Shown here: piece after piece, positions 1 to 64,000 of the stretch
Layout of the letters: every line of letters starts with the position of its first letter
Position numbering within the stretch: the first letter of the stretch is position 1
Notes under the pieces: model-generated
Told to the model about the DNA's origin: nothing
What the model saw: the letters and a program-made list of their open reading frames with translations, nothing else
The model's database searches: none
DNA from: an uncultured Anaerolineales bacterium
Lineage (GTDB): Bacteria; Chloroflexota; Anaerolineae; Aggregatilineales; Aggregatilineaceae
Direction of reading: 5' to 3'
Length of the DNA: 64,000 nucleotides
Assembly (NCBI GenBank): GCA_937135955.1
Contig: CAKZOB010000029.1
Coordinates: 1 to 64,000 of the forward strand
Translations under genes and position numbers: made by a program

Positions 1-100
1 ACGTGCTGAATGTTACCGGGCTGTCGTTACTATCGCGGCCATTATGCTATGGTTGTAGGTTTGCAAACACGCCCTAGCACCTGTTGCGTCGGTTGTAGTT

Positions 101-132
101 ACCGCCCGTCGGAATGACCACGGGCGGTTTCT
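101..132 (+). terminator. Rho-independent terminator of an upstream gene
   Basis: A perfect 9-bp stem (101-109 pairs with 120-128) encloses a 10-nt loop and is followed by TTTCTT. It probably ends a transcript that begins left of the window. In bases 1-100 I recognise no gene. Confidence 0.7.
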
Positions 133-182
133 TATGATCGCCGGCGGATGAACTTTGCTGGGCATTTCCAGTCTGCGGAATC

Positions 183-188
183 TATAAT
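183..188 (+). promoter_or_regulatory. Candidate -10 box for selA
   Basis: A consensus TATAAT lies 57 bases before the selA start, just after the terminator at 101-132. No good -35 hexamer sits 16-18 bp upstream. Transcription would start near 195, giving a leader of about 45 nt that carries a strong AAGGAG at 205-210 and a 13-codon reading frame at 218-259. Confidence 0.45.
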
Positions 189-239
189 CGGGGGCACGGC
201 TCGCAAGGAGACTGTTGATGTGGTGCCTGACGGTGAGAA

Positions 240-1577
240 ATGATGACTTCTTTGCGTGACCTGCCTGGGATTGATGAATTGCTCCGCGCGGCTCCCGCCC
301 TGGTGAACGAGTACGGGCGCGAGTCCGCCGTCCGCGCCCTGCGGCGGGCGGTGGACGAGGCGCGTCAGGCAGCCCGCACAGGGGCAGCGGTGCCCTCCGA
401 AACCGAGTTGCTGGCCCGTGCCGCAGCGCTCCTGATGCAGTGTGCGCGGCCTACTCTGCGTCCGGTGATCAACGCGACAGGGGTAATCCTGCATACCAAC
501 CTGGGCCGCGCGCCGCTCTCTGCCGACGCACTGGCGGCGATGGTGGCAGTGGGCGGGGGATATAGCACGCTGGAATACGATCTCGATGCGGGCACGCGCG
601 GCAAACGCGACCATCACGCCGAACGGTTACTCACCGAAGTCACCGGCGCGGAAGCGGGCATGGTGGTCAACAACAATGCCGCCGGAGTCTTACTGGCGTT
701 GACGGCGCTGGCGCAGGGGCGCGAAGCCATCATCAGCCGCGGACAACTGGTGGAGATCGGCGGATCGTTCCGCGTGCCCGACGTGATGGCACAGAGCGGG
801 GCGATCATGGTTGAGGTAGGCACGACCAACCGCACCCGTCTGAGCGATTACGCGGCTGCCATCACTGAGCGCACGGCCTGCATCGTCCGCGCCCATGCGT
901 CCAACTTCCGCGTGATTGGTTTCACCGAATCAGCGCCGCTGGCCGACCTGGTTGCGCTGGCGCATCAGCATGGGTTGATCCTGCTGGACGATCTGGGCAG
1001 CGGGGCCTTGCTCGATACGGCGCAGTTTGGCCTGTCACACGAGCCAATGCCGCAGGAGAGCCTCTCTGCAGGCGCTGACCTGGTGATGTTCAGCGGCGAC
1101 AAACTGCTCGGCGGGCCGCAGGCGGGGATCATTGTCGGGCGTGCCGATCTGATTCAGACGCTCAAGCGTCATCCGCTGGCGCGCGCCATCCGCGCCGACA
1201 AGCTGGCGCTGGCCGCGCTCTCGGCGACACTGACTCATTATGCCCGCGGCGAAGCGCTGGAGAAAATCCCCGTCTGGCGCATGATCAGCCTGTCGCCCGT
1301 AGCGATTCGTGCCCGCGCCGAAGCGTGGGCCGCCGCCGTGCCCGGCGAGGTCGTGCCCGCCGAATCTACGGTTGGTGGGGGCAGTTTGCCGGGCGATACG
1401 TTGCCCACGTGGGCATTCGCGCCGCTTGTGGAGCAGCCCAATGCAGCGGCGGCTCGGCTGCGCGCTGGCGATCCTCCGGTGATCGCGCGGGTGGCCGACG
1501 ACCGTCTGCTGCTCGACCCGCGCACTGTGTTGCCGGAACAGGACGCCCTGGTTATCGCTGCCCTGAAAGGGTTGTGA
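240..1577 (+). CDS. selA: L-seryl-tRNA(Sec) selenium transferase SelA
   Basis: SelA is the PLP enzyme that converts Ser-tRNA(Sec) to Sec-tRNA(Sec) with selenophosphate in the cytoplasm. The 445-residue product has the usual full length (about 460 in E. coli). The PLP lysine is K288 in SGDKLLGGPQAG; the N-terminal part has the family segment INATGVILHTNLGRAPL. The start is uncertain between ATG 240 and ATG 243. The strong Shine-Dalgarno AAGGAG at 205-210 serves ATG 218 better than selA, so selA may be translated by coupling to that 13-codon frame. selB follows after 3 bp, and the tRNA(Sec) gene lies 230 bp past selB, so the three form a compact Sec-decoding unit. Confidence 0.96.
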   Translation: MMTSLRDLPGIDELLRAAPALVNEYGRESAVRALRRAVDEARQAARTGAAVPSETELLARAAALLMQCARPTLRPVINATGVILHTNLGRAPLSADALAAMVAVGGGYSTLEYDLDAGTRGKRDHHAERLLTEVTGAEAGMVVNNNAAGVLLALTALAQGREAIISRGQLVEIGGSFRVPDVMAQSGAIMVEVGTTNRTRLSDYAAAITERTACIVRAHASNFRVIGFTESAPLADLVALAHQHGLILLDDLGSGALLDTAQFGLSHEPMPQESLSAGADLVMFSGDKLLGGPQAGIIVGRADLIQTLKRHPLARAIRADKLALAALSATLTHYARGEALEKIPVWRMISLSPVAIRARAEAWAAAVPGEVVPAESTVGGGSLPGDTLPTWAFAPLVEQPNAAAARLRAGDPPVIARVADDRLLLDPRTVLPEQDALVIAALKGL

Positions 1578-1580
1578 TCT

Positions 1581-3467
1581 ATGCACGTCATTGGCACGGC
1601 TGGCCACGTGGATCATGGCAAGTCCACGCTCACCTACGCCCTGACTGGCATCAATCCCGATCGCCTGGCCGAAGAGCAGGAACGGCAGATGACCATTGAT
1701 CTGGGCTTTGCCTGGCTCGATCTGCCCAACGGCGAGCGAGTGGGCATTGTAGATGTGCCAGGGCATCGCGACTTCATCGAGAACATGCTGGCCGGAGTGG
1801 GGGGCATTGACGCCGCGCTGCTGGTCATCGCCGCGGACGAGGGCGTCATGCCGCAGACACGCGAGCATCTGGCCATCCTCGATCTGCTGGCCATCCCTGC
1901 AGGCTTGATCGCGCTGACCAAAATCGATCTGGTGCCCGATCGGGACTGGCTGGAACTGGTACAGCTTGACATTGCCGAAACCGTGCGCGGCACCGTGTTC
2001 GATGGGCAACCGATCATCCCCGTCTCAGCGCGGACGGGCGAAGGACTGAACGATCTGGTGCTGGCCCTCACCGACTTGCTGGCACAGCGCCCGCCGCGCC
2101 CTGACTTGAGCATCCCCCGCCTGCCGATTGACCGCGTCTTCACCATCAGCGGCTTCGGAGTGGTGGTGACTGGCACCCTGCTTGACGGGTCACTCTCGGT
2201 AGGGCAGGAGGTTGAGATTCAGCCCGCCAATGTCCGCGCGCGGGTGCGGGGGATGCAGTCGCATGAAGAAAGCATCGAATACGCTGCGCCGGGGCGACGG
2301 CTGGCGGTTAACCTGCGCGGGGTGGACAAAGCAGCCCTGAAACGAGGCGATGTACTGGGGTTGCCGGGAGCATGGCACCCGACTGTGCTGCTCGATGCCT
2401 GGCTGCGCTATCTGCCGGAGGCGCAGCGCCCGCTCGAACACAATGACGCCGTCAAGTTCTTTGTTGGCGCGGCAGAGGTGATGGGCACGGTGCGCGTGCT
2501 GGATAGGGAACAGGTATTGCCCGGCGAAGAAGCCTGGGTGCAACTACGCCTGGACGCGCCAGTGGTGGCCGCCCGCGGTGATCGCTTCATCCTGCGGCGG
2601 CCCTCGCCTGCGGCGACCATTGGCGGCGGCGTGATTCTCGACACCGCGCCAGGGCAACGCTGGAAACGGTTTCGTCCCGATGTAATCGAGCGTCTGCGGG
2701 CGTTGCGCGACGGCGACCCGTCTCAGGTGGCGCTGATCAATCTGGCCCGGCAGGGAGGCCCCGTGCCGGTTGAGGGAAGCGGCCTGTCATCGGCGCAACT
2801 TGAGGCGGCGGAGAGAGAGGGGCAGGTGCGTCTGTTGGGGCGGGGACGCTGGGTCATGCACGTCAACGCCTGGCAACGGCTGGAAGAACGCGCCTTGCGC
2901 ACGCTGGAGCGCTTTCACCGCGCCGAACCGTTGCGCCCTGGTATGCCCCGCGATGCGCTGCGCGGACAGGTGGGGCTGGAACCCGAACTCTTCGAGATGG
3001 TGCTGGCGGAATGGCTGAGCAGCGGCTTGCTGGCGCTGACTGTCAACGGAGCGGTACGCCTGCCCGATCATCAGGTGCGCTACACGGCGGCGCAACAGGA
3101 AGCGGTGCAACGTCTGCTGCGGGAGTTTGCGCGCGCGCCCTACACGCCGCCGACCGCAGCACAGGCCCGCGAGATCGTCCCCGACGACGTGTTGATCAGC
3201 CTGATCGAGCAGGGGGTATTGGTGCGCATCAGCGACGACGTGTTGCTGACGCCCGACGTGCTGCGCGAGTGGATCGCCTTCGCGCGGGCGACCCTGGAGC
3301 AGGGCGACCTGCTCACCGTGGCTGTGTTGCGCGATCGTTTTCAGACGACGCGCCGCTACGCGCTGGACTTCCTGGAACGGCTGGACGCGCTGGGCATCAC
3401 CCGCCGTCAGGGGGATGAACGGGTGTTGGCCTCCGGTCAATGGGAGCGCTTGTTGCAGGGGACGTAA
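1581..3467 (+). CDS. selB: Selenocysteine-specific elongation factor SelB
   Basis: SelB delivers Sec-tRNA(Sec) to UGA codons by binding GTP, the tRNA and the SECIS hairpin of the mRNA. The 628-residue product is full length (E. coli 614). GTPase motifs are visible: GHVDHGKST at residues 8-16, DVPGHRDF near 55-62 and TKID near 113-116. Domains II and III follow to about residue 340, then the winged-helix modules that bind SECIS RNA (about 350-628). The ATG lies 3 bp after the selA stop, which argues for one transcript. No gene in the window shows an in-frame UGA that would make it a client, so the selenoprotein genes must lie elsewhere. Confidence 0.96.
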   Translation: MHVIGTAGHVDHGKSTLTYALTGINPDRLAEEQERQMTIDLGFAWLDLPNGERVGIVDVPGHRDFIENMLAGVGGIDAALLVIAADEGVMPQTREHLAILDLLAIPAGLIALTKIDLVPDRDWLELVQLDIAETVRGTVFDGQPIIPVSARTGEGLNDLVLALTDLLAQRPPRPDLSIPRLPIDRVFTISGFGVVVTGTLLDGSLSVGQEVEIQPANVRARVRGMQSHEESIEYAAPGRRLAVNLRGVDKAALKRGDVLGLPGAWHPTVLLDAWLRYLPEAQRPLEHNDAVKFFVGAAEVMGTVRVLDREQVLPGEEAWVQLRLDAPVVAARGDRFILRRPSPAATIGGGVILDTAPGQRWKRFRPDVIERLRALRDGDPSQVALINLARQGGPVPVEGSGLSSAQLEAAEREGQVRLLGRGRWVMHVNAWQRLEERALRTLERFHRAEPLRPGMPRDALRGQVGLEPELFEMVLAEWLSSGLLALTVNGAVRLPDHQVRYTAAQQEAVQRLLREFARAPYTPPTAAQAREIVPDDVLISLIEQGVLVRISDDVLLTPDVLREWIAFARATLEQGDLLTVAVLRDRFQTTRRYALDFLERLDALGITRRQGDERVLASGQWERLLQGT

Positions 3468-3482
3468 GGAACGACGCGGGCC

Positions 3483-3643
3483 AGGGGCATCGCATCAAAA
3501 CCAGCCAGCAGAACTATGGGCAGAAGTAAGCTCAGGTGTGATCTTCTGGTTGACCTCACCCCCGCTCGGCGCTGACGCGCCTCGCCGAGCGTAGCGAGGC
3601 TGGGGGTGAGGTAAAGCGGCAAGCGGTTTGATGCGATCCCCCT
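3483..3643. repeat. Family B MITE-like element, copy 1
   Basis: A 161-bp non-coding element bounded by inverted repeats of about 19 bp: the left end contains GCATCGCATCAAAACC and the right end is its complement with small changes. The inside holds a stem built on GCTCGGCG/CGCCGAGC. Related copies lie at 31934-32132 (inverted) and 33731-33928. It sits between selB and selC. Confidence 0.75.
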
Positions 3644-3686
3644 GCGGCGCGAGCGATTCGCTCTGGTAAGTCACCTTGTCTTGCGC

Positions 3687-3692
3687 TATAGT
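3687..3692 (+). promoter_or_regulatory. Candidate -10 box of selC
   Basis: TATAGT ends 7 bp before the first base of the mature tRNA, so transcription could start at or next to the mature 5' end. The sequence 17 bp upstream (TGGTAA) is a poor -35. Confidence 0.4.
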
Positions 3693-3699
3693 TTTAGGC

Positions 3700-3795
3700 G
3701 GGGGTGTATGAGTCCCGGTGGACTTCCCGGTCTTCAAAATCGGCGGCGGGTCGCGCAGAGCGGGCCGCGATGGGTTCGACTCCCATACACTCCCG
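3700..3795 (+). tRNA. selC: tRNA-Sec (anticodon TCA)
   Basis: The 96-nt gene folds as a bacterial tRNA(Sec). It has an 8-bp acceptor stem (3700-3707 with 3787-3794), an extended 6-bp D stem with a 4-nt loop, and an anticodon stem CCGGT/ATCGG around loop CTTCAAA with TCA at 3734-3736. A long variable arm follows, then a T stem ATGGG/CCCAT with loop TTCGACT. The discriminator is G3795. Bases 3796-3797 supply CC but the next base is T, so CCA is completed after transcription. A run of seven T (3798-3804) follows at once and can act as terminator; it overlaps the stop codon of the convergent gene at 3803-3805. Presence beside selA and selB confirms the call. Confidence 0.97.
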
Positions 3796-3802
3796 CCTTT
3801 TT

Positions 3803-4837
3803 TTACTCTTCTTCTCCGTTCTGTTCCCGTTTCTTACGCCGCGACATAGTCAAGAAGCCGCCCAGCGAGCCGAGCGGGCCGGGCAGGGTCTCCGTCGTAG
3901 GCGCTTCTTCCCACTGACCGCTGTGCCGCTTGACGTCCCATTTATCCCACTCGCGCCCGACTACAGTCAGAAAAGCGTCCACTTTGTCCATGTCGCCAGT
4001 TGCCAGCGCCTGGCGTAACTCGTCCAGCGTCCGGATCACATTCCCCAGGTGACGGGCCAGGTTGTCTTTGTTGCGGTTGAAAGCCAGACTGAGATCAGCC
4101 GGAGTCTGATGGCGCAACATCTGGAACGAGAGTGCCAGGGTGGGGTTGACCATGCGCCGCAGTTCTGGCCAACCTTCCGACTGTTGCAGAGCGTAGAAGA
4201 TCGCCGCGCCGATCAGCGCCGGAAGCTGCTCTGTGGCAGCGGTCAGCCCGTCGTGTTCGGCAGGGTCCATGAAACGGGGCACACCGCCGATCAATCGGAC
4301 GACATCTTCGGCCAGGGCGATCGCCTCGCTGGGGCACGCGGCGTCGGGCGTGATCAAAAATTCAGCGCGGTCGAACAGGTCGGCGGTGGCCGCTTCTGGC
4401 CCGGCCTCGCTGGTGAAGAGACCCGTTGCATTCACGATGGGAGTCACGCCAACCAGATAGGCTAGCGGCATACCGCGATCGTTGACCGGGAAGTGTTGCC
4501 TGGCCCAGGCGATGGCTGGCTCTTTGAGATCGCCCATGTCCAGCACCACCGCGCCAGGTTTGAGGGCTGGGCCAAGCCGCGTGTAGATGTCTTCCAGCGC
4601 GGCGGGCGGGCTTTTGATCACCACGATGTCGGCGTTTTCGGTGGCTTTGAGCAGTTTGCGATCGAAGTTGTCGATCGCGCCCAGCTTGTGCGCGGCTTTC
4701 ATGGCCTGCGCGCTGCTGTCGCTGCCGATGATGGTGAAGCTATGTTGCGCTTTGGGCTGCGACTGATAGCGCTTGAGCGCCAGCGCGAACGATGTGCTGA
4801 TACGATCCAGCCCGACAATGCTCACATGTACATGCAT
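3803..4837 (-). CDS. Prephenate/arogenate dehydrogenase-like protein
   Basis: This 344-residue protein resembles TyrA-family dehydrogenases, which make 4-hydroxyphenylpyruvate or arogenate-derived tyrosine with NAD(P). It begins with a Rossmann strand (VSIVGLDRISTSFALAL) and has VVIKSPPAALEDIY and DMGDLKEPAI in the nucleotide domain. A helical C-terminal part follows, with LTAATEQLPALIGAAIF and FNRNKDNLARHLGNVI. The glycine loop is unusual (GLDRIS for GxGxxG). I chose ATG 4837 because AGAGGA lies 8 nt before it; an upstream ATG at 4885 has no such site. The lysine- and glutamate-rich tail is probably disordered. An F420- or NADP-dependent oxidoreductase of another specificity remains possible. 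Confidence 0.65.
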   Translation of the reverse strand: MHVHVSIVGLDRISTSFALALKRYQSQPKAQHSFTIIGSDSSAQAMKAAHKLGAIDNFDRKLLKATENADIVVIKSPPAALEDIYTRLGPALKPGAVVLDMGDLKEPAIAWARQHFPVNDRGMPLAYLVGVTPIVNATGLFTSEAGPEAATADLFDRAEFLITPDAACPSEAIALAEDVVRLIGGVPRFMDPAEHDGLTAATEQLPALIGAAIFYALQQSEGWPELRRMVNPTLALSFQMLRHQTPADLSLAFNRNKDNLARHLGNVIRTLDELRQALATGDMDKVDAFLTVVGREWDKWDVKRHSGQWEEAPTTETLPGPLGSLGGFLTMSRRKKREQNGEEE

Positions 4838-4921
4838 GGGTCTGTCCTCTTGTGTTTTCTTTGTGCGGGCCTTGTGCGCCCGCAATGTTACCCTATTGTA
4901 CGCGATACAGGGCAGGGGCGA

Positions 4922-5440
4922 TCAATTGCGGTTATCCACTTCCTGCAGCGCCAGCAACAGGCGCTCCGTCTCGTCGCGCGGCGGACCGATGAGCGGCTCA
5001 GCGTGACGGCGGATCAGGGTCACCGCCAGGGGCGAAGCGCCCGCCGCTGCGGCTATCTCTGCGCCCCAGGTCGGGTGCTGCTCGCTGACGGCGAAGGGCA
5101 ACCGCCATCCGTGCGCTGGCCCACTGCTCCAGGTGCGGAAACGCCGTGGCGCTGCCGCTTTCACCAGCACCACCAATACCTTTTCCGGCAGTGAGAAGCG
5201 AACGCGGCTTTTGCCAACGTCGTGGAGCAGAGCAGCGGTCAGCAGGTCGGGGTGTGTATGCCCGGCTGCGAGCAGATCGCGCAGCACCCGCAGGCTATGT
5301 TGTCGCTCTGCGCGGCGCATGTGCCGGTACAGATCATAGAGTGGCGGTGTCAGGTATTGGCGGGCCAGCGCATCGTCAACGGGGCGCAACCAGGCGACCA
5401 ACGCCCGCACTCCCTGGCGAAAACGGTATGCGGCGCTCAT
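4922..5440 (-). CDS. HD domain protein
   Basis: A 172-residue protein with one HD-type phosphohydrolase domain. Metal-binding residues are seen in ERQHSLRVLRDLL and in ALLHDVGK (the HD pair), and further histidines lie in the C-terminal half (EQHPTWGAE and IRRHAEPL). HD proteins hydrolyse phosphate esters of nucleotides or signalling molecules; the substrate here cannot be read from sequence. Its start lies 4 bp after the stop of the M50 protease gene, so the two are surely co-transcribed and probably coupled. No signal peptide is seen. Confidence 0.8.
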   Translation of the reverse strand: MSAAYRFRQGVRALVAWLRPVDDALARQYLTPPLYDLYRHMRRAERQHSLRVLRDLLAAGHTHPDLLTAALLHDVGKSRVRFSLPEKVLVVLVKAAAPRRFRTWSSGPAHGWRLPFAVSEQHPTWGAEIAAAAGASPLAVTLIRRHAEPLIGPPRDETERLLLALQEVDNRN

Positions 5441-5444
5441 CGCT

Positions 5445-6158
5445 TCAGAAGACGGGATAGAAGCCGGTACACAGCTCGTAGAGGGCCGTCAGCGGCGGGC
5501 CGAGGATGGCCCACAGCGGGTTGAAGCCCCAGGACATTGCTCCCACGAGCAGAAGCAGCATCAGCGCCAGGGTGGTCTCGCGCTCGTATTTGATCAGCGT
5601 GCTGGCCTGCTGGGGCGGCAACGTGCCCACCGCGATTTTGTAGCCATCTAGTGGCGAAAGGGGGATCAGGTTGAACACGAACAACACCAGGTTGAACAGC
5701 ACTACCGTCCCCAGCACGTTGTAGACGAAGGTCAGGATGCCTGCCGAGCCTACGCCCTTGCGGATCAGTTCGCCGCTATCAACCAGGACGCGCCACTGCG
5801 TTTCAAACAGCCCTCCGGCTGTCAGCAAGCGCACGACAAGGCCCAGCGCCAGCGCAATCAGCAGATTCATCAGCGGCCCGGCTAACGAGACGATCACCAA
5901 GCCGCGCTTTTCGTTGGGGTAGAAGGCGCGCGGGTTGACCGGCACCGGCCTGGCCCAGCCGAAGCCGGCGATCAGCGCCAGGATGATGCCGATCGGTTCG
6001 ATGTGCGCGCGCGGATTCAGCGTGAGCCGACCCTGATAGTAGGCGGTGTTATCGCCCAGGCGATAGGCCGTCCAGGCGTGCGCCCACTCGTGCAGGGTGA
6101 AACCGATCACCAGGCCGATCACGCGCCCCAGCAAGATTTCTGGCGAAAAGAAGCTCAC
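5445..6158 (-). CDS. Site-2-protease-type (M50) membrane metalloprotease
   Basis: This 237-residue membrane protein carries the zinc motif HEWAH at residues 23-27 in its first membrane segment. A further hydrophobic segment has [13 protein letters not shown], the NPDG-like family signature region, and [12 protein letters not shown] supplies the third zinc ligand region. Members cleave substrates inside the membrane, often in signalling. I chose the GTG at 6158 because GAGGGAA lies 6 nt upstream; the open frame reaches 6224 but that extension is not conserved-looking. It lies between the dehydrogenase gene and the HD gene on the minus strand. Confidence 0.85.
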
Positions 6159-6224
6159 GGTTGCTTCCCTCACTATGAGACAATCAGCCGCTTCGCTGTA
6201 GCAGCCGGTCGCCCTGTGCTCCAA

Positions 6225-7136
6225 TCAGACATCGGGTGAAGATTCCTCGGCTGCGCTGACGATCACTCCCGCCAACGCTTCCAACACGGCGATCACAGCG
6301 CTGTTGTCCAGGTCGCCATATCCCATGCTCACCATGGCTTCGTAGAGCTGATGGGCCACTGCTGTCAGCGGCAAGGGTACGTGATAGGTGCGCCCCGTGT
6401 CAATGACGATCTTAAGGTCTTTGGCCTGCATATGGGCTTTGAAACCGGGTGATAGATCGCGCCTGAAGATTTTAGGCGGTTTGTTGTCCAGCGCCCAGCA
6501 TTGCGCCGCGCCCCGGCTGATCGCCTGGACGACACGCGCCGGGTCAACGCCCGCTTTCTGCGCCAGCACCAGTGCTTCGGCCATGGCGACCATTGTCCCG
6601 GCGACCACGATCTGGTTGGCCGCTTTGGCGATCTGCCCGGCGCCACTCTCGCCCACCCACACAATCGTCTTGCCCATCGCCTCGAAAAGCGGCAGGGCGC
6701 GTTCAAAGGCTTCTCTGGGGCCGCCGACCATGATGCTGAGCGTGCCCGCCCGCGCGCCAATATCCCCGCCGCTGACTGGCGCGTCGAGCGCGAGCACGCC
6801 TGCTCTGGCCAGTTCGTCGGCGATCTTACGCGCAGTCTCCGGCTTGATGGTGCTGTGATCAATGTAGATCTGGCCCTCATGCGCGCCTTCGATGATGCCG
6901 TCTGGCCCCAACACCACCTGTTCAACATCGGGGGAGTCGGGGAGGTTGGTACACACGAAGTCGCTTTGCGCGGCGACTTCGCGGGGGCAAGTGGCCGGAA
7001 TGGCTCCCTCGCGGGCGAACTCCTCTACGATGGCGCGGCTGCGGTTGTGGACGATGAGCGTGTGCCCGGCCTTGAGCAGATTACGCGCCATGCCCGATCC
7101 CATCAATCCCAGACCGATGAAGCCAACACGTGCCAT
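6225..7136 (-). CDS. NAD(P)-dependent beta-hydroxyacid dehydrogenase (3-hydroxyisobutyrate/tartronate semialdehyde type)
   Basis: A 303-residue cytoplasmic oxidoreductase of the HIBADH/GarR family. The Rossmann motif GFIGLGLMGSGMA is at residues 5-17, the substrate-binding segment DAPVSGGDIGA is at about 118-128, and the catalytic lysine lies in GAGQIAKAANQI near 170. The helical C-terminal domain is complete. The exact substrate (3-hydroxyisobutyrate, tartronate semialdehyde, succinic semialdehyde) cannot be fixed from sequence alone. It is the first gene of a likely minus-strand run with the M50 protease, HD and TyrA-like genes. Confidence 0.9.
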   Translation of the reverse strand: MARVGFIGLGLMGSGMARNLLKAGHTLIVHNRSRAIVEEFAREGAIPATCPREVAAQSDFVCTNLPDSPDVEQVVLGPDGIIEGAHEGQIYIDHSTIKPETARKIADELARAGVLALDAPVSGGDIGARAGTLSIMVGGPREAFERALPLFEAMGKTIVWVGESGAGQIAKAANQIVVAGTMVAMAEALVLAQKAGVDPARVVQAISRGAAQCWALDNKPPKIFRRDLSPGFKAHMQAKDLKIVIDTGRTYHVPLPLTAVAHQLYEAMVSMGYGDLDNSAVIAVLEALAGVIVSAAEESSPDV

Positions 7137-7330
7137 GAAAGCCTTCCCTCCCAGGGTGGCGGTGAGTAACGCTCAGGCTGCGCAGCAAACGACGTGGAGC
7201 TGTCAGCAGGTGGATTATACGCAGGCAGGGCGGACCTGTGCCAGCTTGTGGCAGCCCTGACGGTGATGGCAGCAGGTATAATGGAGCGCCATTGGAGATG
7301 GATCATGTCGAGCGGGCGGAAGAGGGTGCC

Positions 7331-7534
7331 ATGCCGGTAGATGTCTGTGTGGGTGATGTAGTGCGGATGCGCAAGCCGCACCCCTGTGGTAGCGACCGCT
7401 GGCGCGTCTACCGGGTGGGGGCGGATATCGGCCTGCGCTGCCTGGGGTGTGACCACCGCGTATTGCTCCCTCGCCGCAAGTTCGAGCGCGCCGTCAAGGC
7501 CGTGCTGCGCGACGATAGCACGTCGGGAGCGTAG
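7331..7534 (+). CDS. DUF951 family small protein
   Basis: A 67-residue protein matching the DUF951 pattern: VGDVVRMRKPHPCGSDRW, then GADIGLRCLGCDHRVLLPR. The cysteines in HPCGS and RCLGC may bind a metal. The family is small, widespread in Firmicutes and Chloroflexota, and of unknown function. I chose ATG 7331, which follows AAGAGG and starts just before the conserved part; the frame is open from 7238 but the added residues look non-conserved. A TATAAT at 7277-7282 may be its -10 box, without a clear -35. Confidence 0.85.
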   Translation: MPVDVCVGDVVRMRKPHPCGSDRWRVYRVGADIGLRCLGCDHRVLLPRRKFERAVKAVLRDDSTSGA

Positions 7535-7566
7535 GGTGAGTGGGGGCGCTGTGCGGGGTGATCAAC

Positions 7567-8799
7567 ATGGGAGCGCGTGAAACCGTGTCGCGCAGGCGCG
7601 TTGTCTTCCTGATGTCCGACACGGGCGCAGGACACCGCTCGGCGGCCAATGCCATCCGCGCCGCGTTGGAGCGCCGTTATCCCGGCCTGTACGCTTTCGA
7701 GCTGGTGGATGTTTACCGGCGCTATACCCCTTTCCCTTTCAAGTACCTGCCGGAGCTATATCCACGTTGGGTCAACTGGGCGCGGCGTAGCTGGGGGCTG
7801 GGTTACTGGCTGGCCGACGCGCCGCGCCGCTCGGTAGTGGTAATGGCTGTGCTGGGGCGTCTATGGGGAGCGGGACTGCGCCGGATGGTGGCCGAGCACC
7901 CAGCCGACGTGATCGTTTGCGTGCACGCTCTCTTTTCGCGCCCGACCATGCGTGTCCTGCGCTCACAGGATGGGACACGCCCCCCTTTCGTCACAGTGGT
8001 GACCGACCTGGTGACGGCGCACGCTTTCTGGTACGAGCGGGCGGTAGACCGCTGCCTGGTGCCTACCCCCGAAACATATGCGCGCGGTCTGGCGCTGGGG
8101 CTGACGCCGGAGCAGTTGCGGTTGACTGGCCTGCCCGTGCACCCGCGCTTTCTGGACAGCCTGCCAGCCAGAGACGAGGCCCGCCGGATGCTGGGGCTGC
8201 ACCCAACCCTGCCTGCGGTGTTGCTGGTGGGAGGCGGGGACGGTATGGGGCCAGTCTATCGTATCGCCCGCGTGCTCAACGAGCAGCGGTTGGATATGCA
8301 ACTGATCGTCGTCGCCGGGCGCAACCGCTCGTTACAACGTCGCCTGGAGGCGGTGCCCTGGCATCAGCCGACGCTGATCACGCCCTTTGTACACTCCATG
8401 CCCGAACTGATGGCCGCTGCCGACATCCTGGTCACCAAGGCGGGACCGGCCACTATCAGCGAAGCCGTTGCGACGGGGCTGCCGCTGGTGCTCAGCGGGG
8501 CGGTACCAGGGCAGGAGGATGGCAACGTCCGGTTCGTGGTGCGGCACGGGCTGGGGACGTATGCGCCTGGCGCGGCGGAAGTCGCCCGCACGGTAGAGGC
8601 GTGGTTGTCTGAAGGGCCGCAGGGCCTGGCCCGTCGCGCAGAAATTGTGCGTCGTCATGCCTGCCCGGATGCCGTGTGGACGATTGCCGAAGAGATTCAC
8701 GGGCAGGCGCAACGTTCATCTGGCTGGTCGCGTTTGGCTCAGGTGGATCGCCGGCGTGGTCGCTGGAAAGCAGTTCCCGAAGAGGGCTGGCTGTGGTGA
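7567..8799 (+). CDS. MGDG synthase-like glycosyltransferase
   Basis: This protein of about 410 residues belongs to the GT28 family of diacylglycerol glycosyltransferases. The N-terminal acceptor domain starts with VVFLMSDTGAGHRSAANAI, and the C-terminal nucleotide-sugar domain has VGGGDGMGP and TKAGPATISEAVATGLPLVL. Such enzymes transfer a sugar from UDP-Gal or UDP-Glc to diacylglycerol on the cytoplasmic membrane face, making glycolipids. ATG 7567 follows GGGGTGATC and puts the family start near residue 12; an in-frame GTG at 7540 would add nine residues. It follows the DUF951 gene closely and precedes a cyclase gene by 34 bp. Donor and product are not determined. Confidence 0.85.
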   Translation: MGARETVSRRRVVFLMSDTGAGHRSAANAIRAALERRYPGLYAFELVDVYRRYTPFPFKYLPELYPRWVNWARRSWGLGYWLADAPRRSVVVMAVLGRLWGAGLRRMVAEHPADVIVCVHALFSRPTMRVLRSQDGTRPPFVTVVTDLVTAHAFWYERAVDRCLVPTPETYARGLALGLTPEQLRLTGLPVHPRFLDSLPARDEARRMLGLHPTLPAVLLVGGGDGMGPVYRIARVLNEQRLDMQLIVVAGRNRSLQRRLEAVPWHQPTLITPFVHSMPELMAAADILVTKAGPATISEAVATGLPLVLSGAVPGQEDGNVRFVVRHGLGTYAPGAAEVARTVEAWLSEGPQGLARRAEIVRRHACPDAVWTIAEEIHGQAQRSSGWSRLAQVDRRRGRWKAVPEEGWLW

Positions 8800-8833
8800 G
8801 ACTGGCCGTGCCTGGCCTGGGAAAGGTTCGCCC

Positions 8834-10198
8834 ATGACAGTTTCGCTTGCTTCGCTATCGTTGTATCCCCTGGTCGCCCGCCAGAATCCGCGCGATCTCA
8901 GCACGACCTCGGTGCAGACCCTGCTGGCCATCAGTCACAGCCTGGAAGACGTGGTGATGCGTCACCGGCTGGCCCTGACCTTCTACGCTGGCTTTCAGCG
9001 TGTGTCGTCGTTTCTGCCACAGGTTGACCGGTTTGCGCGGCTGGCGGCGTTGTGCCAGGAAGTGTTGGTCTTCGCCGTGCCCGACGCACCCTTCCCGGCG
9101 TTGCCCGGCGTGACCCTGGTGCCGCTGGACGACGACGCGCCGCTCGCCCGCGAATGGTTCATTGTGGTGGATCATGAACGGTTCGGCGCGGCGCTGCTCA
9201 CCCGTCAACTCGGCGAGGGAACAGCGCGGGTAACGCGCAAGACGATCGCCTTCGGGCGTGGGCGGCTGTACGAGGGCGTGCTCAGCTTCGAAGATCAGTT
9301 GGTGGGAGCGGCCCGGCAGGCGCTTGACGTGGCGCTGGGTAGGAATTATCAGCCGGTGCAGCGTTCGCGCGAAGCACTGCTGGCGTTCGAATCGCCCTAT
9401 ACCGTGTTCGGGCGATCGCTGGTGCATTATCTCGAAGAGAACAATCAGCAACTGTTGGGTCTTTACCAGACGCTGGCGCAGCGCACCCGCGAACTGGAGC
9501 GGTTGCAGGGGGTGGTGCGCAAGCTGGTATCGCAGCGAGCCTGGGAAGAAGCTCAGGCGTTTGGGGAAGCGACGCCGGATACCCGCAGCACAGTCGAAGT
9601 GCAGCCGCTCACTATCCTGTTCACCGACGTAGAGCAATTTTCGCGGCTGAGCGAGGCGGTCGATCCGGCAGTGTTGTTAGAAAGCCTCAATCGCTATCTG
9701 GACGTGCTGGCGACGACGGTCTATCAATATCGCGGCGACGTGGATAAGTTCCTGGGCGATGGCATGATGGCCTTCTTCGAAGACCCGTTGGCAGCGTTGC
9801 GCTGCGCCCTGACCATACTGGGTCGGGTGGCGGTCTTCAACGCGCAGCAGGCTGCCGCCTTGCGCCCGACCCTGCCAACGCGCGTTGGCCTGGCGACGGG
9901 CATCAGTCTGATCGGGCACATTGGCTCGCGCGATCGTCAGGAGATCACCGTGATGGGCGACGCGGTGAACCTGGCCAGCCGGCTGCAGGTCAAGGCGACG
10001 CCCGGCGGGTTGGTGATGGACGGGGCAACCTACGAAGGCTGTGGTAGACCCGCCGCCGCAGTGGGGCATCTGGCCCGCATTTACGGCAAGAGCGAGTTGC
10101 AGATGATCTATGAGGTGGGGCCGGACGATCTGGCGGCCTGTGAGCGCGAACTGACCGGGCGGAGCCGTTCCGACGACCTCATCAGCGAGGGGCGCTAA
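8834..10198 (+). CDS. DICT sensory domain plus class III adenylate/guanylate cyclase
   Basis: A 454-residue soluble protein. The first 200 residues match the DICT domain (SLEDVVMRHRLALTFYAGFQR), a module usually attached to cyclases and GGDEF proteins. A short coiled coil (about 200-245) leads to a class III cyclase domain from about 255. Both metal-binding aspartates are there, in LFTDVEQF and FLGDGMMAFF; the lysine in VDKFLGDG favours ATP as substrate, and VNLASRL supplies the Asn and Arg of the transition-state site. It therefore looks active and probably makes cAMP. I chose ATG 8834, after GAAAGG. The end overlaps the convergent nadE gene by 4 bp. Confidence 0.87.
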   Translation: MTVSLASLSLYPLVARQNPRDLSTTSVQTLLAISHSLEDVVMRHRLALTFYAGFQRVSSFLPQVDRFARLAALCQEVLVFAVPDAPFPALPGVTLVPLDDDAPLAREWFIVVDHERFGAALLTRQLGEGTARVTRKTIAFGRGRLYEGVLSFEDQLVGAARQALDVALGRNYQPVQRSREALLAFESPYTVFGRSLVHYLEENNQQLLGLYQTLAQRTRELERLQGVVRKLVSQRAWEEAQAFGEATPDTRSTVEVQPLTILFTDVEQFSRLSEAVDPAVLLESLNRYLDVLATTVYQYRGDVDKFLGDGMMAFFEDPLAALRCALTILGRVAVFNAQQAAALRPTLPTRVGLATGISLIGHIGSRDRQEITVMGDAVNLASRLQVKATPGGLVMDGATYEGCGRPAAAVGHLARIYGKSELQMIYEVGPDDLAACERELTGRSRSDDLISEGR

Positions 10199-11034
10199 CC
10201 TGCCCAGTCGCGCAGGTAGAGAAAATCGTGACCGATGCTGCGCGTGCTCAGCTTGGCGACGTTGGGCATGGTGCGCTTGTAGTGATTGAGTCGCACCTGT
10301 CGCCACACCCTGGCGACAAAATCGCGCTCGAACCCCTCGGCGGCCACTTCGTCTACCGTGTAGCGCTCGTCTACCAGCAGGTAGAGCACCTGATCGGCGG
10401 TCTCATAGGTGAAGCCCAACTCGTCTTCGTCGGTCTGACCCGCCCACAGGTCGGCTGAAGGGGGCTTATTCAAGATCGAAGGCGGCAACCCCAGCGCCCG
10501 TCCCAGTTGGCGCACCTGCGTCTTGTAGAGATCGGCAATGGGTTGCACACCTGCTGCATTGTCCCCGTACACAGTCGAGTAGCCGAGCAGCGTCTCGGTC
10601 TTGTTGCTGGTGCCGATCACCAGTCCGCCGAATGCCGCCGACTGATCATAGAGCACCACCATGCGCATTCGGGCCATGATGTTCCCCCGCCGTACGTTAT
10701 TGGCGTCGGGGAAGCGCGCCAGCAGCGGGTCTACCATGGGGGTGATGTCCACTGTATCGGACTTGAGGCCCAGCGCATCAATGACCGCCTGCGCGTCGGC
10801 CAGGCTATCGGGGGAGGAGGTGCGGTAGGGCATTCGCAGCGCCAACACGTTCTGCGGGCCGATGGCTTCGGCAACCAGATAGGCAGCCAGCGCGGAGTCA
10901 ATGCCGCCGCTCAGCCCGATCACCGCGCGAGAGAAGCCCACTTTGTACACGGCGTCGCGCAGAAACCGGACCAGAATGGTATGCGCCAAGTCGGTGTTGA
11001 TCGTCAGACGCGGCAGAATATGAGTAGGAGGCAT
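10195..11034 (-). CDS. nadE: NAD(+) synthase, NH3-dependent type
   Basis: NadE amidates deamido-NAD with ATP in the last step of NAD synthesis. The 279-residue product has the PP-loop GLSGGIDSALAAYL near residues 41-54. The family segments MRMVVLYDQSA, GTSNKTETLLGYSTVYGD and PPSADLWAGQTDEDELGF are also present. There is no nitrilase-type glutaminase domain, so it uses ammonia or a separate partner. It is the last gene of the dnaJ-htrA-hspR-nadE run and follows hspR by 29 bp. Confidence 0.95.
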   Translation of the reverse strand: MPPTHILPRLTINTDLAHTILVRFLRDAVYKVGFSRAVIGLSGGIDSALAAYLVAEAIGPQNVLALRMPYRTSSPDSLADAQAVIDALGLKSDTVDITPMVDPLLARFPDANNVRRGNIMARMRMVVLYDQSAAFGGLVIGTSNKTETLLGYSTVYGDNAAGVQPIADLYKTQVRQLGRALGLPPSILNKPPSADLWAGQTDEDELGFTYETADQVLYLLVDERYTVDEVAAEGFERDFVARVWRQVRLNHYKRTMPNVAKLSTRSIGHDFLYLRDWAG

Positions 11035-11063
11035 GATTGCAGTCCTTGGTCTAAAGGGCAGGA

Positions 11064-11405
11064 TCAGGCGCTGCGCTCGCCGCTGTCTGTGATTTCCTGG
11101 TCGGGCAGCAGCGCCGACAGCCTGGCCCGCAGGTCGGCGATCTCCATCTGCAGCGATTCGATTTGTTCGGTCATGTGCAGGATCACCTCAACCCCGGCCA
11201 GGTTGACACCCAGTTCCTGCGTCAGGCGGTTGATTTTGCGCAGACGCTCTACTTCTGCTGGTGAATAAAGCCGCCGGTTCCCCTCGGTGCGGCGGGGCAC
11301 GACCAGCCCCAATTCCTCGTAATTGCGTATTGTCTGAGGGTGCAGGTCTACCATGCGCGCGACGACGCCAATGGTGTAGCAGGGTTCGTCATGCGCCGTG
11401 CTCAT
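11064..11405 (-). CDS. hspR: HspR-like MerR-family heat-shock repressor
   Basis: A 113-residue MerR-type regulator. The winged helix-turn-helix shows the family signature YTIGVVARMVDLHPQTIRNYE and GNRRLYSPAEVERL; a C-terminal coiled coil (about 78-100) allows dimerisation. HspR represses chaperone genes and usually its own operon in actinobacteria and relatives. Here it lies directly after htrA (16 bp) in an operon headed by dnaJ, which supports the call. I could not find the usual HAIR operator (CTTGAGT-N7-ACTCAAG) before dnaJ. Confidence 0.88.
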   Translation of the reverse strand: MSTAHDEPCYTIGVVARMVDLHPQTIRNYEELGLVVPRRTEGNRRLYSPAEVERLRKINRLTQELGVNLAGVEVILHMTEQIESLQMEIADLRARLSALLPDQEITDSGERSA

Positions 11406-11421
11406 GCGCGACCTCCTCCTT

Positions 11422-12753
11422 TCAGGGCCGCACGCCCAACGTCACGTCTACATCCAGCGTCTCGCCACCCCGCACGATAGTCAGCACGACCGTATCGCCC
11501 GGTGAGGTATTCTCGACAAGATAGGCCAGCAGCTCGTCAATGCTGCGCACGGTTTGCCCGTTGATGGCCACGATGATATCCCCGTCAATCGGAATGGGAA
11601 TGCCGCGGATGGGACGCCTCTCGCTGCCTGCGCTCAGGCCAGCGCGTTCGGCTGGAGAGCCGGGGATGACGTCGGTCACCAATATGCCGCTGCGCACAGG
11701 CAGGCCCAGTTCGTCGGCCAGGGCCGCCACGCTATAGCCGCCCTCTGTGTCCGGGCTGGAGATGCCCAGCCATGGATATTGGGCGCTGCCTTTCTCGATG
11801 AGCTGCGGCACGATACGCTTCACCGTGTTGACCGGCACGGCGAAGGCGATACCCTGGAAGCTGCCGTTTTCAGTGCGAATGGCCGTGTTGACACCCACTA
11901 CGCGCCCGAAGGAATCCAGCAGCGGCCCGCCGGAGTTGCCGGGGTTGACCGCCGCGTCGATCTGGATGATGGATGGGTTGCTATAGCGGTCGTAGGACGG
12001 GTCGAGCAGTTGCGCCGAGGGCAGGGAGCGCCCTAGCGCGCTGACAATGCCCACGGTCATGCTACCGGCCAGGCCGAAGGGGTTGCCGATGGCGATCACG
12101 CGTTGTCCCACCTGCAGGGTGTTGCTGTCGCCCAGTTCGACAGGCACCAGTGGAGCGCGTTCCGGGTCAACCTGGATGACGGCCAGGTCGCTGTAGTCAT
12201 CCAGCGCGACCAGTTCGGCGTTGATCACGTAGCCATCCGAGAAAGTCACCAGAATCTCCTCAGCGTCGCGGACCACATGGGCATTGGTCACGATATGGCC
12301 TTCGCTATCGAGTACGAAACCCGACCCGCTGCTGTCCACGATGTTCAAATTCCGGTGTACTCCGGAAACAACCTCGATGTTGACCACCGAGGGGTTGACG
12401 CGCAGGTAGATGTTGGTCAGGATGGCGTTCTCCGCGTCAGCCTGCGTGACGATCTCCACAGGCAAGGGGGTGGGCGTGATCAGTTGACTGGTTTCCGGCC
12501 CGGCCCAGGCGCTGGGACGATAGTTGGCACTGCGTAGGTCGGCAGGCGGGCTGTTGCGCGTGGCCACTCGTTGGGTGGCCGACTGGTCGCGCACAAAGAA
12601 GGTGCCCACCGTGGTGACGACCAGTGCCACAATCAACACCAGGGTCAGCATGCCGACGGTCAGGCCGATCAGAAAGCCAGTGATGCGGTCGCGCAGCGTG
12701 CGGTCGCGCTCCGGCTCGTCGTGGGGTTCGAAGTCGTCGAAGTACCAGCCCAT
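11422..12753 (-). CDS. htrA: HtrA/DegP-type serine protease with PDZ domain
   Basis: This 443-residue membrane-anchored protease takes part in extracytoplasmic protein quality control. A short cytoplasmic N-terminus is followed by one membrane segment (about 25-50), a linker, the trypsin-like domain and one PDZ domain (about 340-440). The catalytic triad is complete: H159 in TNAHVV, D189 in YSDLAVI and S274 in NPGNSGGPLL. It sits 53 bp after dnaJ and 16 bp before hspR, so it is very likely under HspR control. Confidence 0.94.
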   Translation of the reverse strand: MGWYFDDFEPHDEPERDRTLRDRITGFLIGLTVGMLTLVLIVALVVTTVGTFFVRDQSATQRVATRNSPPADLRSANYRPSAWAGPETSQLITPTPLPVEIVTQADAENAILTNIYLRVNPSVVNIEVVSGVHRNLNIVDSSGSGFVLDSEGHIVTNAHVVRDAEEILVTFSDGYVINAELVALDDYSDLAVIQVDPERAPLVPVELGDSNTLQVGQRVIAIGNPFGLAGSMTVGIVSALGRSLPSAQLLDPSYDRYSNPSIIQIDAAVNPGNSGGPLLDSFGRVVGVNTAIRTENGSFQGIAFAVPVNTVKRIVPQLIEKGSAQYPWLGISSPDTEGGYSVAALADELGLPVRSGILVTDVIPGSPAERAGLSAGSERRPIRGIPIPIDGDIIVAINGQTVRSIDELLAYLVENTSPGDTVVLTIVRGGETLDVDVTLGVRP

Positions 12754-12806
12754 GCTCTTTCTCCCTTAGTTGCCTGTGTCCGGCAGGCAGCGGCCATGGT
12801 GCCCGC

Positions 12807-13739
12807 TTAGCCGGGCCGCAGACTGCGCAGTCGCTCGAACAACGAGCGCTCTTCATTGCTGAGATCGGTGGGCACCTGGATCAGCACCCGCGCGAACAGA
12901 TCGCCATACTCACCCGCCTGGCGTAGCCTGGGCATCCCCTTGCCACGCAGACGGATCGTCTGGCCGGACTGCGTGCCTGGCTTGATGTTCAGCGAGACAG
13001 TACCGCCCAGGGTGGGCACCTGTACCGTGCCACCCAGCACTGCGGTGTAGAGCGGCACTTTGAGATCGAGATAGAGATCGTCACCTTCGCGCTTGAAAAT
13101 CGGATGCTCGCTGACCTTGACGATGACATCCAGGTCACCGGGTTGCCCTCCGGCGTACCCCGGTTCACCTTTGCCACGCAGGCGGACGCGCGTGCCATCG
13201 CGTGCTCCCGGCGGAATCTTGACCGTGAGCTGCCGTCCACCGACCTGTACTACTCGCTCTGTGCCACGGTAAGCATCTTCCAGCGAGATGTGGGCGACGA
13301 CTTCCAGGTCTTGCCCGCGAATAGCCTGACGCGAGGCACGGCGCGTGCTGGTATGCGGCTGCCCCATCCCGCCGAAAATGCTGCGGAAGAATTCGGAGAA
13401 CAGATCGCCGGCGCTGTCTTCCGTGTCCACGAATTCAACCCGGAAGCCACCCGGTTGACCAGACATCCAGCTTGACCAGTCGAAGCCACCCGGTCGCCCG
13501 CCCATGCGCTGCCATTGCTGGTAGCTCTGGCCGAGCTGATCGTATTTGCGCCGTTTTTCCTCGTCGGAGAGCACCTCGTACGCTTCGTTGATCTGTTTGA
13601 ACTTCTCCTCAGCTTGCTTGTCACCCGGATTCACGTCGGGGTGATATTGCCGCGCCAGGCGACGATAGGCCTTGCGGATGTCTTTGGTCGAAGCGTTACG
13701 GTCTACGCCGAGGATGCGATAGTAGTCTGGATATTCCAT
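12807..13739 (-). CDS. dnaJ: DnaJ/CbpA-type co-chaperone without zinc finger
   Basis: A 310-residue J-domain protein that stimulates DnaK. The J domain spans 1-70 with HPD at residues 33-35. A Gly/Arg-rich linker (about 78-140) follows, then two C-terminal beta-sandwich domains ([19 protein letters not shown], and later [18 protein letters not shown]). The four CxxCxGxG zinc repeats of classical DnaJ are absent, so it is of the CbpA (type B) form. It heads the dnaJ-htrA-hspR-nadE run on the minus strand. Confidence 0.93.
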
Positions 13740-14130
13740 GGGCCGTTCTGTCCCTCACGCTTGTTGTAGAATTTACATCACCATCGCGATAATCACCATT
13801 AGGGAATACCATGGGGGCATTCGCTTTTAGGAGCGGTTGTTTTGAACCGCCGAGACGCCGAGGGCGCAGAGGACAGAGCAGGGAAGTTCTTTGTCCCTCG
13901 GTCACCTCGGCGCTCCCCTTGGCGAATTGTCGCTCCCCAACCTGAATGCGCCCATATTACGGCATCTGTGCCCGTCGAAAGCGAGTCGTGCCGGATTTTT
14001 CCCTTCGCATTGTATGATATTTAGTCTCCTCTTGTCAACTTTTATCAGTGTGTTCTTAGAAAATTTATGCATTTTTCTGACGATCGGCGGGAGGAGGCTC
14101 TGCTTGAAACGCTACGGAGGTACAGGCGAG
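13740..14130. other. Intergenic region between divergent dnaJ and methyltransferase genes
   Basis: About 390 bp without a credible gene. It contains two direct copies of ATCACCAT (13777-13784 and 13792-13799) close to dnaJ, an imperfect inverted repeat (13848-13864 against 13895-13912), and an AT-rich patch at 14000-14085 that probably holds the promoter of the methyltransferase gene. Confidence 0.6.
13848..13912. repeat. Imperfect inverted repeat
   Basis: CGCCGAGACGCCGAGGG at 13848-13864 is nearly complementary to 13895-13912, leaving a 30-nt loop. The arm sequence resembles GC-rich interspersed repeats of many bacteria. Only this copy was seen in the window. Confidence 0.5.
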
Positions 14131-14766
14131 ATGTCACTGCGCAAACGCTGGTTTGCCTGGGTTTACCATACTTTCGTCAGTCGGACAGGCACGCCCGACT
14201 TCGCCAACACGCTGACCCGCGAGGTGCGCGCGCCGTTGCTGGCGCAGGCGCGCGGGCAGGTGCTGGAAATCGGCGCGGGCGATGGAGCCAACCTGCCGTT
14301 CTATCCGTCACAGACACAGGTGACCTTGCTGGAACCGAACCGCTATCTACTGGCCTATCTGCGCGACCGCTGGCCAGATGTGCGCTGCACGGTCATCGGG
14401 GGCCTGCGCGGCTGGGGCGAGCAGCTTCCCTTCGCCGAGGGTCAGTTCGACACGGTGGTCGCTACTCATGTGCTGTGTTCGGTACGCGATCAAGAGCAGG
14501 TGTTGGCCGAAATCAAGCGGGTGCTGTGCCCTGGGGGGAAGTTCCTGTTCCTGGAACATGTCGCCGCGCCGTCGCGCTCGCTGACCTTCGTCGTACAGCG
14601 CGTGCTCAACCCGGCCTGGAGCGCCCTCGGTGACGGCTGTCATCTGACGCGAGACACAGGCGCGACCATTCGGGCGGCTGGCTTTCGCTCGGTGGAGGTA
14701 CGTTCCTTCCGCGCTCCTTATCCTTCGTTTGTCAGCCCGCACATCGTGGGGGTGGCCGTGGTGTGA
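14131..14766 (+). CDS. Class I SAM-dependent methyltransferase
   Basis: A 211-residue methyltransferase. Motif I is VLEIGAGDGANLPFY (about residues 46-60), and later segments FDTVVATHVLCSV and EIKRVLCPGGKFLFLEHV are typical of the UbiE/METTL7 group. The substrate may be a lipid or small molecule; it cannot be told from sequence. I chose ATG 14131 because GGAGG lies 10 nt upstream at 14116-14120; the frame is open from 13891 but runs through the repeat-rich intergenic region. Confidence 0.85.
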   Translation: MSLRKRWFAWVYHTFVSRTGTPDFANTLTREVRAPLLAQARGQVLEIGAGDGANLPFYPSQTQVTLLEPNRYLLAYLRDRWPDVRCTVIGGLRGWGEQLPFAEGQFDTVVATHVLCSVRDQEQVLAEIKRVLCPGGKFLFLEHVAAPSRSLTFVVQRVLNPAWSALGDGCHLTRDTGATIRAAGFRSVEVRSFRAPYPSFVSPHIVGVAVV

Positions 14767-14780
14767 TGGCACAACCTCAA

Positions 14781-14944
14781 GGGTGTGTGCCAGGTTGTCG
14801 GCGACCTTGCTGCGGGAGAAGGGGATCACTTGAGCGAGAGAAAGTAAGTCCCCTCGCCCCGCGACGCAGTCGCGAGGGAGAGGGGATGTAAGGGTGAGGG
14901 GGAGCAGACCGCTGCAAATGGCCTGACATATTTTGCACGCACCC
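14781..14944. repeat. Family A MITE-like element, copy 1
   Basis: A 164-bp non-coding element related to 20145-20339 and 23423-23614. The right end TTTTGCACGCACCC is kept, while the left end is diverged. The middle holds a stem-rich part beginning AAGTCCCCTCGCC. Confidence 0.7.
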
Positions 14945-15030
14945 GGCTTCAACGTTCAGGTGCGCAGCCAGGGCCGATGCAGTAGAATATCCCCGCACCC
15001 ATTCCCGCCCTGCAGGGACGGAGGATTTTC

Positions 15031-16941
15031 ATGAAGAAGCACATTCTGCTGTTGCTCACGTCGTGTCTGGTTCTGCTGATCGCCGGCGGTGTGTCTGGCA
15101 ACGCCGGGCTGACTTCCGTCGCTGCGCAGGATGGGCGTAGCCTGCGCTGGGATCGCTATGACGTGACCATTGACGAGATAGACACGGCGGCCAATCGCTT
15201 CCGTGTCACCGAGACATCCCTGATCGCGGTGGAGACGGGGCCGTTCTCGTTTGGCTTCGCCGAGATTCCGCAGGGGCGGCTGGATCGCATCGCCGATGTA
15301 GAGGTCTTTGAGAACCGCTCTCCACTACGGGCATCGTGCACGGGGGGGACGGGGACGTTCTGCGCGCGCGATGAGGGCGACAATTTCACCATCCAGTACT
15401 ACTTCAGCGGCCCGATGCGCAGCGGCGAACGGCGTGAGTTCATCATCCGCTACACCGTCTATGGTGCGTTGCGTTCCTATGACAAGGGCGATCAGCTCTA
15501 CTGGGTTGCCGTGCCGGGGGACCTGAGCTTTCCGGTGCTGGCTTCGACGGTGCGCGTGATCATGCCCGCTGACCGTCCACCGCAACTGATCGCCAGTTAT
15601 CCCGATACCTGGGAGCAGACGGTGGATGGCAACATCATCACCTGGCAGTCGCCGGGCCGGTTGCCGCGTGGTCAGGAGTTCGAGGTGCGCGTGCAATACG
15701 AGCACGATCCGGCGATGAAAAAGTCTTCCTGGCAGGCCGCTTATGACCGCGAGCAAACCTATAAGGAGAAGTGGCAGCCGCTGGTCTCGCTATTGATTTT
15801 GGCGCTGAGCACCCTGTTGAGCCTTGGCGGTGTGCTGTTCGTCGTGGTGCGCTACCAGAGCCGGGGGCGCGATCCGCAGGCGCTGGTAGTGCCGGAATAT
15901 CTGACGGATCCGCCGTCGGAAGAGCGACCGGGCATCGTGGGTGTCCTGCTCGACGAACGAGCGGACATGAAGGACATCATGGCTACGCTGCTCGACCTGG
16001 CGCGCCGGGGCTATGTGGTCATCGAGCAGGAAGAGAAGGGCGGGCTGGCCGGCATGTTCGGCAGCAGCGAGTTCACCTTCCATCGCACTGGCGAAATCTC
16101 CGCCGACCTGCGCCCCTTCGAGCAAAGCCTGCTGCGCGGCCTGTTCCCCGGCGACCGTGAGAAAACGACGCTGTCGCAACTGCGCAACAAGTTCTACAAA
16201 CACATTCCCACCATCAAGAAGCAGATGTACGACGAACTGGTGCGGCAGGGCTATTTCAAGCGCTCACCGGAGACGACCCGCGCCCTGTGGACATGGGGCG
16301 GCATAGGGTTGATTGCTATCGCGGCGGTGAGCGTCTGGTTCTCGCTGGCGGCAACCCTGATTTCGCCGGTCATCATGTGTCTTCCGCTCAGCGTGGGCGT
16401 GATCGGGCTGAGCATGGCTGTAGCTGGGCAATTCATGCCCGCTAAGACGGTCAAGGGGGCACAAGAGGCGGCGCACTGGCGGGCTTTTCGTCGTTATCTG
16501 GACAATCTGGAAGACTATGGCGGAGTCGAGGAGGCCGCGCAGAAGTTCGAACTGGCGCTGCCCTATGCGGTCGCTTTCGGCATTCAGAGCGAGCTGGTGC
16601 GCAAACTGACCCCTGCCCTGACTTCCATGCCCGGCTGGTATTTCCCTACCTATATGGGCGGGCCGTGGCAGGGTGGTTACCGTCCGGGGCAGCCGGTGCG
16701 ACCGTGGGAGCCTCAGTCCGGTGGTATGGGCGATTTCTCGCTGGGTGGGCCGGGTGGCCTGGGCGATATGAACCGTTCGCTCACCGATGGGCTGAATGCC
16801 ATGAGCAAGGGGCTGACGCAAATGCTCAACGATGCTTCCCGCGTCCTGTCTTCGACGCCGCAGAGTTCTGGCTCAGGCGGTTTCAGCGGCGGCGGAGGCC
16901 GCGGCGGTGGCTCCGGTGGTGGCAGCCGGGGATTCGGATAA
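15031..16941 (+). CDS. DUF2207 family membrane protein
   Basis: A 636-residue exported membrane protein. The signal peptide is about residues 1-32 (lysines, then LLLLTSCLVLLIAGG). The extracellular DUF2207 beta domain spans about 38-230. A membrane segment lies near 250-275, a cytoplasmic part at 285-410, and two more membrane segments at about 420-470. The C-terminal tail is very rich in glycine and serine, with many GGG and GGS steps. DUF2207 proteins are common and of unknown function. A good GGAGG precedes ATG 15031 and the next gene follows after 21 bp, so the two are probably co-transcribed. Confidence 0.88.
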   Translation: MKKHILLLLTSCLVLLIAGGVSGNAGLTSVAAQDGRSLRWDRYDVTIDEIDTAANRFRVTETSLIAVETGPFSFGFAEIPQGRLDRIADVEVFENRSPLRASCTGGTGTFCARDEGDNFTIQYYFSGPMRSGERREFIIRYTVYGALRSYDKGDQLYWVAVPGDLSFPVLASTVRVIMPADRPPQLIASYPDTWEQTVDGNIITWQSPGRLPRGQEFEVRVQYEHDPAMKKSSWQAAYDREQTYKEKWQPLVSLLILALSTLLSLGGVLFVVVRYQSRGRDPQALVVPEYLTDPPSEERPGIVGVLLDERADMKDIMATLLDLARRGYVVIEQEEKGGLAGMFGSSEFTFHRTGEISADLRPFEQSLLRGLFPGDREKTTLSQLRNKFYKHIPTIKKQMYDELVRQGYFKRSPETTRALWTWGGIGLIAIAAVSVWFSLAATLISPVIMCLPLSVGVIGLSMAVAGQFMPAKTVKGAQEAAHWRAFRRYLDNLEDYGGVEEAAQKFELALPYAVAFGIQSELVRKLTPALTSMPGWYFPTYMGGPWQGGYRPGQPVRPWEPQSGGMGDFSLGGPGGLGDMNRSLTDGLNAMSKGLTQMLNDASRVLSSTPQSSGSGGFSGGGGRGGGSGGGSRGFG

Positions 16942-16962
16942 TCGGCAAGAGGGGGACAGAAG

Positions 16963-17475
16963 ATGAATCTCAATCGCCTGGCAGGGGTGGTGCTCGTTGT
17001 CGTGGGGGCACTGATCGGGGTGCTGGCGGTGGCCTGGGTCTTCACCAACAGCGACCTGGAAGTGCCCGCCCGTATCCTGGGGCTGGCTTTGGCGCTGATC
17101 GTGCTGGTTGCTCCGCTGGTGGGCGCGGGGGTCTATCTGCTGGCCTTCGGCGGGCAGCAGGCGCGCGAACAGGTCGAGGCGGCGCGGCAACGTAAGCTGC
17201 TGAACATGGTGCAGACGCGGGGGCAGGTGCGGCTGGACGACGTGGCTTTGGAACTGCAACTCCCGCGTGACCAGATCAAGAACCTGGTCTACGATCTGGT
17301 GGGGCTGGGCGTGTTCAGCGGCTACGTTAAATGGGACGAGGGAGTGCTCTATTCCAGCGACGCGCAGCACCTGCGGCAGTTGCAGAAATGTCCCAACTGC
17401 GGCGGCGAGATCGCGCTCAGCGGCAAGGGGGTGGCATCCTGCCGCTTCTGCGGTACGGAATTCTTCCTGTCCTGA
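16963..17475 (+). CDS. Two-helix membrane protein with winged helix and zinc ribbon
   Basis: A 170-residue protein of unknown function. Residues 5-28 and 38-62 form two membrane segments. A PCI/winged-helix-like part (about 75-125, RKLLNMVQTRGQVRLDDVA) follows, and a C-terminal zinc ribbon has CPNCGG and CRFCG. It follows the DUF2207 gene by 21 bp and is convergent with the PP2C gene. The combination suggests a membrane-tethered scaffold or nucleic-acid-binding protein, which is inference only. Confidence 0.75.
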   Translation: MNLNRLAGVVLVVVGALIGVLAVAWVFTNSDLEVPARILGLALALIVLVAPLVGAGVYLLAFGGQQAREQVEAARQRKLLNMVQTRGQVRLDDVALELQLPRDQIKNLVYDLVGLGVFSGYVKWDEGVLYSSDAQHLRQLQKCPNCGGEIALSGKGVASCRFCGTEFFLS

Positions 17476-17485
17476 GCGCTGAAAG

Positions 17486-18679
17486 TCAGGAAGGCGTTTC
17501 GTCTGCCGAGGGAAGCTCGGCGGTATCGTCGTCGGTGGACGAGGTGCTGGCCTGATATAGCCCGATGGCTGTGTCGTCCGTGCTGGCGGAATCGCTGGCG
17601 CGCTCCATCAAAATGGCGATGACGCTGATATTGTCCTCGCCGCCGCGCTCATTGGCCAGGGCGACCAGGCGTTGGGCGGCTTCGGCGGGGCTGTCGCTGG
17701 TGCGCACACATTGTTCGATCTCAGGTGCGTACACGTGCCGGGTCAGCCCGTCGGAGCATAAGATTAGCCAGTCTCCTGCTGATAACGCGCGCACATAGAG
17801 ATCGGCCTCGGTCTCTTCCACCTGGCCCAGGGCACGGTAGAGCACGTTGCGCATGGGATGGGTGCTGGCCTGTTCGGGCGTGATGTGTCCGGCGGCGAGC
17901 AACGCCTCGACGAAACTGTGATCGTCGGTGATCTGGTTGATGCGCGCTCCATTGCCAGGGATCAGGTAAACCCGGCTATCGCCAATATGGGCGACGATCA
18001 TCTGCCCGCTGCGGACGAACGCCAGCGTCAGCGTGGTACCCATGCCCTGGAACTGAGCGCGTTCGGCGGCGCGCAGCATGACCGCGCGATTGGCCCGCCG
18101 AAAGGCGGCGCGCATCCTTTCGGTGACTTCGGCGTCGGGCAATGTGGCGAGTTCTTCGCTACCGCGCGCCTCGCCGACAAAATCGGCCTGGATGGCCTCC
18201 AGTGCCAGGCGGCTGGCTTCTTCTCCGGCTACCGCGCCGCCCATGCCGTCGGCGATCATCGCCAGAACGATTCCGTTACGCGCCCACAGCCCTACCCGAT
18301 CTTCGTTGTTGGTGCGCACCCTGCCGACGACGCTCACCGCGCCCACGGAAGGGATCAGCATGTCGGCGCTGATAGCCTCCGGCTGAGTCAGCGCTCCCTC
18401 ACAGGTGACGCAGCGGGCAGCGGATGGAGTGTTGCGCGTCCCGCAACGCAGACAGGTCAGAGGTACGCCGTCTGAAGGGGACGGCCCAGGCCGTGTCTGG
18501 CGGCTCGCGGTGTTGACCTGGTCAGCGTATATCGTGCGAACCTTTTGCTCGACAGGGCGGCGACGAGGGTGTACTGCGCTCTGGTCAGGGGGGGCGTCCA
18601 GTGGCGCCCCGCAGCGAAAACAAAAAATCGCCCGTGACAGGTTGTCGTAGCCGCAGGTCGGGCAGCGTTGAGTATTCAC
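17486..18679 (-). CDS. PP2C-type Ser/Thr protein phosphatase with N-terminal zinc ribbons
   Basis: A 397-residue cytoplasmic phosphatase. Two zinc ribbons precede the enzyme: C6, C9, C20 and C23 form the first, and CLRCG/CVTCE at about 75-93 the second. The PP2C domain (about 115-370) has RTNNEDRVGLW, ADGMGGAVAGEEAS, GDSRVY and GEDNISVI, so the metal-binding aspartates are complete. The last 30 residues are Ser/Thr/Asp-rich. It may reverse phosphorylation by the Ser/Thr kinase at 23694-25220; that link is inference. The start is GTG 18679 after GGGGAGAGA. Confidence 0.92.
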   Translation of the reverse strand: MNTQRCPTCGYDNLSRAIFCFRCGAPLDAPPDQSAVHPRRRPVEQKVRTIYADQVNTASRQTRPGPSPSDGVPLTCLRCGTRNTPSAARCVTCEGALTQPEAISADMLIPSVGAVSVVGRVRTNNEDRVGLWARNGIVLAMIADGMGGAVAGEEASRLALEAIQADFVGEARGSEELATLPDAEVTERMRAAFRRANRAVMLRAAERAQFQGMGTTLTLAFVRSGQMIVAHIGDSRVYLIPGNGARINQITDDHSFVEALLAAGHITPEQASTHPMRNVLYRALGQVEETEADLYVRALSAGDWLILCSDGLTRHVYAPEIEQCVRTSDSPAEAAQRLVALANERGGEDNISVIAILMERASDSASTDDTAIGLYQASTSSTDDDTAELPSADETPS

Positions 18680-18703
18680 GCGCTATCTCTCCCCTCTGCG
18701 ACA

Positions 18704-18733
18704 ATTGTACAGGGGATGAAGAAGCTATGCCAA
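18704..18733 (-). promoter_or_regulatory. Promoter of the PP2C gene
   Basis: On the minus strand TTGGCA (18733-18728) and TACAAT (18709-18704) are separated by 18 bp and lie about 25 bp before the GTG start. This is a good sigma-70-type match. Confidence 0.6.
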
Positions 18734-18814
18734 TGGCGTACAAGAGCACACAGAGCAGCAACGTGCCCAGGGGATTGTATTTGCGCCACCGCTCTGTCGT
18801 ATGTTACGCTCTGC

Positions 18815-20062
18815 TCAGCGCACGGTGCCCGGCGGCAGGCGTTCGAGCGGTAGCTCGATATAGAATGTGCTACCGGGCAATCGCTCCGGGTCGCAGCCTT
18901 CGCTCTCCACCCAGATACGCCCCCCGTGTGCTTCCACGATGCCGCGACAGATCGCCAATCCCAATCCCAAGCCGCCGCCGCGAAAAGCGGTCTTGCTGGT
19001 CGTGTGCAGTTGGGTGTCGCCTGCCGTGTAGAAACGGTCGAAAATCTGCTCCTGCTCGTCCGGATCAATCCCGATGCCGGTATCCTGCACGCTCAGGTAC
19101 ACGGTACCGTAGGGGTTGACCATTCCGCGCACGGTGATCGTGCCGCCATCCGGCGTGTACTTGATGGCATTACCCAGCAGGTTGCTCACCGCCAGTTCCA
19201 GCAGATCGCCGTCGGCAAAGAACAGTTCGGAGATAGGTTCCAGTTCATTGCGCAGCGTCAGGCGGCGCTGTTCGGCCACGGGGCCGTAGTCCCGCAGCAC
19301 ACGCGCCACCAGATCGGCCAGGTCGGTGGGCGTCCATTTCAGGTCGAGATGGCCCGATGCAATGCGCGAGACGACGATGATCTCGTCAATGACGCGGTGC
19401 AACCGCTCGATGGAGTCGATCAGGCCGGTGAGGCAGGCGCGCACTTCGGGATCATGGGCCATCAATTCCTGCACGGCGCGGGAAGTCTGCACCAACTGAC
19501 TGTAACCATAGACAGTCGTCAGCGGCGTGCGCAGTTCGTGGGCGGTGAGCTGAATGAAATCCTCTTTGATGCGATCCAGGCGACGTAGCGCGCGATTGCT
19601 GGCTTCCAGTTCGCGCACGTCGCTTTCCAGCCGCGTGACCAGATCGCGGATTTCGGGGGGTGGTTCTGAGGGCTGCTTTTCCAGAGATGCGCCTTCCAGG
19701 TAGCGCGCTACCCGTCCTGTCAGCACGCGCTCGTCGGTGGAGTCGGCGACCCAGCCGGAGAGGTCGCTTCCAGTAGAGGCATGGGCTGGGGGCACATGCC
19801 CCGGCGAAGTCAGCGCCACGATTGGCACGGTTGCCAGGTCTGGTTCCGCGCGCAGACGGGCGGCGATGTTGTACGCCCGCCGATCGCGCAGGTCTCCTTC
19901 GATCAGAATCAGGTCGGGTGCGGCACGGCGAGCCTGATCAACGCCATCGAGGGCGGTCACCGCCAGGGCGACCTGGCAACCAGCTCGTGTCAGCGCCCGC
20001 CAGATACGTTTGCGGCGAATCTCATCACGGTCAATGTACAGAATGAAAGGCGGTTTGCTCAT
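18815..20062 (-). CDS. Histidine kinase with degenerate N-terminal receiver domain
   Basis: A 415-residue soluble sensor kinase. Residues 5-125 fold as a receiver-like domain, but the phospho-acceptor aspartate is replaced by glutamate (E55 in LILIEGDLRD) and the usual Lys-Pro near its end is missing. A coiled coil (about 135-165) leads to HisKA with H175 in LTAHELRTPLTT, then HATPase_c with GNAIKYTPDGG, DTGIGIDPDE and GGLGLGLAIC. The enzyme half looks intact. The start ATG 20062 follows AGGAG by 7 nt. No cognate response regulator is adjacent. E55 may mimic a phosphorylated state, or the domain may bind something else. Confidence 0.9.
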   Translation of the reverse strand: MSKPPFILYIDRDEIRRKRIWRALTRAGCQVALAVTALDGVDQARRAAPDLILIEGDLRDRRAYNIAARLRAEPDLATVPIVALTSPGHVPPAHASTGSDLSGWVADSTDERVLTGRVARYLEGASLEKQPSEPPPEIRDLVTRLESDVRELEASNRALRRLDRIKEDFIQLTAHELRTPLTTVYGYSQLVQTSRAVQELMAHDPEVRACLTGLIDSIERLHRVIDEIIVVSRIASGHLDLKWTPTDLADLVARVLRDYGPVAEQRRLTLRNELEPISELFFADGDLLELAVSNLLGNAIKYTPDGGTITVRGMVNPYGTVYLSVQDTGIGIDPDEQEQIFDRFYTAGDTQLHTTSKTAFRGGGLGLGLAICRGIVEAHGGRIWVESEGCDPERLPGSTFYIELPLERLPPGTVR

Positions 20063-20144
20063 GAGCGCTCCTGCCACGCATGAGGAACACGTAAGCTACT
20101 ATTGTACAGCGATGTATGATTTCATGGAATCGCGCGCCTGATCT

Positions 20145-20339
20145 GGGTGCGTGCAAAGGTTGTCAGCGACCTTACCGTGCCCGCTGACCCTCATCCCCCC
20201 GCGCTGCGGGCGAAGGGGAGCGCCTGGGCGAGAGACAATAAGTCCCCTCGCCTCGCAACGCAGTCACGAGGGAGAGGGAATTTAGGGGTGAGGGGCAGCA
20301 GACTGCTACAAACTGCCTGGCACATTTCGCACGCACCCC
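20145..20339. repeat. Family A MITE-like element, copy 2
   Basis: The best-preserved copy (195 bp). Terminal inverted repeats are GGGTGCGTGCAAA at the left and the complement of GGGTGCGTGCGAA at the right. The inside contains GC-rich stems and no reading frame. It fills the gap between the histidine kinase and padR genes. Confidence 0.8.
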
Positions 20340-20345
20340 CTGATT

Positions 20346-21098
20346 TCAGCGTTCTGCGGAGTGCTCGCCTGTCGCATCGTCAGCGGGAGTGCTCGCGGGG
20401 TCGGACACTTGAGGCGCTGCGGAAACCGGCAACAGGGTGGGCGGCGTCCTGCGGGCGCGACGGGTGGGGTGACGGTGTGGCGAATCAGGTTCGTGGGGTA
20501 GGATCAGTTGCTTCATGCGCGGCACCTCGTTGGCGTCTGCCGCGACGGCAGTCGGTTCGTCCGGCGGGGCCTGCGCTTCCCAGGCAGCGACGAAACTCTC
20601 GATCCATGCCAGTTCCGCTTCGAGCAGGGTGATGCGATGGCTGAGCATGGCCTCGATGTGAAAGGGGGCCTGCGCAGCCTGGAGCGCAGCGCTGCGCTCG
20701 CGGGCCTGTGCCAGGCGGGAAGCGAGTTCCTGGCGATAGGCGATGAGCGCTGTGCGAACCTGATCGGGACGCAGCGTGGGCAGGTTGGCCAGGCCCAGTT
20801 CAAATTCGTCGGCATGCTCGCGCGGCGTGCCGATCAGGTCGGCGATGGCTGTCTGCAGCACACCGATGCCCGCCGTGGTGATCCGATACTGGCGGCGCGC
20901 GGTGTCGTCAGCCCCCTGGGTGACAGTGCTTTCGATCAGTCCCTGGCGTTCGAGCTTTTCCAGCACGTAGTAAATGGACGAGACGCCGATCTGTGCCCAG
21001 GCGCGTATCCCTCGCTCGGCGATGACAGTCTGCACGTCGTAGCCGTGAATTGGCCCTTCGGCGATGATGCTGAGGATGGCGAGTTCGGCGTCAGTCAT
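20346..21098 (-). CDS. PadR-family transcriptional regulator
   Basis: A 250-residue regulator. The N-terminal winged helix (about 1-85) has the PadR pattern ELAILSIIAEGPIHGYDV and SSIYYVLEKLERQGLI. A helical dimerisation part follows to about 180, and a proline/arginine-rich disordered tail ends the protein. I chose ATG 21098, after AGGACAGG; ATG 21131 would add eleven residues. It is divergent from the WD40 lipoprotein gene. A perfect palindrome at 21179-21193 between the two is a candidate operator. Confidence 0.88.
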   Translation of the reverse strand: MTDAELAILSIIAEGPIHGYDVQTVIAERGIRAWAQIGVSSIYYVLEKLERQGLIESTVTQGADDTARRQYRITTAGIGVLQTAIADLIGTPREHADEFELGLANLPTLRPDQVRTALIAYRQELASRLAQARERSAALQAAQAPFHIEAMLSHRITLLEAELAWIESFVAAWEAQAPPDEPTAVAADANEVPRMKQLILPHEPDSPHRHPTRRARRTPPTLLPVSAAPQVSDPASTPADDATGEHSAER

Positions 21099-21163
21099 GA
21101 TCCTGTCCTGGGTAGGTTGCGCGGCGGGCATCGGTTGGTACAGGCGGCGCGCGCGAAGTCAGC

Positions 21164-21193
21164 TACAATAATCTGGTGTGTGTAGCGTACACA
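21164..21193 (+). promoter_or_regulatory. -10 box and palindromic operator candidate
   Basis: TACAAT at 21164-21169 is followed by a perfect palindrome TGTGTA-GCG-TACACA (21179-21193), placed at or just after the expected start of transcription of the WD40 gene. It is about 80 bp from both divergent genes, which fits an operator for PadR. No good -35 box was seen. Confidence 0.45.
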
Positions 21194-21277
21194 AGGCCTG
21201 CTCTGAAGTCAATGTGACGGTGGGTGAGCGCCCGCCAGCAGTCTTGAAGCGGCCTGAGATGAAGGAGGCGCGGCCTG

Positions 21278-22546
21278 GTGAAGAAGTGTCTGCAGACGAC
21301 TTGGCGGAGATGGAAACGCGGGCTGACCGCGATTCTGCTCGCCGGACTGCTGGTTGGCTGCGGGGAGAACAACCAGCAGCCCATTCTCCCTGTCACGCCG
21401 ACCGTGTTCAACGTGCCCTGGCAACGCGCGCAGGTGCCCATCGGGGCCGAACATCCCATCACGCGGGTGAGTGGCGTGCTGCGCCTGCCTCAGGGCACGG
21501 TCAATGACCTGGCTCTGTCGCGAAGTGGCGCGTGGCTGGCGACGGCGAGCGCCGATGGTCTGGTGGTGGTGTGGAACCTGGCCAATGGCGAGGCGTTGTT
21601 TGTGCAGACGGAGGTGGATGCCCGCCATGTGTTTTTCGGTCCCGACGACGAGACGCTGATCACCGTCAGCCGGGGCGGGGCAGCGCAGATATGGCGGCTG
21701 ACGCTGGCTCCCCCGCGCACCCTGGAAGAGACGGGGCGGTTTTCCGGATACCGCACGGTCACCGCCGGGCCGGTGGTGCAATCTCCCGACCGCTCCCTGC
21801 TGGCCTTTGGGACGGAAACCGGCGCGGTCACGCTGTGGCGCGTGCCGCAGGCGGAACAGGTGGCATACTTTCAGGCGCACCGCGAGGCGGTGGGGTTCCT
21901 GGCATTTTCGCCGGACGGACGCTACCTGCTCTCGATCGGCATCGAGCGTGGGGTGCGCCTGTGGACAGCGCCATCAGGAGAGCCGGTGCTGACGCTGGTA
22001 GATGCCGATCAGTTCGAGGTGGAAGAGGTGGCGACGCGGGCGACTTTCTCGCCCGATGTGCGCGTGATCGCCCTGGCGACGGATCGCTCCATCCAAGTAT
22101 GGTCGTTGCCGGAAGGGGAACAGACGCTCACTATCCCCCTGGCCCGTCATGCCGCGTCGAGACAGCTTGCCTTCTCGCCCGATGGGCGACTGCTGGTAGG
22201 GTGCGGCGCACAGCCGGTCGTCGGGCTGTGGCAGGCAGACACTGGCCGTCAGATCGCCTCGCTGGCATTGCCAGGGCAGGCGTGCCGGAATGCTGTCTTC
22301 GCCCCCGACGGCACACTGTTGCTCACCCTGTCCGCCCCGGGGCGCGAACTGTATCTGTGGAATCTGGCCCAGCTTCTGGAGGCCAGTGCAGGAAGTACAC
22401 CGCTGCTGCAACGGGCTGATCGTCGAGCGATGGGGTTGCCCGATGGCGCACAGTTCTTCGACCTGGCCTGGCCGGGGGAGGGTCGTTACGTCTTCGTGCT
22501 GGACGAGCAGGGGCCGATCTACGCCCTGACGGCGCAGGTGCCCTGA
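21278..22546 (+). CDS. WD40-repeat lipoprotein
   Basis: A 422-residue exported protein. A lipoprotein signal (KR-rich start, hydrophobic AILLAGLLV, then the lipobox cysteine in LVGCG at about residue 28) anchors it to the membrane. The rest forms a WD40-type beta propeller with repeats such as ASADGLVVVWNLANGE, SRGGAAQIW and FSPDGRYLLSIG. The start is GTG 21278 after AAGGAGG. It likely acts as an extracytoplasmic binding scaffold; the ligand is unknown. It is divergent from padR. Confidence 0.85.
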   Translation: MKKCLQTTWRRWKRGLTAILLAGLLVGCGENNQQPILPVTPTVFNVPWQRAQVPIGAEHPITRVSGVLRLPQGTVNDLALSRSGAWLATASADGLVVVWNLANGEALFVQTEVDARHVFFGPDDETLITVSRGGAAQIWRLTLAPPRTLEETGRFSGYRTVTAGPVVQSPDRSLLAFGTETGAVTLWRVPQAEQVAYFQAHREAVGFLAFSPDGRYLLSIGIERGVRLWTAPSGEPVLTLVDADQFEVEEVATRATFSPDVRVIALATDRSIQVWSLPEGEQTLTIPLARHAASRQLAFSPDGRLLVGCGAQPVVGLWQADTGRQIASLALPGQACRNAVFAPDGTLLLTLSAPGRELYLWNLAQLLEASAGSTPLLQRADRRAMGLPDGAQFFDLAWPGEGRYVFVLDEQGPIYALTAQVP

Positions 22547-22553
22547 GCGCTCA

Positions 22554-23336
22554 TCACTCGCAGGCGGGAATGGTGGCCGAAACGTCGGAGAGCGGCACGT
22601 CGGGCACCCCGCCCCATTGCGTCACCGCGAAGTGCAGGGAAGCCTGCGCGCCTTTCGCCCTGTCCGTCACCGAGATCGCCAGTTCCAACAACGCGCCGGT
22701 TTCGTCGTCGCGGGTCATGCTGCCAGAGAAGGACAGGGCCTCCGCCGCAGCGAGCGCCTGCGGTGCGTGCTCATCCTGGTAGGCATTCAGCAGGTCGGCT
22801 GCATCGGGCAGGCGCGAGCGCAACTCATAGCGCGTTGCATCACGTCCGGCAACAACGGCGTCCTGAGGAGCCGCCAGCACAGTCAGTGTCTGAGTGCTGG
22901 CCATCTCGAAACCGCCAAGCGCCAGCAACTCCTGCAGCCCTGCTCGCAACGAGGCGGCAGTAGTGTTGTCCGCCAGGCATAGCCCGCCTGATGCATCCGC
23001 GCGATATGCCACGGCGGACTGTGCCGGTAGCAGGTAGGAAACGGCGCTGTCACCGGCGCTGATGTCTAGCCGCTGATCGCCGTCGGCGTCCACCTGCCAG
23101 CGCCAGGTCAACGAGGTGCCCGCGGCGTCCAGGGAGGCGGTCGCGGCATAAGCGCTCTGCGCGGCGGTCAGATCGTCTAGCGCGTCGTTCGCCCGCTCCC
23201 AGGCGCTGCGATCGTCTACGGCCTGCAAGATGGAGACGGCCTGGTTGACAGTGTTCACCTGTTCGCGGGTCTCCTGGACACTGGCACAGGCGCTCAGTCC
23301 CAGACCAAGAGCGAGCAGCATCGCCATCCGGCGCAT
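22554..23336 (-). CDS. Putative lipoprotein of unknown function
   Basis: A 260-residue protein that I do not recognise. It has a lipoprotein signal peptide with the cysteine in GLSACAS at about residue 17, then a helical segment (about 20-65) and a mainly beta domain. The sequence is rich in Ala and Asp. GGGAGGA lies about 9 nt before ATG 23336. It is convergent with the WD40 lipoprotein gene, 7 bp away. Confidence 0.75.
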   Translation of the reverse strand: MRRMAMLLALGLGLSACASVQETREQVNTVNQAVSILQAVDDRSAWERANDALDDLTAAQSAYAATASLDAAGTSLTWRWQVDADGDQRLDISAGDSAVSYLLPAQSAVAYRADASGGLCLADNTTAASLRAGLQELLALGGFEMASTQTLTVLAAPQDAVVAGRDATRYELRSRLPDAADLLNAYQDEHAPQALAAAEALSFSGSMTRDDETGALLELAISVTDRAKGAQASLHFAVTQWGGVPDVPLSDVSATIPACE

Positions 23337-23422
23337 AGAGCTTTTCCTCCCATACGTGCAAACTCATCCGTAGACTGTATATCCCCGGCGATGGACTGAC
23401 AAATTCTGCTGTTGGTCAAGCC

Positions 23423-23614
23423 AGGTGCGAGCAAAGGTTGTCAGCGGCTTTGCTGTGCCCGAAACCCTCATGCCCTGCGCTGCGGGAGAAGGGGAGCGCT
23501 CGCGCGAGAGACGATAAGTCCCCTCGCCCTCGCGACTGCGTCGCAGGGCGAGGGGACTTGGGAGTGAGGGGCAGCAGACTGCTGGGAATTGCCAGTCACA
23601 TTTTGCACGCACCC
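23423..23614. repeat. Family A MITE-like element, copy 3
   Basis: A 192-bp copy between the lipoprotein and kinase genes. Ends are GGTGCGAGCAAAGG at the left and TTTTGCACGCACC at the right. It shares its interior, including AAGTCCCCTCGCC, with copies 1 and 2. The remaining gap to 23693 shows nothing certain. Confidence 0.75.
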
Positions 23615-23693
23615 TCAAGCCATAGTTGTTTGCGAAGATGCCCGCTCGTTTGTACACTGTCTGCGAATTTGCCACAGCAGAAATGAGCAGCAC

Positions 23694-25220
23694 ATGATCG
23701 GACAGACTCTGGGGGGGCGCTATAAGGTCGAAGAGCGCATCGGCGAGGGCGCAACGGCGGTCGTTTACCGCGGGCGCGATACGCGGTTGCAGCGTGTCGT
23801 CGCCATCAAAGTGTTGCTGCCGGAAGTAGACAGCGCGACACGCGGTCGTTTTGAGCGCGAGGCGCTGGCTGCCGCTCTGTTGAATCATCCCGGCATCATG
23901 GCCATCTACGATGTCAACCTGGAAGGCGAACGCCCTTACCTGGTGGTGGAGCATGTGGAGGGTCGCCCGCTGAGCGACTTCATCCCCGCTCCACCGGCGC
24001 TGGCTGCCGAGTATTGCCGCCAGATTTGCCTGGCGCTCGATTACGCGCACAGCCGGGGTCTCATCCATCGCGATATCAAGCCCGCCAACGTGCATATCAC
24101 GCCAGAGGGTCAGGTCAAGATCATGGACTTCGGCCTGGCCATCAGCGGCGAGTCCAAACGGCTGACGGTCGCCGGACGTATCATCGGCACCCCCGCTTAT
24201 CTTTCGCCGGAGCAGGCGCAGGGATTGCCGCTGACGCACCACACGGACATCTATTCGACGGGCGTTGTGCTCTACGAACTGGTGACGGGCGTCTTGCCCT
24301 TCGACGCTGATGACATTGGGCTGCTGCTGCTGCAACAGGTCAAGAAGAAGCCCCGCCCGCCGCGCGAATTGAACCCCGCCATCTCGTCCGCTTTGGAGAG
24401 GGTGATTCTTCGGGCACTGGCGAAGCAGCCAGAGGAGCGCTTTGCCACCGCGCGCGAGATGGCTGACGCGCTGGCGGCCAGCATTTCACCCGCGGATGTC
24501 ACGGTCAGCGCGTCACCGGTGACGGTGACCGAGCTGGAATCGCGGGAGGACATTTCTGCATCTGCGCCGACGCAGTGTATTCGCGTGGCCCTGGCCGACG
24601 ATCATCGCGTGTTGCGCATGGGGCTGGCGATGGTGCTGGCGGCTACCGACGAATTCGAGGTAGTGGGGCAGGCTGACGATGGTGAGCAGACGCTCGACTT
24701 GCTGGAAAGCACGCAGGTGGATGTCTTATTGCTCGATCTGAATATGCCCAAAGCCAGCGGGCTGGATATTCTTCCCCGCATCCGCCAGACCTGGCCACAG
24801 GTCAGAGTGCTGGTGTTGACCGGGCGCGACGAAGACCAGTACATCATGCGCGCGCTGCGCGCCGGTGCCCATGGCTACGTGCTCAAGACGACCCCAGAGC
24901 AGGAGTTGCTCCATGCCGTGCACGATGTGATGGCGGGGCGGCTGGTACTGGGGCAGGGGGTGGCCGAGCGCGTGGTGGAGGGCTACACCGCACGTCCGGA
25001 GGCGAGCGATCTCAGTGATCTGGATCGCGCCATTCTCACCGGTGTGGCGGCTGGCCTGACCAACGATCAGATCGCCGAGCGTCTGAAGATCGATCCGCAG
25101 ATCGTGGACGAACAGCTTGCGCAGCTCATCAGCCGACTGGGTGCACGTTCCCGGCTGGAAACGGGCCTGATCGCCTTACGGCAGGGGCTAGTGTCGTTGC
25201 ACGATCTGCAGCGCTATTGA
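23694..25220 (+). CDS. Ser/Thr protein kinase fused to a NarL-type response regulator
   Basis: A 508-residue soluble fusion. Residues 8-270 are a Hanks-type kinase: glycine loop GEGATAVVY (17-25), ATP lysine K39, catalytic HRDIKPAN with D127, DFGLA starting at D145, and an APE-like SPEQ segment. After a Ser/Thr-rich linker (about 272-292) comes a receiver domain with the acidic pair in LADDHR and phospho-acceptor D348 in LLLDLNMP. It ends with a LuxR-like helix-turn-helix (about 440-500). There is no membrane segment or PASTA domain. ATG 23694 has only a weak ribosome site. Thus one chain could join Ser/Thr phosphorylation to His-Asp signalling and DNA binding. Confidence 0.93.
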   Translation: MIGQTLGGRYKVEERIGEGATAVVYRGRDTRLQRVVAIKVLLPEVDSATRGRFEREALAAALLNHPGIMAIYDVNLEGERPYLVVEHVEGRPLSDFIPAPPALAAEYCRQICLALDYAHSRGLIHRDIKPANVHITPEGQVKIMDFGLAISGESKRLTVAGRIIGTPAYLSPEQAQGLPLTHHTDIYSTGVVLYELVTGVLPFDADDIGLLLLQQVKKKPRPPRELNPAISSALERVILRALAKQPEERFATAREMADALAASISPADVTVSASPVTVTELESREDISASAPTQCIRVALADDHRVLRMGLAMVLAATDEFEVVGQADDGEQTLDLLESTQVDVLLLDLNMPKASGLDILPRIRQTWPQVRVLVLTGRDEDQYIMRALRAGAHGYVLKTTPEQELLHAVHDVMAGRLVLGQGVAERVVEGYTARPEASDLSDLDRAILTGVAAGLTNDQIAERLKIDPQIVDEQLAQLISRLGARSRLETGLIALRQGLVSLHDLQRY

Positions 25221-25229
25221 GCCTCATCC

Positions 25230-26126
25230 TCAGCCGGTAGCGAAGGAAGTGATCGCCAGTTCAGCGAGCGCCTGGCCTTGCGGAGGTTCGGCGTTGCCGT
25301 AGATCATGCGCGTACAGTAACCGGTGCGGCGCAGATTGTGGTTGCTGGCCAGGATCAAGCTGCGCCCGTTGTAATCGGGCAGATGCAGCACAACGTTCTG
25401 GCCCTGCAGTTGCTCAAAGGCTACCCGCAACAAGCGTTCGGCGGCGGGCAGCGACAGACTCATCCACGGCCCCAGGTTGACCTGCCCATGTCGCCGATGA
25501 CCGAGCAGAAAACCCTGCAGGTCGCTGCCTTCGTAGTCCACCCAGGCCAGGTCGGGGTAGTCATCTAACAGGCGGCTGAGAATGTGTTGACGGTCCAGGC
25601 CAAACAGGGTTCGATCCAGGGCAAGGACTGCCGGACGATCTTCTGCACGCATTCGCCGTGCGCGCGGCCCCAGGTAGGTGCTGGCGCGACCTTCCCAGCG
25701 CTCGATCTTACACACAGGCCGGAACCCCAGCCGCTGGTAGAGTGCCCGCCCGACGTCCGTCGAATCGAGCATGATGCGCTGTGTGCCGCGTGCAATCAGG
25801 TGATCGAGCGCGGCGCGCATCAGTTGCTGGCCCAGCCCCTGGCGTTGGCGTTCTGGCAACACCATCAGCATCCCTATCCAGCCAAGCACCGTGCCGTAGG
25901 GGGTGGTGCTCACCGTCCCCACCAGGCCCACCTCTGGTTCTTCGAGCACGAAGCAGCCTTCCGGGGACCAGCTCAACAGACGTTGCCAGTGATCGGCTTC
26001 GTGTTGCCAGCCCAGACGCTCGGCCAGGGCCACGGCAGCGGGAATATCGTCCGGCATCATGCGGCGCAGGACACGCTCGCCGGCCCGCACCGAGCGGTAA
26101 CGGTCATGCCAGCTCAGGCCACTCAT
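25230..26126 (-). CDS. GNAT N-acetyltransferase, two-domain
   Basis: A 298-residue protein with an N-terminal GNAT domain (about 15-150; acetyl-CoA loop ERQRQGLGQQLMRAAL and ALYQRLGFRPV). A second, diverged GNAT-like half (about 155-290; the Acetyltransf_18 type seen in YitH-like proteins) follows. The substrate is unknown. It lies 87 bp downstream of the PBP1A gene on the same strand and converges on the kinase fusion gene. Confidence 0.82.
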   Translation of the reverse strand: MSGLSWHDRYRSVRAGERVLRRMMPDDIPAAVALAERLGWQHEADHWQRLLSWSPEGCFVLEEPEVGLVGTVSTTPYGTVLGWIGMLMVLPERQRQGLGQQLMRAALDHLIARGTQRIMLDSTDVGRALYQRLGFRPVCKIERWEGRASTYLGPRARRMRAEDRPAVLALDRTLFGLDRQHILSRLLDDYPDLAWVDYEGSDLQGFLLGHRRHGQVNLGPWMSLSLPAAERLLRVAFEQLQGQNVVLHLPDYNGRSLILASNHNLRRTGYCTRMIYGNAEPPQGQALAELAITSFATG

Positions 26127-26213
26127 GGTTCAGCTTCCTGTGCACGACGGACAACGACAAAGGCGCACCGTCACAGCGGCACGCCCCCTTTTATCGCTCT
26201 GCCGCGATGATAC

Positions 26214-29200
26214 TCAGTCTGACCCCAGGCTCGCATCGGCGGGCGTCAACGTCGGTGCGGGCGTGGAGGTAGGCAGAGGCGGTGGCAGAGTCGGGTTGTT
26301 GACATTGATGCGAATATCGCGCTTGACGAACCGCCCGAACTGATCGTAAACGATCAGGCGCAGCGTGTAGGGACCATTCTGCAACACTGTGGTATCGAGT
26401 TGCCCCAGCAGGGCGTTCGGCTCGCGGTGCTCGACAAACTCGGTGATCAGCGGCTCGCTGAAGGCCGTCGGCGTGTGCCCCAGACCATAGCGCAGTTCGT
26501 AGCGACTGAAGTTGGGCATACTCACCGAGCCGATGACCTGGATCACGCCCTGAACCGGCGTGTCCTGCGCAGGCGCGGCGACAGTCACGCTGGGACGCGG
26601 TTCGCCCGGTGTGCAATACTCGGTCGGCGGTGGCCCAACAGGCGGTTGCAGACCGCGCTGTGCCAGCCAGGCGTTGCCCGCTGGATCGTTGTTGAGCCAC
26701 TCGTACGCCCAGCGATCCTCAATGACCAGGAAGGTTTTCTGCTCGGCCTCACCGGCGCAGGCGTCACTGGCGAGTTTCTGAGTGTAGGTATCTACCAGCG
26801 CCGTGCGGAAGATGTCTTTGTCTGGGCCGGGCGGCGGCGCGCTGCTGGCGAAGATCTCCACGTAGGTGCGCCCGACGCATGCCGGTGATGGCAGCGTGCC
26901 GGAGTCGCGGCAGACTTCCGCCTGCATCACTCCTGACGGCGGGGCGAAGCTCTCAATAGCCAGGCCAGCGTGAGCCTGCTCCATGATCTCGTTCCAGATC
27001 GGCGCTGCGCCGTAATAGCCGGTCAGGCCGGTCATGGGCGTGTTGTCGGAGTTGCCCACCCACACACCAACCGTGAGTTGCGGCGTGTAACCCACTGTCC
27101 ACACATCGCGGCTATCGTTGCTGGTGCCCGTCTTGACAGCGACCGGTCGCCCGCCCTGCAGCTCTAGCGGCCAGCCGCGCCCGAATTCCTCGGCCCGCGC
27201 GGCACCGTCGGACAGAATGCTGGTGATCAGATAAGCGTATTCGGGCGGCACGACCTGCGTCCCGATCGGCTCGGTGGCGCGATAGATTTCGTTGCCCTTG
27301 CTGTCTTCGATGTAAACGATCGAGAAGGGTTCGACTCGCACGCCGTTGTTGGCCAGCGCTGCGTAGGCGGCTGTCAGGTCGAACAGACGCACCTCGACGG
27401 CTCCCAGGGCCGTAGGCAGACCGGCGTTGCGCTCGACCGGATTGCCCAGCGGGAAGCGAATCCCGAAGCGCGTCGCCAGTTCGGTGAAGCGCAGTACCCC
27501 GGCGAACTCCAGCGCCTTGACCGCGGGCACGTTCAGCGAGTTGCCCAGCGCTTCGCGTACGGTCTTGGGGCCGTGATAAAGCCGGTCGTAGTTAACCGGC
27601 ACGTAGTTGTTGCCGAAGTCGGTGCGCACGTCCCACAGCACGCTGGCCGGAGTCAGGTAGCGGCCCTGTTCGTCTGGCAGGAAAGCCGTCAGGTAGACGA
27701 AGGGTTTGATCGCCGAGCCGGGCTGCTGGGCCGTGAAGGCGATGTTCACCTGCCCGTCAATCTGCTCGTTGCGATAGTCAGCGCTGCCAACCATCGCCAG
27801 CACTGCGCCATTCCTGGTGTTCAGCACCACTACCGAGGCATTGGTGGCGTTGATGCCGCGGGCCTGCAACGACCCTAGCTGACTGGCAACGGCGCGCTCG
27901 GCGATGGTCTGGATGTTCTCATCCAGGGTGGTGTAGACACGGTAGCCGGCGCTGTAGATCGCCTGCGGCCCGTATGTCTCCTCAAGCTGTTGCCAGACGT
28001 AGTTGACGAAGTGCGGATGAATGAATTCGTTGGCCGGTGGGGTGAAGGTCTTGGTCTCCACCAGGGCCAGCTCCAGCGTCAGTTCCTGCGGCTCCGGCAT
28101 ATTAGGCGTGGTGTAGTAGTACAGCACTGAACCGTCCGGCTGCTGCCGTTCGATGATGCACAGCGATCCACCACGCGGCACACCCCACTGCGTGACGTCG
28201 TCGTGCTGAATGGCGATGCAGCCAGTCCCGTTGGCTTCGGCCATCAGGTGCAGCACCGTGTGCATGCGCTGGATGGCCGCCTCGCGGTTGACGACCGGAT
28301 CGTAGGTCGCCGGGGATTGTGGCAGACCGGCCAGGAAAGCGGCCTCGACTGGATTCAGGTCGCTGGCCGGTTTGTCGAAGTACGTCTGCGCGGCGGCTTC
28401 GATGCCATAGGCGAAGTTACCGTAGAAAATCTCGTTGAGATAGATCTCCAAAATCTCGTTCTTGGTATATTTGCGCCGAATTTCCGAGGCGACGATGACC
28501 TCGACGATCTTGCGTTCAGCGGTGCGCTGATAGGCGAACTCGGTTTCCAGCACCAGCGCGCGCGCCAGTTGCTGCGTGATGGTGCTGGCACCCGAAACGG
28601 TGCTGCCCGCGCGCAGGTTCTGCACCGCTGCGCGCACGATCGCCAGCACACTGAAGCCGGGGTCGGAGTAAAAAGTCTCGTTTTCGGTGGAGATGGTCGC
28701 GTGAATCAGCCAGGGCGAAATCTGTTCGAGCGGCACCTCTTTGCGCAGGCCGGTATCGGGGTTGTTGAACTCGGCCAACGTCGCGCCCTGTGCGTTGAGG
28801 ATCAGCGTCGTCTCGAAAGACGAAGCGCGAGTGCGCAAGGAGTCCACCGCTTCGGCATATTGATCTACTTTGTACAGGTAGTAGCCGATGATCAGCAGCA
28901 AGATTACCAGGGCCAGCGCCATACTGCCGATGGTGCCGAAAACACTAAAGCGAATGGCCCAGCGCACATAGGTGTTGCGATTGCGGGCGATGCCAAGGGC
29001 TGCACTGTAGTCTGGTTGCGGGAAGCCCCCCAGCGGCGGCTTAGGCGGGGCGGGGGCCTCCTGAGTGGCCCGCTTGTCTGCCAGGTCGGCCCCTCGTCCA
29101 CCCCGCACAATGGTTACCTCGGCGTCGAGCGGGTGTCCGTGCACCAGGGTCTGCTCGCCAGGGGCGAGATCGGCTGCCCCCAGCGGACCGCGCGGATGAG

Positions 29201-30215
29201 TGATCACATTCGCAGCGGCGGCGTCCACTTCGCGCGACTTGGGCAGCGTTGGCGCTTCGGAGCGGCGCACAGGTTCCAGGAAGGGCGTGTTGGGCGAGAC
29301 GAGCGTCGCGCCAGGGTCTTCCAGCGGGACGCGCTGCGGCAAGGGGGCGCTATCTTCGGCCTCTTCCACTTCGAGCGAATCCAGCGTGACTTCGTCGCCC
29401 GTCAGCCCTGCTGCCGCCTCGACGGCGACCTGCTGCACACCCGTCTCTGTGCGGATGGCGCTACCACGGACGCGCTGAGCATAGCCCGGCGGATCGGCGG
29501 CGACCCAGCTTTGGCCGTCGTAGTAGTACCAGCGGTTGGATTCCAAGCCGATCATCCACCAGCGGCCCTGATCGTCCAGAATCATCAGCCCGCGCAACTC
29601 GTTCTGCAATTGTTCGCGGCTGATCTCGCCCGCGCGGTATTTCTCGCGCAGGACTTTGACCTGTTGCTCAACCTGCTCGAAGCGCTCTGCCTCGGCTGAA
29701 GGCGCAGCCGGTGCCTGAGCCGGAACCGCTGACTCAGCCGCCTCTGCAGGGGCAGGTTCGGGAGCAGGTGCGCTTTCCGCGGCAACGGGCGCGGCCTGCG
29801 GGGCCGTGACGCTTTCGACCTGTTGTTGGGTCGCGTCCGGAGCGGGTGGGGGCTCCGCGCTCTCTGCCGCGGGGACTTCCAAGATAGTTTCGTCCACGCC
29901 AGCAAGCAGTGCTTCGGCCTGAGCTTCGAGCGGCGTGTGCCAATCCGTTGCGGAAGCGGGCGCGGTCTCTGGGGGCGTCTTCGTGGTGCTGTCGGCTTCG
30001 GCGCGCGCGGTTTCGTCTGCAGCGGGGGGTTCCTGGGCTGGCGCAACGGCGTTCGGCGGTGTGAACCAGGTCTCGACGATCACCGGGCGAGAAGAACCAG
30101 CGGGCACAGGCGGCTCATGCCATAAATCGTTCGTGGCCCTCTCTTCCGGTGCTGGGGAGACAGGCTGCTGCTGATCTGGCTCTGGCCGAGCCGGTTTCTG
30201 CTTGGAATCTTCCAC
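26214..30215 (-). CDS. Class A penicillin-binding protein (PBP1A type) with long N-terminal extension
   Basis: A 1333-residue bifunctional peptidoglycan synthase. The first 415 residues are cytoplasmic, mostly Pro/Ala/Glu-rich and disordered. They contain a folded insert at about 175-245: a short helix pair (LREKYRAGEISREQLQNEL) and a tryptophan/tyrosine-rich WYYYDGQSW segment like DUF2510. One membrane segment lies at about 418-445. The GT51 transglycosylase follows (STENETFYSDPGF, GASTITQQLAR near 541). The transpeptidase has S-A-I-K in QPGSAIKPF (about 835), S-L-N (about 895) and KTGTS (about 1027). A C-terminal beta domain ends it. GTG 30215 follows GAGGAG. It makes a wall polymer outside the membrane, so the cell has peptidoglycan. 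Confidence 0.95.
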   Translation of the reverse strand: MEDSKQKPARPEPDQQQPVSPAPEERATNDLWHEPPVPAGSSRPVIVETWFTPPNAVAPAQEPPAADETARAEADSTTKTPPETAPASATDWHTPLEAQAEALLAGVDETILEVPAAESAEPPPAPDATQQQVESVTAPQAAPVAAESAPAPEPAPAEAAESAVPAQAPAAPSAEAERFEQVEQQVKVLREKYRAGEISREQLQNELRGLMILDDQGRWWMIGLESNRWYYYDGQSWVAADPPGYAQRVRGSAIRTETGVQQVAVEAAAGLTGDEVTLDSLEVEEAEDSAPLPQRVPLEDPGATLVSPNTPFLEPVRRSEAPTLPKSREVDAAAANVITHPRGPLGAADLAPGEQTLVHGHPLDAEVTIVRGGRGADLADKRATQEAPAPPKPPLGGFPQPDYSAALGIARNRNTYVRWAIRFSVFGTIGSMALALVILLLIIGYYLYKVDQYAEAVDSLRTRASSFETTLILNAQGATLAEFNNPDTGLRKEVPLEQISPWLIHATISTENETFYSDPGFSVLAIVRAAVQNLRAGSTVSGASTITQQLARALVLETEFAYQRTAERKIVEVIVASEIRRKYTKNEILEIYLNEIFYGNFAYGIEAAAQTYFDKPASDLNPVEAAFLAGLPQSPATYDPVVNREAAIQRMHTVLHLMAEANGTGCIAIQHDDVTQWGVPRGGSLCIIERQQPDGSVLYYYTTPNMPEPQELTLELALVETKTFTPPANEFIHPHFVNYVWQQLEETYGPQAIYSAGYRVYTTLDENIQTIAERAVASQLGSLQARGINATNASVVVLNTRNGAVLAMVGSADYRNEQIDGQVNIAFTAQQPGSAIKPFVYLTAFLPDEQGRYLTPASVLWDVRTDFGNNYVPVNYDRLYHGPKTVREALGNSLNVPAVKALEFAGVLRFTELATRFGIRFPLGNPVERNAGLPTALGAVEVRLFDLTAAYAALANNGVRVEPFSIVYIEDSKGNEIYRATEPIGTQVVPPEYAYLITSILSDGAARAEEFGRGWPLELQGGRPVAVKTGTSNDSRDVWTVGYTPQLTVGVWVGNSDNTPMTGLTGYYGAAPIWNEIMEQAHAGLAIESFAPPSGVMQAEVCRDSGTLPSPACVGRTYVEIFASSAPPPGPDKDIFRTALVDTYTQKLASDACAGEAEQKTFLVIEDRWAYEWLNNDPAGNAWLAQRGLQPPVGPPPTEYCTPGEPRPSVTVAAPAQDTPVQGVIQVIGSVSMPNFSRYELRYGLGHTPTAFSEPLITEFVEHREPNALLGQLDTTVLQNGPYTLRLIVYDQFGRFVKRDIRINVNNPTLPPPLPTSTPAPTLTPADASLGSD

Positions 30216-30286
30216 GGCTGCGCTCCTCGACGCTTCACCGCTGCACTTTACACGATCTTACCACCATCCCCTCACAAAGTACATTG

Positions 30287-30310
30287 CCCCACCCGCTGCG
30301 GGCGGTGGGG
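30287..30310 (-). terminator. Possible weak terminator hairpin
   Basis: CCCCACC (30287-30293) pairs with GGTGGGG (30304-30310) downstream of the MaoC gene. There is no U-run, so termination is doubtful. Confidence 0.25.
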
Positions 30311-30347
30311 GATCCATGATGGAAAAAGACGTGCCCTCACAGACTTT

Positions 30348-30833
30348 TTAGCCGGCGGCTTCGGTGCTCTCCGGCCTGCTGGCAACCAGGATCGTCCATT
30401 CGCCCTTCTGAGTCACCGTCCCGTCCTGGTTGAGCAGCTTCACGTCGAAGGTGACGAAGCCCCCGCCAGCAGCTTTCATTTCGCGCAGTTTGATCACTTT
30501 GACCTGCACGCGCACCGTATCGCCGATGAAGACAGGGGCGCGGAATTTCCATTCCAGCCCTGTGAAGGCGATCACCGTGCCATCCAGAAAGCCCATCTGG
30601 TAGGCCAGGCCGCTGGCAATGGACAGGCCCAGCAGCCCATGCGCCACGCGCCGCCCGAACTGTGTCGTCCTGGCGTAGGTTTCGTCAACGTGCATGGGGT
30701 TGAAGTCACCGGAGAGGCCAGCGAAGTTGACGATATCGCTTTCGGAGATCGTCCTGCCGCGCGTCTCCAGTTCCATGCCTTCGCTGAATTCTTCGAAGTA
30801 GAGGCCGCGCTGAGCGCGAAGCTGTTCGGTCAT
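30348..30833 (-). CDS. MaoC-like hot-dog dehydratase
   Basis: A 161-residue hot-dog-fold protein. The R-hydratase signature is present: the catalytic Asp/His in SGDFNPMHVDE and FGRRVAHGLLGLS. Members hydrate enoyl-CoA or act on similar thioesters. A single hot-dog unit of this size usually forms a dimer. ATG 30833 is preferred; a GTG two codons upstream is also possible. The gene stands alone between the methyltransferase and PBP1A genes on the same strand. Confidence 0.9.
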   Translation of the reverse strand: MTEQLRAQRGLYFEEFSEGMELETRGRTISESDIVNFAGLSGDFNPMHVDETYARTTQFGRRVAHGLLGLSIASGLAYQMGFLDGTVIAFTGLEWKFRAPVFIGDTVRVQVKVIKLREMKAAGGGFVTFDVKLLNQDGTVTQKGEWTILVASRPESTEAAG

Positions 30834-30932
30834 ATGCACCTGCTTTCTCAGTGAGGCGAGTCATAACGCTGGCAGCAGCAAAAACAACGCGCTGTCATTG
30901 TAACGCAGGTGGCGTCTGGGCAAAAACGCGCT

Positions 30933-31832
30933 TTAGCTGGAGAGCGGCTCTTTGAAGTCGTAGATTCCGTCGCGGCATGCCCAACGACCGTGCTCATGCG
31001 GGCAGGCGACAGTCTCACCGTCTTGGAGCAAGGGCGTGCCGCAATGGGGGCACTTGAACAGCGGACCGTTCAGCGCTGCCGGAGGGGTGTCACCGACGGC
31101 AATGTTGCGCGTGAAGACGCTGGGCGAGAAGGGAGCAATCTGACCAGTCGGTTGCAGCCAGCGGTCGAGCGTCACCAGGGTCTGTACGGGAAGTGCTCGC
31201 TTCAGCAAGGCCAGCCGGAAGTAGGACACAGCCAGCCGTCGCTCAGTGCGGAAGCCCGCTTCGCGCAGGCAGCGTGCCATATAGGCTGGGTGAAAATCGA
31301 AGTTGAGCGGGACGAACTCGACCGGTTGCAGGTCGAAAGGATTCCACGACTGACGACGCAGCACATAGCGCAGAATCGCCTTCAGATTGCGCTTGCTGGC
31401 ATATTCCAGGATGAACGGCGCGCCAGGGGCCAGGATGGCGCGAATCTGGCGCAGGGCGGCGGGAACATCGGCCATGTGATGGATGACGCGCTCCATGACC
31501 GCCGCATCACAACTGCCGTCGGCCAGGGGCAGGTGATAGATGTCCGCTGCCACATACACGTAGCGTCCGTTGGCCCCCAGGCGCGCTTGCGCTTCCCTGA
31601 GCATGGTGCGCGAATAGTCCAGCACGATCACCTGTTCGAAGCCGCTCAGTTCGTTGGTCATGCGACCAAAACCAGCGCCCAGATGAGCAACGCGCCGTCC
31701 GCCCTCTGGCAACAGGCGGTGCAGTGCGACCCGCTCGACCAAGTCTTCGTAATCGCGGCCCTGGTTTTCCCAGAAGTCGGTGCGATAGCCGGAACCCTCG
31801 TAGTCGCAGATGGGCGGAGAGGACTCGTTCAC
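30933..31832 (-). CDS. Methyltransferase with C-terminal zinc ribbon
   Basis: A 299-residue SAM-dependent methyltransferase. Motif I is HLGAGFGRMTNEL (about 50-62); VIHHMADVPAALRQIRAIL fits a class I core. The last 50 residues carry a zinc ribbon (CPHCGTPLL, then CPHEHGRWACRDGIYDF), like the Trm112-type ribbon fused to some methyltransferases. The substrate is unknown. The GTG start at 31832 follows AGGGAG. Confidence 0.85.
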   Translation of the reverse strand: MNESSPPICDYEGSGYRTDFWENQGRDYEDLVERVALHRLLPEGGRRVAHLGAGFGRMTNELSGFEQVIVLDYSRTMLREAQARLGANGRYVYVAADIYHLPLADGSCDAAVMERVIHHMADVPAALRQIRAILAPGAPFILEYASKRNLKAILRYVLRRQSWNPFDLQPVEFVPLNFDFHPAYMARCLREAGFRTERRLAVSYFRLALLKRALPVQTLVTLDRWLQPTGQIAPFSPSVFTRNIAVGDTPPAALNGPLFKCPHCGTPLLQDGETVACPHEHGRWACRDGIYDFKEPLSS

Positions 31833-31933
31833 CCGGACACGCTCCCTGTCGGATGCGACGCCATGACAACGCTCAAGGCTTCATGATAGCGTTGGTGTTG
31901 AGGGGATGCCAGAAGAGAGGGGGCAGAAGCAAG

Positions 31934-32132
31934 AGGATTGCATCAAACTGCTCGCCGCTTTACCTCATCCCCAGCCTCGCTGCGCTCGGCTTGCCCCCTC
32001 TCCGCGTCGGAGAAGGGGCAACGAGGCGCGCCAGCGCCGAGCGGGGGTGAGGTCAACCAGAAGATCATACGACGTTTCCCTGAGCTTACTTCTGCCCGTG
32101 GTTCTGCTGGCTGGTTTTGATGCGATTACCCT
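31934..32132. repeat. Family B MITE-like element, copy 2 (inverted)
   Basis: A 199-bp copy in the opposite orientation to copy 1. The left end has GGATTGCATCAAACT and the right end GGTTTTGATGCGATTACCCT, which are complementary over most of their length. The 345-bp gap between the methyltransferase and metK genes holds this element and nothing else certain. Confidence 0.75.
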
Positions 32133-32177
32133 GGGGGCAGAAGCCAAAGCCATGCCCGCTGCCCCCTTGTAGTTAAC

Positions 32178-33407
32178 CTACAGGCCGGCTTCCTTGCGCA
32201 GCAATTCGGCCTTGTCGGTGCGCTCCCAGGCCACGTTGAGGTCGTCGCGCCCAAAGTGACCGTAGGCGGCCACCTGGCGGAACTGTGGCTTGCGCAGGTC
32301 CAGGTCGCGGATGATGGCCGCCGGGCGCATGTCGAAATGCTTCTTGATCAGCGCGATGATCTCTTCGTCGGGAATGGCGGCAGTGCCGAACGTCTCGATG
32401 GAGATCGAGAGCGGATGCGCCACTCCGATCGCATACGAGACCTGCAACTCGAAGCGCGAGGCCAGGCCCGCCGCCACCACGTTCTTGGCGATGTAACGCG
32501 CCATGTACGCGCCGGAGCGATCTACTTTGGTGGCGTCTTTGCCGGAGAAGGCTCCGCCGCCATGCCGGGCAATGCCGCCGTAGGTGTCTACGATGATCTT
32601 ACGTCCGGTGAGGCCCGCGTCGCCCAACGGCCCGCCGACGACGAAGCGACCGGTGGGGTTGACGTAGTACTTGGTGCGCTCGTCGAGCATATGCGGGGGG
32701 ATGATCGCGCGCACCACGTGTTCCAGCACGTCCTCGCGAATCTGCTCGCTGGAGATTTCCGGCGCGTGTTGGGTGGAGATCAGCACAGTGTCCACGCGCT
32801 TGGGTTTGCCGTAAGAGTATTCGACTGTCACCTGGCTTTTGCCATCCGGACGCAGGTAGGGCATGGTGCCGTCGCGACGGACTGTCGCCAGACGGCGGGT
32901 GAGCTTGTGAGCGAGCATGATCGGCATGGGCATCAGCTCCGGTGTTTCGTCGCAGGCAAAGCCGATCATCATGCCCTGATCCCCCGCGCCCAGGGCATTG
33001 AGGTCTTCCTCGTTCATTTCACCTAGGCGCTTCTCCAGGGCGCGATCCACACCCTGGGCGATGTCGCCGGACTGCTCCTTGATCGAGACGATCACGCCGC
33101 AGGTATCGGCATCGAAGCCAAACTTGCCGCGCGTGTAGCCGATCTCGCGCACTACATCGCGGGCGATGGTGGCGATGTCCACGTAGGTGGAGGTGGTGAT
33201 CTCGCCCATTACGACGACCAGGCCGGTGGTGACGGCGGTCTCGCAGGCTACCCGCGCCATCGGATCGTCAGCCAGGATGGCATCGAGCACAGCGTCCGAG
33301 ATCTGATCGCAAATTTTGTCGGGATGTCCCTCAGTCACCGATTCCGAGGTGAAGAAAAGCTGAGGGGAAGTCATAAACGTTGTGCCATGGGTATTTTGCT
33401 TGCTCAC
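32178..33407 (-). CDS. metK: S-adenosylmethionine synthetase MetK
   Basis: MetK makes SAM from methionine and ATP. The 409-residue product is full length with [49 protein letters not shown] and DLRKP near the end. The GTG at 33407 follows a very strong AAGGAG by 6 nt and is preferred over the internal ATG at 33374. A SAM-I riboswitch and a terminator lie upstream (33453-33660), so its own product probably shuts off transcription. No other methionine gene is adjacent. Confidence 0.96.
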
Positions 33408-33452
33408 GGTGACTCCTTTTTGGTGTGCTAGCACCTGGCCGCCGGGGATGAG

Positions 33453-33482
33453 AAAACCCCCTGGGTACACTCTACCAGGGGG
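33453..33482 (-). terminator. Riboswitch-controlled terminator before metK
   Basis: On the minus strand CCCCCTGG (33482-33475) pairs with CCAGGGGG (33464-33457) and is followed by TTTT. It lies between the SAM-I aptamer and the metK start, so it is the likely expression platform. Confidence 0.85.
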
Positions 33483-33536
33483 CGTCATCGCGCTCAGTCA
33501 GCCTCATGTTCAGGCGCATGAGGTCGCTGGACAACG

Positions 33537-33660
33537 CTCTCATCTTCCAGAAAACCTGACGGAATTGGCACCGTTCTCGCTCTAGCGGATCGAGCCTGAG
33601 CCGAAGCGAGAGGTTGCCGCGGCTTCACGGGGCCGGTCCCTCTGCCGCTCTGGATAAGAG
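33537..33660 (-). ncRNA. SAM-I (S-box) riboswitch
   Basis: On the minus strand the 124-nt segment begins CTCTTATCCAGAGCGGCAGA and continues through GGGACCGGCCC, TGAAGCCGCGGCAACC and GGTGCCAATTCC to GGAAGATGAGAG. The two ends pair as P1 (CTCTTATC with GATGAGAG). These are the core conserved blocks of the S-box motif, including the kink-turn and SAM-binding parts. Its place before metK and a terminator agrees. When SAM binds, the S-box normally favours termination. Confidence 0.95.
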
Positions 33661-33730
33661 TGTGACCAGGTATGCGATTGTTCGTGCTTATCATACCACT
33701 TCTGGCACAATGTGACCAGTACCATTCGAG

Positions 33731-33928
33731 GGTGATTGTACCAAACGCGCCCGCCGTCTTACCCCGCCCCCGGCCTTGTTGCGTTCGGCTTGTTCCCTTT
33801 CCGCGTCGGAGGGGCGCGGGGCGCATCAGCGCCGAGCGGGGGTGAGGTCAATCAGAAGATCACACGCCGCTTCCCTGAGCTTACTTCTGTCTCATGATTC
33901 TGCTGGCCGGTTTTGATACTACGCCCCC
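33731..33928. repeat. Family B MITE-like element, copy 3 (diverged)
   Basis: About 198 bp, in the same orientation as copy 2. The right end keeps GGTTTTGATACTACGCCCCC and the left end GATTGTACCAAAC; both termini are more diverged than in copies 1 and 2. It lies between the metK riboswitch promoter region and rsmG. Confidence 0.65.
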
Positions 33929-34087
33929 GTGCGCCGTGTTGGATGAGCGCTGTTTCCTGCTATAATGACCCCTGTTGCGACAGGCTCTTCGCTCACCAGG
34001 ATAGGGGAGGATGTTTGACCCGCTTTCTGTTCAGCCAGCCGCCGCGTGTGCCCGGCGTGTCCCCCATCTCCATCGCTCCAGCTCCCT

Positions 34088-34804
34088 ATGAGTATCGGCC
34101 TGCTTGTCCGCTGTAGCCGCGAGCTTCTGGACCTGGAGCTCGGGCGCGACGTACAACGCGCGTTTGCTCTCTACGCCGAAGAACTCCTGGCCTGGAACGA
34201 GCGCATGAACCTGACGGCCATCACCGATCCCGAAGCGATCGCGATGCGCCACTTCCTGGATTCGCTCTCGGTCAAGCTGGCTGTTGCCTTCAGCCCTGGT
34301 ATGCGCGTCATTGACGTAGGCACTGGGGCGGGTTTTCCTGGTCTGCCGCTGCGCCTGGTGTTCCCGTCTATCGAACTGACCCTGCTGGAAGCAACTGCCA
34401 AGAAAACGCAGTTCCTGGAACACATTACCAAGCGGCTGGGTCTGAACAACGTGCGCATCCTCAACGCCCGCGCCGAAGAGGCCGGTCAGGACCCGGCCAC
34501 GCGCGAGAAGTTCGATCTGGCGCTGGCGCGGGCTGTTGCTCCTATGCCGGTGCTGGCAGAATACCTGCTACCTTTCTGCCGTGTGGGGGGGCGCTGTGTG
34601 GCACTGAAAGGCGAACACGCCGCCGCCGAAGTGCAGACTGCCGAGAATGCTCTGCGCATCCTGGGCGGGCGGCTGGTCAAGATTATTCCGGTCGAGCTAC
34701 CGCTCGTGGTCGAGACACATCATCTGGTCGTCATCGAAAAGGTGGCTGCTACGCCGCCGCAATACCCGCGCCGGCCCGGCATTCCCTCGAAACGCCCCCT
34801 GTGA
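34088..34804 (+). CDS. rsmG: 16S rRNA (guanine527-N7)-methyltransferase RsmG
   Basis: RsmG (GidB) methylates G527 of 16S rRNA. The 238-residue product has MRVIDVGTGAGFPGLPL (motif I) and the family N-terminal part LLAWNERMNLTAITDP. It continues with VRILNARAEEAGQ and ALARAVAPMPVLAEY. ATG 34088 is the likely start; an upstream in-frame ATG at 34046 lies in a proline-rich stretch that does not fit the family. It converges on recF, and the two stop codons abut. Confidence 0.94.
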   Translation: MSIGLLVRCSRELLDLELGRDVQRAFALYAEELLAWNERMNLTAITDPEAIAMRHFLDSLSVKLAVAFSPGMRVIDVGTGAGFPGLPLRLVFPSIELTLLEATAKKTQFLEHITKRLGLNNVRILNARAEEAGQDPATREKFDLALARAVAPMPVLAEYLLPFCRVGGRCVALKGEHAAAEVQTAENALRILGGRLVKIIPVELPLVVETHHLVVIEKVAATPPQYPRRPGIPSKRPL

Positions 34805-36025
34805 TCACGAGGTAGGTCTGGTGATGGCGACGATCTGCCCCTGGTGCACGTGCCAGCGCACCGCTCGCCGCAGGAAGCTTTCGGTGAAGATGTCCGGCTC
34901 GGTAGTCGTCAGCAGCGCCTGAGAGACCTGCTCGATACGTGCCAGCAGATAGGCGCGCCGCGCGCTATCCAGTTCTGCCACCACTTCGTCGAGCAACAGA
35001 ATCGGCCATTCGCCCAGTGTGTCGCGCATCCATTGCAGTTCGGCCAGCTTGAGGGCCAGCACAGCCGTGCGCGCCTGCCCGCGCGAACCGTACAGCCCCA
35101 GGTCGCGCCCATTGACCAGCAAGCGCAATTCGTCGCGCTGCGGCCCGCTGAGCGTCATGCCGCGGGCGATCTCTTCCTGGCGCGTGCGCAGCAGTTGTTC
35201 AGCGTACTGGCGGGCGATCTCCTCCGCGCCGATCTCGCGGTTGAGATCAAGCCCTGGCACATCGAAGGAAAGCTGCCCGGAATTATTGGGCGTGGCCAGA
35301 AACCCCGGCTGATAGTGCAGTTCCAGGTCTTCGGCCCCGCCGGTCAGGTCAGCGTGAAGGCGCCGCGCCTTGTATTCCAGGTCACGCAGCAGGCGCTGCC
35401 GCCCAGCCACAATGATCCCCGCTGAGGTGGTAAGTTGTTCCGTCCAGAAATCGAGTTCGTCCGGGTTGGCTTCGCCCTCGGCAATACGCTTGAGTAAAGC
35501 ATTGCGCTGCCCCAGTACCTTCTCGAAGAGCGCCAGCGCCTGGCAATACTGATTGTCCGTCTGGCACAGGGTGGTGTTCAGGTAACGCCGCCGCTCGGCG
35601 GGCGCTCCTTCCACCAGCACCAGGTCTTGCGGCAGAAACATGACCACGTTGATCTGCCCGATCAGGTCCATGACTCGCCGCGCCACACCATTGACACGCA
35701 CGTCTTTTTGCAGGCGTGTCCCGTTCAGACTGTCCGGTATCTGTGTCAGCGTGATCTCGACCCGGTTGTACAGACCGCTGGCTAACATCACCTGGGCGCT
35801 GATGCGCGCATAGGGCAGGACATCGCGCTCGGCATCCCAGTTGATCAGTTGCCGGTCAGTGGTGGTATAGGGCGAATGCGCGGTTGCCAGATAGTAGATT
35901 GCTTCCAGCAGGCTGGTCTTGCCCTGGGCATTGGCCCCGTGAATCAGGATGGGCCCTTCCGGCAACGAGACTTCCAGCCGCGCGTAGTTGCGGAAGTTGT
36001 GCAGAGAGAGATGCTCGATACGCAT
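34805..36025 (-). CDS. recF: DNA replication and repair protein RecF
   Basis: RecF is an SMC-like ATPase that loads RecA at gaps. The 406-residue product has Walker A GANAQGKTSLLEA (about 30-42), ABC signature LSGPQRDELRLLV and Walker B PILLLDEVVAELD. The length is near that of other RecF proteins (about 360-400). It is separated from dnaA/dnaN/gyrB, which often accompany it; this is seen in several phyla. The preceding gene starts 86 bp away on the same strand. Confidence 0.95.
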   Translation of the reverse strand: MRIEHLSLHNFRNYARLEVSLPEGPILIHGANAQGKTSLLEAIYYLATAHSPYTTTDRQLINWDAERDVLPYARISAQVMLASGLYNRVEITLTQIPDSLNGTRLQKDVRVNGVARRVMDLIGQINVVMFLPQDLVLVEGAPAERRRYLNTTLCQTDNQYCQALALFEKVLGQRNALLKRIAEGEANPDELDFWTEQLTTSAGIIVAGRQRLLRDLEYKARRLHADLTGGAEDLELHYQPGFLATPNNSGQLSFDVPGLDLNREIGAEEIARQYAEQLLRTRQEEIARGMTLSGPQRDELRLLVNGRDLGLYGSRGQARTAVLALKLAELQWMRDTLGEWPILLLDEVVAELDSARRAYLLARIEQVSQALLTTTEPDIFTESFLRRAVRWHVHQGQIVAITRPTS

Positions 36026-36095
36026 GAATGGACAGTGGGCCTTCGTGCATCAGGTGCGCCGATTGTCCTTCAAGTATAGCGCTGCGCAGGTTCGA

Positions 36096-36899
36096 TCACA
36101 CATCCAGCAACAGCGGCACCCCCAACCGATAGGCCACATAGAGCGCGTAGAAGAAGCGTTTGAGCGTCCCAACGGTTGCGTCGTCGTCTGGATCAGGCGC
36201 GTGCAGGAAGGGGATGTGCTCGTCAATCCACGCCTGCGATGGTGGATGCGCCAGTTGCATCATCACGTCCGCGTCCAGGTCTGGCGAGACAGCGCCGAAG
36301 AATTGCAAGAGAATCGAACCATGCGCCGGGTAGATCGGCCCGGACAGGAACAGCATCTCGAAGACCTGATCGCCGGTGATAACTGTCGCTTCCAGGTCAC
36401 GCTGCTGCGCCCGCGGACTTTCCATGAAGACCCCTGGCTGTGCCCGCAGGGCTGCCGCTGTTTCTCCTGTGTAGCCCAGGTCGCGCACGGCCTGTTGCAG
36501 CAGCAGGAAGAGCAGGGGGTGTTGGTTATCGGGCAACTGATCCAGCAGCCAGCGCTCACCTGCGCTGGAGACGGGATAGTTGATCGCCCCTGTGCAGCCG
36601 AAAGGCTGACCCCACAGGTTCGCCGGGCACTGCGCGCAGACCGGTTCCCAGGGCAACAGTTCCTGAGCAGCATCCAGCAAGTCCTGCACGACGATCAACT
36701 CGGCCTCTTCGCTGCCGTCTGGCAGGCGGCGCACCATCTCGAAGGCCATCTCCGAAGGCGGACGATAGTCACCGTGATCGCGGTAAAGCTGAATGATCCG
36801 CGCCGCCCGCTCGCGGCCCTTCAGTCGCCCCATCAACCCTTCGACCGTCAGGGCGCGCTTCGGCTCGCAGTCGAAAGCTACCAGGTAGTCAATGCCCAT
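36096..36899 (-). CDS. Protein of unknown function with a Cys cluster
   Basis: A 267-residue protein that I do not recognise. The N-terminal half is helical and charged. A cluster CAQCPANLWGQPFGC at about residue 90 could hold a metal or Fe-S centre. The C-terminal half is helical, with no signal peptide or clear membrane segment. I chose ATG 36899, just downstream of a terminator of the preceding gene; the open frame extends to 37019 but through that hairpin. It stands between the PA14/SH3b and recF genes on the same strand. Confidence 0.7.
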   Translation of the reverse strand: MGIDYLVAFDCEPKRALTVEGLMGRLKGRERAARIIQLYRDHGDYRPPSEMAFEMVRRLPDGSEEAELIVVQDLLDAAQELLPWEPVCAQCPANLWGQPFGCTGAINYPVSSAGERWLLDQLPDNQHPLLFLLLQQAVRDLGYTGETAAALRAQPGVFMESPRAQQRDLEATVITGDQVFEMLFLSGPIYPAHGSILLQFFGAVSPDLDADVMMQLAHPPSQAWIDEHIPFLHAPDPDDDATVGTLKRFFYALYVAYRLGVPLLLDV

Positions 36900-36916
36900 A
36901 CTCCACAACCCTGCAC

Positions 36917-36955
36917 AAAAACAGCCGCCCCACAGCCTGGCAGGTGCAGGGCGGC
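36917..36955 (-). terminator. Terminator of the PA14/SH3b gene
   Basis: On the minus strand GCCGCCC (36955-36949) pairs with GGGCGGC (36930-36924), then TG and TTTTT follow (36921-36917). It lies between the PA14/SH3b gene and the unknown gene. Confidence 0.75.
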
Positions 36956-36984
36956 AACACATCACATTTGGGCGCGCACACCCT

Positions 36985-38790
36985 CTAGCGGATGGGCAGA
37001 TCGGGCACGCGACCCTCAATCAGCGTCACCAGCGGCGAGTACACCCAGCCCTGTAAGCCATTGTAGGTGATGAGATACCAGGCTCCGGTTGTATTACGTC
37101 CCAGCACTACAAACTCAGCCCCCGACGGCACTTCGCCGATCTCAGCGCCGCGCACGCTGGCCGCGTCACGCACTTTGAGGTTGGCCGTCGCCTGTCCGCG
37201 CACAGTGACCGCCTGCTCCGTCTGCGGAACGAACACCGATCCCGCTGGCGGCGTTGGCACCACCTCGGTGCTGACCACCAGATCGCTAACCTTGCCATCG
37301 AGCAGGGTCACGTAGAGCGCCGAGACCCAGCCGCGGATGCCCTGGTAGCTCACCAGGTACCACGACCCATTGCGATTGCGCGCCTCCACCGTAAGTGTCG
37401 CACCTTGCGGCACCGAACCGATGATCTGCGAGGCATAGAGCGATGCCCCATCGCGCATCCGCACTGTGTCGGTCGTTTGCCCCTGCAAGGTGCGGCGCGG
37501 CGTGCCTGCGGGCGGCTGTGCGGGCGGCGCAACGGGCAGATCAATGCGCGGAATGTCATCTACGAAGTCCGGTTGCCCGCCGCCGGTGGTGTCTTTGTTG
37601 CGCCCCGGATTGGTCGAGTACAGGTAGACCCAGGCATTGCTCACCCATCCCTGTTGCCCATCGCCCAGGTCAATGAGCAGCCACGACAGGTCGGGCACAC
37701 CACCCAATACCTGATAATTGGCCGGGTAGGAAATCTGCGTAATGACCGGATTGCCCAGCCCTGGGCCAGTGCGCACATTGACTTTGTTGGCAATGGGGGC
37801 AGCCAGCACCCGACCTGCTGGCGGGGCTGGCGGGGCCGTTGTGCCGCCAGTGCCTCCGCCCCCGACCCCTTCGACCAGGAACCAACGCACCTGCACGCGG
37901 GCATTGCCTGTTGCTTCGTAATATTCGACCTTCAGATCGTGGTTGCCAGCGGTGAGCGCGTAGACATCGGCGTCATAGGTGCGGTAGCCTTCAGGGTTGC
38001 CGTGCCACTCGTTGAGAATCTGCGTCACGTCAATCCACATGCGCACGCCGTCATCTGCGCCCACCTGGAAACGCCAGCGACCGGTAGTGGGGATGTTGAC
38101 CGTCGTCGTCCAGCGCACGCTGAAGTTATCGGCGTTGACCTGCGAGGCAGGCGATCCCGCCCCCCAGTCGAAGTTGATGTCGCCGTCCACGCGGGTCAGC
38201 GAGGGCGCGCCCGACAGATCGATGTTGTTGTAGTACGAAGCGTTCCAGCTCGCCGGGCCGTACACGGTGCCCGCCGCTGGAGCGCCGCCCCCGCCGCCGC
38301 TGAAGTACCACTCGACCTTCACGCCTGCGTTGCCGCCAGCTTCGTAGTACTCCACTTTCAGATCGTGGTTGCCCGCGGTGAGTTGATCGATGCTCACTTC
38401 GTAGGTGCGGTAACCCTCGGGGTTGCCGTGCCACTCGTTCACGATGGGCGTCACGTCAATCCACATGCGCACACCGTCATCCGCTCCGACGCGGAATGTC
38501 CACTTGCCCGCCGTGGGGAAGTTGACCGTCTTCGTCCAGCGCGCGCTGAAATTGTCGGCGGGGACTGCCGGGTCTGGCGAGCCGCCCGCCCAGTTGAAAT
38601 CAATCCGGTCGTCAATGCGGGTCACCACCGGGTTGCCCGACAGGGTGGCATTATTGAAATAGGCCGCGTTCCACTGGGTGCCGGGGTTGGCCTCGGCCAC
38701 GCCTACCTGGCCAGACCCCAGTGGCCCAGGCCCCAGGATCGCCGCGAGACAGAGCGTCGCGATCAGACTGCCAATGATCAGGTTACGCAT
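36985..38790 (-). CDS. Secreted protein with two PA14 and three SH3b domains
   Basis: A 601-residue exported protein. The signal peptide (about 1-34) contains LIIGSLIATLCLAAILG. Two PA14-like domains follow (about 36-175 and 180-305), with near-identical segments such as VGADDGVRMWIDVT and NEWHGNPEGYRTY in both. Three SH3b domains end it (about 325-395, 435-500 and 525-590; KVNVRTGPGLGNP, TVRMRDGASLY, NLKVRDAASVR). PA14 domains often bind sugars and SH3b domains cell-wall peptides, so a surface binding role is likely. ATG 38790 lies 8 nt after AGGA. No catalytic domain is seen. Confidence 0.88.
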   Translation of the reverse strand: MRNLIIGSLIATLCLAAILGPGPLGSGQVGVAEANPGTQWNAAYFNNATLSGNPVVTRIDDRIDFNWAGGSPDPAVPADNFSARWTKTVNFPTAGKWTFRVGADDGVRMWIDVTPIVNEWHGNPEGYRTYEVSIDQLTAGNHDLKVEYYEAGGNAGVKVEWYFSGGGGGAPAAGTVYGPASWNASYYNNIDLSGAPSLTRVDGDINFDWGAGSPASQVNADNFSVRWTTTVNIPTTGRWRFQVGADDGVRMWIDVTQILNEWHGNPEGYRTYDADVYALTAGNHDLKVEYYEATGNARVQVRWFLVEGVGGGGTGGTTAPPAPPAGRVLAAPIANKVNVRTGPGLGNPVITQISYPANYQVLGGVPDLSWLLIDLGDGQQGWVSNAWVYLYSTNPGRNKDTTGGGQPDFVDDIPRIDLPVAPPAQPPAGTPRRTLQGQTTDTVRMRDGASLYASQIIGSVPQGATLTVEARNRNGSWYLVSYQGIRGWVSALYVTLLDGKVSDLVVSTEVVPTPPAGSVFVPQTEQAVTVRGQATANLKVRDAASVRGAEIGEVPSGAEFVVLGRNTTGAWYLITYNGLQGWVYSPLVTLIEGRVPDLPIR

Positions 38791-38834
38791 GGTCATCTTC
38801 CTGTTACCACTCGCCAGCCGGATATAACGCGGGG

Positions 38835-38864
38835 ATTATAAAGTGAGCGCCGTTGATCTGGCAA
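38835..38864 (-). promoter_or_regulatory. Promoter of the PA14/SH3b gene
   Basis: On the minus strand TTGCCA (38864-38859) and a perfect TATAAT (38840-38835) are spaced by 18 bp. They end 45 bp before the start codon. Confidence 0.65.
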
Positions 38865-38876
38865 ACTACGCCTGAC

Positions 38877-39992
38877 CTACGCCCCGACGCCAGCCGCCCG
38901 CTCCAGCACGCGCAGCGTTTGCTGTGCTGCGCGTTCCCAGGTAAACGTTGCTGCCTGCTGAAAACCACGCTCGACCAGGCTGGTTCGCAACGCTTCATCG
39001 CTCACCACCCGGTCAATAGCAGCCGCGATCGCCTGCACATCGCGCGGATCAACCAGCAACGCCGCGTCGCCCGCCACTTCTGGCAGGGACGACGTATTGC
39101 TGGTGATCACGGGCGTACCGCAGCGCATCGCCTCCAGCACCGGAAAGCCGAAGCCCTCGTGCAACGACGGGAAGACCAGCGCCAGCGCCCCGCTGTATAG
39201 CGCGGGCACATCGGCGTCGGCCACATAACCGGTCTGCACCACATCCGGTGCGCCCGCTGTCCACACCGGGTCGTAAAGCCAGCCCCGCGGGCCAGCCAGC
39301 ACCAACCCCACATCGCGCACGCCGCTCTGCTGTCGCCACTGCGCATACGCGCGCACGATGCGGGCGATGTTCTTGCGCGGCTGCAGCGTGCCCACGAAGA
39401 GCAGATAGCGCTCCGGCAGACCGTAGCGCTGGCGCACCGCCGCCAACCGCGCCGGATCGCGCACCGGAGCTAGAGTCGGGTCTACCCCAGGATAGACCAG
39501 CGAAATGCGATGCTGCGGCACGTGATAGTGCGCGGCGATATCGCGCGCTGTCGCCAGCGAATCGGCGATGATGCGCGTGGCCCGGCGGACGCTGTGCTTC
39601 GTAGACCAGTCCAGGTAGCGGCGGCTCAGCGGGGGATGCGCTTCCGGAAAGTAGACATAGCCCAGGTCGTGCACCGTGACCACTGCCGAACCGGGGAACC
39701 ACAAGGGCAGGGTGTGCGCAGGCACAAAGGTCACAGCGGGGCGGGTACGCCACAGCGCCGCCGCAAAACGCAGGTGTGTCCAGGCTCTGGGCCAGGGGAT
39801 GGCGCGCTGCTCCACATGCGAACAAGCCGGGAACAGACCTGGCGGGGGCACATCGCGGAAATAGAGCACGAAGCGATGCGAAGTCTCCTGCGCGATCAGA
39901 GCGCGGATCAACTGAAGCGCGTAGTTCTCTGTGCCCGTGCGCCGTGCCGCCGTCGTCCGGCTGGCGTCAATGGCAATGGTCAGCGCCACCAT
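38877..39992 (-). CDS. GT4 family glycosyltransferase
   Basis: A 371-residue GT-B glycosyltransferase. The N-terminal domain starts VALTIAIDASRTTAARRTGTENYA, and the C-terminal domain has LFVGTLQPRKNIARIVRAY and FPSLHEGFGFPVLEAMRCGTPVI, the GT4 signature with the EX7E pair. Such enzymes build cell-surface polysaccharides from nucleotide sugars. It lies 6 bp after the membrane protein gene on the same strand. The donor sugar is unknown. It shares its overall form with 41867-42988. Confidence 0.92.
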   Translation of the reverse strand: MVALTIAIDASRTTAARRTGTENYALQLIRALIAQETSHRFVLYFRDVPPPGLFPACSHVEQRAIPWPRAWTHLRFAAALWRTRPAVTFVPAHTLPLWFPGSAVVTVHDLGYVYFPEAHPPLSRRYLDWSTKHSVRRATRIIADSLATARDIAAHYHVPQHRISLVYPGVDPTLAPVRDPARLAAVRQRYGLPERYLLFVGTLQPRKNIARIVRAYAQWRQQSGVRDVGLVLAGPRGWLYDPVWTAGAPDVVQTGYVADADVPALYSGALALVFPSLHEGFGFPVLEAMRCGTPVITSNTSSLPEVAGDAALLVDPRDVQAIAAAIDRVVSDEALRTSLVERGFQQAATFTWERAAQQTLRVLERAAGVGA

Positions 39993-39998
39993 ACCAAT

Positions 39999-40910
39999 TC
40001 ACCTCGACTGGCGGCGGAACGCTGCCGGTAGCAGCCCTACTCCCAGCACAGCCAGCACCAGCGGCCAGTAATCGGCCAGTTGATCCAGCAGCGCCTGATC
40101 TGCTGCCCCGCTCGTCACCCAGTAGGCAGCGCCACCGGCCACCGCCGCCAGCACCGCCAGCCATACCAGGCGGATGTCGTGCATCCGCTCGATCAGATAG
40201 GTGATGAACAGCGCAATCGCCAGCGCCCATAGCAGCGATGGCCACCACTCGCGAGCATCGGGGTGCTCCTCAAAGCCATAGATGATGGCGGCGAACACCC
40301 CTGCCGTCGCCCACAGATACAGGCCCACAAACAACAGCCCTCGCTCGCGCCGCCCGAAAACCAGGGAGTGAAAGACCAGCGTAAAGGCCACGCCGAGCAC
40401 TACCATGGTCAGCAGTTCCGGTGTGGAAAAATCGGGCACCCTGGCCAGATCGTGCTCGCGGATGAGCAGGTAAGCGCCCAGTGCTATCAGTCCCACCCCC
40501 AGCGGCAACACCCCTATCTGATGGCGCAGGCGACGCCGAAAACTCACCGCGCGGGGCTGACGCAGGCGCTCTTCACGCTCGGCGACATCCTGGGCAGCGT
40601 CGCGCTCCTGCACCGCCGGCTCGGCCACTACCGGCATCACCGGGAAATCTTCAAGCGGCTCGGTCGGCAAGACCGGCTCATCGGGCAAGGCGGCCATTGC
40701 CTCGCTCAGCGCCTCTATGTCGCCTTCCGCCTCATCCTGTGGTGGCCCGGCATATGCTTCCAGCACTTGCAGTTCGCGCTCGAAGTCCTCTGCTGTGCGC
40801 AGAGGCACTTCTTCGTCGTCCAGGCCAGCGTCCACCGATGCGACGTCAGGCGTCTCATCCGCCGCTATGCTCTGCTCTTCGTCGTCGTAGAATTCGCGTT
40901 CGTCCGCCAC
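39999..40910 (-). CDS. Membrane protein with acidic N-terminus
   Basis: A 303-residue protein of unknown function. The first 130 residues are very acidic and probably disordered. About seven membrane segments follow from about 143 (LPLGVGLIALGAYLLI, LLTMVVLGVAFTLVF, GLLFVGLYLWATAGVFAAI, and others). I chose the GTG at 40910 because GGGAGG lies 8 nt upstream; the longer frame to 41012 lacks such a site. It starts opposite the WecG-like gene and precedes a glycosyltransferase by 6 bp, which suggests a role in surface polysaccharide work; this is inference. Confidence 0.7.
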   Translation of the reverse strand: MADEREFYDDEEQSIAADETPDVASVDAGLDDEEVPLRTAEDFERELQVLEAYAGPPQDEAEGDIEALSEAMAALPDEPVLPTEPLEDFPVMPVVAEPAVQERDAAQDVAEREERLRQPRAVSFRRRLRHQIGVLPLGVGLIALGAYLLIREHDLARVPDFSTPELLTMVVLGVAFTLVFHSLVFGRRERGLLFVGLYLWATAGVFAAIIYGFEEHPDAREWWPSLLWALAIALFITYLIERMHDIRLVWLAVLAAVAGGAAYWVTSGAADQALLDQLADYWPLVLAVLGVGLLPAAFRRQSR

Positions 40911-40932
40911 GACCCGATACCTCCCGTCCGCT

Positions 40933-40960
40933 ATTGTAGCACCCGCCCCGCCGGAGGCAA
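40933..40960 (-). promoter_or_regulatory. Promoter of the acidic membrane protein gene
   Basis: On the minus strand TTGCCT (40960-40955) and TACAAT (40938-40933) are spaced by 16 bp, about 23 bp before the start codon. Confidence 0.5.
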
Positions 40961-41093
40961 CCTGACCGCGAGCGATATTCGCAAGAGCGCGTCGCGCTCG
41001 CCGTCCCTGCAATGTTACCCAGGAACCGCCCGCTGCGGTAAAATGCGCACAGGCTTGTTAGCGGCTCTGTCAATACAGGTGTACGGCGATCTC

Positions 41094-41870
41094 ATGATCA
41101 ACGCGGCGCAATCCCGGCTACAGGTAGTGGGTGTACCGGTTGATCCGGCCACATTCGAGAGTATGCTGGCGCAGATCGAAACATGGGTTGCGCGTCGCGA
41201 CCGCGTCTATCAAATCTGCACTGTCAGCCCGGAATTCGTCATGATTGCGCAGGACAACCCGGCCTTCATGCGCACTCTGCACGAAGCCGATCTGTGTGTG
41301 GCGGATGGAGTCGGGCTGCTGCTCGCAGCGCGCTTGCTGGGCCGTCGGCTGCCGGAGCGCGTCACCGGCTCGGACGGCGTGCCGCTGATCGCCCGCCGGG
41401 CCGCTGAGCGCGGCTGGCGACTGTTCTTGCTTGGCGCAGCGCCGGGTGTCGCCGAGCGCGCCGCCGCCCGTCTGATGGCCGACAACCCCGGCCTGCTCAT
41501 CGCCGGGACCTACGCCGGCAGCCCTGATCCCGCCGAAGAAGATGCCATCCTCGCCAGAGTTAACGGCAGTGGCGCAGATATTCTCTTTGTCGCCTATGGA
41601 GCGCCACAACAAGACCTGTGGATCGCCCGCAATCGCGAGCGGCTGACCGTCGCTGTGGCCATGGGCGTCGGCGGCACGTTCGATTTCATCGCTGGCGTCG
41701 TGCCACGCGCGCCCCGTTGGATGCAACGGCTGGGGCTGGAATGGCTCTACCGGCTCTATCGCCAACCCTGGCGCTGGCGGCGGATGCTGCGCCTGCCGCG
41801 TTTCGTCTGGGCTGTGCTCACCCGACGCGACCGCGCCCTGTCGCGCACTGAAAGGGGCAGCGCACCATGA
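41094..41870 (+). CDS. WecG/TagA/CpsF family glycosyltransferase
   Basis: A 258-residue GT26 enzyme. The family features are clear: TVSPEFVMIAQDNPAFM, LHEADLCVADGVGLLLAAR, RVTGSDGVPLIA, LFLLGAAPGVAERAA, VAYGAPQQDLWI and GVGGTFDFIAGVVPRAPRW. Members add N-acetylmannosaminuronic acid or a similar sugar to a lipid-linked acceptor on the cytoplasmic membrane face. The C-terminal arginine-rich segment (WLYRLYRQPWRWRRM) is probably membrane-associated. Start ATG 41094 is preceded by a plausible -10 TAAAAT at 41038-41043. The next GT gene overlaps its end by 4 bp. Confidence 0.93.
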   Translation: MINAAQSRLQVVGVPVDPATFESMLAQIETWVARRDRVYQICTVSPEFVMIAQDNPAFMRTLHEADLCVADGVGLLLAARLLGRRLPERVTGSDGVPLIARRAAERGWRLFLLGAAPGVAERAAARLMADNPGLLIAGTYAGSPDPAEEDAILARVNGSGADILFVAYGAPQQDLWIARNRERLTVAVAMGVGGTFDFIAGVVPRAPRWMQRLGLEWLYRLYRQPWRWRRMLRLPRFVWAVLTRRDRALSRTERGSAP

Positions 41871-42988
41871 CCATCTATCTGGATGTGTCCGCAGCGGTGA
41901 ACAGCCGGGCTGGGCTGGGGCGTTACGCGCACTCGCTGGCCAATGCCCTGATCGCCGAACTGGAAACGCCGCCCGCCCTGTTCTACAACCGCACTGCGCA
42001 GGCGCGCGCCTTCCCCGAATGGGCTACTGTGCCGCAGCGCTCGATCCGGCTGGGCTACAAACCCTGGCGCATGGCTGTCTGGTTGGGACAACTGGCCCGC
42101 CTGTCATTCGGGCGGCTGGTGCCGGGGGCCACCCTGTTCCACGCCACAGAGCACCTGCTGTTGCCGCTGCGCGGCGTGCCAACAGTGCTCACCGTGCACG
42201 ACCTGATCTTCAAGCTGTTTCCACAGCATCACAAGAAACTGAATTACTGGTATCTCAACCTGGCCATGCCGCTTTTTGTGCGCCGCGCCGATGCGATCAT
42301 CGCCATCTCTCAGGCTACCAAGAACGATCTGATGCGGCATTATCACACGCCGGATCACAAGATCACCGTCGTGCACGAAGCCGCTGCGCCGCATTTCCGC
42401 GTGGTGTCGGACGAGGAAGTGGCGCGGGTGCGCGCCAAATACAACCTGCCCAAACGCTTTCTGCTGGCCGTGGGCACGATCGAGCCGCGCAAAAACCTGA
42501 CCCGTCTGGCCGAGGCATTGGCTTTGCTCCGCCGCGACGACCGCTCGCTGGAACTGGTAGTCGTGGGTGCAAAAGGCTGGCTCTACGACGAGTTCTTCGC
42601 CCGCGTACAGGAACTGAGTTTGCAACAGGTGGTGCACCTGCCTGGCTATGTGCCCGACGACGACCTGCCCGCCGTCTTCCGGGCGGCGACAGTTTACGTG
42701 ATGGCTTCGGTCTACGAGGGAGCAGGTCTGCCTGTGCTGGAAGCGATGGCCTGCGGCGCGCCCGTGGTCAGCAGCCGCGAGTCGAGTATGCCAGAGCTGG
42801 GGGCGGATGTGGCCCGCTACTTCAACCCCTATGATGTGCAGCACATGGCCGATGTGATTGGCCATGTGCTCGCTGACGACAAACTCCGCGCCGATATGGC
42901 CGCCGCTGGCCCGGAACGCGCCGCCCGTTTTTCCTGGCAGCGCGCCGCTCGCCAGACCCTGGCCGTCTATCAGCTCCTGATGTCGTGA
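41867..42988 (+). CDS. GT4 family glycosyltransferase
   Basis: A 373-residue GT-B enzyme. The N-terminal domain has TIYLDVSAAVNSRAGLGRYA and TVLTVHDLIFKLFPQHH. The C-terminal domain has LAVGTIEPRKNLTRLAEAL and MASVYEGAGLPVLEAMACGAPVV. It overlaps the WecG-like gene by ATGA, so the two are co-translated and probably act in the same polymer pathway, adding one sugar after the other. Donor and acceptor are unknown. Confidence 0.93.
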   Translation: MTIYLDVSAAVNSRAGLGRYAHSLANALIAELETPPALFYNRTAQARAFPEWATVPQRSIRLGYKPWRMAVWLGQLARLSFGRLVPGATLFHATEHLLLPLRGVPTVLTVHDLIFKLFPQHHKKLNYWYLNLAMPLFVRRADAIIAISQATKNDLMRHYHTPDHKITVVHEAAAPHFRVVSDEEVARVRAKYNLPKRFLLAVGTIEPRKNLTRLAEALALLRRDDRSLELVVVGAKGWLYDEFFARVQELSLQQVVHLPGYVPDDDLPAVFRAATVYVMASVYEGAGLPVLEAMACGAPVVSSRESSMPELGADVARYFNPYDVQHMADVIGHVLADDKLRADMAAAGPERAARFSWQRAARQTLAVYQLLMS

Positions 42989-43003
42989 GAAAGGCTCCCT
43001 GCT

Positions 43004-43426
43004 ATGCTCGTCCGCGATGTCATGACCCCCAATCCGGTCACCGTCCGCCTTTCGGACTCGCTGCTCACCGCCAAAACGCGCATGGAAGAGACCCACTGCC
43101 GCCGCCTGCCTGTCGTGGATGAGCAGGGGCGGCTGTGCGGCATCATCACCGACCGCGACCTGCGCCTGGCGACTCATTCACCGCTGGTGTTGCGCGAACG
43201 CTGGGAGGACGAATTGCTGTTGACGCGCACCGAAGTAGACGGCTGCATGACTCCCGACCCGATCACCATCTCCGCCGACGCGCCGCTGGAACAGGCGATA
43301 GACCTGCTGCTGGCGCATACCATCAGCGGGCTGCCCGTGCTGGAAGGTGACCGGCTGGTAGGCATCCTGACGGTCACCGATCTGCTGCGCGCCCTGCGCG
43401 GTTTGTTGCAGGCCACTTCGGGCTAG
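43004..43426 (+). CDS. CBS-domain pair protein
   Basis: A 140-residue protein made of two CBS domains (about 1-60 and 77-135; VRDVMTPNPVTVRLSDSL and MTPDPITISADAPLEQAI). Such pairs bind adenine nucleotides or related ligands and act as energy sensors. No enzyme domain is attached. It follows the GT4 gene by 15 bp and may belong to the same transcript. Confidence 0.9.
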   Translation: MLVRDVMTPNPVTVRLSDSLLTAKTRMEETHCRRLPVVDEQGRLCGIITDRDLRLATHSPLVLRERWEDELLLTRTEVDGCMTPDPITISADAPLEQAIDLLLAHTISGLPVLEGDRLVGILTVTDLLRALRGLLQATSG

Positions 43427-43500
43427 TCCCCTTCGACACGGTACAATTAAAATCTGACTGGCGACTGCGAAATTCCTGAGCGTGCGTGAGGGATTATCCG

Positions 43501-44427
43501 ATGAACGCTTTGCCCGATTTCTACGCGCCCCAGCATATTGGACGGCTGGTAGCCCCCAACACGGCAGCCGCTGTCTCGGCGGGGCTGGCCGCGGGGTTGC
43601 CGCCGGCGCAGCAAGACACACGGCGGGTGTTGCTGCTACTGGTGGACCCTCAGATTGACTTCATCCATCCCGACGGCGCACTGTGTGTGCCGGGCGCAGT
43701 GGATGATACCCGCCGCACTGTCGAATGGATTTACCGGCACGCGGCTGACATCACGACCATCGCCGCTTCGCTGGATAGTCACCTGCCCCGGCAGATTTTC
43801 TTCTCCACCTGGTGGCGCGACCCTTGCGGTCAGCCCCCTGCGCCCTTCACACCGATCAGCGCTGCCGAAGTAGACACGGGTATATGGGTGCCACTCTACG
43901 AGCCGGAATGGTCGCGCGCCTATGTGCACACCCTGGAAGAAAACGCCCGCAAACAATTGATGATCTGGCCCTTCCACACGCTGATTGGCACGCCGGGTCA
44001 CGCCATCACGCCGGCCCTGTACGAGGCCATCGCCTATCATGCGGCGGCCCGGCAGTCGCAGCCGATCTTCGTGCCCAAGGGATCGCTGCCGCAGACCGAG
44101 TACTATTCGCTGCTGGAGCCGGAAGTGAAAGTGCCCGATCATCCGGAAGGGGGCCTGAACACAGCCTTGCTGGCCACGCTGGAAACCTACGACCTGATCT
44201 ATGTGGCAGGGCAGGCCAAGAGTCACTGCGTGCTGGAGACGCTCGGTTCGGTGATGCGCGCTTACCAGCAACGACCGGCGGAGATTGCCAAATGGCGCGT
44301 GTTGACCGACTGCATGTCGTCGGTGGCCCATCCGGAAATTGACTTCGAGGCGCTGGCCGAAGCGACATTGGCTCGCTATGCGGCTCAGGGATTGCGCCTG
44401 GTGCGCTCGACTGATCCGCTCGGTTAG
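43501..44427 (+). CDS. Isochorismatase-family cysteine hydrolase
   Basis: A 308-residue enzyme, longer than the usual 200 residues. The catalytic triad is present: Asp in LLLVDPQIDF, Lys in FVPKGSLPQ and nucleophile C243 in AKSHCVLETL. Such proteins hydrolyse amides or vinyl ethers, for example nicotinamide. The inserted middle part (about 110-170, rich in Trp and Tyr) may fix the specificity, which I cannot name. ATG 43501 follows GAGGGA by 8 nt; an upstream GTG at 43486 lies on that ribosome site. Its end overlaps the convergent methyltransferase gene by 4 bp. Confidence 0.85.
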   Translation: MNALPDFYAPQHIGRLVAPNTAAAVSAGLAAGLPPAQQDTRRVLLLLVDPQIDFIHPDGALCVPGAVDDTRRTVEWIYRHAADITTIAASLDSHLPRQIFFSTWWRDPCGQPPAPFTPISAAEVDTGIWVPLYEPEWSRAYVHTLEENARKQLMIWPFHTLIGTPGHAITPALYEAIAYHAAARQSQPIFVPKGSLPQTEYYSLLEPEVKVPDHPEGGLNTALLATLETYDLIYVAGQAKSHCVLETLGSVMRAYQQRPAEIAKWRVLTDCMSSVAHPEIDFEALAEATLARYAAQGLRLVRSTDPLG

Positions 44428-45182
44428 GGGGCGGTCGCGTCAGGAGAACCGAGTTTTTCCACCACCAGCAGGTGCGATAGTCCCAGCACGCGGAACGGTG
44501 TGCGCTCCAGCAGATAGAGCGTGTCGCGCAGCCAGCGCCCCAGGCGCGGGTGACGGTGGATGATGTTGTCGTAGCCGCCGAAGATGCGCCCATGATGGAC
44601 AATGCGCACTGGCAACCCATCGAACAGGCGACGCACATCGCGGGCGGTGTAGGTACGCACATGGGGGGCCAGGCGATCGCGCCAGCGGCGGGGCAGGTAA
44701 TTGATCAGCGGCGTGTTGCCGAAATGGTAGACGCCGCGCCAGTAATGTCCGTGCTGCTCGACGGGGTACCAGCGATTGGGGCAGAACAGCACCAGCCGCC
44801 CGCTGGGTTTGAGCACGCGCACCATCTCCTCGACGGCGCGGCGGTCGTCGGAGACGTGTTCGATCACTTCGTTGGAGAGGATGGTATCGAACAGGTTGGC
44901 GCGGTAGGGTAGAGCTTCTGCGGCGGCGACCAGCGCGTGCGGTGTATCTACCCGTGCCTCGCGCACGCGCTCGAATTCCAGATCGAACGCCTCGACAAAC
45001 AGCGAATAGCGACGGCGAATCTGGCTGCTATACGCGCCCACGCCGCATCCCGCTTCCAGCACCCACGCGCTGCGCAACTGCGCCCAATGCCCGATCATGC
45101 GCAGGCGGCGTTCCTGCCCGTCGCGCCATACATAGCTTGGTTCGCCCCGCACAGCAGCCAGGTGAGACGGATGGTGTGTCAC
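44424..45182 (-). CDS. Class I SAM-dependent methyltransferase
   Basis: A 252-residue methyltransferase with motif I VLEAGCGVGAYSSQI (about 41-55), EALPYRANLFDTILSNEVIEH and RVLKPSGRLVLFCPN. The C-terminal part has YTARDVRRLF. The substrate is unknown, though the location next to surface glycan genes suggests a sugar or polyprenol target (inference). It is the last gene of three overlapping minus-strand genes; its start overlaps the GNAT gene by 4 bp. Confidence 0.88.
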   Translation of the reverse strand: MTHHPSHLAAVRGEPSYVWRDGQERRLRMIGHWAQLRSAWVLEAGCGVGAYSSQIRRRYSLFVEAFDLEFERVREARVDTPHALVAAAEALPYRANLFDTILSNEVIEHVSDDRRAVEEMVRVLKPSGRLVLFCPNRWYPVEQHGHYWRGVYHFGNTPLINYLPRRWRDRLAPHVRTYTARDVRRLFDGLPVRIVHHGRIFGGYDNIIHRHPRLGRWLRDTLYLLERTPFRVLGLSHLLVVEKLGSPDATAP

Positions 45183-45709
45183 AGCCCTCCGACCTCCGGC
45201 GTTGGCCGCACGCGTGCCATCAGGTAAGCGTCTACGTACTGGCCGTCGCGAAAGGCAAAGGCTCGCAGCGTGCCTTCGATCTCGAAACCGAACTTGCGAT
45301 AGAGGGCGATGGCCGCCTCGTTGTCGGTGAACACTTCCAATTCCACGCGGCTGATCGCCAGCCAGCGTTCCGCCAGGTCGAGCGCCGCCTCCAACAACAC
45401 CGTCCCGATGCCGCGGTGCTGGTAGTCACCATGCACTATCATGGCCAGACGAGCTGTATGAGCGCGGCGGCCACTACCTGGTTGCAACCGCAAGAGGCCC
45501 ACCGCTACGCCGTTGACCACAGCCACCAGTTCCACCTGGTTGGCGGATCGATTCTCTAACCGGTCGCGGATGGCATCGCGCGAGGGATAGGGCAACAACA
45601 GGGTTTGAAAGACTACGTTGGCGCTTTCCTGGATGGCGGCGATATCTTCCCAGTCGTCCGCCTCCACGCTGCGCACCAGGATTTCGGGCTGCATCACGCG
45701 CCGGGTCAT
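45179..45709 (-). CDS. GNAT N-acetyltransferase
   Basis: A 176-residue single-domain GNAT protein similar to PhnO/RimI-type enzymes. The acetyl-CoA motif is YQHRGIGTVLLEAAL and the C-terminal part has NEAAIALYRKFGFEIEGT. The end FRDGQYVDAYLMARV is typical of diamine and amino-sugar acetyltransferases. The substrate is not known. Both neighbours overlap by 4 bp (ATGA), so the three genes are translationally coupled. Confidence 0.88.
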   Translation of the reverse strand: MTRRVMQPEILVRSVEADDWEDIAAIQESANVVFQTLLLPYPSRDAIRDRLENRSANQVELVAVVNGVAVGLLRLQPGSGRRAHTARLAMIVHGDYQHRGIGTVLLEAALDLAERWLAISRVELEVFTDNEAAIALYRKFGFEIEGTLRAFAFRDGQYVDAYLMARVRPTPEVGGL

Positions 45710-46254
45710 GGGGTTTCCTCCCGTTCACCGGCAACCGCCTCCGGTCGCAGACGCGCCAGCAACCAGGCGTCCGCGTATTCCCCGCCCCGCACTATGTAGC
45801 GCCGCATGGTAGCCTCGTGCACGAAGCCGTGTTGCTGCAACAACGTAACGTGTGCGTCGTCCGGCGGAAAGACCATCGTCTCGATGCGACGCAGGGCCAG
45901 CCAGTCGTCGGCCAGGGCCAGTGTTGCCCGCAGCAGGCTATCTTCGATCTCCCCGCCGCGCAGTTCCGGCTGGATGACGAGCATCAGTTGGGCCAGATGA
46001 CGCTGCCGGTGCTCTGACACCTTGATCCAGGCTGCGCCTACCACACGCTCGCGCCCGCTGGGCAACATCAACTCCGCGATGAGAGTATGGACACTCGCTG
46101 GAGGGTTGTTCACCCGCTCGCGGAAAGATTCCTCGCTGAGGTAGGGCAGGTCGGAGATGTGGAGCAACACTGCCTCGTTGCAGAAGAGTGTGTAGAGTGC
46201 CGTCCAGTCGTCGGCACGCAGCCCGCGTATGGTCAGAGTAGGCAAATCGGTCAC
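45706..46254 (-). CDS. GNAT N-acetyltransferase, diverged
   Basis: A 182-residue GNAT protein related to its downstream neighbour: both share the ends HVTLLQQHGFVHEATMRR or its equivalent and a GEYADAWLLARLRPE type tail. The pantetheine loop is weak (LRGGEIEDSLLRATLAL, lacking the usual RGxGxG), so activity is uncertain. They may have arisen by duplication. The GTG start at 46254 is chosen because upstream sequence lacks conserved residues; its ribosome site is weak. Confidence 0.72.
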   Translation of the reverse strand: MTDLPTLTIRGLRADDWTALYTLFCNEAVLLHISDLPYLSEESFRERVNNPPASVHTLIAELMLPSGRERVVGAAWIKVSEHRQRHLAQLMLVIQPELRGGEIEDSLLRATLALADDWLALRRIETMVFPPDDAHVTLLQQHGFVHEATMRRYIVRGGEYADAWLLARLRPEAVAGEREETP

Positions 46255-46392
46255 CTGAGCCGTCCCAAGCCAAGCGCTGATGTGATAATATGCTGCCCGA
46301 CCCGGCAAACAGGGCACGCATAGCTTACCCCGTCGGCAGGGATACGCCAAGACTTCGGGTCGGCCTGCCCGCTCTGCCATCCGGACGATCGG

Positions 46393-46420
46393 TTGATCCC
46401 TATCTGCAGGCTGGTATAAT
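46393..46420 (+). promoter_or_regulatory. Promoter of the GT2 gene
   Basis: TTGATC (46393-46398) and a perfect TATAAT (46415-46420) are spaced by 16 bp and end 36 bp before the GTG start. Confidence 0.6.
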
Positions 46421-46456
46421 GACCGTGCGCGGGGAATCCGAACAAGGGAGAGAATC

Positions 46457-47146
46457 GTGACCATCCGGCTATCTGTCATCATCCCCTGCTACAACGAAGT
46501 CAACACTGTGGCCGAGATCATCCGCCGCGTGCGGGCCGTCAACCTGGCCCACGAGATCATCGTGGTAGACGATGGTTCGACCGACGGCACGCGCGACGTG
46601 CTGGCGCAGATTGAGCCAGGCGACGACCTGAAGATCATCTATCACCCGCACAACATGGGCAAAGGCGCTGCCGTGCGCACCGGCTTCCAGAACGCGACCG
46701 GCGATGTGTTCCTCATCCAGGATGCCGACCTCGAATATGACCCGCGCGAATATCCGGTATTGTTGCGCCCGATCGAGGAAGGGATCGCCAAAGTCGTCTA
46801 TGGCTCGCGCTTCCTGGGCGGGCCGCGCAAGGCGATGTTCTTCTGGAACATGGTTGCCAACCGCACGCTGACCTTCATCACCAACCTGCTCTACAACGCC
46901 ATCCTCAGCGACATGGAGACCTGCTACAAAGTCTTCCGCGCCGAGATTATCCGCGATATTCCCTTGCGCTCGCGCCGCTTCGACTTCGAGCCAGAAGTCA
47001 CCGCCAAAATCCTGAAGCGCGGCTATCGCATCTATGAGGTGCCCATCTCCTACAACGGGCGCGAATGGCATGAGGGCAAGAAAATCTCGTGGAAGGACGG
47101 CGTGATCGCGCTGTGGACGCTGCTGCGCTATCGCTTCACGGACTGA
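46457..47146 (+). CDS. GT2 family polyprenyl-phosphate glycosyltransferase (DPM1-like)
   Basis: A 229-residue GT-A enzyme of the dolichyl-phosphate mannose synthase type. Visible motifs are SVIIPCYNEVNTV, IIVVDDGSTDGT, NMGKGAAVRTGF and the metal-binding QDADLEYDP (DAD). There is no C-terminal membrane anchor. Such enzymes charge a polyprenyl phosphate with a hexose for use outside the membrane. The next gene encodes a PMT-type transferase that needs this very donor, so they probably work in sequence. The GTG start follows AGGGAGA. Confidence 0.93.
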   Translation: MTIRLSVIIPCYNEVNTVAEIIRRVRAVNLAHEIIVVDDGSTDGTRDVLAQIEPGDDLKIIYHPHNMGKGAAVRTGFQNATGDVFLIQDADLEYDPREYPVLLRPIEEGIAKVVYGSRFLGGPRKAMFFWNMVANRTLTFITNLLYNAILSDMETCYKVFRAEIIRDIPLRSRRFDFEPEVTAKILKRGYRIYEVPISYNGREWHEGKKISWKDGVIALWTLLRYRFTD

Positions 47147-48609
47147 ACGCGCCCTCGCTTCCGACACGAGCGCCAGTCTGGCCCGCGGCGCTCGTCGTAT
47201 TTCTGGGGCTGCTGCTACGCCTGAGTCTGGTGGCGGATGACGTCCGTTTCCACCCCGACGAAGCCCTCTTCGCGGCCCAGGCCCGGCAGATCAGCCAGAC
47301 CGGTGACCTGTTGGTGCGTCGCCCTGACCTGGACAAGCCCCCCCTCACGCTGTACGTCACTGCGCTGAGCTTCCGCCTGTTTGGGGTCAGCGAATTCGCC
47401 GCGCGCCTGCCCAACGCTCTGTTCGCCGGTCTGACCCTCGCCGCGCTCTATCAACTGGCGCAGACGCTCTACCGAAATCGGCGGGTGAGCCTGCCTGCAG
47501 CTCTGCTCTGCGCGTGTTCCCCCTACCTGTTGGCCTTTGCCCCAACCGTCTTCACCGACGTGCAGGCGACCTGGTGGATCGCGCTGGCGGCGTTGCTGGC
47601 GGCGCGCGGACGTTGGGGAGGCGCGGGCCTGAGCGCGGCGCTGGGAATCGCGGCGAAGACGGCTGCTGCCTGGGGCGTTCCGTTAATCGTTGCTCTGGGC
47701 GTGCTCAACACGACACAGTTGCGCGACACCTGGCCTGACACCGGAAAGCGCCTGCTACGGTTCGCTGGAATGCTGGCGTTGGGCATGGCCCTGCTGATCT
47801 TGTGGGACGTGGCCCGTTGGCCGTATAGCTTCCTGCGGCTGGACTACGAGCACAACCATCCAGGCCGCCTGATCCGCTCCGACGAACTGTGGTCGCGCCT
47901 GGAACAGTGGACGCACTGGCTCGGCTATCTGGCGGGCACAGCCGGTATCACCGCAACCCTGGCCGTGCTATTGGCCCTGTGGCTCGTCCGGCAATTGCGC
48001 CGCCTGCGTCACCGCGATGCTGCGCTCGACTGGACTATCTGCGCTTACTGTCTGGCTGTGCTCGGCGGACTGTGGCTGGTCGCTTTCAACACCTATGACC
48101 GCTATCTGATCCTGCTGGCCCCGTTCCTGTTGATGCTAGGCGGGCGCGCTTTTGCCGGGACGCTGGCCAACCTGCCAGGTCAGCGGCTGCGGCGGGCCGC
48201 TGTCATGGGGCTGCTGGTGATACTCTGCTACGGCACACTGCCCGTCCTGCGCGGCCATACACCCGTAGGCGGGGATCGCACGGCCTATGAGGGCATAGAT
48301 ACGCTGGCCATATACCTGAATACGGACTTGAGCGGCGCGCTCGTCTACGATCACTGGCTGGGCTGGCAACTGGCCTATTATCTGGGCGAACATCCCGCCA
48401 TGACCCTGCGCTACATGCCCCAACCGGAAGCGCTCGCCGACGAGATGGCGGACTGCGCCTGTCAGCGCTATCTGGCCGCGCCGCTCTCGGCGCAACTCCT
48501 ACCCTGGCTCGATGTCCTGGGGCGCGCCGCAGTGAGCACACAACAGGTCTTCGTGTGCCCAGGCGGGTACTTCGCTGTGTACCGGCTCGACGCGCCGCAT
48601 CATGATTAG
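47089..48609 (+). CDS. PMT/ArnT-type membrane glycosyltransferase (GT39/GT83)
   Basis: A protein of up to 506 residues with 10 or more membrane segments. The first external loop carries the catalytic acidic pair in RFHPDEALFAAQARQI, and DKPPLTLYVTALSF follows, as in the ArnT/PMT family. Members transfer sugars from polyprenyl phosphate to protein or lipid on the outer face. The start is uncertain: GTG 47089 or GTG 47113 both overlap the GT2 gene, and no ATG is near. The overlap implies coupling with the GT2 enzyme, likely its donor source. Confidence 0.88.
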   Translation: MEGRRDRAVDAAALSLHGLNAPSLPTRAPVWPAALVVFLGLLLRLSLVADDVRFHPDEALFAAQARQISQTGDLLVRRPDLDKPPLTLYVTALSFRLFGVSEFAARLPNALFAGLTLAALYQLAQTLYRNRRVSLPAALLCACSPYLLAFAPTVFTDVQATWWIALAALLAARGRWGGAGLSAALGIAAKTAAAWGVPLIVALGVLNTTQLRDTWPDTGKRLLRFAGMLALGMALLILWDVARWPYSFLRLDYEHNHPGRLIRSDELWSRLEQWTHWLGYLAGTAGITATLAVLLALWLVRQLRRLRHRDAALDWTICAYCLAVLGGLWLVAFNTYDRYLILLAPFLLMLGGRAFAGTLANLPGQRLRRAAVMGLLVILCYGTLPVLRGHTPVGGDRTAYEGIDTLAIYLNTDLSGALVYDHWLGWQLAYYLGEHPAMTLRYMPQPEALADEMADCACQRYLAAPLSAQLLPWLDVLGRAAVSTQQVFVCPGGYFAVYRLDAPHHD

Positions 48610-48674
48610 GCAAGCGGGCAGGCGTTCTGTATATTCGTAGTGGTTGCGAACTGCCGTGAGGATAGGAGCATCCC

Positions 48675-50153
48675 ATGAACCTCGCCGAAAACGAGGCGCC
48701 GATCACCATCGTGATCTTCGGCGCATCGGGCGACCTGACCGAGCGCAAGTTGATTCCGGCGCTGTTCAGTCTCTACCGTCGTCAACGCCTGCCGCAGCCG
48801 CTGCAGATCGTAGGATCGGCGCGCCGACCCTACACGCACGAGGAATTCCGCGCTCATCTGCGTACAGGCGCGCAGCAATATGCGACCGAGCGCTTCGATG
48901 CGGCGACCTGGGACGCCTTTTCGGCCAACATCTGGTATCACGCCGGAGATTCCAGCCGCCCCGAAGACATGACCGCGCTGGACGCTTTTCTCACCCGTCT
49001 GGAGAAGGGTTCGGCCCATCGCCTGTATTACCTGGCCGTCGCGCCGACGCTCTATGTGCCCATTGTGGAGAACCTGGGCCGCGCCGATATGGCGCACGAA
49101 GACGACGGCTGGCGGAGGCTGATCGTCGAAAAACCTTTCGGGCACGATCTGGCTTCGGCCCATGCTCTCAACGATACGCTGCATCAGGTATTCGCTGAGC
49201 ATCAGGTCTACCGGATCGATCACTACCTGGGCAAGGAAACGGCGCAGAACATCCTCTTCTTCCGCTTCGCTAACACCATCTTCGAGCCGGTGTGGAACCG
49301 CAATTACGTGGATCACGTGCAGATCACGGTCGCTGAGACGGTAGATGTGGGGCATCGCGCTGGCTACTACGATCAGGCGGGCGTGCTGCGCGACATGTTC
49401 CAGAATCACCTGTTGCAACTGCTGGCGCTGATCGCCATGGAACCGCCCTATTCCTTCGATGCTGATGCCCTGCGCAACGAGAAGGTGAAGGTGCTCAATT
49501 CCATTCGACCCATCGGCCCGCACGACGCCGTCCTCGCCCAATATCGCGGTTACCGCGAGGCGCAGGGCGTCGCCCCTGCTTCGCGCACCCCGACCTTCGC
49601 CGCGCTCAAGCTGTATGTGGACAACTGGCGCTGGCAGGGCGTGCCCTTCTATCTGCGCTCCGGCAAGGCGCTGGCGCACAAGACCAGCGAAGTGGTCGTG
49701 GAATTCAAGTGCCCGCCCCAGGTGATGTTCGAGCGGGAGACGAACGAGTGCTTTCCCCCGAACGTGCTCTCGCTGTGTATTCAGCCGGATGAAGGCATTC
49801 ACCTGCAGTTCGAGGCTAAAGTCCCTGGTTCACAGCGCGACACCCGCTCGGTCAACATGGAATTCCACTATCGCTTGTCGTTTGGAGGGGGGCCGCTGCC
49901 CGATGCCTACGAGCGCCTGTTGCTCGATGCGCTGCTCGGCGACGCCTCACTCTTCACGCGCAGCGACGAGATCGAAGCCGCCTGGCGGATTATTGACCCG
50001 TTGTTGAAGCGCTGGGAAACCGGGCAAGACCCCCATATCCCCGTCTACGAACCGGGCACCATGGGGCCGCCAGAAAGCGATGAGTTCATGGCCCGCGATG
50101 GGCGTCTCTGGCGGCAGGAATGCAATCATTGCGAAGAGAAAACTACTGAATGA
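48675..50153 (+). CDS. zwf: Glucose-6-phosphate 1-dehydrogenase
   Basis: Zwf oxidises glucose-6-phosphate to 6-phosphogluconolactone, the entry of the pentose phosphate path, and supplies NADPH. The 492-residue product has the nucleotide motif [18 protein letters not shown] at residues 12-29, and the active-site segment [13 protein letters not shown] with the catalytic His and Lys near 180. Length is normal. GATAGGAG stands before the ATG. It overlaps pgl by 4 bp, so steps one and two of the pathway are made together. Confidence 0.96.
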
Positions 50154-50887
50154 ACGAGATCGAAGTCTGCCCCGATCCCCAGCATCTGGCGCGGGTCGCC
50201 GCCGGGCATATCGCCCGTATTGCCGCTGAAGTTATCGCCGTGCGCGGACGCTTCACCATCGGCCTGCCGGGCGGATCGACACCGCGCCTGCTGTTCACAT
50301 TGCTGAGCAATCTACCCTGGGTCAGGCGCATTGATTGGGCGCATGTACACGTCTTCTGGGGCGATGAGCGCTGCGTGCCGCCCGATCATCCGGACAGCAA
50401 CTATCGGCTGGCGTACGAAACGCTGCTGCACCATGTGCCTGTGCCCACCGAACAGATACATCGCATCTCCGGCGAGCTGCCCCCCGCCGAAGCCGCCCGT
50501 TCCTACGAACAGACTTTGCGCGCCTTCTTCCCGGAGGACGCCTCTGCTAATCCACAGCCGCGCTTCGATCTGCTGCTGCTGGGTCTGGGCGACGACGGGC
50601 ACACGGCATCTCTGTTCCCTGGCACGCTGGCTTTGACGGAGACGACGCGCTGGGTCGTGGAAAACTACGTGCCGCGCCTGGACGCCTGGCGTATCACGCT
50701 CACCGCGCCGGCGATCAATGCCGCTGCCCATGTGATTTTCCTGGTCAGCGGGGCGGCTAAAGCCGAGGCGCTGCAGGCGGTGTTGCGAGGGCCATTCCGT
50801 CCGTCGGCCTATCCCGCACAATTGATTCAGCCTCGTGCCGGGCAATTGCTCTGGCTGGTGGATCAGGCGGCGGCGGCTCTCTTATGA
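50150..50887 (+). CDS. pgl: 6-phosphogluconolactonase (DevB type)
   Basis: Pgl opens the lactone made by Zwf. The 245-residue product shows [32 protein letters not shown] and [16 protein letters not shown], all signatures of the NagB/Pgl fold. It starts within the zwf stop (ATGA overlap), which strongly supports the call and coupled synthesis. Confidence 0.95.
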
Positions 50888-50915
50888 AACGGCCATTTTT
50901 TGCAACAGCCCTCGC

Positions 50916-50944
50916 TTGGCACTACACTTAAGATATCCATAAAT
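50916..50944 (+). promoter_or_regulatory. Promoter of the duplicated-domain binding protein
   Basis: TTGGCA (50916-50921) and ATAAAT (50939-50944) are spaced by 17 bp. The start codon lies at 50982, after GAGGAG at 50969-50974. Confidence 0.5.
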
Positions 50945-50981
50945 ACACACGCAGCTTTCTGTAGAGTGAGGAGAAAAGCGC

Positions 50982-52517
50982 ATGGTACGTAAAGTCAGTC
51001 TGTTCGCGCTGATCCTGGTCGCCATGCTGGCCGTGTCGTTTCTGCCAGCGTCAGCTGCCGGGCCGGTGTACCCCGATCTGCCCGACCTGGGCGGACAGGA
51101 GATCGTGATCGCCGTCGAAAACCTCTACACGCCGTTCCAGTTCGAGAATCCCAAGACCGGCGAGATCATGGGGTATGAGTACGACCTGGTGGAAGAAATC
51201 TGCTACCGCATTAACTGCACGCCGGTCTATGAGTACGTCAGTTGGGATGTGATGATCTCCTCGGTCAGCGAAGGTCAGTTCGACATGGGCATGACCGGCA
51301 TCAGCATCATTGAAGAGCGCAAGCAGATGGTGGACTTCTCCGACCCCTACATCAATCTGCAGCAGTTCTTGCTGGCCCGTGCCGACGAAGACCGTTTCAG
51401 CAACATCGAGGAGTTTGCCGCCAACCCCGACCTGCTCCTGGGGGTGCAGGCGGGCACTGCTGGTTTCTTCGTCACCCTCGACTTCGTTCCCGACGAAGCC
51501 CGCCGCGTTGTTTACACGGAGTTTGGCGCGCTGGTGCAGGCGCTCATTGTTGGTGATGTGGATGCCATCCCTGTAGACGCTGCTGCTGCCCGCGGCTTCA
51601 TCTCCACCACTGGCGGGGCGGTCAAGACGGTTGGCGACGCCATCTCCGACGACGAGATGGGCTTCATCTTCCCCAAAGGCTCCGACCTGGTCGAACCGAT
51701 GAACGCTGCCATCGCTTCCCTCAAACAGGATGGCTTCCTCGATTTCCTGATGAATAAGTGGTTCTTCGACTACAACCCAGAGACAGGCGAGCTGTATGAT
51801 GAATTGCCCGACCTGGGCGGACAGGAGATCGTGATCGCCGTCGAAAACCTCTACACGCCGTTCCAGTTCGAGAATCCCAAGACCGGCGAGATCATGGGGT
51901 ATGAGTACGACCTGGTGGAAGAAATCTGCTACCGCATTAACTGCACGCCGGTCTATGAGTACGTCAGTTGGGATGTGATGATCTCCTCGGTCAGCGAAGG
52001 TCAGTTCGACATGGGCATGACCGGCATCAGCATCATTGAAGAGCGCAAGCAGATGGTGGACTTCTCCGACCCCTACATCAATCTGCAGCAGTTCTTGCTG
52101 GCCCGTGCCGACGAAGACCGTTTCAGCAACATCGAGGAGTTTGCCGCCAACCCCGACCTGCTCCTGGGGGTGCAGGCGGGCACTGCTGGTTTCTTCGTCA
52201 CCCTCGACTTCGTTCCCGACGAAGCCCGCCGCGTTGTTTACACGGAGTTTGGCGCGCTGGTGCAGGCGCTCATTGTTGGTGATGTGGATGCCATCCCTGT
52301 AGACGCTGCTGCTGCCCGCGGCTTCATCTCCACCACTGGCGGGGCGGTCAAGACGGTTGGCGACGCCATCTCCGACGACGAGATGGGCTTCATCTTCCCC
52401 AAAGGCTCCGACCTGGTCGAACCGATGAACGCTGCCATCGCTTCCCTCAAACAGGATGGCTTCCTCGATTTCCTGATGAATAAGTGGTTCTTCGACTATC
52501 AGCCGCCGACCGAATAA
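50982..52517 (+). CDS. Amino-acid-type substrate-binding protein with two identical fused domains
   Basis: A 511-residue exported protein. The signal peptide is about 1-26 (LFALILVAMLAVSFLPASAA). Two bacterial extracellular solute-binding type 3 domains follow, at about 33-263 and 275-505, joined by a short linker (NPETGELYDE). The amino-acid ligand signature is seen in each: MTGISIIEERKQMVDFSDPY. The two domains are identical in protein and, by eye, in DNA: 51079-51772 matches 51805-52498 with no difference I can find. Each domain alone equals a normal binding protein. No ABC permease or ATPase gene is near, so the transporter is elsewhere. The rest is an unusual tandem array. Confidence 0.93.
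   Translation: MVRKVSLFALILVAMLAVSFLPASAAGPVYPDLPDLGGQEIVIAVENLYTPFQFENPKTGEIMGYEYDLVEEICYRINCTPVYEYVSWDVMISSVSEGQFDMGMTGISIIEERKQMVDFSDPYINLQQFLLARADEDRFSNIEEFAANPDLLLGVQAGTAGFFVTLDFVPDEARRVVYTEFGALVQALIVGDVDAIPVDAAAARGFISTTGGAVKTVGDAISDDEMGFIFPKGSDLVEPMNAAIASLKQDGFLDFLMNKWFFDYNPETGELYDELPDLGGQEIVIAVENLYTPFQFENPKTGEIMGYEYDLVEEICYRINCTPVYEYVSWDVMISSVSEGQFDMGMTGISIIEERKQMVDFSDPYINLQQFLLARADEDRFSNIEEFAANPDLLLGVQAGTAGFFVTLDFVPDEARRVVYTEFGALVQALIVGDVDAIPVDAAAARGFISTTGGAVKTVGDAISDDEMGFIFPKGSDLVEPMNAAIASLKQDGFLDFLMNKWFFDYQPPTE
51079..51772 (+). repeat. Direct repeat unit 1 in binding protein gene
   Basis: First copy of a 694-bp perfect direct repeat, offset 726 bp (242 codons) from the second. The repeat keeps the reading frame. 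The first base before it differs (C against T), and the base after it differs (C against T). Confidence 0.95.
51805..52498 (+). repeat. Direct repeat unit 2 in binding protein gene
   Basis: Second copy of the 694-bp repeat. The 32-bp spacer between the copies encodes the linker. Confidence 0.95.
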
Positions 52518-52564
52518 CGCGGCACACAGGCCGCAGACGGTAGCGGCAGTTCCGAAACACCCTG

Positions 52565-52600
52565 CGACGGTCATCGCCAGGCGCGGTGACCGTCGTGCTT
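52565..52600 (+). terminator. Terminator of the binding protein gene
   Basis: CGACGGTCA (52565-52573) pairs with TGACCGTCG (52587-52595), followed by TGCTTTG. The T-run is short. Confidence 0.6.
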
Positions 52601-52618
52601 TGCTCACTCAAACACCTG

Positions 52619-52647
52619 TTCAGATTCGCCGCTAAAGGCTGTACAAT
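52619..52647 (+). promoter_or_regulatory. Promoter of the STAS gene
   Basis: TTCAGA (52619-52624) and TACAAT (52642-52647) are spaced by exactly 17 bp. Transcription should begin near 52654, giving a leader of about 130 nt before the STAS start at 52786. Confidence 0.6.
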
Positions 52648-52653
52648 TTAGAA

Positions 52654-52785
52654 TGGGCAACGGGAGGTCAGGAAGCCAAGGCAGTCTGATCAGGTAAGAC
52701 CTGTCGCTATCCCGTGACAGAGCGTAAAAGTATATCGTTTCTGTCCATACAGTGTTCTTTTCCTTCATTTGATCGGAGCAAACTC
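52654..52785 (+). promoter_or_regulatory. Long 5' leader with a predicted fold, unassigned
   Basis: The leader can pair ACGGG (52660-52664) with CCCGT (52711-52715) and next to it AGGTC (52665-52669) with GACCT (52698-52702). This leaves an 8-nt bulge (52703-52710) and a 28-nt inner loop. The rest is A/T-rich. I could not match it to a known riboswitch class. GATCGGAG lies just before ATG 52786. Confidence 0.4.
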
Positions 52786-53118
52786 ATGAACATCAGCGAA
52801 CGCAAACACGACGGGGTGATCGTCTTTGTGCTGGATGGGCGCATAGATAGCGAAGGCGCACAATCCCTGGAGGAGACGTTGCAGCGCTGCTTCGAAGCGG
52901 GCGATTATCGCCTGATCCTCGACCTGGCTGGGGTGCCCTATATCAATAGCGTTGCGCTGCGCACGTTGGCCGAAGCCACTCTCACCTGCCGCGCGCAAGG
53001 AGGGGATGTCAAACTGGTCGCGTTGCAACCCAAAGTCCGGCGCGTGCTGCAGATCGTGGGCTTCGACCGTTACTCGGCCATCTACGACACCCAGGAAGCG
53101 GCGCTGGCCGCCTTCTGA
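52786..53118 (+). CDS. STAS-domain anti-sigma factor antagonist
   Basis: A 110-residue single STAS domain like SpoIIAA/RsbV. The core has GVIVFVLDGRIDSEGAQSLEE and LDLAGVPYINSVALRTLAEA; the serine in INSVALR occupies the usual phosphorylation site. Such proteins, when not phosphorylated, bind a switch kinase and release a sigma factor. No RsbW-type kinase is next to it, so the partner is unknown. A PP2C phosphatase lies at 17486-18679. Confidence 0.9.
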   Translation: MNISERKHDGVIVFVLDGRIDSEGAQSLEETLQRCFEAGDYRLILDLAGVPYINSVALRTLAEATLTCRAQGGDVKLVALQPKVRRVLQIVGFDRYSAIYDTQEAALAAF

Positions 53119-53224
53119 CACCCTGGCATGGTTCCCATCGTTCCCGCAGCAAACCGTGCTACAATGCAGAAAGAGGCCCATATCGCAACCCAGATACCAG
53201 GCGGACAATCAGCAGGCCAGGGGA

Positions 53225-53250
53225 TTAAAGAACCTTTAACAAGGTTTAAA
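53225..53250 (+). promoter_or_regulatory. Direct-repeat operator candidate (Pho-box-like)
   Basis: Three TTAA-cored repeats stand at one-turn spacing: TTAAAG at 53225, TTTAAC at 53235 and TTTAAA at 53245. The TTAA cores are 11 and 10 bp apart. They lie about 80 bp before the PhoB-like gene. The arrangement resembles sites bound by OmpR/PhoB-type regulators. Confidence 0.4.
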
Positions 53251-53327
53251 GCAATTGCGGCGAAATGCTGCTGGAACACGTTAAGATTCCGGGGCGGAAT
53301 GCGCTGTATCTGGGGAGAATGGTCACC

Positions 53328-54005
53328 ATGAAGAAAATCCTGTTGGTTGAGGATGACGATACGCTGCGCAAGACGTTGGCGTATAACCTCACTCAGGAAG
53401 GGTACAAAGTTCTGCAAACAGGTGACGGCGCTGAGGCGTTGACGCTGGCCCGCGAACATTCGCCCGATCTGATTGTGCTGGATGTCATGCTGCCCTCGCT
53501 GGATGGGCTGTCTGTCTGCCGCATCATCCGTAACGAGTCCGAAGTGCCCATCATCATGCTCACGGCGCGCGGCAGCGAAGTTGATCGCATCGTGGGGCTA
53601 GAGATCGGCGCGGACGACTACATCGTCAAGCCGTTCAGTCTGGGCGAGTTTCTGGCCCGTGTGCGGGCGATACTGCGCCGCTCCCCGTCGTCGCGCGGCG
53701 TGGTAGATAAGCTCGAAAGCGGCGACCTGGTGCTGGACTTGATCGCCCGCCGTGCTACGCGCGACAACAAGGAACTGCGCCTGACGCACAAGGAGTTCGA
53801 CCTGCTGGCGACGCTCATGCGCAATCAGGGGGCGGTGCTCTCGCGCGACCTGCTGCTCGACCGTGTGTGGGGCTACGACTACGGCGGGCAGACCAAGACA
53901 GTGGATGTACACGTGCGCTGGCTGCGCGAGAAGATCGAGGACGATCCTTCCCACCCGCGCCGCATCGTCACCGTGCGCGGGGTCGGTTACCGGTTCGAAG
54001 GGTGA
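53328..54005 (+). CDS. OmpR/PhoB-family response regulator
   Basis: A 225-residue two-domain regulator. The receiver (1-120) has the acidic triplet in VEDDDTL, phospho-acceptor aspartate in LIVLDVMLP and KPF. The winged-helix DNA-binding domain (about 130-225) ends with TVRGVGYRFEG. ATG 53328 lies 10 nt after GGGGAGA; ATG 53319 is too close to it. The histidine kinase gene follows after 3 bp. Phosphate control is likely by family resemblance only. Confidence 0.92.
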   Translation: MKKILLVEDDDTLRKTLAYNLTQEGYKVLQTGDGAEALTLAREHSPDLIVLDVMLPSLDGLSVCRIIRNESEVPIIMLTARGSEVDRIVGLEIGADDYIVKPFSLGEFLARVRAILRRSPSSRGVVDKLESGDLVLDLIARRATRDNKELRLTHKEFDLLATLMRNQGAVLSRDLLLDRVWGYDYGGQTKTVDVHVRWLREKIEDDPSHPRRIVTVRGVGYRFEG

Positions 54006-54008
54006 GCG

Positions 54009-55187
54009 ATGTTGCCCTGGCTGATCGCTTTGCTGGTAGTAGTAGTGGCAGGCGTCCTGTGGGTTTCTCTGCGGCGCACGCGGCGTGAACTGCAAATCTG
54101 TAGCGATCGGCTGACGCACCTGGAACAGTCGCACGCCCACCATTCAGATCGCGGTCGCGCCCTGCAAAACGCGCTGATGAAGAGCGTGGAAGACAGCCTG
54201 CTCATTCTGGACAGCGATCTGACCATCGTTGAGGCCAATCCTTCAGCGCAACGGCTGCTGGGCGCAGAACTGAGCGGCAAGACTCTGCTGGAAGCCACGC
54301 GCCAGCCGGACTTGGAGGCTCTGGTCTTCGACGCCCGGCGGGTGGGCAACGAAATCGTCGAGCGCCGTATTGAGTTCGAAGAGCACCGCATTTTGCACGC
54401 TCGCGCCCTGGCGCTCCCCCCGACAGCCGGAGAAATGGCGATCGTCACACTGCGCGATGTGACTCAGTTGCAGCGCCTGGAACGCGCCCGCCGCGAGATG
54501 GTCTCCAACATCACGCACGAACTGAGCACACCCATCACCTCGATTGGGCTGCTGGCCGACACGCTGCTAACCTTCGCCGAGCGCGAAAAACCCAAGCGCA
54601 TCCGCAAGATGGCCAAGGACATCCGGCGCGAGACCGACACGCTGATGCAACTGGTCCAGGAGATGCGCGATCTGTCGCTGATTGAATCCGGACAGATGCC
54701 CATCCGCCTGACTCCCACCCCGGTGCGCCCTATCATCACCCGCACGCTGGAACAACTGGAGTCGCTGGCCGAAAACAAAGAACAGACCATCGAGGTACAT
54801 GCCCCCGACGATCTGAGTGTGTTGGCCGACGAATTGCAGATTCAGCGCGCGCTGAAGAACATCGTGCACAACGCCATCAAGTTCACTCAGCAGGGCGGGC
54901 ACATCCGCATCAATGCCGAGCGCAACGGCGCGGAGGCGGTGATCGCTGTCGCCGATAACGGGCCGGGCATCCCTGCCGAAGACCTGCCGCGCGTGTTCGA
55001 GCGCTTCTTTCAGGTAGACCCGGCGCGGCGCGATGGCACGGGCCTGGGCCTGGCCATTGTGCGGCACATCGTGCGGGCGCATGGCGGGCGTACCTGGGCC
55101 GAGAGCGCGCAGGGCCAGGGCGCGACCTTCTACATCGCGCTCCCCCTGGCCGATATCGCCCTCAACGACACCGAAGTCCCCGACTGA
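54009..55187 (+). CDS. PhoR-like sensor histidine kinase
   Basis: A 392-residue kinase. One N-terminal membrane segment (2-22, LPWLIALLVVVVAGVLWV) is followed by a coiled coil, a PAS domain (about 60-150), HisKA with the histidine in MVSNITHELSTPITS, and HATPase_c with NIVHNAIKFTQQGG, DNGPGIPAED and GTGLGLAIV. There is no large external sensor, as in PhoR. It lies 3 bp after the response regulator gene, forming the usual pair. Confidence 0.92.
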   Translation: MLPWLIALLVVVVAGVLWVSLRRTRRELQICSDRLTHLEQSHAHHSDRGRALQNALMKSVEDSLLILDSDLTIVEANPSAQRLLGAELSGKTLLEATRQPDLEALVFDARRVGNEIVERRIEFEEHRILHARALALPPTAGEMAIVTLRDVTQLQRLERARREMVSNITHELSTPITSIGLLADTLLTFAEREKPKRIRKMAKDIRRETDTLMQLVQEMRDLSLIESGQMPIRLTPTPVRPIITRTLEQLESLAENKEQTIEVHAPDDLSVLADELQIQRALKNIVHNAIKFTQQGGHIRINAERNGAEAVIAVADNGPGIPAEDLPRVFERFFQVDPARRDGTGLGLAIVRHIVRAHGGRTWAESAQGQGATFYIALPLADIALNDTEVPD

Positions 55188-55199
55188 TCGGCCCGATTC

Positions 55200-57677
55200 T
55201 CACAGCCAGGGCAAGGTTTCGCGCGGCATGGCCGCCCGCGTCGTCGTGGGCACTTCTGCCACCAGCGCCGACCGTCCCAACGCCCCTTCCCAGCCCACCA
55301 GACCGTACCCTTTAGCATAGTAGTAACGCTCGAACGGCGTCGCTTTGGGTTTTCCGCCGTCGTCCTCATAGGCAGCCAGCACAGCCACGTCGGACACGGT
55401 GAAGCCGCTCGACAGAGTGAGCGAGCGGTGCACTGCCTCCAGAACAACCCAGGTGACGTGCACGAACTTCTTGCCGGGGACTTCGGCCCCGTCGCTCTTG
55501 CGGCGCAAGATCACCAACGGCGTGCGCTGGAACGGCACCCCAACCGTCATGCGGCGTGGCACCCAGGGACTGCCGTAGCGCCCGTTTTCGGTCAGGGTGT
55601 ACACTTCGCCCCCGCCCGCCGACGTATCCGTCCCGCGGTAGATGAAGTGCTCGTCCGCCCACAGCTCTTCCCATTCTCCGTGCTTGACGTGATAGAAGCG
55701 GTCGCCTTCGACCTGCGTCTGTACGCGCTGCCGCCCGCCCCCGTCCCAGTCGAAAGCCAGTTCATAGGTGCGCCCATCCCCGCGCAGGAATTCGAGCATA
55801 TCGTAGGTCTGTTGTGGGTCTGTTACCTCGATCAGCGCGAACTGATCGTAATCGAAGAAACGTCCCTGCGGATCGCGCCCTTTCCAGGTGCTTTTGTGCA
55901 GGCCGGGCGTGCGCGGTGCGGTCAGTAGCAGCGACACCTCTACTATCTCGCCGGGCTGCGCCGGTGGCAGAGGCACGGCGTCTGGCCCGTCCATCTTGTT
56001 GTCGCCGAAGAAAGCCAGCGTATAGCCCGTATCCCATGGAGTCGTGCCTGTGTTGCGCACCCGCCACGTCTTGACGAACGCCTCACCCGGCTGCACGGTC
56101 GTGCCGTCCGGAATGGTGACATCGGCCACATAGCTGAGTTCGTTGAACTGAGCCGATGGTTCAGCCGGACTGGGAACCTGGATCAGCGCGTACAGATCGA
56201 ATTCGAAGAACTCTCCGCGCGGGTTACGCGGCTTCCACGTGCTGCGGTGCAGGCCTGGCGTCTGCGGCGCGGTGAGCGTCACCGAGACCTCGACCACGTC
56301 ACCGGGCTGTGCGGGAGGCAGGGGCACGCTGGATGGGCCGCCCATCTGGTCATCGCCAAAGAAAGCCAGCTCATAGCTCGCTCCCCAGGCTGTCTCGCCC
56401 GAATTGCGCACCCGCCATGTTTTGACGAACGTCCGTCCGGCCTCCATCACGCTTTCGTCGGGCACGGTCACGTCGGCCACGAAGCGCAACTCGTCCAGGC
56501 GGGCCGTAGGGGAGATGACACGCGGCACCTGGATTTCAGCATACTGTTCGTAGTCGAAAACCTTGCCCGCCGCATTGGCCAACTTCCACGTGCTGCGATG
56601 ACGCCCTGGCTGGGCGGGCGCGCGCAGCGTCACCGATAGTTCCACCACTTCGCCGGGCTTCACCGCTCGCGGTAGGGGCACGCTGTCCGGCGCGCCCATC
56701 TGGTCACCGGAGACAAAACGCAGGCTGTATCCGGTCGTCCAGGTTGTGTTGCCGGTGTTGCGCACGCGCCAGGTCTTGACGAACGTCTCGCCCGGTTGCA
56801 CCACCAGCCCGTCGGGGATGGTCACGTCGGCCACGAAGGACGCCTCGTCGCGCGCGACGACCGGCTTGACCACGATGTTGGTGAACAGCGGATTGGGAAA
56901 AAGACGCCCGTCCGGCCCCCGCAACTGCCAGACGCTGCGATGAGTGCCCGGCTGCGCTGGCGCAGTGAGACGCACGCTCAGGTCTACTACCTGTCCCGGC
57001 TGCACCGGCACAATGGGCAGCGCGACTTCGTCTGGCCCCTCCATGCGCTCGTCTCCCGCAAAGACCAGTTTGGTGCGCGCGTCCCAGGCAGTTGTGCCGG
57101 TGTTGCGCACGCGCCAGGTTTTGATCAGGCGCTGTCCTGGCTCAACCTTCATCCCATCGGGCACGGTCACGTCCACCACAAAAGAGGCTTCGCTGAATTC
57201 CGGCACCGGCCCCAATCGGAAGAACGGCTCCGGGTCAACGACATCGTCCACTGTGTACCCCTGCAGACCATGCCCAATGTGCTGCAAAGTCAGGTGCAGG
57301 TGAATGCCCGACGAGAAGCCGGTCGTGCCCGCCACGCCGAGCTTCTGACCGGCCCGCACGAACTGCCCCTGCCGCACGCTGATAGTGGACATGTGCCCAT
57401 ACCAGGTCACGTACGTCTGATCGCCCCAGGCGTGCACGATGCGCACGTAGTGCCCATAGCCCTGGCCAGTAAACGCCACCCGATCGACGATCCCGCGCTG
57501 AGCCGCCAGCACTGCCACCGGGTGCCCTTGCGCGTCAATGGCCATCAGGTCAATGCCTTCGTGCAATTGCTTCTTGTCCGGCGCAAAGGCATATTGACGC
57601 GGCGCGTTGAAGCGATCGGTGATCACCAGGCTGCGGGCAACAGGGTTGACGAGGAAGAAGGGCGGTAGGGAGGACAT
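55200..57677 (-). CDS. M23 peptidase domain with four NBR1-like Ig repeats
   Basis: An 825-residue protein. Residues 20-165 form an M23-type (LytM) metallopeptidase: H39 and D43 in HEGID, and a second zinc site in IHLHL. Four tandem NBR1-type Ig domains of about 110 residues follow (about 172-625), each opening with a conserved FVADVTIPDG and KTWRVRNTG pattern. The C-terminal 200 residues (WDGGGRQRVQ and on) form an unknown beta-rich domain. M23 enzymes cut peptidoglycan cross-links. Curiously I see no signal peptide from ATG 57677, which has AAGGAGC before it. Confidence 0.88.
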   Translation of the reverse strand: MSSLPPFFLVNPVARSLVITDRFNAPRQYAFAPDKKQLHEGIDLMAIDAQGHPVAVLAAQRGIVDRVAFTGQGYGHYVRIVHAWGDQTYVTWYGHMSTISVRQGQFVRAGQKLGVAGTTGFSSGIHLHLTLQHIGHGLQGYTVDDVVDPEPFFRLGPVPEFSEASFVVDVTVPDGMKVEPGQRLIKTWRVRNTGTTAWDARTKLVFAGDERMEGPDEVALPIVPVQPGQVVDLSVRLTAPAQPGTHRSVWQLRGPDGRLFPNPLFTNIVVKPVVARDEASFVADVTIPDGLVVQPGETFVKTWRVRNTGNTTWTTGYSLRFVSGDQMGAPDSVPLPRAVKPGEVVELSVTLRAPAQPGRHRSTWKLANAAGKVFDYEQYAEIQVPRVISPTARLDELRFVADVTVPDESVMEAGRTFVKTWRVRNSGETAWGASYELAFFGDDQMGGPSSVPLPPAQPGDVVEVSVTLTAPQTPGLHRSTWKPRNPRGEFFEFDLYALIQVPSPAEPSAQFNELSYVADVTIPDGTTVQPGEAFVKTWRVRNTGTTPWDTGYTLAFFGDNKMDGPDAVPLPPAQPGEIVEVSLLLTAPRTPGLHKSTWKGRDPQGRFFDYDQFALIEVTDPQQTYDMLEFLRGDGRTYELAFDWDGGGRQRVQTQVEGDRFYHVKHGEWEELWADEHFIYRGTDTSAGGGEVYTLTENGRYGSPWVPRRMTVGVPFQRTPLVILRRKSDGAEVPGKKFVHVTWVVLEAVHRSLTLSSGFTVSDVAVLAAYEDDGGKPKATPFERYYYAKGYGLVGWEGALGRSALVAEVPTTTRAAMPRETLPWL

Positions 57678-57789
57678 GGCACGGCTCCTTGAAAACATGC
57701 CCCAGAGTCAGGGGATTCCCGACTCTCTTATGCTAAATACTAGTTGTAGTCTTTTGGGAAGACAAGAGGACACCTGGCTTATCGCCCAG

Positions 57790-57819
57790 GCAAAGACGGG
57801 AGAGGAACACCCTCTCCCG
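57790..57819 (-). terminator. Terminator of icd
   Basis: On the minus strand CGGGAGAGG (57819-57811) pairs with CCTCTCCCG (57805-57797) around a 5-nt loop, followed by TCTTT. It lies 18 bp after the icd stop. Confidence 0.85.
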
Positions 57820-57836
57820 CCGGACTGCTGGGCAGC

Positions 57837-59087
<1,251 letters not shown>

Positions 59088-59180
59088 GCGCCATTTACTC
59101 CTTGTGCGATGTGTCACGTTCGCAAGGTACACACCGCGGGCACTTTGGCCCGCGGTCACGCCCAGAGAAACACGCGCTCC

Positions 59181-59711
59181 CTATTTCCACTTGACTGTGC
59201 AACCAACTGCGTCGGTCACCGCGCGCTCAGGATCGCGCCCGGCCAATACTGCCTCCAGGGCGTCGCGCAGATAGGAGAATTCGACGGCGTCCGGGTCGCT
59301 GTAGTTGTCGTCAATAGCGCCGCGATAACGCAGGGTGCCACTGGCATCCAGCAGGAAGACGTGCGGGGTATGCGTGGCCCCATACGCGCGCGCCACGTCC
59401 TGCGATTCGTCGCGCAGGTACAGGAAGTTGAATCCGCGTTCGGCAGCGCGTTTTTTCATGGACTCGAAATCGTCTTCGGGATACTTGACCGCGTCGTTGG
59501 GGTTGATCGCCACCAGCACCACGCCACGGTCGGCATAGTCGCGCTGAATGGCGATCATACGATCTTCCCAGGCACGCACATAGGGGCAATGGTTGCAGCT
59601 AAAGATCACCACCACCGCCTGGTGCCGCGCCAGCAGATCGGCGAGCGAGTGTTCCACACCATCCACACCGGGCAGAGTGAAATCTGGGGCTTTCTGTCCG
59701 ATCTCAAGCAT
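59181..59711 (-). CDS. Thioredoxin-family (AhpC/TSA-like) protein
   Basis: A 176-residue peroxiredoxin-type protein. The active-site region IFSCNHCPYVRAWEDRM has a CxxC pair, followed by SMKKRAAERGFNFLYLRDESQDVARAYGA and HTPHVFLLD. Proteins with CNHCPY are often called redoxin-domain or thiol-disulfide interchange proteins. No signal peptide is seen, so it acts in the cytoplasm. It is separated from the next thioredoxin-like gene by 27 bp. Confidence 0.87.
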   Translation of the reverse strand: MLEIGQKAPDFTLPGVDGVEHSLADLLARHQAVVVIFSCNHCPYVRAWEDRMIAIQRDYADRGVVLVAINPNDAVKYPEDDFESMKKRAAERGFNFLYLRDESQDVARAYGATHTPHVFLLDASGTLRYRGAIDDNYSDPDAVEFSYLRDALEAVLAGRDPERAVTDAVGCTVKWK

Positions 59712-59738
59712 CAGTCTCTACCTCCTGTTGCACATCAA

Positions 59739-60059
59739 TCAGCTTTCCTTCAGGGCAGCCTCCAGCGCACGGCGGATCATCGTCTCCGACGGCACTGGCG
59801 AAGGACGGCCATTTTCCAGATGATAGAGCCGGCAGGTCAGGCGTGATGGCAGCCCGGCTCCCGTTGGATCAATGTCGCGCCCTTCAACCAGGATGGTTGG
59901 CGAGCCGGGGAATTTCCAATGTTCGGCTTCTTCGTCCGTCCTGATCTCAATCCGCTCGATCTCCGCCTGGAGGCCCAGCTCAGTCAGAACACGCTGCAGG
60001 CGCTGCCACGCTTCGGGGTGTGAAGGGCATTCGGCCCAGTAGAGAAAGTGAATGCGCAA
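59739..60059 (-). CDS. Small thioredoxin-fold protein with single active-site Cys
   Basis: A 106-residue protein similar to small thioredoxin-like proteins that keep the segments FLYWAECPSHPEAW (one Cys) and GSPTILVEGRDIDP, with a second Cys in LTCRLY. Their function is not settled; some relatives carry Sec at the same site, but here the codon is Cys. It lies upstream of the peroxiredoxin-like gene on the same strand. Confidence 0.75.
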   Translation of the reverse strand: MRIHFLYWAECPSHPEAWQRLQRVLTELGLQAEIERIEIRTDEEAEHWKFPGSPTILVEGRDIDPTGAGLPSRLTCRLYHLENGRPSPVPSETMIRRALEAALKES

Positions 60060-60180
60060 TGCGTCAACCTCCCCTCGTTTTGATGCAACGTTGACAGCGG
60101 CGGATGCGCCTTGCCCTGGTAAATATTAGCTTGTTCGCGGCGCACCGCCCAGCCTGAAAGAAGCCAGTCTTTTGTCGTTT

Positions 60181-60216
60181 GGAATTTTGGAACAAAAAAA
60201 CATTCCGAATTATACT
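60181..60216 (+). promoter_or_regulatory. AT-rich promoter with inverted repeat before the CPBP gene
   Basis: TTGGAA (60187-60192) and TATACT (60211-60216) are spaced by 18 bp. GGAAT (60181-60185) and ATTCC (60202-60206) form an inverted repeat around the -35 region, a possible operator. The AT content contrasts with the surrounding sequence. Confidence 0.45.
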
Positions 60217-60262
60217 TTGGCAGATGTTTGGGCCGGAATAGAGTTTTGCCAGTTCTAATGCT

Positions 60263-61051
60263 GTGAATACAGCGCTGATTTTCTACCTGTTACTGCTTGG
60301 CGGTCTGGCCACTATGTTGCTCGACGGTTGGGGATGGGTGGCCTGGGGCGTTTATTTTTTCGCCATGCCCGCCGGTGCTCTGGCCGTGCGCCGGGCAACG
60401 TTGCGCTCGTGGCCTGCGTTATCCAGGCCAGTCACGTACCGAACCCTGGGGCGCGCTGTGCTCGCGGCAGTGGTGGCCGCCGCGCTGGTACTGGCGCTCT
60501 TCGCCGTGTTGAGCCTCGCTGGCTGGATCGAAGTAGAAGGGCACAGCGTGAGTCTGCGCGTTCTGCTCATGGGCGTATTGGGGCCGCAACTGCTGGTCGC
60601 GTCCTGGGAAGAACTGGCATTCCGCGGTGCGCTTCAGCCCATTGCTATCCATCGCCTGAGCCAGAAAGCGGGACTGACAGTGGCCTCAGCCTTGTTTGGG
60701 CTGTTTCACCTGCCCAACATCCTCTATCATGAGGTGCCCGCTGCCCTCGTCCCACAGACAGTTGCCGCGTTGATCTTGATGGGAGCGGTCTTTGGGCTGG
60801 CCGCGCTGCGCAACGGGGGATACCTGGCCGTGCCCATCGCCCTGCATTTTGGTTGGAATAGCGCCTGCTTTGGACTGGAAGAAGCCTTTTCGTATCAGTT
60901 CGTCGGACCGCAGTGGCTGATCGGCACGCCTGCCTGGTTTCCGGAATCAGGGCTGCTAGGTGCGGCGATCCTGGCCGGGCTCGCAGGGGTAGCCTGGTGG
61001 CTGACCAAGCCGCACATGCAGCCTGTTCAGGCGGAGGTGCACACCGCATGA
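60263..61051 (+). CDS. CPBP family intramembrane metalloprotease
   Basis: A 262-residue membrane protein with about seven to eight hydrophobic segments. The Abi/CAAX motifs are clear: EELAFR at 116-121 (EExxxR), FGLFHLPN and HFGWNSACF, which together hold the metal site. Family members cleave or process membrane peptides. The start is GTG 60263. The histidine kinase gene overlaps its end by ATGA, so the two products are coupled. Confidence 0.88.
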   Translation: MNTALIFYLLLLGGLATMLLDGWGWVAWGVYFFAMPAGALAVRRATLRSWPALSRPVTYRTLGRAVLAAVVAAALVLALFAVLSLAGWIEVEGHSVSLRVLLMGVLGPQLLVASWEELAFRGALQPIAIHRLSQKAGLTVASALFGLFHLPNILYHEVPAALVPQTVAALILMGAVFGLAALRNGGYLAVPIALHFGWNSACFGLEEAFSYQFVGPQWLIGTPAWFPESGLLGAAILAGLAGVAWWLTKPHMQPVQAEVHTA

Positions 61052-64000
61052 CCGCTCTCTCTGTGCTGCAAACGCTCGGCGAAGGCCTTGCTGAAGCGCT
61101 GCTGGTGGCCTCGTGCGATACGCTCACTATCGAGTGCGCGAACACGGCTGCTGAGGCGCTCAGCGAAAGGTGTCAGGACGAACTGCGCGGGCAGTCTTTG
61201 TCCGCATTGCTCCCCATGTTCTCCGGCGAAACCATGCTGGATTGCGTCAGCGAGGCTGGAGCAGCTTCTCTGGAAGTCGTGGGTGAACTGATCACTCCCA
61301 ACGACAGGCGAGTGCGAGTGCGTGCCCATGTGACGCGGATCGCGCTCGATGGCGAGACGTGGCTGCTGTGCTCGTTGCGCCCGCTCAGTCAGCGCGAGCG
61401 CGCTGCTGCTCTGCTCCGCGCTCAACGCGACCTGGCAGTGGCTCTCAGCGGCGAGGACAACCTGAGCCAGGCCCTGGCCTCGGTTGTGCAGACGGCTATC
61501 CGGCTGAGCCAGATGGACGGCGGCGGCATTTACCTGGCCGACCCGAAGACCGGTGCACTGGTGTTGCACTATCACACTGGCCTGCCAGAAGATTTCATCG
61601 AGCGCGTGTCGTACCTGCCCGCCGATACGCCCCAGGCCCGGCTGGTGTTCCAGGGAGCGCCGCTGTACCTGGCCTACGATCAACTCTACGAGCGCATGGG
61701 TGCCTCCATGGACGATGTGCGCCGTCGAGCGGGTATTGGTGCAATAGCAATGGTACCCATCACGTCTGGCCAGGAGGTGATCGGCTCGCTCAATATCTTC
61801 TCGCGAGCCAGACGCCCCATTCCTCCGGCTGCACGTCACGTCCTGGAGTCTCTGGCCACACAGGCAGGCAGTGCCATCGGGCGCATCCGCGCTGAACAGG
61901 CTTACCGCGCTCAGGCACAGATCACCCGCACACTGCTCAACGCCACTCCGGATAGCGCCGTGTTGCTGGATCGCGACTTCGTCATCCAGGCTATCAACCA
62001 GGCGGGGGCGCAATTCCTGGGCGCGCCACCTGGCGCGCTGGTGGGCAGGCCATTGTTGGAGGGGGTGCCAGAGGAGATCGCCGCCCTCTACGCGAGTTAT
62101 CTCAGTCAAATCTTCATCAGCGGGCAGCCTGTAGATTTCATCTACGACAGATGTGAGCGCATCCTGTCCATTTTCATCTACCCCTTACTCGACTCCAACG
62201 GTGAAGTCGAACAGGTGGCGATGTACGGGCGCGATATTACCGAGCAGTATCTCAGCGATCTGGCACTGCAGAGGCAACGTGCCCTGCTTGCGGCGGTCGC
62301 GCAGGCAACCAGTTGCCTTGTGACTGGCCCCGATCTCGACACAGCCATTGCAGACGCATTGGCTGCGCTTGGCGAAGCGAGCGTTGCCGACTGGCTGTAT
62401 ATTTTTCAGTTCGTCACCGATGAGGATACGGGAGACGAGATCTGCCGGCTGGCCTATCGTTGGGTGCGCAAGAACACCGCACATCTTTTCAACTGGGATG
62501 ATCCCGCGCTGCAATGTATCCCCTTGCGGGGACGCGAGCGGCTGATCGAGCATCTGCGCGCAGGGGAGCCCATTGACAGTGATACCCCCCTCTGGCGCGA
62601 ATATCAAGAGACCGACGCCTTTCTGGCTACAAGTCCGTTTCCGTTCCTTCTGCCGCTCTTCGTCCAGGGCGAACTATGGGGCGTCATCGGTTTTGGCCAT
62701 CACAACCCGGCCCAAACGTGGAGCGAAGAAGAACGTCATGCCCTGCGGGCTTTGGCCAATGCTCTGGGCGGTGCTATCACCCGGCACCGGGCCATATGCC
62801 GTCTGCAACAGGAACGCGACTTCGCCGAAACGCTGCGCGATACAGGCACGGCCATCACCTCGACTCTCGATCCGGAAGTGGTATTTGCACGTATCCTGGA
62901 TCAGGTGGGACGCATCGTGCCCTACGACACCGCCTCCATTTTTCTGGTCGAGGGCGACGAAGTGCGCAGGGTCAGCCGCAGAGCTGTTGACCCGCTGCGC
63001 TTCCCCAAGCCGACTGCGACCGAACGGGTAAAGTTAACAGACTTCCCAACCTTGCAACGGTTGATAAAAACCCGCGAAGCGATTGTTGTGTCTGACACAC
63101 ACCGGCACCCCGAATGGCGTGTCGTCGCAGAAAATGTCCGCTCGTGGCTGGGCGCGCCCATCGTGAACAAGGGGCGTGTCCTGGGCTTTCTGGCCCTGCA
63201 TTCCGCTCAACCCGGTTTCTACCGCCCCGAACATGCCGACGCCGTTGTGCCGCTCGCTGTGCAGGCGGGGATCGCTTTGCAGAACGCGCAACTATTCGCC
63301 GATGTGCAACGTCTGGAGCGCACCAAGTCCGAGATGATTCGCATCGCCTCGCACGACCTGCGCAGTCCTCTGGCTCGTCTGACCATGCTGGTCAATCGCT
63401 GGCTGAGTCATGCTGAGCTGGCCGCAGAACCGGCTTTGCAGCGCGACTTGCTGCGCATGCGCGACGCCGTCTCTGAGATGGAACAACTGATTGACGAAAT
63501 CCTGTCGCTGGAACGCATCGAGGCACGGCATCGGGCCAGTCAGCTTGTGGACTGGTGCGCCCTGGTGCGCCGCGCTATTGAGGCTCTGCAACCAGAGGTT
63601 GCCGCGCGTGGTCATCAACTCACGCTTAAGTGTCCAGAGGTCTCGCCTACTCTGCGCGGCGACCCGGCGCAGCTCTATCACGCTGCCTACAATCTGCTGC
63701 ACAATGCTATCAAGTACACGCCAGCAGGGGGGCATATCGAAGTGCGCGTGCGCCAGGGTCACTATGGCGATCAGGATACGCTGGTCTTCGAAGTAGAGGA
63801 CAACGGAATGGGCATTGCCCCAGAGCAACAACAGGCGCTGTTCCAGCCGTTCTTCCGTGTCAGCAGCGCGATCGCTGATGAATTGCCCGGTGTCGGCCTG
63901 GGACTGACCGTAGTCAAGGCTGCGGTCGAAGCGCATCAGGGGCGCGTCTACTACGAAAGCGCCCCCGGCCAGGGGAGTCTGTTCGGTTTCTGGGTGCCGC
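61048..64000 (+). CDS. Multi-domain GAF/PAS sensor histidine kinase, cut by the window end
   Basis: An uninterrupted reading frame of 984 codons runs to the end of the window with no stop. From the N-terminus I see a PAS-like part (about 1-115), a GAF domain (about 130-285), a PAS domain (about 290-410; ATPDSAVLLDRDFVIQAINQAG), and two GAF-like domains (about 415-580 and 590-745). HisKA follows with H769 in RIASHDLRSPLARL, then HATPase_c with NLLHNAIKYTPAGG, VEDNGMGIAPE and VGLGLTVVKA. There is no membrane segment, so it senses cytoplasmic cues. It overlaps the CPBP protease gene by 4 bp. Confidence 0.93.
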   Translation, partial: MTALSVLQTLGEGLAEALLVASCDTLTIECANTAAEALSERCQDELRGQSLSALLPMFSGETMLDCVSEAGAASLEVVGELITPNDRRVRVRAHVTRIALDGETWLLCSLRPLSQRERAAALLRAQRDLAVALSGEDNLSQALASVVQTAIRLSQMDGGGIYLADPKTGALVLHYHTGLPEDFIERVSYLPADTPQARLVFQGAPLYLAYDQLYERMGASMDDVRRRAGIGAIAMVPITSGQEVIGSLNIFSRARRPIPPAARHVLESLATQAGSAIGRIRAEQAYRAQAQITRTLLNATPDSAVLLDRDFVIQAINQAGAQFLGAPPGALVGRPLLEGVPEEIAALYASYLSQIFISGQPVDFIYDRCERILSIFIYPLLDSNGEVEQVAMYGRDITEQYLSDLALQRQRALLAAVAQATSCLVTGPDLDTAIADALAALGEASVADWLYIFQFVTDEDTGDEICRLAYRWVRKNTAHLFNWDDPALQCIPLRGRERLIEHLRAGEPIDSDTPLWREYQETDAFLATSPFPFLLPLFVQGELWGVIGFGHHNPAQTWSEEERHALRALANALGGAITRHRAICRLQQERDFAETLRDTGTAITSTLDPEVVFARILDQVGRIVPYDTASIFLVEGDEVRRVSRRAVDPLRFPKPTATERVKLTDFPTLQRLIKTREAIVVSDTHRHPEWRVVAENVRSWLGAPIVNKGRVLGFLALHSAQPGFYRPEHADAVVPLAVQAGIALQNAQLFADVQRLERTKSEMIRIASHDLRSPLARLTMLVNRWLSHAELAAEPALQRDLLRMRDAVSEMEQLIDEILSLERIEARHRASQLVDWCALVRRAIEALQPEVAARGHQLTLKCPEVSPTLRGDPAQLYHAAYNLLHNAIKYTPAGGHIEVRVRQGHYGDQDTLVFEVEDNGMGIAPEQQQALFQPFFRVSSAIADELPGVGLGLTVVKAAVEAHQGRVYYESAPGQGSLFGFWVP

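Follow-up and report, generated by a model that had tools for sequence, protein, structure and literature searches.

Identical solute-binding domains within one transporter gene of a Chloroflexota bacterium: an old tandem whose halves probably evolve in concert

In GlnPQ of Lactococcus lactis, a short linker of 14 aa connects two SBP_bac_3-type domains; the length of this linker affects the transport rate, and ligand binding is unaffected by the neighboring domain (PMC8025302, PDB 6h30). One transporter is likewise served by two identical SBDs in OpuA of L. lactis, where a homodimer of fused chains supplies them rather than a tandem within one gene (PMC11065425). It is not settled what importers gain from having two binding domains on each chain, and the cases studied are those of different specificities. 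Tandem domains that are nearly identical at the DNA level are found in Periscope and other surface proteins; they have been attributed to homologous recombination, and such high-identity repeats are hard to assemble from short reads (PMC8201768, PMC9704523). Long-lasting concerted evolution, with paralogues closer within species than orthologues between species, has been described for tuf and amoCAB in a paper whose main text does not contain the word "transporter" (PMC6053082). Each of three phenomena is already known: tandem SBDs, high-identity surface repeats, and duplicated genes that evolve in concert over long times. Our literature search, which fell short of many journals, found no earlier report of a transporter gene in which two copies of a complete ligand-binding domain stay identical throughout a class.

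The stretch of DNA analyzed here (64 kb, referred to as the window) belongs to an assembly of 4.28 Mb in 93 contigs (G000). Its ORF listing contains a 511-aa ORF with an ATG start on the positive strand, which is shown below together with its parts and neighbors.

48675-50153, + strand: zwf-like gene (glucose-6-phosphate dehydrogenase, named by sequence recognition), an upstream neighbor conserved by synteny in G003, G001, and G009
50150-50887, + strand: pgl-like gene (6-phosphogluconolactonase, named by sequence recognition), an upstream neighbor conserved by synteny
50966-50973 (approximate position), + strand: Shine-Dalgarno-like stretch GTGAGGAG, read from the sequence, ~10 bp 5' of the ATG
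50982-52517, + strand: gene for a two-domain secreted solute-binding protein (511 aa), from the ORF, two Pfam SBP_bac_3 matches, and a syntenic orthologue in G003
50982-51059, + strand: putative signal peptide of 26 aa ending in ASAA, without a lipobox Cys, from the sequence and a lipobox census
51079-51772, + strand: repeat copy 1, binding domain 1, from LPDLGG to KWFFDY, defined by the exact 694-bp identity; ligand residues Gly/Ser/Arg/Asp present
51773-51804, + strand: interdomain linker NPETGELYDEL, outside the repeat and homologous in family members by linker comparison
51805-52498, + strand: repeat copy 2, binding domain 2, defined by the exact 694-bp identity
52499-52517, + strand: divergent C-terminal tail, QPPTE-stop, from the sequence and repeat comparison
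52786-53118, + strand: STAS-type anti-sigma-factor-antagonist-like gene, a downstream neighbor conserved by synteny in G003, G004, and G008
53265-55187, + strand: response regulator and histidine kinase, downstream neighbors conserved by synteny

Direct comparison of the two copies gave zero mismatches over 694 bp at an offset of 726 bp, or 242 codons, exactly as the first-pass annotation had claimed. Only 32 bp separate the copies, and their outer flanks are diverged. Because the match is exact over 694 bp, the repeat is not a product of chance. The 64-kb window contained no other direct repeat with a common 30-mer, and the block occurred in no third place in the 4.28-Mb assembly.

Each copy encodes a complete solute-binding domain of the amino acid type. 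Pfam family PF00497 (SBP_bac_3) matched two stretches of the protein with 208.9 bits against a cut-off of 26.4 (2.5e-62 for the whole protein), and the N-terminus, MVRKVSLFALILVAMLAVSFLPASAA, is signal-peptide-like and lacks a lipobox cysteine, in line with the earlier description of two identical binding domains behind one signal peptide. By a simple motif scan, neither the window gene nor its relatives in the family have a lipobox; the same motif was present in 40 of 82 two-domain entries, about half, some of the entries being repeat fetches of one gene. Neither a stalk nor a cell-wall anchor was seen in the window protein by ORF and Pfam analysis.

The protein shares with GlnPQ two SBP_bac_3-type domains and a short linker (~11 aa), and it would likewise work with a polar-amino-acid ABC permease. 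In GlnPQ, the two domains belong to the same chain as the membrane domain and have different sequences and specificities; those of the window protein are identical and lie in a separate, secreted chain. The ORF stops no more than ~7 residues past domain 2, with no fused transmembrane domain of the GlnP type. The near-identity of its DNA recalls the Periscope-type repeats, but these are mostly rod-like adhesin stalks of variable repeat number, whereas here two complete ligand-binding domains of a transporter are involved and their number is mostly two. Whereas tuf and amoCAB are separate whole genes, the copies in the window are halves of one gene.

The closest solved structures, by sequence match, were the tandem domains of GlnPQ and amino-acid-binding proteins, and these matches settled the fold. 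In the SBP_bac_3-type fold, the amino acid backbone is bound by Gly, Ser/Thr, Arg, and Asp. Throughout the class, both domains retain these positions: the putative ligand Arg was present in 68 of 68 sequences of both domain sets, and the Asp in 67 of 68 and 68 of 68. We take the two residues to be Arg75 and Asp157 of GlnBP, which hold the carboxylate and the ammonium, respectively. The ligand is expected to be an amino acid, and the protein is likely the extracellular binding component of an ABC importer for polar amino acids.

A polar-amino-acid permease lies directly behind the gene in most relatives; no permease adjoins the gene in the window. Elsewhere in the genome (contig C20, position 42981; L194/L196), there is an orphan polar-amino-acid permease with no binding-protein gene beside it. 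It shares 76% identity with the permease adjoining the family orthologue in G012 and 68% with the one in G011, and is the best match of these permeases in the genome. The window protein would serve this permease, which is probably its partner after a split of the operon. The first-pass annotation had suggested a concatenated scavenger, which fits only loosely: the operons of relatives speak for an importer binding protein rather than a free scavenger, although the window gene lacks both a lipobox and a permease beside it.

The gene occupies a conserved place. The order zwf, pgl, tandem binding-protein gene, STAS gene, response regulator, kinase, and M23 peptidase (neighbors named by sequence recognition) is kept in G003, a member of the same genus, where the syntenic orthologue is 88% identical; its downstream half is kept in G004 and G008, and its upstream half in G001 and G009. 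The M23-type peptidase of the window (55200-57698, negative strand) itself carries four tandem domains of ~110 aa, which are 61 to 71% identical in DNA and not homogenized.

Matching domains were found in 60 of 60 relatives searched. Strong matches, mostly across the full two-domain length, occurred in 60 of the 396 genomes of the class (Chloroflexota, Anaerolineae-type). Seventy-one genes were read with at least two domains, including one three-domain gene (in G188); 3 of the 71 belong to a paralogous lipoprotein family. The domain number is mostly two, and one- and three-domain forms occur between species, as a check proposed at the outset had envisaged: single-domain forms are present in the family and order in G011 (on a 2.9-Mb contig), G004, G038, and G043. 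In the three-domain gene (L170, contig C253), the DNA of domain 1 matches that of domain 2 at 92.6% identity, and domain 3 is ~76% identical to both.

The linkers of family members are of one kind (NPETGELY in two, NPQSGEIY, VPATGELY, and SPETGELY), and two further relatives of the order have NSASGALY and NPVTDELY. Because the linker, which lies outside the repeat, is homologous and the place of the gene is conserved, the tandem is older than the diversification of the family. On this comparison of linkers and gene order, we conclude that it is at least as old as the family, and it is probably much older. The very recent duplication proposed earlier is contradicted by the synteny, the linker homology, and the class-wide occurrence of two-domain genes; a one-off recent duplication was likewise ruled out by the two-domain genes of relatives and their linkers.

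Within one gene, the two domains usually resemble each other more closely than either resembles its counterpart in the nearest genome. The DNA identity between domains within a gene was 99.7% in the window, 95.8% in G006, 94.4% in G003, 82% in G008, and 73% in G009. Synonymous divergence between domains 1 and 2 of the window gene was 0.026 overall and 0 inside the 694 bp, as opposed to 0.65 to 0.68 between the window gene and that of G003. Across the class, the within-gene dS was lower than the nearest between-genome dS in 47 of 70 genes, and the two domains of a gene were sisters in the tree in 50 of 70, in 46 of them with support of at least 0.9. Site patterns between G000 and G003 comprised 85 concerted sites (copies agreeing within and differing between species), 3 old-paralogy sites, and 0 control sites. 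A tree uniting first domains with first and second with second was rejected by the AU test (p 3e-36 for the family set and 1e-53 for G000 and G003 alone). A tree with sister domains in every gene was marginally rejected (p 0.0497), apparently owing to the old, unhomogenized domains of G009.

Identity is distributed unevenly along the diverged copies. The G003 gene contains an identical run of 358 bp amid 44 differences, and the G006 gene a run of 546 bp (permutation p 0.001), a patchiness that conversion tracts would give. In many species pairs, old domain differences common to both species (xyxy sites) stand alongside concerted sites. Homogenization is not universal, since some close groups (such as L019/L162/L165 and L015/L017) show the ordinary divergence of old paralogues between their domains. 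Where the pattern holds, the copies are closer to each other within than between species and the duplication is older than the split. We conclude from these comparisons of sequences that the gene has undergone long-running intragenic concerted evolution, by gene conversion or unequal crossing-over. Of the active gene conversion first proposed, the recombination between halves that restores identity is borne out by the site patterns, AU tests, dS values, and mosaics; gene conversion and unequal crossing-over via a three-copy intermediate fit alike. As to the donor, the window shares its base with domain 1 of G003 at 25 of 40 informative sites and with domain 2 at 10, and other comparisons were balanced; this skew is only suggestive of a direction, from domain 1 to domain 2 or the reverse.

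Could the identity have arisen during assembly, by doubling of a single domain or by smoothing of merely similar copies, as the first-pass annotation also allowed? An exact 694-bp repeat is hard to span in short-read graphs, and the assembly is in 93 contigs. The two-domain form, however, assembles unambiguously in the family where the domains are strongly diverged (73% in G009), and near-identity recurs in single-contig genomes (99.1% in G369, 95.7% in G344, and 94.7% in G089). Assemblies break inside the gene in 9 of 17 family relatives, where contig numbers would predict 2.2 (P 3e-5). The two broken ends share an overlap of exactly 127 bp in G001 and 87 bp in G012, the de Bruijn graph signature of a true repeat. 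The window gene also preserves flank differences at both copies and a distinct linker. We therefore regard an artefact as very unlikely, and the single-contig genomes contradict it for both the two-domain form and the near-identity; in the window contig, a few differences between the copies may have been lost to smoothing during assembly. Assemblies from short reads routinely split or collapse this gene.

A biological alternative is that a single-domain gene was recently and independently duplicated in each lineage, without gene conversion. The single-domain forms in the family and order would supply the starting point, new duplications would give the same by-gene clustering of most domains in the tree, and only 3 sites in the domains directly keep an old domain difference between G000 and G003, which counts against recombination between old halves. 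Still, all family members have linkers of one length and one sequence pattern, even though the linker lies outside the repeat, and this alternative would call for some 50 separate duplication events, each with a matching linker. The graded within-gene identity of syntenic orthologues (99.7, 94.4, 82, and 73%), the mosaic patches within diverged copies, and the xyxy sites next to concerted ones also speak against this explanation, which we consider improbable as a whole; re-duplication in some lineages is possible, gene by gene. Less plausible still, to the point of being nearly negligible, is that the likeness of the domains is due solely to purifying or parallel selection at the protein level. 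The domain pairs are indeed constrained (median dN/dS of 0.12 between domains, 42 pairs), but all third positions inside the block of the window gene are identical, which is beyond the reach of selection at the protein level. Selection probably acts in addition to recombination. In L166 and L167 (G308 and G413), the domains are 98.7 to 99.6% identical in protein although dS is 0.45 to 0.75; this near-identity of protein over diverged synonymous sites is what selection alone would give, and it points to strong purifying selection on the two domains and no recent homogenization of their DNA.

We thus hold with considerable confidence that the gene encodes an importer binding protein with two SBP_bac_3 domains, formed by an ancient tandem whose halves are overwritten by recombination and evolve in concert, the latest event covering 694 bp. 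Long direct repeats 32 bp apart would recombine frequently, presumably by a RecA-type process, through gene conversion inside a single chromosome or through unequal crossing-over of sister chromosomes. One half would repeatedly overwrite the other, so that the two domains evolve in concert; in this genome, the latest event or events would have spanned the whole 694-bp domain too recently for any mutation to follow. Loss of one copy should be common under such recombination, and one-domain forms are seen (G011, G004). Because two copies nevertheless persist widely, the two-domain form appears to be favored, and selection against the single-domain form may preserve the tandem. Two equal domains might raise the local supply of loaded domains and the rate of capture and delivery at the permease. 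More tentatively, and with doubt outweighing confidence, the identity itself may be selected: a class-wide transporter family would need two equal domains on each chain, and recurrent conversion would copy an adaptive change in one to the other. Domains kept identical for so long offer a natural experiment on whether two specificities or two copies are the benefit, and the gene is one of the rare bacterial cases in which intragenic concerted evolution can be measured in a globular functional domain.

The same genome contains a second tandem binding-protein gene (L176, contig C7, 8626-10692), which encodes a lipoprotein with a Thr/Pro-rich stalk. Its domains are 99.7% identical over ~681 bp at an offset of 726, and those of its G003 orthologue 99.8%; site patterns between G000 and G003 comprised 111 concerted, 0 old-paralogy, and 0 control sites. 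The domains of a third tandem binding-protein gene (contig C65) are just 25% identical in protein. General homogenization of all tandem domains in the genome was ruled out by this gene and by the M23 peptidase (61 to 71% in DNA). The permease that follows orthologues of the C7 paralogue has its closest match in the window genome on contig C33, and relatives of the C33 permease lie directly behind the paralogous tandem gene in G003 and G009. This permease (L197, 273-2264) is a 662-aa amino acid permease whose main membrane part is preceded by several hundred additional residues, and it is followed by a GlnQ-type ATPase.
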